A model generated the notes under the pieces. It saw nothing but the letters and a program-made list of their open reading frames with translations. It made no database searches and was not told where the DNA came from. A stretch of DNA of 64,000 bases from Trichodelitschia bisporula (taxonomy: Eukaryota; Ascomycota; Dothideomycetes; Phaeotrichales; Phaeotrichaceae). Position numbers and translations under genes: made by a program. Location of the stretch: NCBI GenBank assembly GCA_010356995.1, contig ML996700.1, positions 566,999 to 630,998 of the forward strand, given 5' to 3'. This document shows, one piece after another, positions 1-64,000 of the stretch; position 1 is the first letter of the stretch, and each line of letters starts with the position of its first letter.

Positions 1-1623
1 AGGGGATATAAGGAGGGGAGGGGATAAGGGGAGGGGGACGAACCGGCTGAGCTCAACTTCCGCACCGCCACCTTCTCCATCTTTAAACACTCCGGCAACG
101 CAGCATACCAATCCCTCAACCGTAACTGAATCGGCTTCGCCCGCTCCAGCACCCACCGCCCGCCCTCCCTCGCGCGGGCACGCCACTCCTCCTCCGCGCG
201 CAGGGTGTAAAACTCGCTCAACACCACAGCGAGTATCTCCGTCAACCGTATCATCTCAGAGAACAACACGCGCCCCTTCTCCACCTCCGCACTCCCCTCC
301 TCATCATCCTCGTCCGCCGCGCTCTCCGGAAAGTCAGACGCGGCCACGGGCTTGACGAGCCAGTCCGCGGGCGTAATGTGCGAAGGGCGGCCATGCACCA
401 GCGCACCCCATTTGTCCTGCATGAACAGCGCCCACGCAAGCCGTTTCCGCAACCCCTTCTCCCACGCCGGAATCCGCCACCGGGAGCAGTCCAAATGCAG
501 TCCCAAGTCCTGCCCTAGCCCGACCAACTTCGTCGTCAACGCCCACTCATCCCCCTCCGGCCGCTGGAGCAACAATAGCCCCGCCTGAATCGTGCTCAGT
601 TTCGGCCTAGCAACGACATACCCCATCGTCCTAAGCGCAACCCTTTCCAAAGCGCGGACATCCGGTTTTGGGCGAGCGGCCAGGGCAGCGCTGTACGCCC
701 ACCAGTTCAGCGCGAGGATGTACACGGCGGCCAGCAGCGGCGGCGCAAACTCCCTGTGACTGCGCGCGTATTTCTCCAAGAAAACCCTCTTGTGCAAGAT
801 CGGAAAACTGGGGTGTACGATCCGGAAATACAACCTGACGAGCGCAGGCCCATGACCCCCGACCAAGCGCTCCACGGCATCCGCATCCCCCGCCTCGTCG
901 CCCCGCCTCAGCGTCCCGGTGTCAGGGAGAAGGACAAAAGCCGCCGCGCCACTGACCCGCCGCAGCGAAGCCGCATGCAGCGAGGCCGTCCCGTCGGGGG
1001 ACAGCGGCAACTCATCCCCCCGCGTAGAAAGCTGCCCCACCAGCGCGCCCTCAAACTCCGAACTCCCGCCCACAAACCTGCTATGTCGATGATTCTGCAA
1101 CCCCAGCGTGCGCTTCAACAAACTCGGCCCCTTGAGCGTCGCATAATCCGCCGGCACCTCCCTCTCCTCAACCGGCTCCGGACTCCCCCCTACCGCCTGG
1201 GCGCCCGACGCATCCTCCGTCGACGGCAGCGGGGCAGACAGAGGCGTGGACAGTTTACGGCGCTTTTGCCGCGGAAGCGGGTTCTCGTCGAAGCTGCACA
1301 CCTGCCGGTGAAACCGACACAGCACGCACGCGGGGTCGTTGTCGCTGAATTCGCAGCGCGATTTGCGCTTGCGGCATGCGTCGCAGGGGCGGCGGGGTTT
1401 GGTCTTCTGCAAGGAAGGGGGGCCCGTCGGCACGGCAGCAGTCGGGAGCGCGGAACCGGGCGCGGGGGCCGCGGGGGGAAGACCGCTGGAATCCTATAGC
1501 TAACGTCAGAAACACTCGGGAAGGGGAAGGGAGCGGGGGAGAGGGGCAACCCACGCTGTCCTCAGTCAAGACAGAGCTCATGCCCACGATGCTCAGCGAC
1601 AAGGCCGGACCCTCGTCGATCAT
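1..1623 (-). CDS. Zn2Cys6 transcription factor, Dal81-like (3' end outside window)
   Basis: This is a fungal zinc-cluster transcription factor. Two exons fit: 1555-1623 and 1493 down to the window edge, joined in phase 0 by a 61-bp intron with a CTGAC branch site and a TAG acceptor. Residues C60, C63, C70, C79, C82 and C89 form the binuclear zinc cluster (CDACRKRKSRC, then CVLCRFHRQVC). From about residue 230 a fungal_trans middle region is visible (YFRIVHPSFPILHK, then WALFMQDKWGALVHGRPSHI). I checked that this frame has no stop codon from 1493 to 1. The CxLCxFHxQxC linker and the HGRPSH segment resemble the Dal81/UGA35 group, which in yeast activates allantoin, urea and GABA catabolic genes. 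Its position beside a ureide permease and a ureide-hydrolase gene supports a nitrogen-catabolism role. Zinc cluster: seen. Dal81 group: from family knowledge. Target genes: inferred. An alternative start is ATG at 1581. Confidence 0.85.
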
Positions 1624-2153
1624 ATACGCGATACATCTGCTCCCAGGGACGCGGGAAACTAATATCGAGAAGAACCGATGACTAGTCGATACGAAAAGAT
1701 TTGCTCTGACGTCGGCGAGAGATCTGTAGCTGCGATTTCCCCTCGGCCCTTGAGATCGGGCTCCGCGCCGACGCCGGCTGCTCCCCGTCGCGCCGCGCGC
1801 CGCGCGCGTGCTCCTGTTGGGTCTTATCTAGCGCGGAGCTGAGGAGGCGCTCGTGGCTTCGTCGTGATTGGTTGTGCGAAAAAGCAAACAACGCCCCCCG
1901 GGCTGGGCGGGCGATGATAAGGCGCGTTAATGGGGTTATGTCAGCAACGGCGAAAGCAGCACGGAGGACGGAGTCGCGGATGCCCAATTGGGAAGTATGG
2001 CATTAAAACGCTATATTCGATTCTCAGGACCGGCCGCCGGACCTACGCTCAACAATGGCAGAAACGACTCGTCTTCGTCCTTTGGAGGCTTTCAGCCTTG
2101 GACCCCCCCCCCCCTCCGTCCACCGCACCTATTCTACTGTAGCATTCGCGCGC
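1624..2153. other. intergenic: regulator promoter and permease 3' end
   Basis: This gap holds the upstream region of the minus-strand regulator and the 3' flank of the permease. I see no convincing coding segment or RNA gene, only a short C-run near 2102-2114. Confidence 0.5.
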
Positions 2154-3934
2154 TCAGACAATTTCCTTCTCCACCGTCACAGCCGGGTCCTTGAGATCGA
2201 CCTCCTGGCCCTCCGAGCTCGGGGTCGTGATCTCGCCCTTCTGCGGCGGGTACACGGCCTCGTCGATGAGGCTGACGGTCTGCGGGAAGAAGTGGTTGAT
2301 GGCGATGTAGGTCACGACCGTGGTGACGAAGCCGTAGATCCAGGCGAAAGCGTAGAGCTTCCACGCGCCGCCTACGTCCAGGTCGTTGCTGATCGACTTC
2401 GCGAACCCGGGCATCAGCGGCGCGACGCCGACGCCGAAGGCGGCCCAGGCGCGCCAGTTCACGCCGTGGTTGTACCAGTAAATGCCGCGGTCAGTGTACA
2501 GCTCGTGCAGGTTGAGCTTGCGCTTCTTGATCTGTGGCGCATTAGTGCGGCTGGAATGACGTGGAGGGGGAAACGTACGATGTAGTAGTCCGCAACGATG
2601 CACCCAGCCATGGGGCCCATGAGGCACGAGTAGCCCGACAGGAAGGCGAGCAGACCCGCGGCGTTCTTGATGATATTCCACGGGGTAACCACGACGCAAA
2701 AGAGCGAGATGAACAACGTGCCGCGGAAGATGTTGATGTACTTGGGCGCCAGACCCGTGACATCGTTGGAGAACGGGTACGACCCAGCAGCCACCTGGTT
2801 GCCAATCGTAGCCAGCATGAAGCTCAGCGAGACGAAGAACTTGGCGGCGCGGGAGTCGAACTTGGCAATCACGGCCGGCATGTACCACTGGAAGGAGCCC
2901 CAGAGGTAGCTGTGGGCGCTGGTGACGAAGATGGGCGTCAGGGCGCCGAGCGTGCCGATGATGGGCAGCGCGAGGAACTGGTGCCCCCCGGCGAGGCGGT
3001 TCTTGCTGAAGCGCCCGAAATCAGGCATGTTGACCGCCATGGAGGAGAAGAGCCCGATGATCACGTTGAGCCCGGTCAGTGCCGAGTAGGCGGTGTTCAT
3101 GTACGTCGACGTGATCTTCATGTGGCCGGTGACGAGCGGGCCGCCGCCCTTGGTGACAATCACGGCCCAAAGGAAGAGCGCAAAAAAGGTCGGCGGCACG
3201 ACGACCGCCTTGACCCAGAACAGGATGCGCAGCTTCTCAATGGGCATGAGACACAGGATCGTCTGCAGGATCCAGTACAGCATGAAGGTGAGCAGTTCGG
3301 CCGACGTAATGCCCGCGTTGTCGGGCAGGTGGTTCGGGAAGTGGATGAAGCTAGGCCAGATGGCCTCGATCATGCGCTGGAGGAAGTTGCCTGCCTGCAC
3401 GCCTGTGGACCATTAGCCTCACCCTTTACAAGATCGAAGCCAAAGCACTTACACAAAATCGCCGTCCACATCAGCGCAACGAAGGCACGGATGCAAATCG
3501 CGGGAAACGACCCGTACATGCCAAACGTACTCCGCACCACGACGGGAAAGGGGATGGCGTAGGTCGCGCCGATCTTGCCCGTCGCCGTGATGACGAAGGA
3601 GCAGATGAGGAAGCCGAAGAACACGATGGGGATGGTCTCACGCGCCGTGAAGCCCAGCGACATGACCGTCGACACGGTGCTGGCCAGCGGCGGCGCCAAC
3701 ATGTCCGAGCACCAGTAGGCCCAGTAGTCGACACCGCCCCAAGTGCGCTTCTCTGGCGGGATGGGGTCGAGATCTGGTCCGTTAGCATCGCGGCCTGCTC
3801 TCCCTAGAGTCAGAGTCCATACCTGGGTTCGACCATCGCGGGTTGTCGGCATACATGCCCACCTTAAAGGGGACATGGAGATGCATCTGCGGGCCAATCT
3901 TGGCCTTGAGGCGACGAGGCGAGAGGAACGACAT
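2154..3934 (-). CDS. NCS1 family permease (uracil/allantoin/ureide type)
   Basis: This is a plasma-membrane nucleobase-cation-symport-1 transporter of 544 residues. Four exons fit: 3823-3934, 3453-3773, 2579-3402 and 2154-2531, all with canonical donors and CAG acceptors, and all phases agree. The N-terminal signature is PDLDPIPPEKRTWGGVDYWA, near the start of the first membrane span. It is followed by about 12 hydrophobic segments, including the NMPDFGRF segment in the middle and a YYI segment just before the last intron. The layout and length match Fur4/Dal4/Fui1-type fungal permeases. The substrate cannot be read from sequence: uracil, uridine, allantoin or a related ureide such as biuret are possible. 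It lies head-to-head with the biuret/allophanate hydrolase fusion at 5608 and next to a Dal81-like regulator, which favours a ureide. The start was chosen at 3934 because the reading frame only becomes NCS1-like from there. Confidence 0.9.
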
Positions 3935-4454
3935 GATGTGTCAAAGGCCGGAATCCAAAAACGGAAATGTGAAAGGCCAGGACCACGTTGCGAGGATCGA
4001 CGTGTCTGAGTCCCGGGGCCCCTTGCGCTTGATATAGGAGGAGCCCGCGTGCTTTCATCTGCACAGACGGAGCTTTCCACGTGAGGCTATCGTCGTGGCT
4101 GGGGCTCGATACCAGTTCGTCGATACCGGCTGGCGCATGGTAGAGCGGCGCGCCTCCGGGCCTACGGTAGTAGCGGGCCCGCCAGCGGGAACCGCGATAC
4201 GGTTGCAAGTCTGGGCCCGCATATCAATCCGGCGCCGTGGTTCTGTGCGGAGATTTGCGGCTAGTGGTTGGTGTGTTGTGGGGTGCAGCTGAGCTGAGCT
4301 CTACAGGCTGGAGCTTCGTCCAATGATATCCCGGCCGCACACTGATCCGTTTCTTACAGGTCGAAACATAAATGGCATGAAAGCTCGATCGCCACTAGAG
4401 TCCCTGCAGGGTAAGCTGCATCTCAGCCTTGAGGGAGGCGGGGAGGGCGTTTTG

Positions 4455-4467
4455 CTTATCCCTTATC
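4455..4467 (-). promoter_or_regulatory. two abutting GATA-factor sites
   Basis: CTTATC occurs twice with one base between (4455-4460 and 4462-4467), that is GATAAG twice on the minus strand. Fungal nitrogen regulators of the AreA/Gat1/Gln3 class bind HGATAR, and closely paired sites are typical of strongly responsive promoters. The location between a ureide permease and a ureide hydrolase fits nitrogen catabolite control. Presence of the motif is seen; function is inferred. Confidence 0.45.
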
Positions 4468-4800
4468 TGACCTGGTGTCGCGCTATCCGAACAAGTGCCT
4501 CATCGGGACGATGCAACGATCTCTTCCCGGAATATGAGAAGCGCCACATGTACTCTTTGCAGTCGAATGCTTCCCTTACCTCGCTTGACCTTGCTGGGGA
4601 GTCATCTCTCTCTCTCGCGTATCGACCGCTGAATGGGCATAGGCAATGGAAGCATTGGCTCACAAGAGAAAGATGGTGCAGCACGGCGGTAAAAGACAAG
4701 GAGAGGAGGGGGAGCCGCGCAGCCGAGATGACATTCCACCTGTCCCTTCCCCCCACGGATGCGCCTTCTGCTGCTGATGTGCACATTCCCAGGAATAAGA

Positions 4801-5020
4801 ATGCTCCTTCCAACGGTGACATACCGGTATGTCTACCTTTGATGCAAACATGAGGCAGGAGCATTGTTATGTCAGGAACGAGCAATGTTACTCTTGAGAA
4901 GGTACATGATGTAATGTACTCATGATGGAAGGAAGGAGTATCGGAGGGCCTTTGCCACATCGTATATTTAGTCTCGAGCGTCTCTTGACTCTCTCCTCTT
5001 CTTCAAGTTTCATCAAACTT
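4801..5020 (-). repeat. interspersed repeat copy A (family not identified)
   Basis: The minus strand here matches the plus strand at about 26060-26270. Shared blocks include GTACATTACATCATG (rc of 4905-4919) and GAGAGAGTC...CTCGAGACT (rc of 4970-4995), in the same order. The proximal edge carries an inverted pair, ATGCTCCTTCC at 4801-4811 and GGCAGGAGCAT at 4853-4863, around the palindrome GACATACCGGTATGTC (4818-4833). No coding capacity is visible. It may be a decayed LTR or another non-autonomous element; its boundaries are approximate. Confidence 0.55.
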
Positions 5021-5607
5021 CTAAATAGTACTTCACCTCTAGCCATTGCAAGTGACAAGCCTATGCTTCCATTAGCTTCAAGTCCACATCAATAGGTACC
5101 CCGAGATAACACCGTCCCAGCTTCAGCCTGAGCTACTTCACTGGGAGAACCACGGCAAACCTCACCCGAGCTCGTATGGCCAACGGAACTTCGTTATGGC
5201 CGCTTATTGCACTCACACTTGTCAGAACCACAACACATGGCATTCTAGAAATCCCAGCTCCCGGCCCCCACTAGCGCATGCATGCAAAGCTTCAGCCCAA
5301 CGCCCACAGCGTGGGGTCTGGGGGTCTAGTTCTAGCCCCGGGAAGCACCCCGGCAACCCGATAAGGCGGCCCCGACCCCGCACAAGCGGCCGGCCGACGG
5401 CGCCCCGCCGGCCACCGTCGCCGCGTGCCCCGGTCCCGCCGCCCGCCCTCGCCATTATGCGGGGCACGTAAATGGTCGTGCAGCCTAGCAGCCCATTGGG
5501 GGCAGAGCGGATCGCACTTTCTCTTTCTCCTCTCTCGTTGCTCTCTCGTCGCTCCTTCGCAGCATCTACCGGCCAAAGAGCGCCCAGGAGACAGCACAGC
5601 ACTCACA

Positions 5608-7890
5608 ATGGCGACCTCACAGCTCCCCTCGCTCCTCAGCATCGATGCGAAGCCGTACGCCTTTGCCTTTCCGCCGCAGCATACCGCGCTACTCGTCATC
5701 GATATGCAGCGCGATTTCCTGCTGGCAGGCGGATTCGGCGCAATCCAGGGCGGCAACCTGGAAGCCGTGCAAGCGTCCATCGCGCCGACGAAGAAGCTGC
5801 TTGAGGTGTGCCGGCGCGCCGGGTTGACGGTGTTCCACACCCGCGAGGGCCACAAGCCCGATATGTCTGACTGTCCCTCGTCGAAGCTAGTCCGCCAGGC
5901 GGAGGCACCGGAGAACACGCAGCACACGCTGGTTATCGGGGATAAGGGACCGATGGGCCGGCTGCTGGTGCGCGGTGAGTACGGACACGATATTGTGGAT
6001 GAGTTGGCGCCGCTGCCGGGAGAGGTGGTCATCGATAAGCCTGGGAAGGGGTCGTTCTGGAATACAACGATCCTGCATAAGCTTAAGGCTCGCGCGATTA
6101 CGCATCTGATAGTTGCGGGCGTGACGACTGAGTGCTGCTTTGCCACGACTATTCGCGAGGCTAATGACCGCGGGTTTGAGTGCTGTGAGTTTTTGCGTGT
6201 GCTCAGAGGGGGTGGGTGTTAATGGTAGCAGGCGGCATCGAGGAGGCGACCGCGGGGTACAATGCCGAGTTCAAGTGCTCGAGCCTGGAGATGCTGTACT
6301 GGTCGCAAGGGCTTTTCGGCTTCGTCTCGTCACTTCAGCCGCTCGTTGACACCCTCGAGCCATATACCACCGCTCCCACGTCGCTCACCTCCCCCCCAAT
6401 CACCCCACCGGCCTGGGACGGCAACGTGACCATCCCCAGCCTACAAGCCGCCTACCGGGCCGGCCTCTCCCCCGTCACCGTCGCAGAAGGCGTGCTCAAA
6501 TACATCGAGCAGTACGAAACTGAAAACCCCGGCGTGTGGATCCACCGCGTGCCCAAGGACGTGGTTCTCGAGGCCGCCAAAGCGCTCGCCGCGAAGTACC
6601 CGGATAAATCCGCCCTGCCCCCGCTCTTCGGCGTCCCGTTCAACATCAAAGACAGCCTTGACGTCGCCGGCCTGCCAACGACGACCGCATGCCCGCCCCT
6701 GACGCACATCGCCTCAACCAGCTCCCCCGTGTACGACAGCGTAATCGCCCAAGGCGCCCTCTTCATCGGCAAAACGAACCTGGACCAACTCGCCACGGGC
6801 CTAACCGGCTGCCGGTCGCCCTACGGGCGGCCGCACTCTGTCTTCCACAACGACTACATTTCCGGCGGCTCGAGCAGCGGGAACTGCGTCAGCGTCGGCG
6901 CCTCACTCGTCTCCTTCTCCATCGCCACCGACACAGCGGGGAGCGGCCGCGTGCCCTCCGGCTTCAACGGCGTGGTCGGGTACAAGCCGACGCGCGGCCT
7001 GCTCAGCACCGTCGGACTCGTCCCCGCCTGCCTATCGCTCGACTGCATCGCCATCATCTCGCGCACCGTCGCCGACGCCCGGACCGTCTGGCAAGTCGCT
7101 GAAGCCTACGACCCGCGCGACCGCTACGCCAAGAACCCACTCGGCTTCGAGCGGCACGTCAACGCCACCGGGCCAGGAGCGCGGAAATTCACCTTCGGGA
7201 TCCCCCCCCCAGAGGCGCTCTCCGTGTGCGCCCCCGTCTACCGCGCCATGTTCCACAAAGCGATCGCGCGACTCCAGGCAATGGGCGGCGAGCTGAGGCC
7301 TATAGACTGGAGTCCCTTTGAGAAGGCAGGGAGGCTGTTGTACGACGGGACGTTTGTGAGCGAGCGCCTTGCGAGTTTGCCGGATGATTGGCTGGAGAAG
7401 AATCGCGGGCACTTGCACCCTGTGATTCGCGAGCTGTTCGAGGCGGTGGAGGCGAGGGGGAGCACGGCGGTGCAGGCGTACCGCGATTTACAGGCTAAGG
7501 CGCTGTATACGCGGCAGGCGGAGCTGGTGCTTGGGTACGGGGACGGGGGCGTGGATGTTGTGGTCGTGCCTACGGCGCCGACGCATTGGACTGTTGAGGA
7601 GGTGTTGGAGGATCCGATTAGGAAGAATAGTGCGCTGGGGGTGAGTTTTTTCTGATGTGTGTTACGGTGGGGGACTGGCTAACGAGTGGCAGGAGTTCAC
7701 GCATTTTGGAAACGTGCTCGATTTGTGCTGCGTTGCGGTGCCGGCGGGGGCGTATGCGGAGGGGGAGCTTAGGCCGGGGGCTGGGGACGCGCCGCTGCCG
7801 TTTAGCGTTACGTTCCTTGGGGGGAGTCGGATGGATGCTGAGACGTTGGAGATTGCGAGGAGGTTTGAGCAGGGCCTTTTGAATAGGTGA
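5608..7890 (+). CDS. biuret hydrolase-like / allophanate hydrolase fusion enzyme
   Basis: The 727-residue protein has exons 5608-6184, 6232-7640 and 7693-7890. Residues about 25-215 are an isochorismatase-fold cysteine hydrolase with apparent triad D32 (LLVIDMQRDF), K144 (VIDKPGKGSFW) and C177 (GVTTECCFATT), plus TREGHKPDMSDCP. This is the pattern of biuret-hydrolase and related ureide-hydrolysing members. Residues about 240-727 are an amidase-signature domain very like allophanate hydrolase (AtzF, Dur1 half of urea amidolyase). It shows GVPFNIKDSLDVAGLPTTTA with K332, GGSSSG with S406 and DTAGSGR with S430, and the 74- and 24-residue spacings fit a Lys-Ser-Ser triad. Predicted reactions are biuret to allophanate plus ammonia, then allophanate to two ammonia and two CO2. 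The C-terminal domain of bacterial and yeast allophanate hydrolases appears absent. The start at 5608 follows CACA before ATG. Fusion and motifs: seen. Biuret as substrate: inferred; another ureide is possible. Confidence 0.88.
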
Positions 7891-8118
7891 GGGATATGTG
7901 TGAGGTTGGGGCCGCGGTTGGGTTTGGGCGGTGATCTGTTGAAGGTTTGGGAACTGGACGGGTCACGGTTGGGTTGGGTTGCATAACTCGTACATAGCAT
8001 TTTGACGAATCTAGGCCGTGAATTAACACTGGTATTGCGGGTGTCTTTTGGGGTATTTCGGGATTCCATTTTGCCGGAGAGTCCGACTTACGGTCGTCAG
8101 CCACGCTTCGTACTCTCA

Positions 8119-8844
8119 TCATACCCCCCACACCCCCCCCCCCTCCCCAATCGGCCCCAGCGCAGCACCAAAATCCCCTGCGCCAAACCTCGGCGCCTCG
8201 CCCCTCATCGGCGCATTCGGACTCAGTTTCTTCCGTCTCCGCTCAAGGCCTGCTTTCGACGGGAAGGTCGGGAACATAGCCGTACTCTTCGGGCGCGGAT
8301 CCTCAGTGAAGTACGGATGTGTTAGGACCTGTGTGGCGCTTGGGCGGCCTGCCGGGTTAAGTTCGAGAAGGGAGGAGAGCAGGTCAACGCCTGCGGTGGT
8401 GAGGAGGGGGAATGCCGGGCGCAGCGAAGGCGGAGGCGGTGCGGTGGACGGTAAGCGCAGGGCGCGCGCGTTCGGCAATCGGCGTACGGACGGCCAAGTC
8501 GCTTCCGTAGGCGTGCCGCGGAGGGCAAATATCTAGCCCGTCAGCACCACTCCTTCCATCGGGAGCAACACACCTTCCCCACCTGATCCACCTCATTCTT
8601 CCCCTGCAGCAACGGCTCCTTGCCAAACAACTCCCCGAATATACACCCCAGGCTCCACATATCGATCGCGCTATCATAGACCGATGTCCCGAGGAGGAGT
8701 TCGGGCGCGCGGTACCAGAGGGTGACGACGAGTTGGGACATATTGGCGAGGGGGGGGGAGGAAAAGTGGCGTGCCATGCCGAAGTCGGCGAGTTTGGTTT
8801 GGCCGCGGTTGTTGAGGAGGATCTATGGGGGGGTTAGGTGGGAT

Positions 8845-8894
<50 letters not shown>

Positions 8895-9706
8895 GTGGGG
8901 GGTACGTTGGAAGGTTTGAGGTCGCGCTGGGGAGTGTTAGTGGTGGTACTTTTGGGGGTAAGGGGATGGGGGGAGGGGGACGTACGTGGAGAATCCAGTG
9001 ATCGTGGAGATACTCCACCGCCGAAGTAATTTGCAGCATCAGCGTCTTAATCTCACTCGGCAAAAACGGCTCCACCATATCCTCCTGCAGCGCGCGCAGA
9101 TCATGCTCCAAAAACTCCATCACCAGATACACACTAGCACAACAATCAGCCCCCCTTTCATCCCCAAATCTTCACAACTCACTCAAGTAACGTCGTCCCC
9201 ACAACCACCTCCTTCAAATCCACAATATGCGCGTGGCGGCACTCCTGCAGCGTTTGTATCTCCCTAAGCGCCATGTCGGGGAAGCCATCCCCTATCCGGC
9301 CCATTTTTAGCTTCTTGAGGGCGACGATTGAGCCAGTGGATAGGTCTTTGACGCGGGAGACTGTGCCGTAGGTTCCTTCGTCGATGTGGTTTAGTTGTTC
9401 GAAGATGGAGACGCGGCGGCTGGGGGACCATGAAGGCGCGGTGAGGCGGAGGAGCGCCAGTGGTGCCTCTGGGGCGGGTTCCTCTGGGGCGGGTTCTTCG
9501 GATAGGCGCCGTCGCTTAGTTGGCCGGTGATCCGTGGGTCTGTCGTCGGCTTGTAAGGCTTCTTGTTCGCGTTGTCGTTGCTGTGCAGCTGCTTCCTCGG
9601 CGGCCCGTCGTTCGCGCTCCGCTTTCGCACGCCGTTTTTCTTCTTTTTCACGTTTCCGAGCCTGCGCATCGGCGTCGTCGTCTGCCCAGCGGGATTTACC
9701 GGCCAT
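8119..9706 (-). CDS. CDK11: CDK11/PITSLRE-like cyclin-dependent kinase
   Basis: This is a serine/threonine kinase of 451 residues with exons 9183-9706, 8986-9133, 8906-8926, 8574-8822 and 8119-8532. The N-terminal ~130 residues are a highly charged Arg/Glu tail starting [13 protein letters not shown], followed by a CDK domain. The glycine loop is [11 protein letters not shown], then VALKKLKM (catalytic Lys), PDMALREI (the position of the PITSLRE helix), [15 protein letters not shown], the HRDLKPSN catalytic loop, [10 protein letters not shown] and [10 protein letters not shown]. The charged N-terminal tail and the EHDL segment favour CDK11 over Cdk1 or CDK10; CDK11 acts in transcription and splicing. 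The catalytic-loop residues RDLKPSN come from a 21-nt microexon between two introns, one of which contains a 49-G run. An upstream in-frame ATG at 9862 would add 52 residues; 9706 was preferred for its context. Confidence 0.87.
8845..8893 (+). repeat. 49-base poly(G) homopolymer inside an intron
   Basis: 49 consecutive G residues on the plus strand, so a C-run in the intron downstream of the kinase microexon (intron 8823-8905). It lies between the donor and the CCATAG acceptor and may act as an extreme polypyrimidine tract. Its exact length could be an assembly estimate. Confidence 0.9.
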
Positions 9707-9950
9707 GATGTCGAGGATAAGGCGTTGATATAGTTCGGGGATGAGGCGTTGACGTCGGGGTGGTCGTGGTTGAGCTGTGGTTGAGCTCGGAGGTGCGGTG
9801 CGGAGGTCGCGGCGGCGCGGCGTCGCCTTGCGGCCAGAACTTTTTTTTTCGCGGGGAAGCAAGACGACCGGCTGGGCCTACGTCGGGCACTTCACAGCTA
9901 CCTCACGGATACGACACGATATCAATGGCACATGAGACGACGTCCACGCG
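9707..9950. promoter_or_regulatory. compact divergent promoter (CDK11-like / NDUFAF7)
   Basis: Only 244 bp separate the start codons of two divergently transcribed genes, so both core promoters must lie here. No TATA box is obvious. Confidence 0.5.
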
Positions 9951-11580
9951 ATGATTATGAACCGATTTATGCGCCCTGCTAGCCTCAGCTGGAGGCGCGG
10001 GCGGGCATATGGCGGGGCAGCGGCCGTGAGGTTGAGCTCAAGCTCAAGCTCAAGCTCGACAGCACAGCACTTCGAGCGCAAATGGTCCACCCCACTAGCC
10101 AAAACACTGGCCGATGCAATCGCTGTAACTACCTCCCGATTTCACAATGGGAAAAGGCTGATATACCTAGACAACGGGTCCTATCTCGGTCGCCGCCTAC
10201 ATGCGCCAATGCCTCACCTCCCCCTCCGGCGGGTACTACACCACCCCCCACACGGGCCACGATCCCTTCGGCGCAGCCGGCGACTTCATAACCTCGCCCG
10301 AGATATCGCAAATCTTCGGCGAGTTGATCGGGCTATGGGTTGTCGCGGAGTGGATGGCGCAGGGGCGGCGCGACCGTGTCCAGGTGATTGAGATAGGGCC
10401 GGGGCGGGGGACGCTTATGGACGATGTGCTACGGGTACGTTACTGTTGGGTTTTGGTTCGGTGAGAGGGGGGGGCTGATGTGTTGGTTCTAGACGTGTCG
10501 CGCGTTTAGGCCGTTTGCGCAGGCTGTGGATGCGGTGTATCTGGTTGAGCGCAGTGCGCATTTACGGGACGCGCAGCATAAGCTCTTGTGCGGGGATGCG
10601 CCGCTGGAGGAGTGTGATATCGGGCATGCGTCGGTTAGCAAGTACGGGCAGCGGGTGCTCTGGAGCGAGGAGATGAGCTTCGTGCCCTCCGGTATGCCCT
10701 CCCCCACCCCATCATCCTCCTCATCCCAACCACTAACCCCCTAGACCCATCAACCTCCCCCTTCATCCTCGCCCACGAACTCTTCGACGCCTTGCCCATC
10801 CACATCTTCCAGTCCGTGTCCACCCCCCCTTCACCCTCCAAGCTCACTATCTCAACTTCCCCCACCCCACCCCCCCAACCCAAACCGCAAACCGAATGGC
10901 GCGAACTCCTCGTCACACCCACCCCGCCGCCCTCGCCCTTCGCCAAACCCTCAGGCGGAAGCACGCCGGACTTCACGCTCACACTCTCGCCCCTCCCCAC
11001 GCCGCATAGCGCGTACCTCCCTTCCACATCCCCGCGCTACCGCGCCCTGCTCCCTACCCCAGGCAGTACCATCGAAATATCCCCAGAATCCCTCGCGCTC
11101 GCGTTTTCCATCGCAACCCGTATCGGCGGATCCCCGTCCACGCCGCGTGACCCAGCGGGTGCAGCTCTAATCCTCGACTACGGGCCGGCGGACACAATAC
11201 CCACAAACTCACTCCGAGGCATACGCGCCCACGCCCGTGTATCCCCCTTCGAAACACCCGGCGAAGTCGACTTGTCCGCGGACGTAGACTTCGGCGCGCT
11301 GGCTGAGGCAGCTATAAACGCGAGCGAGGGCGTGGAAGTGCATGGCCCGGTGGAGCAAGCTTATTTCCTGTCCGCGATGGGGGGGAAGGAGAGGGCGGAG
11401 CAGCTTGTGCGGGGACTCGGGGGTACGGAGGCCGTCCAGCGGATAGAGGGCGCGTGGAGGCGCTTGGTGGATCGGGGACCGAATGGGATGGGGAAGATAT
11501 ATAAAGCTTTGGCTATCGTGCCGTATGTGGGCGGGAAGGTGAGGAGGCCGGTTGGGTTTGGGGGGGATGTGGAGGTGTAA
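9951..11580 (+). CDS. NDUFAF7: mitochondrial complex I assembly methyltransferase NDUFAF7
   Basis: The protein of 490 residues has exons 9951-10124, 10171-10434, 10493-10691 and 10745-11580. It is an SAM-dependent protein arginine methyltransferase of the MidA/DUF185 family; the human ortholog methylates NDUFS2 during complex I assembly in the matrix. The N-terminus is rich in Arg and Ser without acidic residues, as in a mitochondrial presequence. Diagnostic segments are TTGPISVAAYMRQCL, GDFITSPEISQIFGELIG, the SAM-binding IEIGPGRGTLMDDVLR and FILAHELFDALPIHIFQ. A Pro/Ser-rich insertion follows the last segment. The C-terminal part contains LILDYGPAD and HGPVEQAYFLSAMGG. The first of two nearby ATGs (9951, 9957) is taken as start. 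It ends 77 bp from the convergent pantothenate kinase gene. Confidence 0.92.
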
Positions 11581-11657
11581 GCGTGGCACGGGCTGAGGAC
11601 AGCAGCGATGTGTAGTCTAACGTTCCTCGTTACTATGTACAATGCCGCCGCCCCACA

Positions 11658-13301
11658 TCAACTCTTCACATCAGGCCTCTCCTCCGTGCTCTCCACCTTC
11701 GCAAGCGGCGTGTGCGGATACAAACTATCGAGACTATTCCTCCGTCCCCAGTTCGGCGGCTGGCGCTTGAGAAACGCGCCCACGGCACCCAAGTACCCCT
11801 CGTGGCGGAGGAAGTATGCGTTCTTCTTCCCCTTGGACCAGAACTTGATTGCGAAGGAGAGGGTGGCCATGGTCTGCCAGTGTCCGCCGATGAAGGACCC
11901 GCCGAAGTAGATGTGCTCGCAATTGTGCTTCTCGGCGTGCAGGTAGGCGATTTGGCCGATGTTGTTGCTGGGCGGGTTAGCGGTAGAACAGGGGGGAGGG
12001 GAAAAGGAGGACATACCTGACCGCGTACAACAAGCTCTTGCTAATATCCTCCGGCTTGAACGTATGCAACGAGACCGCCTCGCCATGATCCTCCGCCTCG
12101 CGCTCCGCCTGCCTCTTCATGCGATACACCTTGCCAAAGGAGCTCGCAATCGTCGTGCTCCTCAGCCCAATCTTCCCATAATCGCTCCCGTATATATCGC
12201 CCACCAGCATGTCCACCGCCGTATTATCCCCCCTCTCCGCCATACTCAGCATCTCGCTGAAATCGCGCGCCCCGGTCAGGAGACTCAGTATACCCCACAG
12301 CGTACCGCCTCCGAGCGAGGTCCCGCCCACGCGCTCGTACTTCCGTGGCGCGCTGACTTTGAGCATCGAGACGCCGGAGCCAATGTTCACGAGTAGATAG
12401 GGATAGTTGTGCACGTCCGGCTCGACAAATTCGGTCGGGTTGGCTTCGTTGTCCGAGTACGTGAAGACTTCGCGCGGGATCTCGTGGATGAAGAAGTCGA
12501 GGCCTGGCAGCATTAGCCCATCCACACTGTCGCTGCTCCTCCGCAACCGACGTACCGATGATCAAGCACTCCATCTCATCTTCCCTCAGCACCTCCACCC
12601 CAAGCGCCTCACGTATCTTGTCATAGTACTTGTACGCCCCCCCACCAGTCGCCATAACGCAGAGATCCTGCCCCGGCCCATCCCCATTCCTCAACCGATG
12701 CTCCGCCTTCAATCTCAGCATAAACGCAATACAAACATCAATCTTCTCCGTCTCAAACTTCAAAAAATTGAGCCTACCCCCCTGCGCCACATCCCCCGGC
12801 TCAAAGCTGAAATACACCAACTTCGCCAGACTCCCCCCAATCTGCCCTTATTAGCCCCATCCCCACCCAACTGTTCTCAACACTTACATCAACAGCAACA
12901 TGACTAACCACCTCCCGATGATTCGGCAACCGTATATCCTTCTGCTCATGCTCATACCCGCCCTCGGTATCAAACCACACCACCTCCTCGCCCTCCTCGC
13001 TCTCCTCCCCACTCTTGTGTCCCTCCGAGTCGCCGTCCGCGATGAAGGCGCCTGACACGTTTATCCGCACGTCGCCCGGTCGCCGCACGACCTCTGTCGC
13101 TGCAACACCGCCCGCCGCCCCGCGCTCCAGGTGCGCTGCTAGATCCGCCAGCGAGTCCGCCGCATCCTCAACAGCAGCATCGCGCGGCGCATCCTCGGGC
13201 GGAGGGGGAGGCGCAAGTGTGGGCGCGGTCGTCGTCGGCGCAGGTGCGGAGCCATCCCCCGCATCGCGGGGTCCCATCTCAATTCTCTCCATAGTATGCA
13301 C
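11658..13301 (-). CDS. CAB1: pantothenate kinase (type II, PanK)
   Basis: The protein of 498 residues has exons 12888-13301, 12556-12841, 12017-12503 and 11658-11967. It phosphorylates pantothenate, the first committed step of coenzyme A synthesis. The first ~80 residues are Ala/Pro-rich low complexity, followed by an acidic insert and the phosphate-binding [12 protein letters not shown]. Then come [28 protein letters not shown], the nucleotide-binding [26 protein letters not shown] and, at the C-terminus, [13 protein letters not shown]. All are signatures of eukaryotic PanK. The extended N-terminus means the true start could be internal, for example the ATG at 13292; the conserved core begins only near residue 135. 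Confidence 0.92.
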
Positions 13302-14062
13302 AAATAGCCAAACACAATCTCACAATGTCTTTGCGCGCAATAAAGAGACGAGGAATTAGCGATCGTGCGCAAACAGCGATAAGTGATTCCCACACCCCCA
13401 ACCCCACATCTCCCGCCTCTTACGGCGCCAACGACGGGCTTGCAGCGGCCAGGACGGGGAGTTCGCTGAAATTTTGATACTGAGGGTCCGTGACCTTTTT
13501 TTTGCCCCCGGACCCCGCTCCCCTCCGCGCTGGCCAAGGCGGCGATGATCCACTCCGATTTGGAGCCCTCGGGCCGAGGGTTGGGTGTCGGGCCGGATTG
13601 TGGTGGGTTGGCTTGTGGGAGTGGGTGCCGTTTGGCGATGTCAACGTGAAGGAATAATTGTGATATTTAAGGAACTTATCTAGTTGCAGCATATGGGAAT
13701 TCTACCTTCTTTCATTTGACTTGAGGTTAATGCCGGCAATCGTGCCGGCCGATTGAAGTGCGCAGCTCCGCTTCAGCCTTGCCCATGACACCAACGCTAG
13801 AATCGCGGACTCACAAGTGTTTCTGTTCTAATGTCGCTTTGCATGTTTAGTCTACCTGCCTTTGCGTCGGTCTAGGAGCATGAAGGCCTCAGCGCACCGT
13901 TACCCTGCACTGCTCTTATGCAGCTACGCACTGTCAGAAGTACACGATATTTCTATGCAGTAGATTTAGAGAACAGTATTTGACAGCATTACCCGATCTA
14001 TGCTACCGCCATATATCCTGTCATTACACCTGAGCAAGTCACTGGTTTACAATCCGTCTCCA
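13302..14062. other. intergenic, nothing recognised
   Basis: This gap holds the pantothenate kinase promoter and the 3' flank of the next minus-strand gene. There are no convincing coding segments or RNA genes on either strand. Confidence 0.5.
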
Positions 14063-17000
14063 CTAAGCGGAGTCCTCTCCACGAAGCGGCTGCAAACTGT
14101 AAACACCGTCCTTGACCTGGTAAAAGTAGCCCTTCCTGTCAGCAATAATCGTACGACGCACATCCTCAAGCTCGCGCTCGATAGCCTCGTTCCAATCCGC
14201 AACAAACTTCTCATGCTCCTTATCGTACTTATCGGGGTGCTCGAGGACCATGTGCACGAGAAGCGCACCGCCCGTCTGGAAAACCTCACGTTCCTTCTGA
14301 GCCTTCTTGTCGTTCACATCCTCAGCACCATCATTGTCCTCAGCACCGTGCTCGTCGCAATAGGAGCACGACGCGGGGACAAAGGGCTCGGGGGGGGGAA
14401 TCTCCTCGTCCAAGTCTAAGTTGGCGAAGAGGGCGGCGAGTTTGGCCTCTGCGACTTTGGCTTCAGCCGCGAAAGGCGCCATGGCCGCGCTGGCCTCAGC
14501 GACTGCCTTGTCAAAGATCTCGGACGCCGGCTTGGGAGGGGGCCCGATGTAGCTGAAGTCGCACAGCTCCTCGAGATCGGGGACCGAGTCGACCTCCTCC
14601 ACTGGCGGGGGCGGAGTCCAATCGGCTGGGACGTAGCCCTGCTTCTGCCACGCGAGCATCATCCGAATGTACTCATCGTGGTCCATGTCCAGGAGCTGCT
14701 GTTTAGTAACGTTCAACGCCCACTCCTGGAAGGGGTTGAGCGAGGGATCCGGCTTGATGATTCTAGGCGGGAGCTCGTAGAAACCGGGGCCACCGTCGGT
14801 GCGCACCTTGAGGTAGTGGTTGCCAACCTTGTGGTATTCATCGCGGCTCACTAGAACTACCTTGTTGTGGGTTTTGCCGACCTTGTGGTGCCCGGCAGCC
14901 TCGAGGGTCGCTGCTGAGCGCTCTTGCTGGTTGTCAGCGGCCACTTCGCTGTCAATATCGCTGTGAGTCTCACTGCGATGAGCTGTACCAGTGCCGAGGT
15001 TTAAACCCATGGCGTAGCCGTCCAGGATTTGCAGAAGGTCGGTGTTGCTCGTGAGAACGTCTGCGTTCTCGGCTTCAGCAGCAGTAAGAAAGCTCTCGAT
15101 GAAGTCTTCGGTGTTGCTTGAGGAGACTTTTGCGTTCTTGACTTCGGCAGCAGTAAAGTCCTCAAGGTCGTCAATCACGGAAGCTTTGGCCTTCTTTGCC
15201 ATCAGCTTGCGCGAGTTCCTCTGCTGGGCCGAAAGCGGCTTCCCCTCACGGGAAAGAGTCTCGTCATTGACGGAAGGCACGTCCTCAGGGTCGCTTTCAA
15301 CCTCGACGCTGGCAGAAGAAGCCTCGGCTTCCGCCATCCGAGCCGCCTTCCTTGCCTTCTTTTTCTCCTTCAGATTGCGCCATTTCTTCTCTTTGCGCGT
15401 GAGCACCTTCCCCTCGCTGGGGACGTTGTCGTCATGGAGGGGAGGCACGTCCTCGGGGTCGCTACCGGCTTTGAAGTTGTCCAAAGAAGCCTCGACTTCC
15501 GCCTTCAGAGCCGCCTCTTTCTCCTCCAGATTGCGCCGTTCTTTCTGCATGCTCGAAAGCGACTTCCCCTCGCTGGAGACGTTGTCATCATGGACGGAAG
15601 ACACGTCCTCAGGCTCGCTATCAGATATGAAGCCGCCATGAATGCGCGGGCGAGGAGCCACACGAACGGGCTTGCCGTTATTGCGCGGAGTGTACTCATC
15701 AGTGCTCCACCCATCGTCATCATCATGGACCGCATTCATCTCTGTAGGCTTGCCCATCGAACCTGCGCTCGAGGGGGGACGGGCAACGGCCACTTTAGCA
15801 GAGTCGCTGACAGTGCTCCACTCATCATCACCAGATTCCGCCTTGATCTCTTCCAGCTCATCCATCGCACCTGCAGTCGCCGGGGCTAGGACAAAAGCCT
15901 CTCCAGCAAAGTCGGGGCCGGAGAGAAACTCCAACTCAGCTTTGGTAGCGGGGGAAAGATACGCCTGGGCACGAGACTCCATCGCACCTGCGGTCAAGGG
16001 GCCTTGCGCAACGGTCTCTTCAGCAAAGTCGGCGCCGATAAGAAGCTCCAAGTCACGCGTGGTAGCAGAGGAAACACGCGCCTGGGCACGAGCCTCGCTC
16101 AACACAATGGTGGTGTCGATGAGCTCAAAAGTGCCACCCATGCCGTCATCAGCATCGGAGTTGCCAGTCTCGACTTGCTCATCGGCAGGAACGACGAAGT
16201 AAGCGCTACCCATGTCGGAACTAACGTCTTCAGCTGCGATACCGGAAGCAACGACTTCAGCTGCGATGCCGGAAGCAACGACTTCAGCTGCGATGAAGGA
16301 ACCAACGTCTTCAGTCGCGATGTCGAAAAGAACGTCTTCAAGCGCGATGTCGAAAGCAACGTCTTCAGCCGCGATATCTGACTGCGTGCCGAAACCAAGG
16401 TCTTCAGGCGCGACACCAGACCGCGTGCCGGAATAAATCTCTTCAGCCGCGATATTGAACTGCCTGTCGCTTGTAAGTTCGATAAGCTCGCCGATGTCCT
16501 CGATGGGGGATTCCGAAGTTCTAGCCGACTTAACTGGATTAACCGGCAGACCGGGCAGGAGGAATTCCGCGGAATCCTCAGAAGCGATGCTCATAAGATC
16601 CCCCAAGTTCGGGGAAGGAATCAAAGCAGGAGTCTTATAAGGTTTCTGGTTCACGGAAGCCTTGAATGCCTCGGTGTCCAGCTCAGACAAGTCTAAGATC
16701 GTGTTCTTGGAAAGCTCGGCGCTGTCAGGCCGCTTCGGCTGTTCGAGAAGAGGCTCCGGTGTCAGATCGACAAGAGGCTGTGTCGTCGAATCGAAAAGAG
16801 GCTGCGTCGGCTGTTCGAGAAGAGGCTGCGATGTCAGATCGACAAGAGGCTGCGTCGTCGAATGGACGAGAGACTGCGTCACATCGACAAGAGGCTCCTT
16901 TGAGACACTGACAGGGGCCTGCAGATCATGTGCCAGGTCGCGCTTCGGAATATTCGCCGGTGCCTTCTTTGCCGGAGATGTCGCGCTCTGCTTTGTCGCC

Positions 17001-18652
17001 GGATGCTGCGCCGCGATCTTTGTCTGAGACTTTTCCAGAGGCTTCTTTGCTGGAAACTCCGGGGGCTTGATTGCCGGAAGCTTCGGCGCGTGCTTTGACA
17101 GAAGAAGGCTCGAGACATGCTTTTTCGGCGAAGCTTTGTCGGCAGCCTTCGCATGTTTGCTTACCGGAAGCTTCGGAGTCGTGATTGCAACAAGCTTCGG
17201 CGCGTGCTTTGACGCATAAAGGCCCGTAGCAGGCTTTTTCGGCGAAGCTCTGTCGGCAGCCTTCGCAGGCTTCACAGCCGGGCTCTTTGCGGGATATTCC
17301 GTCAGATCCATCTTCGTCGAGTTCTGTCCCGCATCTTGCAGCTTGCGTGCCGCAATCTCGATCTGCTTAGCATGCATACCGCCGCACGTACAGTCGATCT
17401 CGTGCTTAGTGGCATCGTGCAGGGCCTTGCTGCGAAAGAAGGGGAACCGCCGGCCTTTGCACTTCAGACAGAAGAGATGCTCCTCCTTGGAGGCATGACG
17501 GCTGAGGTCTTCAATGAAGGAGAACGTCATCCAGCAGACCGTGCACTGGAAGCCCGGATGAAACGTGCACAAGGCCTTCGTTACATCGACTTTGTACGAT
17601 TGACTCTGCAGCCTACGCACAGCAATAGCCGTCTCTTTGGCATGATTGCCGCCGCACTGGCAGTCAATCTCGTGCTTGGAAGCATTGTGATCAGCAAGGC
17701 CGATGAAGAAGTCGAACTTCCTGTTGTTGCACTGCTTGCAGTGGAGATGCTTCTCCTTGGTGACATGCTCATCGAGGTCTTCAATGTAGTCGTAGAACAC
17801 GCCGCAGACGCTGCAGCGGAAGCCCGAGTGCTCGATGCCCGCTTCCATCAAGGCTTGGTAGGACTTCGGCAAGTTGAACTTGTCCGGTTGGGGCTGAAGC
17901 TTGCGCGCAGCGACATCGATCTCCTTGGCATGAATGCCTTCGCACTCGCAGTCGGAATGGTGTTTTGCGGCGTCGTGTGCGGCCTTGCTGGCGAAGAAGG
18001 GGAACGGCCGATTGTTGCACTGCTCGCAGTAGAGATGCTCTTCCGCGGTGGCATGCTCGGCGAGATCTTCGATGCAGTGGAATCCGCTCTGGCAGACGGT
18101 GCACTCGAAGCTATCATGGGGCCGCATCGCCTGGTGTGCTGTTTTCCGTTTAGCAAGGTTCTTTTTACGCTGCTGCCAATCCTTCAACCAGGTCTCCTCA
18201 GTGCGCCAAGGGAGCCCATTCAAGCCGTGAGCTTTGATGACATGCTGCTCGAGCTCGGCCTCAGAGCCAAAATACGTCGTTTCGCATACGAGATCCCAGT
18301 CCGGGCGCTGCCAGAAGCAGATGATGCACTTGCCGTCACAATATGCTTCGCACTCCTTGAAGCCCGCCTTGTGCACCCACTGCAGGTGGAGCATGAGGTG
18401 AGAGCGCGTGTGATAGAGGGCGTCGCACAACCCGCAGACCCAGATCTTCTTGAGCTTCGGATGTTTCTCGTCGACGTGTGCGTCCAGTTCTTCCTCCGTC
18501 TTGAAACGCGTGCTGCCGCGGCAGGGCTCGCACTCGAATAGACCGTGCATACACATCTGGTGCATGACCCGTTGGCTCTCGGTGCCGTAGTTTTTGCCGC
18601 AGCATTCGGCGCGCGGGTCGACGCTCTTCCAGATGAAGAACTCCTGGGACAT
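14063..18652 (-). CDS. 1,529-residue multi-zinc-finger protein with novel tandem Cys/His modules
   Basis: I do not recognise this as a named family. Translated from the ATG at 18652 it is intronless. The N-terminal ~170 residues have Cys/His pairs of C2H2 type (for example CGLCDALYHTRSHLMLHLQ). Residues about 175-440 hold three tandem copies of a ~90-residue module. Each has a C2H2 finger ending in IEDLxxHxxxEEHL, a second Cys pair (CxxCNNR or CxxCKGR) followed by an FxFF block and HDAxKH-type His, and a closing DCxCxGxHAK. About 440-640 is Lys/Pro-rich with repeated KKPL/KSPA and QPLVDLT units. About 750-815 carries nonapeptide-like repeats (IAAEVVASG). About 1005-1140 has SDPEDV...EGK repeats with basic coiled-coil-like stretches. 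The C-terminus has another finger (CSYCDEHG...HMVLEH). A nuclear nucleic-acid-binding role is plausible but inferred. The same frame stays open upstream to 19018; residues before 18652 are not zinc-finger-like, and a spliced leader intron (about 18721-18783) is likely. Confidence 0.75.
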   Translation of the reverse strand: MSQEFFIWKSVDPRAECCGKNYGTESQRVMHQMCMHGLFECEPCRGSTRFKTEEELDAHVDEKHPKLKKIWVCGLCDALYHTRSHLMLHLQWVHKAGFKECEAYCDGKCIICFWQRPDWDLVCETTYFGSEAELEQHVIKAHGLNGLPWRTEETWLKDWQQRKKNLAKRKTAHQAMRPHDSFECTVCQSGFHCIEDLAEHATAEEHLYCEQCNNRPFPFFASKAAHDAAKHHSDCECEGIHAKEIDVAARKLQPQPDKFNLPKSYQALMEAGIEHSGFRCSVCGVFYDYIEDLDEHVTKEKHLHCKQCNNRKFDFFIGLADHNASKHEIDCQCGGNHAKETAIAVRRLQSQSYKVDVTKALCTFHPGFQCTVCWMTFSFIEDLSRHASKEEHLFCLKCKGRRFPFFRSKALHDATKHEIDCTCGGMHAKQIEIAARKLQDAGQNSTKMDLTEYPAKSPAVKPAKAADRASPKKPATGLYASKHAPKLVAITTPKLPVSKHAKAADKASPKKHVSSLLLSKHAPKLPAIKPPEFPAKKPLEKSQTKIAAQHPATKQSATSPAKKAPANIPKRDLAHDLQAPVSVSKEPLVDVTQSLVHSTTQPLVDLTSQPLLEQPTQPLFDSTTQPLVDLTPEPLLEQPKRPDSAELSKNTILDLSELDTEAFKASVNQKPYKTPALIPSPNLGDLMSIASEDSAEFLLPGLPVNPVKSARTSESPIEDIGELIELTSDRQFNIAAEEIYSGTRSGVAPEDLGFGTQSDIAAEDVAFDIALEDVLFDIATEDVGSFIAAEVVASGIAAEVVASGIAAEDVSSDMGSAYFVVPADEQVETGNSDADDGMGGTFELIDTTIVLSEARAQARVSSATTRDLELLIGADFAEETVAQGPLTAGAMESRAQAYLSPATKAELEFLSGPDFAGEAFVLAPATAGAMDELEEIKAESGDDEWSTVSDSAKVAVARPPSSAGSMGKPTEMNAVHDDDDGWSTDEYTPRNNGKPVRVAPRPRIHGGFISDSEPEDVSSVHDDNVSSEGKSLSSMQKERRNLEEKEAALKAEVEASLDNFKAGSDPEDVPPLHDDNVPSEGKVLTRKEKKWRNLKEKKKARKAARMAEAEASSASVEVESDPEDVPSVNDETLSREGKPLSAQQRNSRKLMAKKAKASVIDDLEDFTAAEVKNAKVSSSNTEDFIESFLTAAEAENADVLTSNTDLLQILDGYAMGLNLGTGTAHRSETHSDIDSEVAADNQQERSAATLEAAGHHKVGKTHNKVVLVSRDEYHKVGNHYLKVRTDGGPGFYELPPRIIKPDPSLNPFQEWALNVTKQQLLDMDHDEYIRMMLAWQKQGYVPADWTPPPPVEEVDSVPDLEELCDFSYIGPPPKPASEIFDKAVAEASAAMAPFAAEAKVAEAKLAALFANLDLDEEIPPPEPFVPASCSYCDEHGAEDNDGAEDVNDKKAQKEREVFQTGGALLVHMVLEHPDKYDKEHEKFVADWNEAIERELEDVRRTIIADRKGYFYQVKDGVYSLQPLRGEDSA

Positions 18653-18840
18653 GAGGACCGGTCGCGCGTTGGTGCGGAGCTCAAAGGATGGCGCTTGCGG
18701 TTGCAGGTGGGAATCTGAAACCGAGGAAATCAGTATTGTTTTCAAGCAAGGCGATACAAATCGCAAACGCTTGAAGCAACTTACCTGCAAACTTGCAAGA
18801 CAATGGGAAATAAGGACTGGTAAACAGTGAGACTTTGTTG

Positions 18841-19045
18841 ACAAAGGGTAGGGAACGGTAGAAAGACGACACCAAGTCGCGAGGAGGGGATACCAACGAT
18901 GAGCAGTTGTCTCTGCAAGAAAACAATCAGAGTTGAGGAAGAGGGGTGCGGTAGAAAAACACGACACCAGGTCGCGAGGAATGGGGGAATTGACAACAAT
19001 GCGCAGATGTCTCTGCAAGAAAGCAATTGGAGTTGAGGAAGAGGG
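18841..19045 (-). repeat. two tandem copies of a 100-bp unit upstream of the zinc-finger gene
   Basis: CTCTGCAAGAAA recurs at 18911 and 19011, and GTTGAGGAAGAGGG at 18932 and 19032, a period of exactly 100 bp, with CGACACCA(A/G)GTCGCGAGGA shared as well. Read on the minus strand each copy has a pyrimidine-rich stretch ending CTTGCAG, the form of a 3' splice site. It lies in the presumed 5' leader. Confidence 0.8.
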
Positions 19046-19603
19046 TTAAGTTTGCGAGAAGGGTAAACATACGAACTTTATCAGCCTTTGGGAGGCCTGT
19101 GCTCAGCCAAACGGCCAAGACCTCAAGGCTGGGTGCGAGCGGCTCGGCCCGCGCGCCTGGCGCGAATGGACGCCAGCATCTTCCACACCATGCCAAGAGT
19201 GCACGATACATATCCAGGCTCTCAGCGTGCCGGCCTATGCATCATCAGCTTACAACAACTCCCACCAAAAACACCACCAGAAACCCGAGCCAAAAGCAAA
19301 TCTTCAACCTTACATCCCTGAAAAACCCTCCAAAATAGCAAAAAGATCATCCTTTCGGACTACGAAAACCCCCACTCTTCAGTGGCCAGCTCAAGAATAG
19401 GAGTTTTACTACCGAGAGTCGAAACCCGGGGGGCTGACCAGCGGGAGTGGAATGGTCTAGGCAGACGAAGTTAGCTGCTATACTCTGCCCCACTCGACCA
19501 TACTGCCCCGGATCCCCGTGCCCTCGACAAAATAATTTGCTGGAACGGGGTATTTAAGGGGAGATCCGGATATCATACATACTATGCAACGCCACAAACT
19601 AGA
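19046..19603. other. intergenic, no gene seen
   Basis: No convincing coding region. The minus strand at 19395-19505 contains tRNA-like A-box and B-box segments that do not fold into a proper tRNA (see rejected items). Confidence 0.45.
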
Positions 19604-19888
19604 TTACTCCACCTCAGCAGTGAGCCCTTTCTTGACGGCCGCAGAATTGATGCAGTGCAGCAGACTGAGCGTGATCTCGGGCTGGTTGAGATGCCATTTG
19701 AGCTGGTAGAGCGAGGGACACAACGGCGGTATGGCTGCCTTGTATGCTATTCGTGGCGATATCGGTTCAGACAAGGCTTTTGAAAAGCAGCGCCCACTCT
19801 GGATGGCAAATACATCAGGCGCATTTCAGACAGATCCATCGAGCAGGATGTCGAGTGATTGAATATAGGCCAATTGTCCCAGTGGTGA
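19604..19888 (-). pseudogene. decayed 3' end of an unidentified protein gene
   Basis: One minus-strand frame reads as ordinary globular protein for about 95 codons: PLGQLAYIQSLDILLDGSV, then NAPDVFAIQSGRCFSKALSE, ending in LLHCINSAAVKKGLTAEVE and a TAA at 19604-19606. It is interrupted by a TGA at 19826-19828 and by another at 19889-19891, with no open ATG-started frame upstream. The first interruption could be a CGA-to-TGA change. An unrecognised intron could also explain it. I do not recognise the family. Confidence 0.35.
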
Positions 19889-20880
19889 TCATGCATCGTG
19901 TCCAGCCCCCTTCGAACTCATCCGCGTCCCTCGAGCAACATGCCGTCCACCTAGCAAAGATGCCGTCAAGCCTCACAAATCTGCCATAATGAGTCTGCAG
20001 TCCCACCAAGAAAGGCAGCATACCATTCTCAATTCAGAGCCAATATTCCCCTCCCGTCCCAACTTCATCCCCACCCCAACACCCTCCTCGTCCCCAACCC
20101 ACACCCTGGTGAATCAAAGGATGAGAAAGGCGCCCACCACACCGCCGAGCCAAAACCCAGCAACAGTGGCAGACAGGGTCGAAAGGTCCCAGCGAAGGGG
20201 ACAATTCAGCGGCGCGAGGCCGCTATGCACAGTCAGTTACTTCAAGTCAGGCAGGAGACGTACCCAGGTATCCAGAGCCCATTCCTCCTCATACCAAATA
20301 CCAAAGTACCAAAAATACCGAAAACGAAGAGTTTCACGAGAATCACGGGAATCACAGTGGAGAGCGTCGGGACGCGTCGGAAGATATCAGGTCTAGTTAG
20401 GCGGTCGTACGGAAGAACACCAAACGAATCGCTACGTGAGCCAGGAGGTACCGCCCCTCTCGCTACAGCGAACTTGTAAGGTTGCGAGGGCAAAAGGAGC
20501 GGACCTACCGCAGCAAAGAAACTCCGATCGTCCCGAGATCCGCAAGGCCAGGAGGCACAACGACCGATCCCTATCTATGTTACACCACCTGTTATAGTGT
20601 TAGTGTCTGGGGTTGAAGTCGAGTCAGCTCAGACAGCTCACTGTTACTTACGAAAAGCAGTCATCCTCCGTAACGCCTCTACTCCGGGTATCGTTCGACC
20701 ACGTAGTTCTAGTGAAAAGGAAAAGTTCGCACAAATGTCGCTGTTTCCGGCAAATAACGCTGTCGTAAGAGAATTCGAGATATGGAAATGATGGTACGAG
20801 GGCAAGCCACCGGCGAAGGTTAAAGTCCCGGTGACCAAATCATGTCCGAAAGGGAGAAACGCATGTCCAGCAAAAGGCAG
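19889..20880. other. intergenic, no gene seen
   Basis: About 1 kb with scattered short open frames, none with protein-like composition or family motifs. It includes the 3' flank of the Trf4-like gene. Confidence 0.45.
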
Positions 20881-23411
20881 TTAGCGCCGCCCAGGTCCCC
20901 TCGGTCCAGGGTTATCGCGATCATTGTAAAGGTTCCGCTTCGAATTCCCAGCGCCCCTGTTGCCGCCACGGCCCCCGTTTGAACGAGATCCACCACCACG
21001 GCCAGTGCCTTGGTTGCCGCCACCCCAGCCATTGCCTTGGTTGCTCTGGTTGCCCCCATTCCAGCCGCCGCCACGACCACCCCGGGAAGGACCGGCACTG
21101 GGAGCACGAGGGTTAGAGGGAGGCCGCCCCCGAAAGTTGTTACTCTTCCTAGGCGGTGGATTCGGCAAGTGACTGTGCGGCGCAGGTGCAAAGGAGTCGT
21201 ACGGGCTGACCGGCTCGTTGCTGACTTCAAGCATGATCTTGCGCTGCATTTCGTAGTCATGGTAGTAACCCCCGAAGGCAGAGACTAACAGCGACTTCTT
21301 CTCCTTGAACTCCTGCGGCAGATCCAAGGCCAGGTCGGACATGCGCCTGGTGATATCATCGTAAGCCCTTGAAAACAGATTTTTGATCTTTTCTGCACCG
21401 CTGGTTCCGCCAGAGATATCATTTGTGGGCAGGTTGGGGTCAATGATTTGCCACTTGTTACGCCCAAACTTGTCTGCCTTCTGTTTTCATCTGCATTAGT
21501 GACGTCCACACTGCCGCTTGCGACTTACCTTTCTAGGATAGCCCGGGGGATTCAGGCTGATGGCGTTGACTTGCATCTTGAACTCCTTGCCCCAGAACTT
21601 AAAGAAATCGAGCAACAGCCTCCCTAGGTCCATATCATGCTCTGCACCGGGTGGAGGAGGCCCAGCTGGGAAGAGATGCTGCAGGCGGCTAACGATAAGA
21701 CACACCGTCGAGAAGCCACCTAAACCCCCAGTATTAACTTCGTTGAGGCCACGCATGAGAAGAAACTGTTTGACCAGCAACGTCATGACCGGAAGTTGGG
21801 GAAATTGATGAAGCCATTGGATGTATGTATCCACAGCCTTGACGCCGCCGAGATTATCGAAGGAAATATCGACGGGAAGCCCAGTAATCCGATCCTTGTA
21901 TTTAAGAATCGGAACACGGGCTTTCGTAATGCAGTTATCACTGCCTGGACTAAGAAGGCCGGCGTTACTGAGGCAAGCCACAACCCTACGCATAAAGTTG
22001 AGTTTGATAACACGCGCCCCCAAGCCCGTAGCCTCGAACTGGTGTGACACCATCACGAGGTCGAGATCGCCGGTAGGCAAGTACATCCCCGTGGGGAAGG
22101 ACCCGAAGCATCGAATACGAGACTCTGGAAACGTCTGGCTGATCGCAGTATTAACCCGCGCGATAATCGTCTCACGAATCTGCTTTTCATGCTCGCGAGG
22201 CCGCAAGTACTCGTACAGATCGATGATCTCGTTGTGGAGCCACTTATCCACAGGTTTGCTGGAATGGTCTTTTTGGACCCACGGAGCCGGATCCCTCTCC
22301 GGACCATGGGAGGCCCAGTAACCAGGAATCATTGTCGTGGGGCGCGCATCCATGGCACCTTTCCGCTTGCGTGGGTTCGGCAGAGGCGAAGGCTCCTCTT
22401 CTGTGTCCGATATGACAACAGGGATAGAAATCTGTTGATCAGACGAGGATTCAACCAAGCCTTCTTCCGCGGAATCGTCGTCCAGGACGATGACCTGACG
22501 GGTCTTCGTGGTGGTTGCTTGCTTGCTAACATGAAAAGTCAGGCTAGGGGGTGGAGGACGCTGCACGGGGGGCGGCGGGTTTATGGAAGGGTGTAGCTGC
22601 TTAAGATGACTGAAGCTTGGCGATTCTCCGTTTTGAACGACAAAGTTCGGTCCTGGTTCAGGCACGGGTGCCTGAGGCTCATCATCAAACGATATAAAAT
22701 CGTCGTTAGCAACGACAGAATTCCGCGCTTGAGCAACATCAGCAGCCTCGAGCTTGGCCTTGCGGATGAGTTTGACAACATCCTTTTTGGGGCCCGTGTA
22801 CTCAGGAGGCAAAACAGTGTATGGATCTGGGTTCGACCACTTGGGCGCAACGTCGCTGCCTTCAGCCCCCTTAGCCCGCTTACTAGGCCGGCCATTGGCA
22901 GACTCGGGGTCAGATTCGGGAGAATCCTCAAACACCTCATCGGCATCCTTGAAGCGCGGAGGGCCGTCAGTCATGCCGGTCAAGCGCTCAGGGGTTGGCT
23001 CGCGCTCGCCAAGGGCGTTCAAGATTTTACGGTCGTTTGCCTTATGTGGTGCGTATGGAGCGTAGGGGCGTCGACGTCCGCGCGGCCCGTTGGGAACCTC
23101 GCTCTGGAACTTCGGCTGTTGATCAGAACGGAACGTGAAGTCTCCCTGAGGAGGACGGTAGCTGAAGGCAAGGTCAGTGGCTATCCGTGAAGTGTATGTC
23201 AGTCTTAATACCTGTCGGTACCACCGAAGTGGAAGCCGTCACCGCCGCGAGGACCCTGTGGATGCCGACGCGGAGGCGAGTTCGAGCGGCGGTTGAAGTC
23301 AGGACGACGCGGCAATGGGTGACGATCACGATAACCATCGCGATCACGGCCAGGCCGATAGGAGTCGTTGCGGTCGCGATGCGCGTCGTTGCGACGACTG
23401 GAATTCGCCAT
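20881..23411 (-). CDS. TRF4: non-canonical poly(A) polymerase, Trf4/Cid14 type
   Basis: The protein of 810 residues has exons 23212-23411, 21529-23161 and 20881-21480, joined by a 50-bp intron (gives GTDS/YRPPQG) and a 48-bp intron. This is the nuclear nucleotidyltransferase of the TRAMP complex, which adds short A tails that target RNAs to the exosome. The first ~70 residues are Arg/Asp-rich, then a long disordered acidic/Pro region. The catalytic domain has RCFGSFPTGMYLPTGDLDLV (GS motif and the DxD metal ligands), KARVPILKYKDRITGLPVDI, then the PAP-associated domain with LLVKQFLLMRGLNEVNTGGL and DLGRLLLDFFKFWG. The C-terminus is a Gly/Arg/Asn-rich RGG-like tail, typical of RNA-binding orthologs. 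It has the lengths and motifs of fungal Trf4/5. Confidence 0.92.
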
Positions 23412-24736
23412 CGCGAGGACGCTGCGCCGCGGCAGGAGCTAGCAGTGATATGGCTGGCAAGCAACCGAGATACCGCTTGATTCGAGAGATACAGTCACCT
23501 CTGCGAGTAATATAGTAATGGAGAGGTTTGTAAGAGTGAGGTTGCAAGTGCAGGAGTGAGGAAAATTAGACTTGGCCTGCTTGGCAATCAAGGACGTGGT
23601 ACAAAGTGGCAAGGTGATGATGTGGCTGGTACCAGTGGGAGGTGGCGGCGGAGCGACTCGAATGGTCTGTGGCGGAAAAACAAAGGACCGAAATCCGCGG
23701 CCTCAGTGAATGCATGGTGAGGGGACAGAGGGCCTCATAGAAGAGATGTAAGATCTACGATGGATTTGTATAGTCAAAAAGACGTGCTTTGGAAGCTGCT
23801 GCTTAGAGAGATGTGAGGACAGCTTCATAACGACCCAGCATTCAACCTTTAAGACTAACCAACCTTACAGCTCCTTCGGAGGAATGTTCGTCCACATTCC
23901 CTACTTACGAGTTCCCCATAGTCTATGGATTTCCTCATTGTACTCAACCCTCTGCTTCTGCTTCCCAGATCCCACTGTCCTCCTGGAACGCGCAGTTTGG
24001 CCGTAGGAGTCTTTGACTCTCATTCCCCCGGCCAGGAGCTCTCATGGCATCCAAGGTTACACCAACGTAACCTTATATGACGTCGAGACGAAGCCAAAAT
24101 GGCTATCTCTCACAACAATATTTTACATACATCGACCTTATTCCCCTTGCCTAACACTGTCTCGACCTCCTCAACTGGGGAGAGTCGTATATGTTATGCA
24201 GCTGTCAAAGCATGACACAAGTGCAGCGCACTAAGGTTAGGCGAGGGCTGGTTGGCTGGAGATTAGAGCGGGGTACCCCGCAACGGACAACACTCGGTGG
24301 TTGCCCCACCGTACGAGTATGTGACTCGGTTTTCTCTCTCCGGTCAGCTCAGTTTGGGAAAACATCTAGGGCAGGGAGACACGAGTTGAGGCAATCCTCT
24401 TATTCGTTTTGGAGTGAGAACAGTTTTGCGCACGGATTACTGTTTGGAGGAGTGACGCTGAGGTAGGATTTTGGTGGCGCCACCAAGCGGGTGGCTGCTT
24501 GACAGCTGCGGGGCACAGCATATCGCCGCACTTCAAACTCAAGATTCACAACACGCAAACGTCGAAGCATGATGGAGGAGAAGCAGATATATTGGCAATC
24601 AGAACTTCCAGTGCGTAACAGTCCTTATCCGCCTCCATCCTTCCATTTTCATCTCAGTCCGCCATCCGTCCTCGCGGTCGTTCGTCGTCCGAGTTGTGAG
24701 AGAGAAAGGAAAAGTCGAGCTCCAGTGGACCCGGGC
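23412..24736. other. 1.3-kb intergenic region
   Basis: Promoter of the Trf4-like gene plus the 3' flank of the metallothionein. Two perfect palindromes are visible: GCGGGGTACCCCGC (24268-24281) and TTGGTGGCGCCACCAA (24471-24486). No gene recognised. Confidence 0.5.
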
Positions 24737-24869
24737 TTACTTCTGTTGCATGCGTGAGCAATCTGCTTCAAGAGATGAGAAGAAGAAGAAAACCTACGCC
24801 GCAGTTGCAGGCGCCCTGAGCGCAGCCGCACGAGTCGCACGAGCACGATTCAGATCCACAGCCAGGCAT
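24737..24869 (-). CDS. metallothionein, 25 residues, intron in the last codons
   Basis: Exon 24798-24869 encodes MPGCGSESCSCDSCGCAQGA followed by CNCG. A 55-bp intron (donor GTAGGT, acceptor CAACAG) leads to exon 24737-24742, which supplies a final Lys and TAA, so the peptide ends CNCGK. Seven cysteines in 25 residues arranged C-x4-C-x-C-x2-C-x-C-x4-C-x-C, no aromatic residue or His, and a CGK end match the short copper-thioneins of Neurospora and Agaricus in size and style. Such peptides bind Cu(I) in the cytosol and protect against copper excess. The upstream region contains GAGCAG/GAGCAA-type elements that could be copper-factor sites, but this is weak. Without splicing the frame would run into Leu/Ile codons, which supports the intron. 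Confidence 0.75.
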
Positions 24870-26059
24870 GTTGTCGATAGGTATTCGTTCAAAGAATCTA
24901 ACTCTTGATTGAGGAAATGGTTGCTTGGGGGCTTCGTTTGCTTTGTAGTATCGTCTTGCTCGTTGCTTGCTGCTCCCCAAATTTCACCGCGGGGTCGTCC
25001 GCCTTTTATGCCCCCCACCCCCTGCCCACTTCCGCATGGAAAACATGACAGCCCGCTCTAGGTGCTGCACCTCGCCCCCGCATCCCGCCGATCGGAGCGC
25101 CGCACAAAGCGCGCGCGGACCCTGTGCATCTCTTCAGGCGGCGCAATATCCCCGCAGACGCCTGCCACCGACGACACCGGGACAACGAGGCCGTGAGTCC
25201 TACTGGCCGCGTGGGCAATCAGATACCTGCGTGGTTTGTGCGGCTGCCGCCACCACCCATGCTACTGGGTGCGGGGTATGTGCCTGCCTGGTTCACCGGA
25301 GGCGGAGTGTCGGGCTGGGAGTTGCTTTTCTCTGACACTCATGGTGGTGGTTGCTTTTCTTCAGACTATGGTGCTTCGACGCTCTTCCAAGCCACGTGTA
25401 GCCGCCAGTCTCGTCTTCGCGATGTCTGCAGGTGTCCGCGTGGTCGGCCTAGTCGATACGGGGGAGCCGCCTGTGGTCACACGGAGGGTGATCGCGGGCG
25501 CCGGGGGAATGAATCGCGAGCTGCCTATGATACGCTCGATTAGGGAAGGTGCGAATACTTCTCCACCGTCATCGTCCGACGACGATAGTCGTAGTCTTTG
25601 CGGAAACTTTCATCTCGTCGGCTTCGTGCCTCTCGCTCGAAGCTCGGCTCCTCGACGACGGAGATTACTGCCCCGCAGCTATCTACCCACGTCCTCGTTC
25701 ACCGTCGCTATCGTCAAGAAGAGAAGGTTTGCGCGCATTCGAGCGGGTAGATAGCAGCTCTACCGGTTTCTGCGGGGTGCCAGCTCCTGGTGTTGATCGG
25801 TTGGCAGGCTTCGATGAGGGCTAAATGGGGATGGGCCTTGTAACCCTAACCTCCGCTGAGTCGTGCCGGTGGGCCGGCTTCGCTTCAGGCTTGGGGTATG
25901 TGAGGGGTGGGCTTGGTAGGCGGAGATAGTGTTGGCATGCGTACTTTGAATGTCTATCGAGGGCTGTGAGGGCTTCCTGGTCTGCATGTTTGCAAGGCTC
26001 TGGGCCATTTAACGGGAGCAAAGGCTCCAGCACGTACAGAGGCAACAGTGCAAACTGAA
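24870..26059. other. intergenic, no gene recognised
   Basis: Metallothionein upstream region followed by about 1 kb without family motifs. Plus-strand open frames at 25124-25824 have no protein-like composition. Confidence 0.45.
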
Positions 26060-26270
26060 GATTGAAGTAAAGATGAGGAAGAGAGTCAGAGACTCTCGAG
26101 ACTACATACATGATGCAAAGTACCCTCCTATGCTCCTGTCTGCTATCATGCGTACATTACATCATGTTCCTTTTAAAGAGTAATAGGTTTCTTCCAAAGA
26201 GTAGTATGCTCCTTCCAAAGAGTAATATGCTCCTTCCTCACATAACAATGCTCCTTCCATGTCTACATCA
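26060..26270 (+). repeat. interspersed repeat copy B (family not identified)
   Basis: This matches the reverse complement of about 4801-5020 over most of its length: GAGAGTCAGAGACTCTCGAG, GTACATTACATCATGTTCC, then ACATAACAATGCTCCT. It contains a local expansion of a unit ending ATGCTCCTTCC (three copies between about 26190 and 26260) that copy A lacks. No coding capacity is visible. Confidence 0.55.
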
Positions 26271-26684
26271 TCAATTCGTAGGATGGCGGAGTTTTCAGTG
26301 CCTCCCGTGGATGTTCGGCTTGATAGGGCCGTGTGGGTTCAGCACCAGCAGTTGGAGGGGAAGGCCGGGCCATTCTTTGTGCACCATGGGGCTCTGTGCG
26401 TTGAGGCTGATGGGGGACCGAGACTTCTCGGACGCTGTTTCTGTAGTACGAACGGTACGTTCACAAAGCTCTCTTGAGTCCTCGGTGTGTATCTCCGTCA
26501 GCTTGGAACTAGGGTAATATGTCACTAGAGCCTCCCTCTCACGGGGATGGAAGCATCAGTTCAAAAGACGAGCAACACTGCAACATAAGCATACCAGCAT
26601 AAAATCAACCCGCTACCTACCCTCCAATACCAATCGCATGCACGCTAACCCACCCGTCCATCCAACCCCCATATACCCTCCCCC
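26271..26684. other. intergenic, no gene recognised
   Basis: A short plus-strand open frame (26259-26477) overlaps the end of the repeat but has no recognisable motif. The rest is C-rich 3' flank of the peroxin-like gene. Confidence 0.4.
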
Positions 26685-28466
26685 TTAACCCAACTCCATA
26701 CTAACCTCATCCCCCACCCCCCAACTCCCCTGCCTCTCCTGCACCTCCCCCCGATACCTAAGCGGAACAACCGCATCCTCATCCCACCGCGAACTCACCG
26801 TACTAACCCCACTAGCCCCACTCCTCCCACTCGCCACACTAGCAATACTCTTCTGACTCTGCGCGCCCTGGCTCTGGCGCCTCGCGGCAGGCAACCAACG
26901 CAACGCCCCCGCGCTAGCGCGGCTCCGCACGCTCGCGCCGTCGGCGGAGGAATCGTCGACCGCGGAGTTGACGAGTGTGGAGGAGGTCATGGCGGACGAA
27001 TCGAGGGTATACCCTTTAGACTCCGAACCACACTCAGCCCCGGCGTTGAGTTTCTCCTCAATAGCAGCAGCGGCGGCAGGTGCGCTCTTGACCTTCTCCG
27101 CGCCCGCGTCATTCGGATCCGCCTCAACGAGCTCCGCATCGCGCACCCACTTCCTGCGGCGCGTATACCGGCCCCAACCATCCTTGCCACGGCGCCCATC
27201 CCTCCACTACCCCCATCAGCATACGAAAACCCACAGAAGCGCCGAAAAACATACCTTAGTATCATAATACACCCACCCCCCCCCCCCCTCAACCCGCCAC
27301 GTACTCCCAGGGACCCATTTCCAAACCGCATGTCCGCCATCCACCTCCGGCAGCTCAAACAGCTCCGGCGGTGCCGAGGCATTATTATGCTCATCCGTCC
27401 ACGCCGCCCTCTCATACGCAAGCATACTCGACGTCCACCCAATCCCCAACCAGCGCCGCTGATTCTCATACAGCGAGAACGTGAAGCGAATCCCAGGGGA
27501 CGAGGGCCGGCGCCGACTATTCGCCGCCTTCGCGACGTCGGGCTGGCGCGCGACGGACCGCGCGGCGGACTTGCTGCCCTTGGCGGCCGAAGTGTCGCGC
27601 GGAGGGGGGGCTGCGACGTCCAGGCCGGTGATTAGGGCTGTGAGACGCCGGCCGAGGCGGGAGCGCCAGAGGATGGTGCGGGTTACGCGCGCGGGCTGCG
27701 AGTGCCAGGTTAGGGCGACGGTGCCGAAGAAGAGGACTATGCGTTTTGTGGTGAGGATGTAGAAGGGGGGGAGGGTGAGGAGCCACCAGACCGGGGTGAC
27801 GAGAACGATGCGCAAGAACATGGCTGTGAGCGCGGGGCGCGTTGTTGCTGTGGTGGCTGTGCTCTGGGTAGAGAGGAAGTCGGTGAGGGTCAAGAAGGGG
27901 TCGAGCAGGATGTTGCAGCGTGAGGTGAAGACCTTGAGCGTGTCTACGATCTCGTCCAGGCTCTTGCGGTGCTTTAGTGATGTCCCGTCTGTCTCTGAAA
28001 CTGACGATGGCCCGCGCTTGTGGCCGCGCTTCTCGCCTGTCCAGCCCGTTGACGACAGCAGCGAGTATCGACGCAGGTACATGCCGAACATCAAGCCGAC
28101 TACGAGCAAAATCGGTCCCGCCGTGCGGAACAGGACATCGCCGTATAATGTAACACCCCAAAAGACCGCAACGAGCAAGAAGCTCTCCCACGGGTCATCG
28201 GTTGACCAGCTCAGCAGACCGAGGAGCCTGTTCAGCGGTGTTATGAAGGGATGGGAGTATGCGAGTGCGCGGGTGATTTGCGGCGGAGTTGCAACGAGCA
28301 GCGGTGACTTCTGGTGTACGAGAATGGTGCTGCGGTGCTTAGGCACCGAGGGTGAATGCGACCATGTTTGCGGGGAGAAAGCCGCGGCCGTGGGCGGCCC
28401 GTTGTCATTGGTGGGAGGGGAGAGCGGCTTCGAGGACTCGTTCGTAGAGCGGGGAGGGGATGACAT
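26685..28466 (-). CDS. peroxisomal membrane dysferlin-domain protein (Pex23/24/30-like)
   Basis: The protein of 577 residues has exons 27255-28466 and 26685-27206, joined by a 48-bp intron inside the dysferlin region. N-terminal to the middle there are hydrophobic segments (SFLLVAVFWGVTLYGDVLF, GPILLVVGLMFGMYL, a pair near residues 220-260) of the Pex24p/Pex23 membrane domain. The DysF part follows: IRFTFSLYENQRRWLGIGW (DysFN), then WKWVPGSTWRVEGGGGWVYY and, after the splice, GWGRYTRRRKWVRDAEL (DysFC). Members sit in the ER and peroxisome membranes and control peroxisome number and contact sites. The C-terminal ~150 residues are Ala/Ser-rich and probably disordered. Which yeast paralog (Pex28-32) it matches cannot be decided here. 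Confidence 0.87.
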
Positions 28467-29561
28467 GTGTTCGAGCCACGGGATATCTACGCGTTAGATA
28501 TCAGCAAATGCACTTTGCGGAAGAATGAGAAGACGCTTGCCGATGGCGGCCATGCGAACGGAGTTTCAGCCAGCCGGCGAGGGCATGGCGCGGGAGACGC
28601 GGATTAGGGATGAGTGTAGGAATGGGAAAAGGGTTAAGGTTGAAGCCGAAGGGACAAAGGGTGGAGCGGGGACGTTACCTAGCTTCTACGCAGCAAACGA
28701 GGATGGGCACGAGGCGTGTCGGTGGATTGCTTTGCATGTGACAGGGTGAGCGGCTCCGCTAGGTGCTTGAATGGAATGCAAACAAGAGGGTTGTGGCGAT
28801 GGGAGAGCGAGGGGGATGCTAACACGACGCGTGCTGCGATGGGGTTTTCATAAGAGCGATCAGGCAGAGGGGCATTTGGATATCGTCATGGAGCCTGGCG
28901 TTTGGGTTGGGTAATGGCGTTTGCGTCGTCCTCCCTTCACGTCCAAGGCCGGCAACCCCAGGTGCGGCCGCGCGCCCTGCGGAATCAACGTCATGCTTCA
29001 GCCACAGCTTGGCAGGTGCCTGGTGGTTTGGAGATGATTGATAGAGGATGGGATGCGGATGAGGAAGGCTTTTATCAATGCTCCTGGGCTTTTCGGAATA
29101 GACATTGGAAGTAGAGAACAGCAATGGCCATGAACGAAAGAGTTAATCTCTACAAAATCCAGGCTTCTGGTGAGATCATTGTTCGGACCAGCTCTGCACT
29201 CACCCGAAATTGTTCGACCAAACCTCTTGTCAATAGATCCAAATTCACCTGTAGAAAATGTAGCAACGGATCAACGACTTGCATACCTTCGACAACTCAC
29301 CTGTAGAGATCTCATACTCGATTTCCTACAGCATCAAAGACACACCCATTCCCTCGACAAAACCATCACCATCCCCTCCCTCGCCTCAATCCCGAAGTCC
29401 CCCCAGCGCAACCCCGGAACAACAATCCCCCGCCCATAACCCGATCCTTTCCAGATTTGCCTCTCATTCCGCAAAAGATATCTCAGCACCCCTCCGCACC
29501 ACATCTCCGCCAGCACTTCCTCCGCAGCGCAGGGCACCACATCCCCCGCCCACCTGCAACA
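28467..29561. other. 1.1-kb intergenic region, nothing recognised
   Basis: This divergent intergenic region between the peroxin-like gene and Pam16 must contain both promoters. Short open frames at 28525-29124 show no family motif. Confidence 0.5.
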
Positions 29562-30027
29562 ATGGTCCGCTTCCCCCTCCCCTCCCCCCTCCTCACGCTG
29601 GCTAACCCCCCAGGCGCACCGCATAATAACCCAAGTCGTGCTAACCGGTACCCGCGTCGTCGGCCGCGCCTTCTTCGAAGCCTACAAACAAGCCGCCGCC
29701 TCACAACGGTACGCAGCAGCCAACGCCAAAAACCCAAACTTCGTCAAGAGCGCCGCATCAGGGGGCCTCACCCTCGAAGAGGCATGCAAAATCCTCAACG
29801 TTGCGCCGCCCAAAGGCGGGAAAATCGACCCCGAGGCCGTAGCCTCACGGTTTAAGAAACTCTTCGATGTGAACGATCCGAAAAAGGGAGGGAGTTTTTA
29901 TCTGCAGAGTAAGGTGCTGAGGGCGAGGGAGAGGATCGAGGCTGAGGCGAGGAGTGCGGAGGAGGCGACGGAGAAGGAGAAGGAGTTGAAGGAGGGGTGG
30001 AATCCGAGGATTTATAAGGATCGGTGA
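29562..30027 (+). CDS. PAM16: mitochondrial import motor subunit Pam16/Tim16
   Basis: The protein of 138 residues is made from exon 1 (29562-29564, only the ATG codes) and exon 2 (29614-30027). The 49-bp intron has a GTCCGC donor, GCTAAC branch and CCCCAG acceptor. Splicing gives MAHRIITQVVLTGTRVVGRA, nearly the exact start of yeast and metazoan Pam16, which confirms the model. The J-like domain follows (LTLEEACKILNV, KIDPEAVASRFKKLFDVNDP, GSFYLQSKVLRARERIE), with a DP in place of the HPD of true J proteins, as expected. Pam16 sits on the matrix side of TIM23 and restrains Pam18 stimulation of mtHsp70. It stops just before a long G-rich tract. Confidence 0.93.
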
Positions 30028-30030
30028 TAG

Positions 30031-30065
30031 GGGGTGGGGGGGGGGGGACGGTGGGGGGGGGGGGG

Positions 30066-30112
<47 letters not shown>
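30031..30112 (+). repeat. G-rich tract with a 45-base poly(G) run
   Basis: Starting four bases after the Pam16 stop codon, the strand is almost pure G: several runs interrupted by single bases, then 45 consecutive G at 30068-30112. It lies in the Pam16 3' region. It could form G-quadruplexes; the exact length may be an assembly estimate. Confidence 0.9.
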
Positions 30113-30113
<1 letters not shown>

Positions 30114-30870
30114 GGGGGAGTTGCTTTGATGCATAGCATGGCGTTTTTATGGGGGCTTGTAAAGAGCGGATGGGGGGGGGGGGGGGGGCGCTGTGGGCCC
30201 TAAGGGCTTGGAATAGGGCGTGCACTTTTCTCCGCTCTGGGGTGTAGATATTTGCATGGGTGGATCGATGTGTAAGATAGGCTTGGGGGCAGTGTAGATA
30301 CACCTGGAATGGAGGTTATGCCGCCTACGACTTCGTTTCGACCCTGGACTGGTTCAATTGTTCTATGTCGGTTGAGTGGCATTTTCTCGATAGGTGACAT
30401 CAGGTCTGGGGCACAGCGGCGGTCCTTAGCAATGTGATGAGTTCAACGCACTTCACGGTTCAGCAAGTGGGAAGACATGGTTAAGCTAGCAGAACAGATG
30501 TACAAGTACCGAGAACACTTTTGACCGAACGCCTATAACCGAATCCGCTCATGCAAGGTCAAAGAAACAAGCCAGAGATTCCCCATGCTGCCCCTATGCC
30601 GCCCATCACCGACTCAGGAAACCCAGGGTATCTCTTCGCGTTGCTCACCTCCAGTAACCTCAACGACACACCTTACACATCCCGAAAAACCGCACCCCCG
30701 AAAAAGCGATGCTCTCATGCTCGCCTAAACCTCCCTCCAGACATCCCTCCCATCTATAACCAGCAGCAAAAGCAATGGAGCCTGCGCCCGAACACCGTAT
30801 GTATAGAACAGGAGAAAGCGCAACCGATCAGTTCCCTCGGGTTACGTTTGAGAGTTTGAAACCGTGGAAC
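30113..30870. other. convergent intergenic region, nothing recognised
   Basis: 3' flanks of Pam16 and RCC1. A shorter G-run lies at about 30172-30188. No gene seen. Confidence 0.5.
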
Positions 30871-33023
30871 TTAGTTCACCGCAGGAGAAGCATCCGTCAT
30901 CTCGACATCAGCAGGAGTGACGACAGCAGGAGCAGTAAGGATGGAAAACTGCCCGCCACAACCAGCCCAGTCAAGTTCCTTGCCGCGAACAGCCGTGTTG
31001 TCGATGTGAGTGGCGACAGGGACATCCTCATCATGACCCTGTCCAAGTTGATAAGAAGCGTTGAAACCCCAGGAGTACGCCTTGCCCTCCCGGGAAATGG
31101 CAATGGTATGATCCGACGCGGCAGCTACGAACTTGCAACCACCAGGAATGTCGACCGGAGTGGGCTTGAGAAGCGCCTTGGGACGGTCACCCTGCTTGAG
31201 AACAAGGCTGTCATCATCCAGATCAAGAGTCTTGAGGTCAATTCCCAGCTGCGAACCATCCATGCGACCCCACACGAGGCACTCGCCGTCAGCCGTGACC
31301 GCGACGGAGTGCTGCAGACCGCCGTCAATCATGGTGACTCCGCGCTTCTCAAGCGCCTTGACGAGCTTTGGCTTCGTGATTTGACTACCCATCTCGCCGG
31401 CGTTTTCGGGGACAGCAGTCTGACCAAAGGTGTTCATGCCCCAAGTGTACACCTTGCCGTCCTTGAGAATGGCGAATGAGTGGTTGTTACCAGCATGGAT
31501 GGAGGCAACCTTGCCGCGAGGAAGAGCCAGGCGGTAAGGGGCCAGACCGGCGGCAGCGAAGCGGGTGAGAAGGCGGCGGCCAAGCTGATCCTGAGCACCG
31601 GTGCCCCAAGCGTAAGCGTCACCCTTGCTGTCAAGAGCAATGGCATGATTCTCGCCAACAACAAGCTGCGTGACGTTCTTGAGACCCTTGACCAGGAGCG
31701 GATCGCGTTGGACAAGGATGATGGCGCCCTCTTCATCGACCGTAAATCCGAAAATGCCGGAGGCATCGCGGAAGGTGCCCCAGCCGTAGACGTCACCAGT
31801 GTCAGTCACAGCGAAACTGACAGAGTCGCCGGCCGCAACATGGACGAACTTGGTGCCTTCAGGGAACTTGTCGGCGGGAATGACGGTAGGAGTGGACTCC
31901 ATAGGGTTGAGTTCGGCAGCCTCGGAATCGGAATCTGAACCACTGTCTTCCTTGTCCGCCATATCCTTCAAACCACCCTCCCAGTCCGTCGAGCGGCCGA
32001 GGGCGCCTTGGTCATTGACACCCCAGGTGATGATGCGACCATCATGAGTGAGTCCAACAGTGTGCATGCCACCGGTCGCGAGCTGAACAATGCCGACCGT
32101 GTCCGCAGAAAGCTTGGGATTGAGGCGCGGGCGCTTGACGTTCGTGCTGTTCGTAGGACCGAGGCCCAGTTCACTGTTGCTACCATCGCCGAAGACGAAG
32201 ACATGATGCCTCGTAGAAGGGATCTCAGAGATGATGGGACGCGGCTTGACCACCTTGGGCGCAACGGTTTTTGGAGCCGGAGCCGGCTTGGGTGTAGCAG
32301 CTTTCCTGGGCGCCGCTCTGGCCTTGGGAGCCGCCTTTTCCGGAGTAGCCTTGGGTACTGCCTTGGGCGCAGCCTTCTTCGCGATAGCCTTCTTAGGTGC
32401 AGCCTTGGGCGCGGGAGCGGTCTTGCGGCGCTTGTTGGCGGGCTCGGCCTCAGGCTCCTCCTCAGATTCAGGCTCACTCTCAGCGGCGGGTTCCGACTCA
32501 GAGCCAGAGAGCTCGCTCAGATCGCTAGATTCCGAGAAGGGGGTTTTGCGCTTGGAGGCGGCTTTCTTCGCTGTTTGAAGTTAGATCGTGATTCATAAGT
32601 ATGAATAGAAGAGAGGAATGCTGCAGGTGAAAACAATCCGCCAAGGCGCGTATCGGAAGAGAGTGCGAAGTGCGTGAAAACTCATCGGAATGCGCACGAC
32701 TTACTGGGCTTCGCCTCGCTCTGGGCCGGAATCTTCTTCGACGCAGCGGCCGCGGCGCCCTTCGCCTGAGCCTTGGGGCGAGTAGGGATAGACTTTGTGG
32801 CAGTCTTGGACACCACAGTGGTGGTCTTCGTGGTCTTCGTGACCTTCGCCTTGGCCACGGCAGTCTTCGGCGCAGCCTTCTTCGCGGTGGCTGTGGTTGT
32901 CCGCTTAGCGGAGGTGTTCGCTTTAGGAGACTCTTCTTCCTGCTCGGTTTGTTTGGCAGCGTCGGCCTGGCGCGCAGAAACCCGCGTCGGCGCGGCAGCC
33001 GCTGCGGCACGACGAGGCGGCAT
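30871..33023 (-). CDS. RCC1: RCC1 / Pim1, Ran guanine nucleotide exchange factor
   Basis: The protein of 672 residues has exons 32705-33023 and 30871-32570, with a 134-bp intron (phase 1). The first ~250 residues are Lys/Ala/Pro-rich and basic, with an acidic Ser/Glu block, suited to chromatin binding and nuclear import. From HHVFVFGDGSNSELGLGP onward there is a seven-bladed propeller with RCC1 repeats: LATGGMHTVGLTHDGRIITW, VHVAAGDSVSFAVTDTGDVY, VVGENHAIALDSKGDAYAWG, IHAGNNHSFAILKDGKVYTW, DGGLQHSVAVTADGECLVWG, and AAASDHTIAISREGKAYSWG. It loads Ran with GTP on chromatin. The basic N-terminal extension is longer than in yeast Srm1. Confidence 0.93.
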
Positions 33024-33544
33024 TGTCGAACAGAGAAAGGGGGGAGATCGCTGTTTGTAGAGGGGAGCGCAAAGCTGGGGAAAGTGGATATGACAAACGT
33101 TGGATGCGAAGCTGATGGCAGTGAGATGGAAGATGGGCTTCCGCGAGAGATGTGTTAAGAGAATGAAGGAGAGCGAGGGAACTTCAACGCGTCGAAGAGG
33201 AGCTCTCGAAAAATTGAGCACGGGCCACTCACTGAACAGCCAAGCCTCGGGTTTGTTCTTCACGTCACTTTCGGGGCACAATCTACCAGCGACGATTGGC
33301 CACACTGGGGTAATCTAACCTGATCTGGAACAATCCAGGTGGTCCAAGCTCCTATCCGTTGTTTACGATCCTTGCTGCCTGGGCGCTTCGTGTCTGCAAC
33401 ATTTTTGAGCCTCACGTCGCGCAAGGCCGCCATCCCAGCCACCGTCGCGCTAAGCCACATGACATGCGCCCGCGATCGAGATCCGGCCTCGCTCGCTGTA
33501 TCTCGTCTCATCTTCGCTCTCCTCCATTCCTATGGCATATCACC
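33024..33544. promoter_or_regulatory. divergent promoter region (RCC1 / phosphoesterase)
   Basis: About 520 bp between two divergent start codons. The phosphoesterase reading frame is open upstream of 33545 as far as an ATG at 33359, but the upstream residues are not signal-peptide-like. Confidence 0.5.
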
Positions 33545-35431
33545 ATGTCGCGAAGTAGCTTATTACTTCTCGCCGCTCTTGCGCGCTTTGTCGCGGCCAT
33601 CCAGCCCGACGCCTCGCCAGCCGTCGCTGCCCCGCTCCGTCATCTGCCTTGGGGGCAACTCAACTTCCTGCACACTACGGACGTTCACGGCTGGTACGGC
33701 GGACATCTCCAAGAGTATACACCATTCCAAGGGCGGCCGGGAAACAGCTTGCTAACGCTTTGTAGGCCGTCCTTTTCAGCGGACTGGGGCGACTATATAT
33801 CCCTCGCGGAGCACCTTCAACGTAAGGCCGACAGCGAAGGGGTGGATCTGCTTCTCGTTGATACTGGCGATCGTATCGAAGGCAACGGTCTGTACGACGC
33901 ATCCGAACCGAAAGGTCGCTACACATCCAGTATCCTTAAGGAGCAACGCATCGATCTTCTGAGTTCTGGGAACCATGAGTTGTACAAGCAGAACTCATCG
34001 GAGCGCGAGCTCTTCGAAACTGTCCCAGCCTTTCATGGCAAATACATTGCGTCGAATCTCGATATTTACAACCCTGAAACGGGTGAAATTCAGCCTTTAG
34101 CTCAGCGCTTCAAGCGGTTCACCACGAAAAACCTAGGCATCCGTATCACCGCCTTTGGCTTTCTCTTCGACTTCACTGGAAATTTCAATAATACCATCGT
34201 CCAACGTGTACAAGACACGGTCAACGAGCAGTGGTTCCAGGAAGCGATCCATACTGACGAAGTGGACTTGTTTGTCATTTTTGGGCACGTCGCGCTGCAC
34301 TCCCCCGAGTACGATCTACTACACCGCGCAATTCGGAGTGTACACTGGGACGTTCCAATTGCCCTGTTCGGCGGTCACAGCCACATCCGCGACTACAGAC
34401 TATATGACTACAAAGCCGCCGGCTTGCAGAGCGGGCGGTATATGGAGACAATCGGATTCATGTCCGTCACCGGCGTTTCGACTCCAGATGATCCACAGCC
34501 TCCGACGCGCTCTCCAACGTGGTCTCGTCGCTACATGGATAACAATCTCTTCTCCTTCCACCATCACACAGGCACTAATGAGACTACTTTCCCAACCTCA
34601 CATGGCCTTAAAGTCTCGAATATGATCACAAAGGCCCGCAAGAACCTGCATCTTTCCGACGTCATCGGCTGCACACCTCGTGACATGTGGGTTAATCGCG
34701 CGCCATATGGCTCCGATGCCAGTATCTTCACCTGGCTGGAGGACTCAGTACTGCCAGACCAGCTCGCCGGCTCACCACGGGTTGCTGGAAAGGGCAAAAA
34801 GGCCCTTGCGATCACCAATACGGGTGCCATTCGCTTCGACATGTTCAAAGGCGCCTTCACCCAAGACACCCAATATCTTGTCTCTCCGTTTACCAGCGGC
34901 TTCAAATTCATCGCGGACGTGCCGCTAGACGATGCTAAGGGTGTCATCGAGCTACTCAACGGCGGCGGGCAAATGATGACGACCGCTGAAGCGCATGGTT
35001 TGCAATCCTGGATGCTGGCACCGCCGGAGCAAATCAGCCCGCGTCCGGGGCGCGCTTCTGTGCTGCCTCCAGTTCGCAGTGACCAGCAGGTGCTGCGCAA
35101 GCCAGAGCTGATCCCGGGATATACAACACTGGACGAGGCGGGTGACGATGGTGACGACACGCTGCATGAGGCACTGCGCTTCTACAGCGTGCCCAACTGC
35201 ATCCAGGCGCCGGTCGGTGACTGGAGCCTAGAAGACAAGAAGCTTCCGCCCGTCGTGGATTTGGTGTATGGTGATTTTATCGAGCCATGGGTTATGGTCG
35301 CGCTCGAGTACTTGGGATATAAGGTGGCCCCTGATGATGTACAGTTATGGATGAAAGGCAAGATGATGACGGAGATGATGACAGAGTGGGTTGCGGAGAA
35401 CTGGCCGCCTGTTGATGGCAAATGCACTTGA
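33545..35431 (+). CDS. secreted 5'-nucleotidase-like metallophosphoesterase
   Basis: The protein of 611 residues has exons 33545-33714 and 33766-35431. A signal peptide (MSRSSLLLLAALARFVAAI) is followed by a calcineurin-like phosphoesterase domain. Metal ligands appear in LHTTDVHGWYGGHLQ, VDTGDRIEGNGL, SSGNHELYKQN, VIFGHVALH and LFGGHSHIRDY. The C-terminal half has the 5'-nucleotidase domain (ITNTGAIRFDMFKGAFT). It resembles yeast YHR202W-type vacuolar/secreted enzymes; likely substrates are nucleotides or other phosphomonoesters. The 51-bp intron (33715-33765) has donor GTATAC, branch GCTAAC and acceptor TTTGTAG; removing it restores the family segment HLQEPSFSADWGDY. It is a multiple of three and stop-free, so retention would leave an intact frame. 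An ATG at 33359 would give a longer N-terminus without the signal peptide at the start. Confidence 0.87.
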   Translation: MSRSSLLLLAALARFVAAIQPDASPAVAAPLRHLPWGQLNFLHTTDVHGWYGGHLQEYTPFQGRPGNSLLTLCRPSFSADWGDYISLAEHLQRKADSEGVDLLLVDTGDRIEGNGLYDASEPKGRYTSSILKEQRIDLLSSGNHELYKQNSSERELFETVPAFHGKYIASNLDIYNPETGEIQPLAQRFKRFTTKNLGIRITAFGFLFDFTGNFNNTIVQRVQDTVNEQWFQEAIHTDEVDLFVIFGHVALHSPEYDLLHRAIRSVHWDVPIALFGGHSHIRDYRLYDYKAAGLQSGRYMETIGFMSVTGVSTPDDPQPPTRSPTWSRRYMDNNLFSFHHHTGTNETTFPTSHGLKVSNMITKARKNLHLSDVIGCTPRDMWVNRAPYGSDASIFTWLEDSVLPDQLAGSPRVAGKGKKALAITNTGAIRFDMFKGAFTQDTQYLVSPFTSGFKFIADVPLDDAKGVIELLNGGGQMMTTAEAHGLQSWMLAPPEQISPRPGRASVLPPVRSDQQVLRKPELIPGYTTLDEAGDDGDDTLHEALRFYSVPNCIQAPVGDWSLEDKKLPPVVDLVYGDFIEPWVMVALEYLGYKVAPDDVQLWMKGKMMTEMMTEWVAENWPPVDGKCT

Positions 35432-35603
35432 GGGCTTTGGACACATTTTTGGGTATACAGACTACAGGGTGAGTTTTGGCGCTATGGTAAAGCGCGACAG
35501 CGCTATGAGTTTCGCACTTCAATCCTATTCAGACTTCCAGTTCATGACTCAATTCCGTCGTTAAGGCTATCCATCTGCATACACGCCATCCACGACATGC
35601 CGT

Positions 35604-35915
35604 CTATTTCTTGCCCGACTTCTTAATGCCCTGGTTGCCGGCACTCAGAGGGCCCTTCTTGCCGGCCATCTTCGCCATCTCCTCGCGAGCCTTCTTGTCT
35701 GCAGAGGTCAGTATGCGCATTCGCTGAAAGATATGCCGGGAGACACCCACCGGCGGCCTGCTTGGCCTTGTAGGTCTTATCGTCCTCATCCTCCTCGACG
35801 GCCTTCTTCTTCGGCTTCTTGTTGTGGATCGGGTTCGTTCCAGCTATAGCGGTCAGCGCGGCCTAGTCGGAGGGATAGAAGGGGGCAGATGCGTACCTCC
35901 CTGTCCGGACGGCAT
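35604..35915 (-). CDS. TMA7: translation machinery-associated protein 7 (Tma7)
   Basis: The protein of 68 residues has three small exons, 35897-35915, 35751-35843 and 35604-35698. It reads MPSGQGAGTNPIHNKKPKKK, then an acidic stretch, YKAKQAADKKAREEMAKMAG, and ends GPLSAGNQGIKKSGKK. The Lys-rich start, KxKQxAD centre and the GIKKSGKK end are the hallmarks of Tma7/CCDC72, a small ribosome-associated protein of uncertain mechanism. The exon phases agree (19, 93 and 95 nt). It lies tail-to-tail with the phosphoesterase gene, 172 bp apart. Confidence 0.92.
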
Positions 35916-37225
35916 TTTGCTTAAATCTTCGGGGTTAAAGGACTAGTTGAAAAGTGTTGTGTTGTCTGTTCGAAGATTTGTAGCGTGGCGATGATGGTGT
36001 TCTGCTAGCCCACGTTCTGGTCTTTACCCTTGGCCCTGCGGTTACGGTGCCAAGCGTGGTGGGGCGGAGAATTTAGCGTGGAGCGAATGGTGGGGTGAGA
36101 GCTGACGGGCCCTGTGATAAGGCGAGATACTTCGCCCAGCTCCGGACTACTGTGTAGTTTCATGTACCTTCGTATTGCTGTGAACAGGCTAACGAGATGC
36201 TGTACATGAATCCTTTCCATGCATATAGGATACACGGAGGACTGCTGTGCCCCCTCACATCAACATCAGAGAAATTAGTGAGGTGTGGCTTGAGGCCAGG
36301 AGAGACAACACATTTCCCTTCACAGCATTGCTTCTTTGTACACACCACCATCGTTTATTCTTATTCCTAAAGCATCATGCATCGTCCACGTCTTTGTTTC
36401 GGCGCCCGCATTGCGATGCGTGCTGCCTGGACGCTGACATATGCTGCGCGCACCACAGGCGCATCGATCCTTCGGCCAAAACACCACGCCCACCATCACA
36501 TCAATACCAAAGTCGCGACCATCACGGCCACGCCTCACCAACCAATTCCTCCAGATCCAGGCCGCTGCTTCTCCTGGTTCCACGCTTCTGGTTGGGCCCC
36601 GCCTGTCAGCAAACATCGGCGGCGTATCAACGCCATCGGGTAACCTTAAAGCTGAAACGCCCAGGGGTTTGAGAGCATCATCCCGACAGCCACGCCGAAA
36701 TTTGGCCCGAAGGGGTCCGTGAGAGCTGACACGTCAGAAACACCTGCCCGCTGAACGTGTCGTTGGTATATCTGTAGAAGCGCGCCTTACTCGCGAGATT
36801 TCTCGGGTATCTACGACTGATCGTCCCACGACCGTGCCTGGAGGTTGCTCCTGAAAGATCTACGCATTGCAGCCGCGCTTCAGCCGCATTGCCCCTCCCT
36901 CTCCAAAGCTAGGATCAGCCCATCGCGTTGCCAGTTTACAATCGCCCGAATTGGGAGCACGGGGGAGCTCTTTCTGCTATTTCCACGATACTCACCCGCA
37001 CAACCTGAGCAAGTAAGTTGCCGATGCTCCTCCTTCACCTCCTCAAGCTCCCCTCGCCTCTACTTTTAACGCTCTGTTTGGGTTATAAACACTCTTCATC
37101 CTCATACCACCTGTACTCCACATTCCTTTGGCTTCAAGATCTCATTCCTATATTCCCATACTGCCCACTGCATACGTGACTGGCCCTTTGCCTACAAGTA
37201 GCCAGCCCACCGAGCCTCCGTCAAC
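35916..37225. other. 1.3-kb intergenic region, nothing recognised
   Basis: Promoter of Tma7 and upstream region of the proline-rich gene. Open frames at 36247-36722 lack protein-like composition. A CT-rich stretch precedes the next gene. Confidence 0.5.
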
Positions 37226-38435
37226 ATGACTCCCGACCAATCCACAATCATGCTGGCCGCGGCGATGTCGCCAGCCTCCGGTATCAGAATGGCGGGCGGT
37301 CGTTGGTACCACGTTATCTTCACCTTCTTCCTTCACCTCTTGACCTGCGGCGTTGGGTCGCGGTTGTTCGCCTACAAGTTCATCAAGAAGCAGACTGTAA
37401 TGTGACGGGATTGCTCTGGACACTAGCTAACGAAGGCAGCTCGGCGGCCCGGTCAGCGGCCCGGTCACCGTTCAGAAGGTCAAGCCGCCTGGGAAGCATC
37501 ATAGCATCTTCCGACGCTTCAAGAAGCGCCGTCCTGTCCCGGTTCCCGTCAAGCCGGTTGAACCTCCTAAGCCGGTTGAACCTCCTAAGCCGGAACCGCC
37601 TCGCCCGGTACCTGCTCCCCCTCCAGCGCCACCCGTATCCGTTCCAGTGCCGGCACCTCCGCCGCCGCCAGCACCAGCGCCGCCTCCGGCACCCGCGCCG
37701 CCTCCGGCACCCGCGCCGCCTCCGCCCCCGGTTGTTGTACCGGATCCTCCTATCCCTCAGGTACCATCCCCCTCCTTTTGTTCCACATGTCTTCCAACTG
37801 GAGCTTTGGAATGTTCTGTCACAAGGAAGCTGACTGGTGAATATGCAGCCGCCCCCGTTGTAGTACAGGAACCGGAGCCCGCTCCTCCCGTACGCCGGAA
37901 CACCTTGACCTTCGTCTCCCCGTCTGGACCGTGAGTGTTTCCCCCCCTATTTTGAGGGCTTGCTGATTGCAGCAGTCCTGTTGAGGTCATTCTAATTCGT
38001 CCCTTTGCTAGGCCGGAGCCTCCCCCTCCTGCACTCGTTGAGCCGCCGCCGCCCGAGGCGCCGCCGGCACCTCCACCGCAGCCAGCGCCAGAGCCAGAGC
38101 CCGTCCCGCAGCCTGTTCAACCCCCGCCAGCGGAGCCGCCGAAACCTCTCGAGCCAATCGCTGAGCAGCCTGAACCCGCTCCTGAACCTGTCGTTCCACC
38201 ACCTGCTCCAGAACCACCTGCTGAGGAGCCACCAGCGGATCCTGCACCTCCTGAGGAACCGCCTGCCCCAGAGGAACCGCCTGCGGAGCCTCCTGAGGAA
38301 CCTCCTGCCGAGGAACCCCCGGAAGAGGAGCCCCCTGAAGAGGAGCCACCTGCCGAAGATCCTCCGGAAGAAGAGCCCCCGGCAGAGGAGCCCCCCGCAG
38401 AAGACCCTCCGGCCGAAGACCCCCCAGAAGAGTAG
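37226..38435 (+). CDS. proline/glutamate-rich protein with an N-terminal membrane segment
   Basis: Exons 37226-37396, 37440-37930 and 38012-38435 give 361 residues. Near the N-terminus [20 protein letters not shown] is a likely membrane anchor, followed by a basic patch ([13 protein letters not shown]) and long PAPPP-type and later PPEEEPPAE-type repeats. The frame ends at a TAG (38433-38435), yet downstream the same frame stays open and protein-like until 38613. The next gene's ATG follows only 97 bp later, too close for a separate promoter. I therefore suspect that this and the following entry are one gene whose junction I cannot find. A CAG/GTACC donor at 37760 and a TATGCAG acceptor would change phase and were not used. 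No function assigned. Confidence 0.5.
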
Positions 38436-38532
38436 TGTCCATCAGAAGACACACCATCTGCAGACGGTCTTCCGATCCGCAACCAAGTTCTGGAAACGGG
38501 TCTAGGAAGTGGTATCAGTCTCTTTCGGCATA

Positions 38533-40697
38533 ATGAAGTCAGCGATGTGGAAACGACTGCCTCGTCGGACAAAGGAGCCCCAAATCGGACAACCTGTTTT
38601 GATCGAGACGACGTACAATGACAGGAGTCTAGACAGTATGCCTAGTGTCTCCGAGGCGCAAGATGCGGCCGAGCCCAATGTGGGCCAGGAAATGCCACCT
38701 AGGTTTTCTACCCTCCCACCGTAAGTATCTTCTACTGTTGTACGGGTAGTTCATAGCTCATGTGTTGCAGGCATCACGTAGGAAATTATAACGAACCCTC
38801 GTACAACCGCGCTTCGCATGCTCCTACAGCCTCATCTATTTATTCCGACTTTCCGCAGAACACCTACGAGTACGAAGGCCAAATGCCCCACGAAGTGTCC
38901 CCGCCATCGTCTCCAGTGTATGGTGGCGGCCATGGGGATGGCGACGTGTCACCCATCGACAGCGAGCCCTACGAATTTGTCTTGAGGCCAGAGTCCAAAG
39001 TGGTGCAGAGTCACATCCCCGTGCGCAAAGCCGTGCCTGGGCCAGGGAACTACGGCCTCCCGAGCAACCCCCGTCCGCCAAAGGGTACCCGCTGGGACAA
39101 ATATTCAGGGGAACCGACAAACGGTCCAACCGGCTTGCCCCCACAGGTAACCCCCGGAAGCGTAGATTTCTCACAGCCCAAACCCCTCCGTCGGGTAGGC
39201 ACCGCCAGCCCCGAACCCGCGCCCACAGGCAAAGTAGCAGACCAAACCTCGCGCCTCACCGACCGGGGCCTCGTCGTCGACACCCGACCGCCCTGGAAAG
39301 GCGCCAGCGGCCGCGAAGCCATCGTCCCTGTCCCAGCCGACAACCCGAAGCCCGCCAACGCCCCTCCCGTCCTACCCCGCGCACGCACAAACCGCACGAG
39401 TGCCGGCCCAGGCGGTAACCTTATGGGACAGGAACAGGGGCGCCGCGTGGCGCCTGTGGCTGCGACGTCAATGCGCCCCGTGCCCCGCTTTGCCCATGAT
39501 GAAACGATAAAGCCTACCCCGCCGCTCAAGGCGGGGCGCAATAGTCCGCCGCGCATCACTTCGAACCCGGCGTCGCCTACTTATGCTCCCGTCTCTGCTG
39601 CGCCCGCGGTGGTTGTCCGGTCCGCGACGCCCCCGCCCGAGAACGCGCGTGTAAACGCACCTGCCGATAACTCCCCGCCTGTTTCCCCGCAACGCGACGT
39701 CGCTACGCCAACAGGTGCACCTGCAAACAACACGCACTCGCGCGAATCCAGCACCGACGCAGACGCAAACCACAACGCCAGCCGGTTTAGCTGGACAACC
39801 TACGCCACGGGCACTAGCTACCAGCAATCACCACCCCCGTCACCGCCTCCCCCCCTCCCCACCAACCTCTTAACCTCGAAATACGCACCGCAGTCCGTGA
39901 TGAGCCGCACGCGCCCGATTGCGCGCATGGATGGGCCTGAATCATCGCCTGCCCCGAGCGTGCGCAGCCGCAAACCCGTCCCCTCGACGGCATCGAGGGC
40001 GCCTGTTCCTTCCCCCTCGATGGCGCCAGTCCCTTCCCCTTCGACGCCCGAGCTCGATCTTCAGTACTCCTTCTCACGATTCAACGTCAAGGGCCTCGAG
40101 CCGAGTACTCACGACCTCACGAAATACTCGCCTTCCCCGGCGGGCCGCGGCCTGCGCGAGCAAATGATGAGCAAAGCGCAAGCGCGGAGCCAGTATGCGG
40201 AACAGCCGCAATCTGAACGCGGGGAGAGTCCCGCGTACACGCCCCGGCGCGACTCAGACGCCACGCTGCGCGCGCGCGCGGAGACCGATCTCTCCGTTTC
40301 GAAAATGCGGCACGGGAGTCGCGCGCCGAGTCTCGCCCCTTCGGCCGCAAGCACGGGGACGCAGAAAGCACTCCCCCGGACGCCGAAGGAGCATGCCGCC
40401 GCCGACCTTCTCTCTGCGCTGCAGGCTCAAGAAGAGGACCTACTGACGCAGCGGGGGAATCTGCAGAAGGCGATGAGGGAGGTGCAGCGCACTACGCCGC
40501 AGAATCCGCTGATTAGTGATATCACGGCGAGGAGGGAGATGGAGCGCAGGGTGGGGGAGATACGGGCTGAGTTGGAGAGTGTGGAGTTGGGGTTGCATGA
40601 TGTGGGGCTGCGGTTGCATAGGGCGAATAAGAGGAGGGATGTGATTGAAGGGAGGAGTGCGGAGACTTTCTGGGTTAGGAGGGTTACGACGGGTTAA
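38533..40697 (+). CDS. disordered protein with conserved C-terminal helical region (probably part of the preceding gene)
   Basis: Exons 38533-38720 and 38771-40697 give 704 residues; the 50-bp intron (GTAAGT...TTGCAG) is clear. Most of the protein is Pro/Ser/Arg-rich and disordered. The last ~110 residues are helical and conserved in style across fungi: AAADLLSALQAQEEDLLTQR, MERRVGEIRAELESVELGLH, then GLRLHRANKRRDVIEG and a terminal TFWVRRVTTG. In ascomycetes the same ending (ELGLRLHRAWKRRD...LWVRRVT) occurs in proteins with an N-terminal membrane segment. This supports joining it to the membrane-anchored Pro-rich exons upstream. Function unknown. Confidence 0.65.
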
Positions 40698-41314
40698 TGT
40701 GGTGGATCTGGGTGTGGGCGTTTGTGAGGGTTAGCAGTTACTGGCAGAGGATTCGGGTCGTGGATGGCTGTACGGTTACGGCGTTCACGGTGTTACTTCA
40801 CTTCGGTGCGGAGTGTAATGTCTGATCGTGGGCTCGGCTGGGCTACTGTACGCGTAAGGCTGCCACGGCACTACATTGCGTGGGACTGTATTACTTTGCT
40901 ACTTTGCTTTCTATCTATTCAGCATGGAGCGCGGTGGTCGAATTCCCCTAGATGAACACAATGGTGCGGTTTATGGTTAAGGCTGCGCTTGAGTGAGGAT
41001 GTGATATGCTTTGGGTGGTGTTTGAGAGATGTGCAGTGCCCCTGAGATGCGCAGTATGGCTTGCCTTTGCGGCCCGGTCCTGATGTGTTAAAGGGAGGAT
41101 GACTCGGATGGAGCCGGGATTGTCAGGGGTGGGTAGTCTGCATTGCAGGATCTAGACTGCTTCCTCTCGAGGCCCAAGATCCCGACTCCAAACCTTCAAC
41201 TACCAGAAACCCTCACAGATCCCGTTCGTGCGTATATGAGTGCTCGGTCCGTTTTGGACAAGTGGTTTTAATGCTTATCATCAATGGGATGGATATCCTT
41301 TTATCAAATCATCT
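40698..41314. other. intergenic, nothing recognised
   Basis: 3' flank of the preceding gene and 5' flank of the tRNA gene. No gene seen. Confidence 0.5.
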
Positions 41315-41399
41315 GGTCTTATAGTGTAGTTGGTTAGCACACGGGATTCTGACTTTCAAGAAGCTTCCCGGGACCCCGGTTCGAGTCCGGGTAGGACCT
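41315..41399 (+). tRNA. tRNA-Gln(CTG) with a 12-nt intron
   Basis: The acceptor stem GGTCTTA pairs with TAGGACC. The D-arm contains TAGTGTAGTTGGTTAGCA (A box), and the anticodon stem CGGGA/TCCCG encloses TTCTGA, giving anticodon CTG. The 12 bases at 41353-41364 after position 37 are a canonical tRNA intron. The T-arm is CCCGG-TTCGAGT-CCGGG (B box GGTTCGAGTCC). The discriminator base is T at 41399; no CCA is encoded. A T-run for Pol III termination follows at about 41400-41404. Confidence 0.93.
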
Positions 41400-41807
41400 C
41401 TTTATTTGGACTTTCGTCCTTTTTTTCACCTTCATCGTCACTATGTTCAAGTCCGTGTGGTGTGCTTTTTTTGGTCGAGGGTGGAATTGCTTTCGCCATT
41501 CGTGGGTGCGGTCCGGAAATGGTTAACGGACGTCACATTTTTACCTGGCATTGAAACCGACGGTCTTGCTCCGCACGTTCAAACGGCAACAAGTGCGGAG
41601 TAGAAGTATTTATGAAAGATGAAGAACAGAAAAAGAGAAAAGTGGCTGGGCCTACCCATATCTAGATACACAATGTTGTCCGTATCCTCCTTAACTCTTT
41701 CCATTACCACCTCCACCGCTTCCCCAATGGCGGATGCTCCTCCAAAAGGGTTGGTCATGTAGAGACTTTCCTGTGTCCACATCACCAACATTCTTGGAGG
41801 AGCATCT
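41400..41807. other. intergenic, nothing recognised
   Basis: Region between the tRNA and the 3' end of the small zinc-finger gene. The minus-strand open frame 41579-41932 is a shadow of that gene. Confidence 0.5.
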
Positions 41808-42116
41808 TCAATGCCTCCATGAGCCAACCAGCCCCGCCCACTCATTCTCGATGCGATGTTTACCCCAGGTATGATCCCCAAGCGAATATTTGCTCTGAAG
41901 GAGCTTCCCACACCACGCGCACCGATGTACATCCCTCACATGTTGCGCCGTATGCTCGGGTTTCCGGAATGTCTTTTTGCATTTGGGACATGACGTTGAC
42001 GTTGTTGTCCAGTCTTCGAGATCGGCGTCGATGCGGTGCTTATCCCGCAGGTGTTGATCGAGAGCGTTTTCATGGGGGAAGGTTTTGTTGCAGTGGGGGC
42101 AGGGTTTGCGTGCCAT
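41808..42116 (-). CDS. small C2H2 zinc-finger protein, 102 residues
   Basis: Three to four zinc fingers fill the whole protein: CPHCNKTFPHENALDQHLRD with H, CPKCKKTFRKPEHTAQHVRD with H, and CAWCGKLLQSKYSLGDHTWG with H. The spacing C-x2-C-x12-H-x4-H is regular. The second finger resembles the C-terminal fingers of the 600-residue zinc-finger protein at 46209, so it is likely a member of the same local family. A start at 42116 is supported by the first finger beginning five residues later. Role unknown; nucleic-acid or protein binding is inferred. A further exon downstream cannot be excluded. Confidence 0.7.
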   Translation of the reverse strand: MARKPCPHCNKTFPHENALDQHLRDKHRIDADLEDWTTTSTSCPKCKKTFRKPEHTAQHVRDVHRCAWCGKLLQSKYSLGDHTWGKHRIENEWAGLVGSWRH

Positions 42117-43154
42117 GGTGCAGATCTTGGTAGTAGCAGCAAGTACTCAATTGAGGAGTTCGAGGACTGAAGTAGGTAGTGAGGAGTTTGGAGGTTGAGG
42201 GCCGGTTCGCTGAGAGGAGATCGATGGCGAGGGAACTCGACTGGAAGGAGGAGAAGCAGGAAGTGGCTATGGTCGTTCTGCTGGGGGCAGAGTGAGCTCG
42301 AGAGTGGGATTTATGCCGCTGAACTGACTGTTTCGAGATGCAGACTTTGGTACCGTGCAAACGCAGACATGCATCTACCCGGTCTTCCCTTTGAGTCCGG
42401 CTTCACCGTCCAGGTGGAGGGAGATGAATCCGACATCGCTGATTGGAGCTGGTGTGATACAGTACGGGAATCCGCTGGGACTGGATGAAGTAGGCAGCCA
42501 TGGCTTGATTCGAGCGGTATGGCGAGATACTATGGCAAGGCTGAGGCGAGGAGCTTAGGCTTTCACGAGCGTTTAGGCAGTGGCAGTGGGGTACCGACCA
42601 GCCAATTTTCTATGAAGTTAACGAGAGACGTCCCATTGCACTAAGATGCAAGGTACCGATGATGTTGCACCCGAATTGCGGGGTGCAGCTCATCGGACAT
42701 GACACGCTTGGAGCCTCGAAGCGGCACCAACCCACTTAGACTGGTAGCTCCATCTCGCAGGCAAGCCACGATCTGCACAGCCTCGGCCATTCCGGAAGCG
42801 CACCATAGGCTCGACGAGTAGGATAGTCAAGACCGGTGTGAGAATTGAGCAGGTGGTTTGGAGCGGCGAGGCTGCCTTCTAATGGGAGGGGAATCGGGAG
42901 GTTGAAATAGCAAGCCGGAGTAGCGGTACGTCGGGGTTTTAAGGCGATTTTGCGACGAGGTCGGTATCACCGACCTTGTTACCTGTTGGTGTAACCGCGA
43001 CTGCGGCTGTGCGTGTACCTGGTACGTCTGCGGCGTCGGTCTCCCGGGTGGGCGCAGAAGCCGGCCATTTTCAGCCGCGCGCCAAGGCAATGCTCAACCT
43101 CACCTCCAACCTCACCTCAGTGCTAAACACACAATATCCCAGCCAAACCTAGCA
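42117..43154. other. 1-kb intergenic region, nothing recognised
   Basis: Upstream of the small zinc-finger gene and left edge of the tandem duplication. Short open frames (42195-42558, 42827-43090) lack motifs. Confidence 0.45.
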
Positions 43155-45810
43155 AACTTCAGAAGCCATCAATGGGACTACCCGGCCAGTACTTGGAATC
43201 AACGGAGCGTCTATCCAGCGCCACATGTGGTCGCAACCTGGACGGAAAGCCGTGGCGCAGCTTCCATAGGATGTGGAAACACGCAGCAGATGCGTGTTTG
43301 CACCGCCTTCGTCCCACGCAGGCGGATACCGCTCCTCAGTTCCTTCCGCATTTGCCAGATCGCCCCCCTTAAATCCCTCCGCCCCCGTCTCTCTTCCCCT
43401 CACCACCTGGAAAGCCCACCTCCGCACCTCCACCCTCAATCTCCGTCACGTCCCCTTCATCCTCATCCCCCCACCCACCACCTCCCACAATGCCTCTCCC
43501 CTGCCCTCTTTGTTGGGTGTCCTTCCTTCAGCCCACCTCTTGCGTGTAGCACCTGCGCGACAAGCACGGCCGACCGAACGCCTGCCTTTTCTGTGGGGAC
43601 GACTTCAGCAGCTCGATCGGGCGGATGCAGCATGTAACAGCCAAACACGGGGCGTCAAATACTAAGCCGAGCACCACAGATGGCAAAACGACCACCAGCG
43701 CGGGCGGGAAAAAGACGGAGAAGCAGCGCTACCGCTGCGAGAAATGTGGTAAGGACTTCGGCAGCTCGATCGCGCGGGACCAGCATGTGGTGACCGCGCA
43801 CGCTAGATCGGACACTAATAACGGCAAACCGAACCATTAGCACTGGTGGGAAAAAGACAGAGAAGCAGTGCTACCGGTGCAAGAACTGTGGGAGCGTCTT
43901 CGGCAACTCGATCGCGCTGGACCAGCATTTAAGGACCAAGCACGGTAAATCGAACACTACAAACGGCAAACCGGCCACCAGCACGGGCGGGAAAAAGACA
44001 GATATACAGCGCTACCGCCGCGAGAAATGCTGGAAGGACTTCGACAGCTCGGGCGCACGGGACCAGCATGCGATGACCACGCACGGTAAATTGGACACTA
44101 CAAACGGCAAGCAAACCACCAGCACGGGCGGCAAAAAGATAGAAAAACAGTGCTACCACTGCGAGGAATGCGGGAAGGACTTCGGCACCTCGAACGTGCG
44201 GAAGCAGCATGTGAGGACCAAGCGCGGTAGATCAGACACCAAACCGGACACTACGAATGGTAAACCGACCACCAGCACGGACGGGAAAAAGATAGAGAAA
44301 GAGAGCTACTGCTGCGAGGGGTGCGGGATGTCCTTCGGCTTGTTTAGGGCGCTCGACCAGCATGAGCTGGTCATGAGATATGGCGAGGAGAGTGAGGAGT
44401 CTGAGTTCGACGGACTCGGCTGGCCGACGAAGTGCCACATCTGTGGAGAGCAATGCTACAGCACCTTCACACTCCAGGAGCACATATGGGTTAAGCACGA
44501 TAAACGTGGGGGGCCGAAGTCCGATTTCGACCTGAAGTCCCGGACCGAGGAGAAGAAGCCAGCAGTCGATGGCATTGCAAAGAAAGCTTCAGATATGATC
44601 CTGTGTGGCGGCTGCGAGAAAAAACTTTCCGACTTTGCCGCCCTCAAAGATCACTGCAGGCGTGTCCATTCCCCCCTTTGGCCACCATTTATCATGTTCC
44701 CCTGTAAACGCTGCGAGAATGAATTTCCCAGCATTGAGGCCTTCCGCGATCACTGGGAAGCCAATCATAGTGCCCCCTTGGGACCTTTCCCTGGGGCGGG
44801 AGGCGAATCCCATCATATACCTTCGACTCCGACACCACCCGTGGGAGAAAACGCCGGTTCTGGCTCGACATCCCGGACCGAGGGGAAGAAACCAGCAGTC
44901 AATCACTTTCCGGATATAGTTTGGGATACGATTCATTGTGTACCCTGCGGTGAATTTTTCCCAGCATCGAGGCCCTCAATGCTCACTGGGCAATCATCCA
45001 ACATGATATCTGGCCGCCAGAGCCGTCGGTGGAAGATGAGGACAGCGAAGCTGACTCGATGCCTGACTTGGTGACACCAACACCCTCAGAGGGCGGTGAG
45101 TCGTTGTGGGGCAACGATGCTGGAAAGACGCAGGAGGATGGAAAGGAAGAAATCAGCTTCCACTGCACTTCGGCTTTTCTACCTTCTAGCTGGGACGCGG
45201 ACGCACATTGTCCCGAATGTCAGAAGGTATTTTCTGATCCGGAGGGTATGAAGCAGCCCCGGGAACATGTACACGGCACTGCGTCCAAATGTCCGACTTG
45301 TGGTAAACGGTTGAGGACGGCGGAGGGAAAGGAGCAGCATATACGGCAGTTTCACATGCCAACAACCCACGTGCGTTCCGAATGTCACGAGAAGTTTGCT
45401 CAAGCGGAGCGTATGCAGCAGCACCGGGAACAAGTATACAGCACTGCTTCGAAATGCCCGGTTTGCCAAAAATGGTTGAGGACGCCGGAGTGAAAGGAGC
45501 AGCATATGTGGCAGTTTCACAGGGCAACCTTGTAGCCGTAAGGAAGGACCGGTGCTGGATGCATGTGTTTGGAAATTCAAGTGGAATTCAAGTGCTGATG
45601 CCGATCAACTCGGCTTCGCTGCGAGGATGGGAGAACGGAATGTTGTCGTTGTGGTTCATAGGGCCTGTGGTCTTCTTCGATATCACTCTTAGCGGGATAG
45701 CCTACATATCGAGTGAAATGACAGAGAAGCGGAAGTCTAGGCTGGGTTATCAGCAAGATTAATCTCAGCTATCAAGCATCAGTATAAATTGAGCGTTCTC
45801 AGCAGTGATA
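43155..45810 (+). repeat. tandem segmental duplication, copy 1 (decayed)
   Basis: Copy 1 begins with AACTTCAGAAGCCATCAAT (43155-43173) and ends with GTTCTCAGCAGTGATA at 45810. Promoter, coding and 3' flank all have counterparts in copy 2 in the same order and orientation. Shared flank blocks include GAAACACGCAGCA before the gene and AAGATTAATCTCAGCTAT after it. Copy 1 contains the broken zinc-finger gene. Confidence 0.75.
43490..45535 (+). pseudogene. broken paralog of the 600-residue C2H2 zinc-finger gene
   Basis: The start MPLPCPLC aligns with the start of the intact gene at 46209, as do RPNACLFCGDDF and the 3' part (ECHEKFAQAERMQQHREQVY). It carries a TAG at codon 20, where the intact copy has CAG. 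The reading frame shifts within the second finger repeat (about 43830-43850) and again near 45030, and a TGA at 45491 lies 14 codons before the homologous end. Five ~140-bp units between about 43680 and 44380 each encode GKxTTSTGGKKxEKQ followed by a C2H2 finger; in the third the first Cys of the finger is lost. One stretch, 44073-45074, is still open for 333 codons and could be translated alone, so partial function is not excluded. Confidence 0.72.
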
Positions 45811-45826
45811 TCCAACAAAGCTCACC

Positions 45827-48266
45827 GAACTTCAGAAACCATCAATATTACCAGACCTACTCTTGGAGTATACAGTTCAACGCCACATGTCGCAAAAGAC
45901 GTAACGCGGCTCCCGTACTCTATGATGTAGAAACACGCAGCAAACGCGCGTTTGCACCGCGTTTGTCCCACGTAGGCGGTCATACTCCTCGTTCCTTCCA
46001 CGTGTGTCGGTTTCTTCCGCGTATACCAGTTCCTTCCGTTTGTGCCAGACCCCTCTCCACAAACCCCTCCGCCTCCGCATCTCCTCCCCGGACTACCTTA
46101 ATACCCTAACAGCCGTACCTCCACCTCCGCAACCATCCATTCGCACCTCCACCTCATAACCTCCACTACCAGCGCCTCCCTCTCCCCCCTCACCCACCAC
46201 TTTTCACAATGCCGCTCCCCTGCCCCCTTTGCCCCCAGGTGATCTTTTCTTGCCATTCCTCCTGCGCGCAGCACATGCGCGACCGCCATGATCGACCGAA
46301 TGCATGCCTCATCTGTGGAAACGACTTCGCCAGTGCGAGTGTCTGGGTCCAGCACGTGAGCACCGAACACGGAGAATTAGACAACCCGGACATCAAGACG
46401 ACCGTGGAAGTGGTGGAAGAAGAGCTCTGTCGCTGCCTTTGCGGGAAGCTTTTCGGCTCGGCTAAGGCGCTCGGCCAGCATCAGCGGTCCGAAGGACATG
46501 GCGGTGACGATGAGTGTGAACTCAACGGGATTGCGCCGCCGCCGGTGGGGTGCCCGCACTGTGGAGAGAAGTTCTCCAAATGGCTCACACATCGTACGCT
46601 TTGGACGCGGTCGGAAAGCGTGGATAAAAATTTAGACCGGAAATCCCGCACCGAGGGGAAGAAGGCAGCAGTCAAAGGGGTTGTGGAGAAAGCCTCGTTT
46701 GTGTTCCAATGTACACACTGCGACGAGAAGTTCGACCACAAGGCCCTCCATGAGCACTGGGAGGACATCATCGTGGCTGTGCCGACGCAGTTTCCCATAA
46801 GCAAATGTCCAAACTGCAATAAAGAGTTTTCCGACTTTGAAACCTTTGTTGTTCAGTGGCTGGCCATCTACAAAAGAACCCTGGCGCCATGGTCCGGGGT
46901 AGGAGGCGAAGACAGCCGTGTGCCTTCGATGCCATCGCCACCCTTGGGAGGAAGCGACGATTTCGACTCGAAATCCCGGACAGACGGGACTAAGGCTCAT
47001 GAGGCGGTTGAAAAATCTTCAGCATCGCAAAGGATCCTGTGTATAGGCTGCGACGTAAGGTTTTCGGACTTCGCGGCCTTCGCTCATCACTGGGAGGCCA
47101 TCCACAAGGATCCTTCAACGCCATTCCCATGTACACGCTGCGACATCGAGTTGCCTGACATGCAGAACCTTGGTGATCACTGGAAGACCTTCCACAGTTA
47201 CTTGATCGTATGTATGCGCTGCGACAAAGATTTTTCTGGCTTCGGGACCTATGATGATCACTGGAAGGTCGCCCACAATGACCCGATCCTCTGTACACGC
47301 TGCGACAAAGAGATTCCCGACATTCTGGCTCACTTGGATGCCATGCATGGCGGTATCGCGGCGATGTTGTCCTGGATGAGAAACGAAGAAGGCCGTGCGC
47401 CTTCGGACGTGTCGCAGACTGTGGAAGAAAACACCGATTCCGGCTCGAAGGAGGGGAAGAAGACTGCTGAAGCGGTGGAAAAATCTTATCTTGCGTTCCA
47501 GCTCCAATGTACAGGCTGCGATAAAAAGTTTCCCGACTTCTGTAACATCTTTGAGCACTGGGACGCCATGCATATGGGCCCTTCGGCGCCATTGCCCTGG
47601 GCTAACATTGATAACAACAACGCCCACTCGAAGCCTGGCTCCCAGGCCGCAACGTCGCCAGAGGATGATATGCAGTGGCGGGACAAGTACAAGATACTGG
47701 AAGAGGAGGCGAAGGAGAGGAAGGAGGGAGAAGATGCAAAGACACCAGAGGAGGAGGATGAGGTTGTCTTCCAGCGCCCGACGCTTATCCAACGCCCTGC
47801 TGTCGTCAAACCTCCCGTCGTGGTCGAGCGGACCGCTACCAACTGTCGCACGTGTCCCGAATGTCATAAATGGTTTGCTCAACCGGAGCATATGAAGCAG
47901 CATCGGAGAGATGCGCATACTTCTACGAAATGCCCGCGTTGCAGGAAAATTTTGAAGACGGTGGAGGGGAAGGAACAGCATATGAGGGACTTTCACCGGG
48001 CACCCGCTTGATTGTAATGGTAAGGGGTTGATAAATGTAGATGTGCTTGGGGCTTTAAGTAGCGATGTCGGTTAACTCAGCTTTGTTACGAGGCTAGGAG
48101 ACGGAAATGTTGTCGCTGTGGTCCATAGAGCTTGCAGTCTTGTTCGATCTCAGTCCTAGCTTGATGTCCTACATGTCGAGTGATACGGGACCGAGAAGCG
48201 GGATACCGGCAAGATTAATCTCAGCTATAAAGCATCAGTACAGATTGTGTGTTCTCAGCAGTGATA
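45827..48266 (+). repeat. tandem segmental duplication, copy 2 (intact gene)
   Basis: Copy 2 begins GAACTTCAGAAACCATCAAT (45827-45846), 16 bp after the end of copy 1, and ends GTTCTCAGCAGTGATA at 48266. The shared end sequence at both unit ends and the direct orientation indicate a tandem duplication that included promoter and 3' flank. Confidence 0.75.
46209..48011 (+). CDS. 600-residue multi-C2H2 zinc-finger protein
   Basis: The gene is intronless. About 13 finger-like units span the protein, for example CPLCPQVIFSCHSSCAQHMR, CLICGNDFASASVWVQHVST, CTHCDEKFDHKALHEHWEDI, CIGCDVRFSDFAAFAHHWEA, CMRCDKDFSGFGTYDDHWKV, and at the C-terminus CPECHKWFAQPEHMKQHRRD and CPRCRKILKTVEGKEQHMRD. A central family shares the unusual form C-x2-C-(D/N)-x2-(F/L/I)-xD-(F)...DHW-x3-H. 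Spacers with SRTEGKKAAVKG-like sequence recur between fingers. I recognise no named orthologue. DNA or RNA binding is inferred. It sits in the downstream half of a tandem duplication whose upstream copy is broken. The start is supported by CACA before ATG and by conservation with the paralog. Confidence 0.8.
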   Translation: MPLPCPLCPQVIFSCHSSCAQHMRDRHDRPNACLICGNDFASASVWVQHVSTEHGELDNPDIKTTVEVVEEELCRCLCGKLFGSAKALGQHQRSEGHGGDDECELNGIAPPPVGCPHCGEKFSKWLTHRTLWTRSESVDKNLDRKSRTEGKKAAVKGVVEKASFVFQCTHCDEKFDHKALHEHWEDIIVAVPTQFPISKCPNCNKEFSDFETFVVQWLAIYKRTLAPWSGVGGEDSRVPSMPSPPLGGSDDFDSKSRTDGTKAHEAVEKSSASQRILCIGCDVRFSDFAAFAHHWEAIHKDPSTPFPCTRCDIELPDMQNLGDHWKTFHSYLIVCMRCDKDFSGFGTYDDHWKVAHNDPILCTRCDKEIPDILAHLDAMHGGIAAMLSWMRNEEGRAPSDVSQTVEENTDSGSKEGKKTAEAVEKSYLAFQLQCTGCDKKFPDFCNIFEHWDAMHMGPSAPLPWANIDNNNAHSKPGSQAATSPEDDMQWRDKYKILEEEAKERKEGEDAKTPEEEDEVVFQRPTLIQRPAVVKPPVVVERTATNCRTCPECHKWFAQPEHMKQHRRDAHTSTKCPRCRKILKTVEGKEQHMRDFHRAPA

Positions 48267-48360
48267 CCACCATCTACCACCTCTATCGCCACCCTTGCCA
48301 TGCAATGTCCCAACCCCATCACGCCAGTTCCATCAAACCCATCTAACCCTCCGCCATCCC

Positions 48361-51300
48361 CTAAACGCCATCCCCAGACCCCCCAGACCCCTCCTCACGC
48401 GCCTTCCCCAAACTCTCCTCACTACTCCCACTACTATCCCCCACCGTAGCCGCCATCTCCCCCGGCAGCACCGCCGGCTGCGTCTTCCTCTCTCCCAACG
48501 CACTCATCTCCCCAGGGGCCAACAAATCCGCCGCACTAACACGCTGCGCCTTCGCGGGCGGCGCATTATCAGGTGCATGCGTCTGCTCCTCGCTGCGCGT
48601 CGCAAACATGCCTTTCTCGGACAAGTCGACTGGGATGAAGGACTTGGGGAGCTTGACTCTGTGGTCAGGGGTTAGAGCGAGGTCACGAGAAAAGCAGATG
48701 GGGAGAGCGCACTTTGTGAATTTCTCGCGCAGGGACTCCAGGATTTGTTTCCAGTCTTGGTGAGCGGTTAGGGAGCGCCGCGGGGCGCAGCCGATGTAGT
48801 GCCGGGAGTCGAGTTGGCTGTTGGGGGGGTTAGTATAGTAAGAATAATAGGGGAAAGGGGAGGAGCCTACACGTCCAACGGGTCGAAGGCGTGACAACCA
48901 GGACTAATGGAGATGCGAATGCTGTAATTAAAGCTCTCCGGCTCGTCCGCCACGGTCGCATTCTGGCTCTCGTACAGCTCGAAGTTAATCTGGCTGAGGT
49001 AATCCAGCTCCGGGATATTGCGGCGCTCGATTTTCGTCCTGACACCGCCCTCGAGAATACAGTTCAACAAAGTATAAATATGGCTCTCCTTCGTGAAATA
49101 GAAGAAACTCTTCGCACCCTCGCTCGCCTGGACTTCCTCAATGTCTTTCACAATTTCTCGTAAAAGGGGAAGGCTGGTCAGAAGCCCGATCTCGAGTTTC
49201 TCGTCCCCGCTGATGCCGTATTCTTGCGGCCCGATGTAGTCGAAGAGTACTTTGCACAGCTGATACAGCTCGCGCAGCCGCGCCAGCCGCACGTCGAGCT
49301 TCGCCTTCGCCCCCGCCTGCCCGAGCCCGGTATACAGATTGAAGTAACTCTCGGGCTGGGGCTCCGTGCGGCGGGCATCGCTCCCGCGCAGACCCATGCG
49401 CTTCGCCAGACTCCCACTCCGCTCACCGCCCGTCGTCGGCGCGCGGTCCGGCAGCACAATCGCCGCAAGATCCATACTGGGCCTCGCACTCATTGCGCCC
49501 GGCGTAGACGGCTCGGACACCGCCTCGCCATCCAGGTCAGAGGCATCAGGCGTAAACGCCCACTCGAGGAACTGGCGATTGTGCAGGGCGTCGAACTTCA
49601 TGCTATCGTACAACTCGCTGATCTTAGACGGGTCGACCTTCTCCGCGTCGCAGAACTCCTTGAAAAGTTTCTCCCAGCGCTCGCGGAAGAGGGAGCCGTC
49701 TTCGCCGCAGCACCAGCGGGCTTGGATGGTGCCGAGGGTGGGCGTGCTGAGGCCTGTTGATGAACCATGCGTATGCCCGTTGGTAGCCCCGGCCTCGAGC
49801 TTCGCGAAGTTGTGCCGCATGACGCGCCGGTGGAATTTCATGAGCTCGACGACTTTGCGGACGACGGAGGCGGGCTCGGGGGTGTTCGGTGGCCAGGCGA
49901 ACTGCGCTGGCGCGGCATCCCCTTCGCGCAGCAGCTGCTTGAGCTTCTTCTTAACCTTGTCCATCTCGTCCTTCGCCGCGTTCGAATCGTCTAGCAGCGC
50001 CTTGCGCACAGTGATAAGATCCGGGGGAAGATCTTTCTGGGCCAGGAATGCGCCCGCAAAGATCTGCGCGCTGGTAACGACGCGGCGCTCCGAGGAACTG
50101 AAGATTTTGACATCTTCCAGACACTCGCGGTTCAGGAGCAAAAGGTCGTTTCGTACGCTCTCGCCCAGGTCTTGCGACTGGTACAGCGCCGAGTGCGTCG
50201 GCTCGCCGCCCCACTTGATGATCAGCTGCAGCTTGTCCAGAACCAGATTCTTCTCAGCTGCTGAGATGCGGCTCAGGGTCACATCGGACGTAGAGTCGTG
50301 GTGCTCCGAGTCGGCAAGGTGCGGCCGGTGCAGAGCCGGGGCGCCTTCGAGCTCGTCCTCCTTGCGTTTGCGGAACATGGGCTTGATCTGGACCTTCGTG
50401 CCGGCCCAGCTTCCCTTTTTGACCAGCGACGTGCGCAACAGCTTCAACTTTTCGACGTCTTCAATGCCCTCTGCAAACGCCGTCTCAACGGCCTCGAGCA
50501 CGCTAGCGAGCGCCGGCTCCCCGATGAGAAGAACCTCCTCTTGATGGCCCTTGAGCAAATCCACAAACGGCTTGGTGTGAAAGGTGAACTTGAACTTCTG
50601 CTTTGGCGTACGGTCCGCATGCCGAATCACCGACACCATGCCTTTCAGACGCCACTGCGCTTTGGAAGCCGGCTGCGGTACAGGCGACGGCTCATCCGTC
50701 GACATCATGCTGCGCGCCTTGGACGGCTGCGTTTCTGGCGCCATCGGGAGGGTGCTCACGGGGTGTGTGCTACGCTCGAGACTAGGCGGTGACGTGAGAG
50801 GGACGCCGGCCGGCTGGAGATCGGGCGAGGCCGGGCCGCGGGTGTGCAGGTGGTGATGGTGGCCGGTGAGCTTGGACATGCTCGGCGACTGGAAAAGGCT
50901 CTTGAGGGTAGACCGATGGCCGGCCGGATTCTTGCGAAGGCGCGTCTTATCATTCTCGTCGGGATCCAGGAACGACGCTGGAGGAGGGGCGGTGCCGTCA
51001 CGGCGCTGCTTCTCAGACAAAAAGAGTTCGCGGAGGATGTGTGCGCAGGCGTCGTAGTACTCATTGTTGTCCTTGACGAAGCTCCAGCCGTTGACGTCGA
51101 TAACGTAGCTACGACCGTTGGCGCGGAGCAAATCGAAGCCACAGACGCGCTGGCCAAACGCATTGACGATGCGGCGCGCAATCTCGGCTTCGTCCTGCGT
51201 CAGATTGGCGACGTAGCGCACCTCCTTTCCGTTGGGGTTGCGCTTGACGATCCCATCGACAACGGGAGACTTGCGCGTTTCGGCATGGCAGAAGTCGGGT

Positions 51301-53102
51301 CCGACGGTGTAGGCCTTGACATCCTCGGCATTTTCGACTCTCAGGAACTGCTCGTAGATATAGCTGCTCGTCGGGTCGGTTACGCATCGCGGGACGCACA
51401 AAGTATCGTCACGCTCCGAGCTCTTGTTGTTGACCTTACGGAACAGCCGCCGGCCACCGCCGCCTTGCGCCTTGGAGTAGTAGATGCGAATATTGTGGTC
51501 CTCACCGCTAACGGGCTTCTCCACAAACGGCTTGCGCAGCTGCTTGCCGTCCACTACAAGCACCTCATCGTCTTCAATGAGCTCTATACTCTTCGGAGGC
51601 GGCATGCCTCCACCAGTACCGTCTTCGGACCCCGGCAACCGCACACCAGTCTGGTCAGCCAGTAGCTGAGCCACGTCTTCTGAGTGCAGCTTGGGGCCGC
51701 CGTCGCGGTTAACCATGAGACGGCGAGGCGTGGGGACATTCTGCTTGTCAAGGATCATCAGACACAATCGGCGGTCCCACAGCACCATCTGCATGAAGAG
51801 GTCGTTGACACAAAAGGGCTTGCGCAGTTTGACGTACGCAATAGCCTTCTCGAGTGGGAAGCCATCGGAGAAGAAGGAGATCAGATAGTCGCAGATCGGC
51901 CAATTCTCTACCTCTTCATCGAGTATGATCTTGTCGCCGAAGATATTGACCTCGAACTCGCCCTTTGCGATCAGCTTGTTGAGGATGTTGCGGCTCGGGC
52001 GGCTGCGGGCCTTCGTGTCGAGGGCGCACACGCCAATTACGCCGTACGGAGCACGACGGCTACTATCGCGGTTGGAGCGCTCGCTGCCGGGGCTGACGCT
52101 GTTGGTGCTGGTACCAGCGCTCAAGCGCCGCTGGGTGCGCGTGCGACTCCTGGAGCGCGCGACAGCATTAGAAGGTGGAGGACGAGTGGGGTCGAGCGAC
52201 GACCAGTGGATGGACGGGGTAGGGGAGTTGGATAGCACTTGCGGAACAGATGTAGGGGCAGCAGCCTGCTGATGGGGCACGTTGCCAGGCTCCGCATGAA
52301 GCTTTTCGCGCGGAACCTGAGAGCCATGCTGGCTCGACGCCGCGGTATTCACACCGCCAGGCTGCGACTGCGAGTCAGGCACTAGGGAATTAGAGTCAGC
52401 AATCAATGTCGGAGCCACAAAGGCATTACCATCAGCTTCGGAGCCTGCTACGGATTCATTCCCGCTTCCGGCGATACCTCTAGCATTGTGGTATATGGCG
52501 GAGCCCAGTGAGTAGAGGGACGACAAGGACATACGCTTCGAATCCGTGTCTGCATCCATTGGCTTGCTGTCAGAGCGAGAAGCCGCGTCGGGAAGAGAAA
52601 ATGGGTGCAGGTCGAGGGAATTGCGCAAGATGGACCTGAGTTGTGACGAGCGCGAGGTATGTGTGGTGGCAGAGGAACCGGATTCAGGTTGTGGCAATTC
52701 AGAGAGCAACGGAAGCCATTGGTTCTCCGCAGCACCGGGAGAGAGTGAGAAAGAAGTGCGTGAGGGGCGACGAGGATGAAATTCGCGAGGAGTGGGAGTA
52801 GGAGCAGTGGGGGTGGAAGAAGAGGTTGCAGACGAGGATGATGTCGTCGAAGCAGCAGTGGCACCACCACCAGCCGCAGTTGCTGTCGGTGTGGCTCGGT
52901 CAGTATTGGCGGCGTGACTCGGAGAATGCTGTCGGCCCTGGCGGTTCTGGTGGAGTTGCTGCTGCTGTGCGGCGGTGGAAGCGGACCAGTGGAGTTGGTA
53001 GGCGTTGTGGGGCGATGCCGATGCCGATGCACCACCTGTGCCGCTTGCGGAGACAATAGAGACGACACTCTCCCTACTGGTAGAGCGAATCAGGGCATCC
53101 AT
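48361..53102 (-). CDS. VIP1: Vip1/Asp1 inositol pyrophosphate synthase (PPIP5K)
   Basis: The protein of 1,562 residues has exons 48871-53102 and 48361-48817, with a 53-bp intron (donor GTAGGC, branch ACTAAC, acceptor AACAG) that extends the C-terminus to ...DVQLDSRHYIGCAP. The first ~340 residues are Ser/Ala/Gln-rich and disordered. The ATP-grasp kinase domain starts at IGVCALDTKARSRPSRNILN and includes NIFGDKIILDEEVENWPICD, VNRDGG and VDVNGWSFVK-type segments. The histidine-acid-phosphatase-like domain starts at VSVIRHADRTPKQKFKFTFH near residue 830. The enzyme phosphorylates InsP6/InsP7 at position 1 and can remove it; it links phosphate status, polarity and cell-wall signalling in fungi. 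An alternative donor at GAC/GTGTAG does not give a usable phase. Confidence 0.93.
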
Positions 53103-53846
53103 AATGACAACCGTCTCAATGGCTTGTGGTGGTGATTATCAGCAGTAGCTAGTCATGATTAAGACGGGAACCTTTTTCTAAAAGGACATTTGCAGACCAG
53201 AAGACACGGACAGCTGGACAAGTTCAAATACAGTACGGACAGGCGCATGAGAGAGCCGCGATAGAGTGATACCTGTAGCTGAGATACGGTGCCTCGAACA
53301 AAAGGCGAGGTCTAGCTCTTGACACCATATTAAGAGCCGCTTCGAATGGTTGGACATGGCTGGGCATGCTGAATGATGACATGGGAGCGAACTGCTGGGG
53401 GTGGTTCCTGTTCCTGTGACCTTGCTGGCCATCCTATCGCAACATGCAGATCGCATGGCTTCTGGCAACGTGCAGTAACAATCCTCCGAAGCTGTTGGAA
53501 TTGTGGTGGGGCACAGGGAGAGGCTACGAAAGGAACAAGCTATCTTGATAGAGCTCAAGGTTGATTTCAATACCTCCGTACAATTGCCATCTGTTTCTTA
53601 CCACATGCCATCGTCACTCGAATTCTTCCCCGCACATGGCCGCACATGGCCGCCCGAAAGCGACGGCGAGTCGTTGGCAAATGACGCCTTGTGGCGCAGG
53701 CGAGGCATTGCGCCTGCATCTCTTGGCGCCTGGGATGTTGCTTTTTCAGATCGTGGAAGAAAAGTCCGAGCGCCAGAAAAGTATTCATCCTCAGTAGCTC
53801 TTGGAACTGTAGCTCTGGGATCAACTCACCTTTGTAAAACCATAAC
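53103..53846. promoter_or_regulatory. divergent promoter region (VIP1 / UTP21)
   Basis: About 740 bp between two divergent start codons. No additional gene recognised. Confidence 0.5.
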
Positions 53847-56800
53847 ATGTCTTCTTCTTCGAGCACCGATGAGCCTGTAGGGATATGCAATCATAGCCCA
53901 TGTGTCAAACGACGGAAGCAGACCAACCTCAAAGAGGACAGTGCCGTGCGCGCCCTCGCAGCCTCGAATCGCGAGCACCGCAAACGCTCGCGCATCTTCG
54001 CACCGTTTCGGGTACGGATTTCCTTCAGCTAATTGTGGTAAAATGTGTCTGCTAACACCTCCCTTCTCAGACTGTTGGCCTCGTGTCTCCTACCGAAGTC
54101 CCTTTCACGACCGTACCCCTCGGCAAGACCACCTTCCAAATCACCACGTCCGTAGGTCGCAGCCTGCAGACATACGATCTTCGTCGCGGCCTGAATCTCG
54201 TCTTCGTCACGCGACCGCAAACACCAGAGCTCATCACTGCGACGACATCATGGAAGGGCTGTGTCCTGGCGGCCTGGGGAGGCAAGAAAGGCGATGCGTG
54301 CGGCGTATGGGTGTACAAGCGCGGCCAAAAGGTCGACGAGCTCCAAATGCCCGACGGGTGCGAGCCGGTCAAGCAGCTGCTCACCTTCGGTTCGTGGATT
54401 GTGGGGTGCTGTGAGACACGCATCGAAGTGTGGAGCGCGTCTTCTAATGAGCACTATACCACCCTTTTCCCACGAGGGAATGTGCAGCTCACGGGCGGCA
54501 TTACGAACATGCCGACATACCTTAATAAGATCCTTGTGGGAAGATCAGACGGATGTGTCGACATTTGGAATGTCAACACAGGGAAGCTCATTTACACCAT
54601 TCTACCACCCGCCTCCGATTATGGTGCCGTCACAGCGTTACAGCCCTCGCCGGCTCTCTCGCTGTGTGCCATCGCCTACGAAGCCGGCCCGGTCATCATC
54701 CAAGACATTCGCACCGATAAACAGGTCATTTTGCTCAACAACGCCATTGGCCGCACGCCTCCTGTCACGTCCATTTCCTTCCGTACCGACGGACTCGGCG
54801 CCGGCAATGATGGTCGCAAGGACGGTGTCATGGCTACGGCCACGCGCACGAACGGCGACGTCACCTTTTGGGATTTGAACGACGGCGGACGCAGGATGGG
54901 CGTACTGCGCGGCGCTCATAACCCTCCCTCCACCGTGGATGGCCAGCCGGCGGGAGGCGTAAGCAAGATTGAGTTTCTTGCTGGTCAAGGTGTCATCCTG
55001 ACCAGTGGCTTGGACAATGCACTTAAGAGCTGGATCTTTGACGAAGCGCCGTTTTCGCCAGTTCCGCGAATCCTACACTCGCGTAGCGGGCATGCTGCAC
55101 CCGTGTCTTGTCTCGAGTTTCTGCCGGCCAACTCTGAGGGTGCAGACTACGACGGCAAATGGCTGCTCAGCGCGAGCAAAGACCGCAGCCTCTGGGGCTG
55201 GAGCTTGCGACGCGATGGACAAAGTACTGAGCTCAGCCAAGGCAATATTCGCAAGAAGGCAAAGAAAATGGGCTTGCTCAACGTCTCGCTGCTTTCGGAG
55301 GGCCGTGGTATCTCAGCGGAGGAGCTCAAGGCTCCACCGATCACGTGCATGGCCTGCTCACTCAACCGTGACGGCGGCATGGGCACGATGCCCGGAAGCA
55401 AAGAGATTTGGATGCCTTCTGGCAGAGGAAAAACTACGCAAAACACTGCGGATAGTAGCATCACGGGCTGGGAGAGTGTTGTTACCGGCCATGAAGGGGA
55501 CCGCTTTGCGCGTACCTGGTTTTGGGGCCGCAAGAAAGCTGGTCGCTGGATGCTCGAGACCGGAGATGGAACGATTGTGACTTCTGTTGCTGTTTCTCCA
55601 TGCGGTTCCTTTGCCCTCGTTGGCTCGGTCGCTGGTGGCATCGACATGTTCAATCTGCAGTCCGGCATACATCGCCAGCGCTTCCCACCCAAGCTTACGC
55701 AAACTCAGGCAAAGCGCCTCAAGGCCCAACAGGGTGAACTAAGTGGGTCACCCATCAAGAGCGGGAAGCATACCGCTGCCGTCACCGGTGTTCAGGTCGA
55801 CAGCCTTAATCGTACCGTCGTATCGTGCGGTGCCGATGGCAAAGTCAAGTTCTGGAACTTCGCTACAGGAAAGCTTGAGCACGAACTCGAGTGGTCCATT
55901 ACCTCCGTCACTGGCGTACGCTACCATCGACCCAGCGACCTCATGGCCTTTACTTGTGCCGATTCCACGATCCGCATCATCGACATCACGACGCGTCGAG
56001 TCGTGCGTGAACTCCACGGCTCTACTGGTCTAATCGCTGACTTCATCTTCTCTCCCGACGGCCGCTGGCTTCTGGCTGCTGACTCTGCCTCCGTAATGCG
56101 CGTCTGGGACCTGCCGACATCGCATCTCATTGAAGCCCTGCGCTTCCGCTCCCCAGCAACAGCACTAGCCTTCTCTCCTGCAGGCGATTTCCTCGCCACC
56201 GCTCACCCAGACTCGCAGGGCATTTCTCTATGGTCCAACCGCGCGCTCTTTAAACCGCCTCCTACTCGCGCTCTCTCACCCACCGACATCTTCGACGCAG
56301 ACATCCCTACCGCCTCCGCCGAGGGCGGCGAAACCCTCCTAGAGTCGGCATTCAACGACGAAGCACCGAGCGACATGGACGTTATAGCGCCCCCCATAGA
56401 CCAGCTGTCAGACTCACTCTTAACGCTCTCCCTCGTCCCGCGCCCCCGCTGGCAAGCCCTCCAGCACCTGGACGTCGTCCGCGCGCGCAACAAGCCCATC
56501 GCCCCGCCGAAACCGCCCGTCAACGCCCCGTTCTTCCTACCTAGCCTCGGGGACACAAAGCCCGGGGGTAAGGATTGGCTGGTCCAGGCTACGCGGGATG
56601 CGCGGGCGCAGGTTGAGAGCAGGGTTCTTCGGGCGGCGATGAATGTGCGCGCGGATCCGCTGTCGCTGGCTCTCAAGGAGTTTGCGGTGCGGCGCGATTC
56701 GGCGCCCGTGGTAGGGTATCTTGCTTCTTTAGTGCCTGCGGCGGGGGAGCTTGCGATTCGGGGACTGGATGCGCGGGCGCCGTATGCGGAGATGGTGGCT

Positions 56801-57028
56801 TTTATAGAGGCGTTGACGGCAAGGGTGAAGGCGAGGAGGGACTTTGAGGTGTGTCAGGTGTGGTTGGGGGTGTTTTTGAGGTTCCATTCTAGTGTTGTTA
56901 TTGAGAGTCGGGAGGTTAGGGGGGCGTTGGAGGGGTGGAAGGGGGTTGTAGATGGGGAGGTCGAGAGGCTTGGGGGGGTTGTGGGTTTTGTGAGGGGGGT
57001 TGGAGGGTGGGTTGCGGGGGTTTTGTAA
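53847..57028 (+). CDS. UTP21: Utp21, SSU processome WD40 protein
   Basis: The protein of 1,040 residues has exons 53847-54011 and 54071-57028, with a 59-bp intron that joins RSRIFAPFR to TVGLVSPTEVPFTTVPLG. This is the typical start of Utp21/WDR36. Tandem WD40 repeats follow, for example ILVGRSDGCVDIWNVNTGKL, VISKIEFLAGQ-like segments, SCGADGKVKFWNFATGKLEH and DFIFSPDGRWLLAADSASVM. The C-terminal Utp21-specific domain contains LSLVPRPRWQALQHLDVVRA and NAPFFLPSLGDTKPG. Utp21 is part of the UTP-B complex in the nucleolus, required for 18S rRNA processing. The extreme N-terminus (first ~20 residues) is less certain. Confidence 0.93.
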
Positions 57029-57646
57029 GGTGCTGGAGCGGTTCGGGGTAGTTCTAGAGCGCGGGATTGGGCGCTGGCTCGTTGTATCGGTCATCGTTGT
57101 GATGGTTGTTCTCATATCATGGCACATGGAATAGTCCGGCCAGTCGGATGCTAAGCACTGGAAGGTACAAAGATTATCAAACTTGTACAAGCTATAAACG
57201 ATTAAATCTTCTCAACGTTGATGTACCCGTATTTGCTTGGTAGAATTTTTCCCTGGCGACGCTAGTGCCCCAGGTAACCACCGGATACAAAGTTATCTAT
57301 CAACTCGACAACACACTGCCGAACACAGCCTTGCCGATGCTACGCAGCTCCGAGGATGCCAAGACCGAAGGCCGTTCGTGTGGTTCATGGCCTTGGCCTG
57401 CAGCAACGCACGGGCCACCCATGGTCCACTCCACATGACGCCGACCGCACTGGAACTCCAGGTCCATCTGTAGGCGTTATCCATACTCCAACTACATGCT
57501 CCTCGAACTTCTTCGCGTTTAACGTGCTTCCCACTCTCCGCCCTTCTTTTTTCTTGCGCATACATCACTGTACCAGAACATAGAGACGGAGATTTCAACC
57601 TTCTAACTGTCTACCACTTCTTGGGCATCTGCCCTGGCGTTCAGCT
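57029..57646. promoter_or_regulatory. TOR upstream region
   Basis: About 600 bp with no recognisable gene between Utp21 and TOR. It carries the TOR promoter and leader. Confidence 0.5.
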
Positions 57647-60600
57647 ATGGCACTCGCCCAGAAGGACGCGCTTGAGCGTGTCTTTCAAGAACTCAAGTCC
57701 AAGTGAGTAGCGACTCGGTAACTATATGACGTGCTAATGTGAATAGGAATGACGATGTGCGAGTGAGGGCCGCAGCCACGCTGCGACAGAACTTGGAAGC
57801 TGCACACCGAGGTGAGCGCTGGCAGAGCTGCGCTGCCTGTAGGACACACTTACAAAAGTGTAGAACTGCCTACCATACAATTCTCAGCTCTCTACGGCGA
57901 TGTCATCCAGCGCATCGGCGGACTCATCGTCCAGGGAAGCGACACAAATGACCGTCTCGGTGGTATTCAGGCGCTCAATGCGCTCATCGACTTCAAGGGT
58001 GACGACGCCGGTCAGAAAACCACGCGGTTTGCCTCATACCTTCGCTCTGTCCTCCGTGGATACGATACCTCGGCCATGATCGCTGCGGCGCGCGTCCTCG
58101 GCAAGCTCGCTTTGCCGGGAGGGACGCTGACAGCGGAACTGGTTGAAGCTGAAGTCAAGTCAGCACTCGAAAACATTCAGAACGACCGGCAGGAAAACCG
58201 TCGCTTTGCCGCCGTTCTTACACTTCGCGAGCTCGCTCGGAGCTCCCCCACACTTCTCTTCTCCTGGGTGCCGCAAATCCTCGAAGTCATCTGGGTTGTT
58301 TTGCGTGATCCGAAAGTCATAATCCGCGAGTCGGCGGCCGAGGCCGTGAGCGCCTGCTTCGAGATCATGGTTGCTCGTGACTCGGATGTGCGACAGAAGT
58401 GGTTCACCCGCGTCTATGACGAAGTCCTCACAGGGTTCAAGACGGGCAGCCCAGAGGCCGTTCACGGCTCGCTGCTCACTCTGAAAGAGCTTCTGAAGGA
58501 GGGCGCCATGTTCATGAGCGGACCGCGGTATCGCGAAGCTTGCGAGCTCGTCATGCGATACAAGGACCATAAGGATGCGCTAATTCGGCGGGAAGTCATC
58601 GCTCTCATCCCCGCTCTGGCCGCATACGCTCCACCTGAGTTCACGAGCGGCTACCTTCACCAGTCGATGATGCATCTACAAGGTCTTATCAAGCGGGACA
58701 AGGATCGCAGTGCCGCATTTGTCGCAGTTGGCAAGGTCGCCAGCGCGGTGGGTAGCTCCATCGCCCCATACCTCGAGAGCATCCTCGGCTACATCAAGGA
58801 GGGGCTCACGGCAAAGACCCGCAACCGGAACGTCAACGAAGCGCCGATCTTCAAATGTCTCAGCATGATCTCGATTGCGGTTGGTCAGGCTCTGAGCAAG
58901 CACATGCTGTCGTTGCTCGGCCCGGTCTTTGCGTGTGGCCTGAGCGAGTCACTCACCCAGGCTTTGGTTGACATGGCTCACTACATCCCGCCTGCAAAGT
59001 CTATCATCCAGGAAAATTTGCTAGATTTACTCAGTCAAGTTCTCAGTGGGCGCCCGTTCATGCCGCTCGGGAGCCCGTACCATACCGCTTCCCTGCCACA
59101 GATTTGGACGCGGGACCACAAAGACCCGCAGACCATTGAGCACAGCGAGGCGGAAATTGCGCTGGCGCTGAACACGCTTGGGACCTTCGACTTTACTGGC
59201 CATGTCTTGAACGAGTTCGTGCGCGATGTCGCTATCCGCTATGTTGACGCAGACAACCCGGAAATCCGCAAGGCCGCGGCACTCACGTGCTGCCAGCTCT
59301 TTGCGCACGACCCGATTGTGTTCCAGACTAGCCACCACGCGATCCAAGTGGTAGGCGATGTCATTGAGAAGCTGCTCACCGTGGGTGTGGCGGACCCTGA
59401 GCCGGATATCCGCCGCACCGTGCTCCTGTCTCTGGACGCTCGATTTGACCGTCACCTGGGAAAAGCCGAGAACGTGCGGACGCTGTTTCTTTGTCTGAAC
59501 GATGAGGTTTTCGCCATTCGGGAGGCCGCTATAACCATCATTGGCCGGCTCACCACTGTCAACCCGGCATACGTCTTCCCTTCGCTTCGCAAGGTCCTCA
59601 TTCAGCTCCTTACTGATATCGAGTACTCGAACAGCGCCCGCAACAAGGAGGAAAGCGCTCGGTTGATCAGCCACCTCACCGAAGCGTCCTCTACCCTCAT
59701 CAAGCCTTACGTTCAACCGATGATCAAGGTTCTCCTTCCCAAGGCCCGGGACCCGAATCCTGAGGTCGCCTCCACCACGCTGCAGGCCATTGGACACCTT
59801 GCCAATGTCGGTGGCGAAGAGATGAAGGAATTCATTCCGATGCTCATGACCATCCTGATTGAGAACTTGCAAGACCTCAGTTCAGATTCCAAGCGCACAG
59901 CCGCTTTGCACGCGCTTGGTCAGTTGGCGCTCAGCTGCAGTTATGTCATCGAGCCGTACAAGCAGTACCCCGATCTCTTGATCATCCTGAAGAACATTGT
60001 CAAGAATGAGCCGGCTGGGTTGCTTCGCCGCGAGGCGGTTCGGCTCATCGGTATCCTCGGTGCGCTGGATCCGGATGAGCAGGAGAAGCTGGTCGAACAG
60101 TCGCCTGAAAACAACCTCGTGGTTGAAGCCCAGGCTGTCACCGATGTGTCGTTAATCATGAATGGCATCACTCCGTCCCTCGAGGAGTATTATCCCACGG
60201 TCGTCATCAACACATTGATGGGATTACTCCGCGATCCTTCTCTCACCCAATACCACACGCAGGTCATCGAAGCGGTGATGAACATCTACCAGACCATGGG
60301 CCTGAAGTGCGTGCCCTTCCTGGGCCAAGTCGTCACCGGCTTCATGTCCGTCATCCGTGCCGCCGGTGTCGGTGCGGCAGAGGGTTACTTTAACCATCTC
60401 AGCCAGCTGGTGCGCATTGTCCGGCAACACATCCGGCCATTCCTCCAACAGATCCTCGATACCGTTCAGGAATTCTGGAGCGCTGCTCCTCAACTTCAAG
60501 CCACGATCTTGTCGCTCATCGAAGCTATCGCGCGCTCTCTCGAGGGAGAGTTCAAAATCTATCTCGCCAATGTACTACCGTTGATGCTTGGTGTTCTCGA

Positions 60601-63600
60601 CCAGGACGTGTCCCCAAAGCGGCTTCCCTCACAGCGCGTGTTACACGCTTTCTTGATCTTTGGATCCAGTGCTGAGGAGTACATGCACCTCATCATCCCG
60701 GTCATCGTGCGCATGTTCGACAAGCCGGGTCAGCCAGCGCACATTCGCAAGCAGGCTATTGAGACTCTTGGTCGGTTGTCACGGCAAGTTAACATTACCG
60801 AGTTCTCTGCGAAGATCATTCATCCTCTGGCTCGTGTGCTGGCTGGATCTGACAGCAGCCTCAAGCAGACGGCGCTTGATACTCTGTGCGCCATGATCTT
60901 CCAGCTGGGGCCGGACTACATCCACTTCATTCCGACTATCAACAAGATTTTGACTACGCACAAAGTTCCCCACACCAACTACACCCTCATTGTGTCGAAG
61001 CTTCAGAAGGGCGAGCCTCTGCCGCAGGATCTCAGCCCGGATGAGCGTTATGGTGACGACGAGGACGACCACATCATTGCCGATTTGCCGCCCAAGAAGC
61101 TCGCTGTGAACCAGCAGCATCTTAAGAATGCTTGGGAAGCCTCGCAGAAGTCGACCCGCGAGGACTGGATCGAATGGATGAGGCGATTTAGCGTCGAGCT
61201 TCTGCGTGAGTCGCCTCAGCAGGCTCTGCGTGCTTGCACCACGCTCGCTAGCGTGTACAACCCGATTGCACGGAGCTTGTTCAACTCAGCGTTCGTTTCT
61301 TGCTGGACCGAGCTGTACGACCAGTACCAGGAGGAGCTGGTGCATTCCATCGAGACGGCACTTACCTCGCAGGATATCCCGCCGGAGATCTTGCAGATGC
61401 TGCTCAACCTAGCCGAGTTCATGGAGCACGACGATAAGGCGCTGCCTATCGATGTGCGCGTTCTCGGCATGTACGCGGCCAAGTGTCATGCTTTTGCTAA
61501 GGCGCTACATTACAAGGAGCTTGAGTTCAACGCTGAGCAGAATCCCAGCGCTGTTGAGGCGCTCATTAGCATCAACAACCAGCTTCAGCAGTATGATGCG
61601 GCGTTTGGCATCCTGCGCAAGGCCCAGAACTACCACGATGTTGAGCTCAAGGAGACCTGGTACGAGAAGCTGTTCCGCTGGGAAGAAGCGTTGCAATCTT
61701 ATCAGCGTCGCGAGAAGGAAGATGGAGAGGCCTTCGAGACTACTATGGGCAAGATGCGCTGCCTGCACGCTTTAGGCGAGTGGGAGACTCTTTCGACCCT
61801 TGCACAGGACAAGTGGATCCACGCTAGCAGCGACATGCGCAAGGTGATTGCACCCCTTGCTGCTGCGGCTGCCTGGGGCCTAGGCCAGTGGGAGCTGATG
61901 GACAACTACCTCGGCGTCATGAAGTCCAGCTCGCCGGATCGGTCGTTCTTTGGTGCCATTCTCTCCATCCACCGCAATCAGTTCGAGGACGCGCACATCC
62001 ATATCGATAAGGCGCGTGGTCTGCTTGAGCAAGAGCTCAGCGCACTTCTGGGCGAGTCCTATGACCGGGCCTATCTTCAGATTCTTCGCGTGCAGATGCT
62101 TGCCGAACTCGAGGAAATCATGGTCTATAAGCAAAATACCAACAATCCCGAGAAGCTGGCCATTATGCGCGAGACCTGGATGAAGCGCCTCAGGGGCTGC
62201 CAGGCGAATCCGGAAGTGTGGCAGCGCATGCTCAAGGTGCGCGCGCTGGTCATCTCGCCCAAGGACAACCAGCAGATGTTCATCAAATTCACGAATCTCT
62301 GCCGCAAGAACCAGCGCATGGGCCTGGCCGAGAAGTCTTTGGCCGGGCTGTTGGACACCAACGACAAGGTTTCGGACGTAATCCAGCGGGAGAATCTCAA
62401 CATTCCCTACCCTGTTGCCTACACGACGTTCAAGTTCATGTGGGCGAACAACGAGCGTGGCCTTGCGCTTGAAACACTCAAGTCCTTCAGTAGCCGTGTT
62501 GCGGATGAGCTGCACGCTCGCGCCCGCGAGATCAACATGCACGCCACTGGCTCGGCCTCTGGTATCAACGGTGCCAATACGGCCATGTCGCTCGGCGCGA
62601 ATAACGTCGCCCAAGCCCAAGCGCAGAAGGAGCTTACGGCGGACTACAAGCTGCTGGCGAAATGCTATCTCAAGCAAGGCGAGTGGCAGACTGTTATGAT
62701 CGGCGGCGACTGGCACAGCGAGTATGCGCACGAGATCCTGGCTTCGTTCAATGCTGCTACGCGCTACAATACCAACTGGTACAAGGCGTGGCATGCGTGG
62801 GCGCTGGCCAACTTTCAGGTTGTCACGTCTTACAGCAATCAGGGCGATCGCGAGAGTGTGGAGATTCCGATGTCTGTCATCTCGGGCCATGTTGTTCCAG
62901 CAGTTGAGGGCTTCTTCAAGTCTATTTCGCTGTCGTCGACTAGCTCGCTGCAGGATACGCTGCGGCTTTTGACGTTGTGGTTCGCGCATGGCCACTACCC
63001 CGAAGTCAATTCCGCTGTCACTGAGGGCATAGGTACCGTTAGCGTCGACACCTGGCTCGAGGTTATCCCGCAGCTCCTTGCGCGTATCAACCAGCCTAAC
63101 ACGCGGGTCCGTAACTCCATCCATAAGCTCATCAACGAAGTGGGCAAGGCGCACCCGCAAGCCATGGTGTTCCCGCTCACCGTTTCGATGAAGTCCGATC
63201 AGTCGTCTCGGCGCTCCCGTCACGCGCGCGAGCTCATGGATGCCATGCGCCAGCACTCGCCGAACCTAGTGGATCAGGCCGACATCGTCAGCCACGAGCT
63301 CATCCGCATTGCCGTATTGTGGCATGAGCAGTGGCATGAGGGCCTGGAGGAGGCGAGCCGGCTGTACTTCGGCGATCACAACATCGACGGCATGTTTCAG
63401 ACGCTTGCTCCGTTGCACGCGATGCTGGATAAGGGTCCCGAGACGTTGCGCGAAATCTCCTTTATCCAGTCCTTTGGCCGCGAGCTCCAGGAGGCGCGGG
63501 ACTGGTGCCAGACGTACAAGACGTCGCAGGAGATTGGCGATTTGAACCAGGCTTGGGATCTGTATTACCAGGTCTTCCGCAAGATTCAGCGCCAGCTGCC

Positions 63601-64000
63601 GTCGCTTATGACGCTTGAGCTGCAGTATGTGTCGCCTAAACTTAAGTCGGTGCTGGATCTTGATCTTGCCGCTCCGGGTACGTATGAGAGCGGTAAGCCT
63701 GTTGTTCGCATTGTGTCGTTTGACCCGGTTGCGTCGGTCATTCAGTCCAAGCAGCGTCCGCGCAAACTGGTTCTCAAGGGTAGCGACGGAATTAACTACC
63801 AGTATCTGCTCAAGGGGCATGAGGACATCCGCCAAGACGAGCGCGTGATGCAGCTCTTTGGACTGTGCAACACCCTGCTGAACAACGACATTGAGTGCCG
63901 CAAACGCCACCTCAACATCCAGCGCTACTCTGCCATTCCGCTGTCGACACAGTCCGGCCTTCTGCGATGGATTCCCAACAGTGACACCCTGCACATACTG
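57647..64000 (+). CDS. TOR1: TOR serine/threonine kinase (3' end outside window)
   Basis: Exons 57647-57702, 57747-57811 and 57888 to the window edge give 2,078 codons so far. The first ~1,200 residues are HEAT repeats (for example MSLLGPVFACGLSESLTQAL). The FAT domain follows (ISINNQLQQYDAAFGILRKA, ERGLALETLKSFSS). The FRB domain is complete: LWHEQWHEGLEEASRLYFGD, ETLREISFIQSFGRELQEAR, DLNQAWDLYYQVFRKI. The Ser of REISF, the Phe after it and the Trp of QAWDLYY, the main contacts of FKBP12-rapamycin, are all kept, so rapamycin sensitivity is predicted. The catalytic domain begins at RKLVLKGSDGINYQYLLKGH with EDIRQDERVMQLF and is cut at the edge. TOR governs growth in response to nitrogen and amino acids. 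The second intron (57812-57887) contains other AG sites, but only TTCTCAG keeps the ALYGDVIQRI reading. Confidence 0.95.

Follow-up and report, generated by a model that had tools for sequence, protein, structure and literature searches.

A single gene of Trichodelitschia bisporula encodes, in a row, an isochorismatase-like cysteine hydrolase (domain 1) and an amidase of the allophanate hydrolase type (domain 2), and its sequence identifies the product as one protein and a true fusion. It is best read as a known kind of ureide hydrolase in a new arrangement, predicted to be bifunctional. The gene lies in the window, by which we mean the whole stretch of 64,000 nucleotides that was analysed (contig ML996700.1, positions 566,999 to 630,998), and is made up as follows:

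5608..7890, plus strand: whole gene from ATG to stop, 727 aa fusion (gene model, domains)
5608..6184, plus strand: exon 1, residues 1-192, the larger part of the isochorismatase-like domain, with D32, K144 and C177
6185..6231, plus strand: intron 1, 47 bp, GT-AG, within domain 1
6232..7640, plus strand: exon 2, residues 193-662, with the end of domain 1 and its substrate-reading loop, the linker and the bulk of the amidase
6303..6308, plus strand: codons for S217-Q218 (from the alignment, codons checked)
7641..7692, plus strand: intron 2, 52 bp, GT-AG
7693..7890, plus strand: exon 3, residues 663-727 and stop, last part of the amidase, with no AH_C after it

The coding sequence of 2184 nt translates into 727 aa without an internal stop and ends with TGA (7888-7890). 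Its GC content is 0.80 at third, 0.63 at first and 0.49 at second codon positions. Splice sites were inferred from sequence and homology: 13 in-frame GT-AG options exist for intron 1, and only 6185-6231 preserves the length of the family motif. At an E-value of 0.001, Pfam detected Isochorismatase (PF00857, residues 26-215, 123 bits) and Amidase (PF01425, residues 280-714, 232 bits) in the chain and no third family, urea carboxylase included. Because intron 1 lies inside domain 1, the end of this domain (193-236), the linker and the amidase up to residue 662 share one open exon (frame 6189-7655), which also encodes K332, S406, S430, Y563 and R571. No in-frame ATG is present between codons 213 and 532, and therefore the amidase has no ATG of its own. 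With the junction inside one exon and no ATG in this interval, a reading as two separate genes is rejected. A sequence-only reading of this DNA had proposed one chain with two domains, which is borne out by exon continuity and the absence of an internal ATG, and had listed D32, K144, C177, K332, S406 and S430 as intact; all six are found at exactly these numbers. It had also expected a structure prediction to display both active sites, and AlphaFold was used on two separate pieces of the protein. The exon 1 piece (residues 1-192) gave a mean pLDDT of 89, its top-ranked PDB matches being TrtA, with BiuH close behind at an equal TM-score, a measure that does not separate the two. Residues 257-662 gave a pLDDT of 82.6, and AtzF and the Granulibacter allophanate hydrolase were the best matches. 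Both modelled pieces look like intact folds, the one TrtA/BiuH-like, the other allophanate hydrolase-like.

By sequence, domain 1 is closer to bacterial TrtA than to BiuH. Its best match is the solved structure of Herbaspirillum TrtA (227.7 bits, 53% identity), compared to 181.8 bits and 45% identity for the BiuH structure and 95 bits for the RutB structure. With the NCBIfam model of BiuH (NF050097) it reaches 225.3 bits, below the cut-off of 370, which a TrtA-clade protein from Herbaspirillum also misses (261.6 bits); with the RutB model TIGR03614 it reaches 99.1 bits, for a cut-off of 378. A nicotinamidase or RutB identity is excluded by such far lower scores, and the clustering with nicotinamidases or ureidoacrylate amidohydrolases, which the earlier reading had named as the outcome that would speak against it, did not occur. 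In a quick tree of 129 rows, from which both hydrolases of locus L004 were omitted, domain 1 falls within the TrtA clade, and in a careful tree of 40 rows a branch with 100/99.9 support divides TrtA from BiuH, with domain 1 on the former side. Grouping it with 14 BiuHs costs 42.8 log units and is rejected (AU p 0.000626). Its end branch is long (1.45 in the 40-row tree). Holding 24 TrtA rows together without domain 1 is not rejected (p 0.23), so that nested and sister positions both fit, and forcing domain 1 with the actinobacterial hydrolases is not rejected either (p 0.23); in the free tree it joins a mostly proteobacterial group (96/87). Thus, of the description of the N-terminal domain as biuret-hydrolase-like, the Asp-Lys-Cys triad stands, but the domain sits on the TrtA side (AU p 0.0006 against BiuH).

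To read the substrate-binding residues, domain 1 was aligned with 83 TrtA-clade and 42 BiuH-clade rows, its own row having been removed from the TrtA clade before counting; the lone Ser at the catalytic Cys among the 42 BiuH-clade rows is the chain of the C169S mutant in the PDB. Domain 1 keeps the triad and TrtA positions F29, E72, K132 and T158, and its residues D32, F37, E80, K147 and T173 are kept ureide contacts of TrtA by comparison with PMC7948467. Besides Q202, six positions that discriminate TrtA from BiuH were named by Tassoulas et al. 2020 (PMC7948467). The TrtA consensus at these positions is F35, N41, A134, E160, Y187 and I205, and the BiuH consensus is Y, Y, S, D, T and V. Domain 1 has F, G, S, E, Y and L, that is, 3 of 6 residues of the TrtA form (F35, E160 and Y187 are kept, N41, A134 and I205 are changed) and 1 of 6 of the BiuH form (S149 at A134). 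The E160 and Y187 residues are each present in 79 of 83 TrtA rows, so these positions are incompletely fixed. Ser at the A134 position is found in 34 of 42 BiuH rows and 14 of 83 TrtA rows, and A134S is harmless in TrtA (PMC7948467). At the two other changed positions, G49 replaces N41, which is Asn in 83/83 TrtA rows and Tyr in 42/42 BiuH rows, and L220 replaces I205, which is Ile in 82/83 and Val in 42/42 rows, respectively.

A further change concerns the Gln position itself (Q202 in TrtA, Q215 in BiuH). All 125 rows have Gln there (83/83 in the TrtA clade, 42/42 in the BiuH clade). In domain 1 this position is occupied by S217, preceded by W216, and the Gln comes one residue on, as Q218. 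Read plainly, the alignment puts the Gln out of register; with one gap on either side Q218 would align with Q202, so that a compensating shift may have preserved the Gln. In the enzymes described, this Gln reaches in from the partner subunit to bind the substrate at its far end (PMC7948467, PMC5806882). Its position is the determinant of biuret versus triuret proposed by the authors, and N41 hydrogen-bonds it (PMC7948467). In TrtA, the N41Y and Q202E changes each leave less than 10% of the triuret activity, and Q202E increases biuret activity tenfold (PMC7948467); in BiuH, changing the Gln to Ala or Glu raises the KM more than 25-fold (PMC5806882). As judged from the alignment, domain 1 is changed at the place of substrate choice. 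The N41 and Q202 positions being altered, an unchanged triuret specificity is therefore unlikely, and biuret is not thereby proven. TrtA of Herbaspirillum sp. BH-1 (PDB 6XIX/6XJE), the closest solved relative, has the same triad, F35, E160, Y187, K132 and E72, whereas domain 1 has G49, S149, S217 with the Gln one residue on, and L220, and is fused to an amidase. BiuH of Rhizobium leguminosarum (PDB 6AZO) belongs to the same superfamily and has the same triad and Ser at the A134 position, but domain 1 falls in a separate clade, has one of the six discriminating residues and scores below the BiuH cut-off. Biuret hydrolases are reportedly also the subject of Robinson et al. 2018.

Domain 2 is, as far as sequence tells, the amidase of an allophanate hydrolase without the usual C-terminal domain. 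Its Lys-Ser-Ser set (K332, S406, S430) aligns with that of GbAH, and it scores 335 bits with AtzF and 320 bits with GbAH. A column was counted as diagnostic when its residue is shared by 95% or more of 29 allophanate hydrolases and is lacking in 12 more distant amidases. There are 17 such columns, and domain 2 matches 15 of them, R571 included; the allophanate-hydrolase type earlier assigned to the C-terminal amidase is thereby upheld. Of all 75 columns that reach this level of conservation among the 29, 64 are kept and 11 differ, including N410 and C411, which directly follow the GGSSSG loop, and F567 in place of Trp. Y563, which is invariant in alignment A3, is kept. We take Tyr299 and Arg307 to be the specificity residues of allophanate hydrolases, and the window protein aligns with a matching Tyr and Arg. 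In the amidase tree, the allophanate hydrolase side, domain 2 included, is separated by a 100/100 branch from the 12 distant amidases, which were called AtzE-like from low scores; an AtzE-type amidase is rejected by family (tree, columns), not by substrate. Both curated models score below their cut-offs (426 bits for 511 with TIGR02713, 458 for 487 with NF006043). The AH_C domain (PF21986) is absent from the fusion protein by Pfam, and was detected at 164.8 bits in the positive control, AtzF of L003. This absence had been missed in the sequence-only reading, and so had the changes in domain 1 to the Gln and Asn that read the substrate.

In allophanate hydrolase, the N and C domains perform sequential reactions (PMC5770610), the amidase domain of AtzF alone keeps amidase activity (PMC3944691), and the product of the AtzF amidase, dicarboxyammonia, is unstable and decomposes (PMC5806882). 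AtzF and GbAH (PDB 4CP8, 4GYR) have the same amidase domain, with the Lys-Ser-Ser set and the matching Tyr and Arg; unlike them, the fungal protein lacks AH_C and has an N-terminal hydrolase. The fungal DUR1,2 protein (K. lactis, PDB 5I8I) is also a fusion that feeds an allophanate hydrolase from an activity of the same chain, but its allophanate comes from urea carboxylase, not from a cysteine hydrolase, and it has the second AH domain. Its amidase is 36% identical to domain 2, and a sister relation of domain 2 to the yeast urea amidolyase lineage lowers the likelihood by 16.2 and is not rejected (p 0.14). Placing domain 2 with the actinobacterial amidases yields a likelihood 3.35 higher than that of the free tree (p 0.65).

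Relatives of the fusion were sought in other genomes. A plasmid tblastn with the whole protein gave 1518 records, 37 of which had at least 80% query coverage in one place, and five plasmid loci were examined. Among those 37 rows, Natronorubrum daqingense was the only single-piece match: at L002:5791-8034, hydrolase and amidase lie in one frame split by a single stop codon, which on sequence is a natural near-fusion. This amidase has 459 aa and no AH_C, a cytosine permease gene is nearby, and the hydrolase falls outside the TrtA and BiuH clades, with BiuH-like loop residues. In a 2025 nitrifier study, archaeal biuH adjoins an uncharacterised amidase, and some contigs encode a cytosine permease (PMC12625717). 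The operons of Agrobacterium (L001), Ideonella (L003) and Rhizobium (L004) combine ABC transporter genes with a full-length atzF and a pair of such hydrolases; in L001 and L003 the pair consists of one BiuH-type and one TrtA-type enzyme.

Genome loci were the best 80 of at least 578 confirmed. Of these 80, 37 have a BiuH-clade hydrolase and 21 an allophanate hydrolase, and in none (0/80) does a hydrolase frame run into an amidase frame. Eleven have an allophanate hydrolase without BiuH, and in 8 of the 11 it is of the short form, with no AH_C match in the locus; the 8 of 80 is not a frequency. The absence of BiuH or AH_C here refers to the fetched DNA, at most 6 kb on each side (tblastn, E 1e-6), some loci being cut by contig ends, L080 most. 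All eight loci with the short amidase belong to Actinomycetota. In 7 of the 8 genomes, as far as these are covered by their assemblies, no match exceeds the BiuH cut-off, the next-best after the TrtA-type gene scoring less than 100 bits. An AH_C frame occurs elsewhere in 7 of the 8; in 6 it is part of an open frame of 545-601 aa. Urease alpha is over cut-off in 6 of the 8 genomes; urea carboxylase has a full score in 3, and partial matches of 965-976 bits in 4 more. The short amidase of L036 passes NF006043 (514 bits) and fails TIGR02713 (480 bits). Thus the actinobacterial loci (L007, L011, L016, L026, L036, L054, L060, L080) and haloarchaeal L002 have a cysteine hydrolase and a short amidase without AH_C, as in the fungal protein, but unfused, and the bacterial TrtA-type members retain the Gln and the Asn. 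That a TrtA-type hydrolase occurs together with a short amidase where BiuH is missing supports a common two-step logic and a route from triuret to urea alike.

Two side observations were made in these loci. In L036, the hydrolase gene of the actinobacterial pair is immediately followed by one (L036:6695-8260) for a probable membrane protein of 522 aa, a candidate ureide transporter with no Pfam or NCBIfam match. AH_C-like stretches were also seen near TrtA-clade genes with no allophanate-hydrolase amidase match in the same locus (L012:8319-8690, L019:5541-5894, L034:5618-5977, L066:6750-7112, L072:6713-7078, L079:5608-5988 and L082:5579-5959); these may be the carboxybiuret decarboxylase TrtB.

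In the window, two further genes are found beside the fusion gene:

2154..3934, minus strand: NCS1-family transporter gene (nucleobase/ureide permease family), divergent, Pfam PF02133 in three pieces
3..1493, minus strand: fragment of a Zn2-Cys6 transcription factor gene, beyond the transporter and running off the window, Pfam PF04082 and PF00172

The likely ATG of the NCS1 gene is at 3934, 1.67 kb from the enzyme ATG, and TIGR00800 was found below cut-off on one piece. From this arrangement, it is plausible that transporter, transcription factor and enzyme make up a small uptake-and-breakdown cluster. Between the divergent genes, GATAAG occurs 3 times for 0.6 expected, HGATAR 4 times for 3.5, and CGG-N6-11-CCG 20 times for 7.9 (both strands counted, hence each site twice, and GC uneven); these counts are too weak as regulatory evidence. 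Elsewhere in the window, runs of 49 and 45 G are present on the plus strand, at 8845-8893, within the region of a minus-strand protein kinase gene, and at 30068-30112, and are possibly intron low-complexity sequence or an assembly artefact. Long open frames at 14063-19045 (minus strand), 43794-45074 and 46110-48011 (both plus strand) contain many Cys-Cys-His-His-like motifs by eye; the first has no Pfam match.

What would such a protein do? We tentatively favour, at somewhat less than an even chance, a bifunctional nitrogen-scavenging ureide hydrolase with biuret as its likeliest substrate. In the mechanism we infer, both sites would be active. A small linear ureide would be taken up by the divergent NCS1 transporter, domain 1 would take off its terminal amide as ammonia and leave a carboxylate-ended product, and domain 2 would then remove the other terminal amide. 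With biuret, domain 1 would produce allophanate and NH3, domain 2 would convert allophanate into dicarboxyammonia and NH3, and dicarboxyammonia would fall apart to CO2 and NH3 without AH_C. Domain 1 would be an enzyme of TrtA lineage whose Gln has moved one residue, within a loop whose conformation is believed to decide between biuret and triuret. Biuret is the ureide whose hydrolysis yields allophanate directly (PMC7948467, PMC5806882). This substrate is further favoured by the exact catalytic sets, the kept ureide contacts, the allophanate-hydrolase columns and the bacterial operons that pair both protein types. Against it, domain 1 lies on the TrtA side and has 1 of 6 residues of the BiuH consensus, BiuH also has its Gln in register (42/42), and the second reaction must finish unaided for want of AH_C. 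Biuret, already proposed in the sequence-only reading, is therefore plausible, but the label is not earned by sequence, the nearest enzyme being a triuret hydrolase.

With triuret instead, domain 1 would give carboxybiuret and NH3, and the short amidase would lead through 1,3-dicarboxyurea to urea, for urease. Carboxybiuret resembles allophanate in that the molecule ends in a carboxylate on one side and in an amide on the other, and neither BiuH nor AH_C would be needed. The position of domain 1 in the tree agrees with this route, and so do the eight actinobacterial loci, where a TrtA-clade hydrolase and a short amidase occur with no AH_C or BiuH match in the locus, where that amidase looks like a second copy beside the AH_C frames elsewhere and may have another substrate, and where most of the genomes have urease alpha. 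We take it as a serious rival, though an unlikely one for the fungal protein: N41 and the register of Q202, both fixed in 83/83 TrtA-clade relatives, are lost, the amidase keeps allophanate-hydrolase residues, and the eight short amidases bear no sequence mark of another type (3 candidate columns, of which domain 2 matches 1). Action of domain 1 on some other N-carbamoyl compound (guanylurea, formylurea, or a purine or pyrimidine ureide), with the amidase acting on its product or on allophanate, is not very likely either. The altered G49, W216, S217/Q218 and L220, the long end branch and the adjoining gene of the NCS1 family, which includes nucleobase and allantoin permeases, would all be explained, but the residues contacting the ureide core are kept, and RutB identity is excluded (99 bits for 378).

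Finally, domain 1 might be a weak or dead passenger of an amidase serving a urea carboxylase encoded elsewhere. The Gln to be supplied by the partner subunit is indeed out of register, and according to Strope et al. 2011 many Basidiomycota have urea carboxylase, among them Cryptococcus neoformans, which appears in their table without the amidase (PMC3073912). This is improbable, as the catalytic triad and the oxyanion-hole Thr are kept and the exon 1 model is of good quality. The same survey, by which basidiomycetes need not be short of a source of allophanate, bears on the premise, in the sequence-only reading, of an allophanate hydrolase without a urea carboxylase partner, which is not established (PMC3073912). 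Passing of allophanate from one site to the next, also proposed there, is not implied by fusion: for the urea amidolyase of K. lactis, the authors argue against channelling, favour diffusion of allophanate, and ascribe the benefit of being fused to a higher activity of the allophanate hydrolase (PMC5770610).

In the excerpts of the open-licence literature searched, no natural fusion of such a hydrolase with allophanate hydrolase is described; those of PMC2409186, PMC7928374, PMC10805520 and PMC10651915 contain nothing on it, and the only fusion met there was engineered, in tobacco, with a P2A peptide as the joint (PMC13155557). Some fungi have triuret genes (PMC7948467).

It is possible, if doubtful, that we are dealing with a self-contained fungal polyurea-degrading chain, which would take a linear ureide to ammonia (biuret) or urea (triuret) without separate BiuH, decarboxylase and AtzF; the actinobacterial pairs would then represent the same shortcut in an unfused form, likewise unrecognised so far. 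Triuret and biuret reach fungi as impurities of urea fertiliser. How the key Gln specialised TrtA and BiuH for near-identical ureides is still unknown according to PMC7948467, and a natural relative with its Gln displaced, its Asn partner gone and its triad intact offers a direct way to test this. The fusion suggests a shorter polyurea route in fungi, and points to an uncharacterised two-gene version of it in Actinomycetota.
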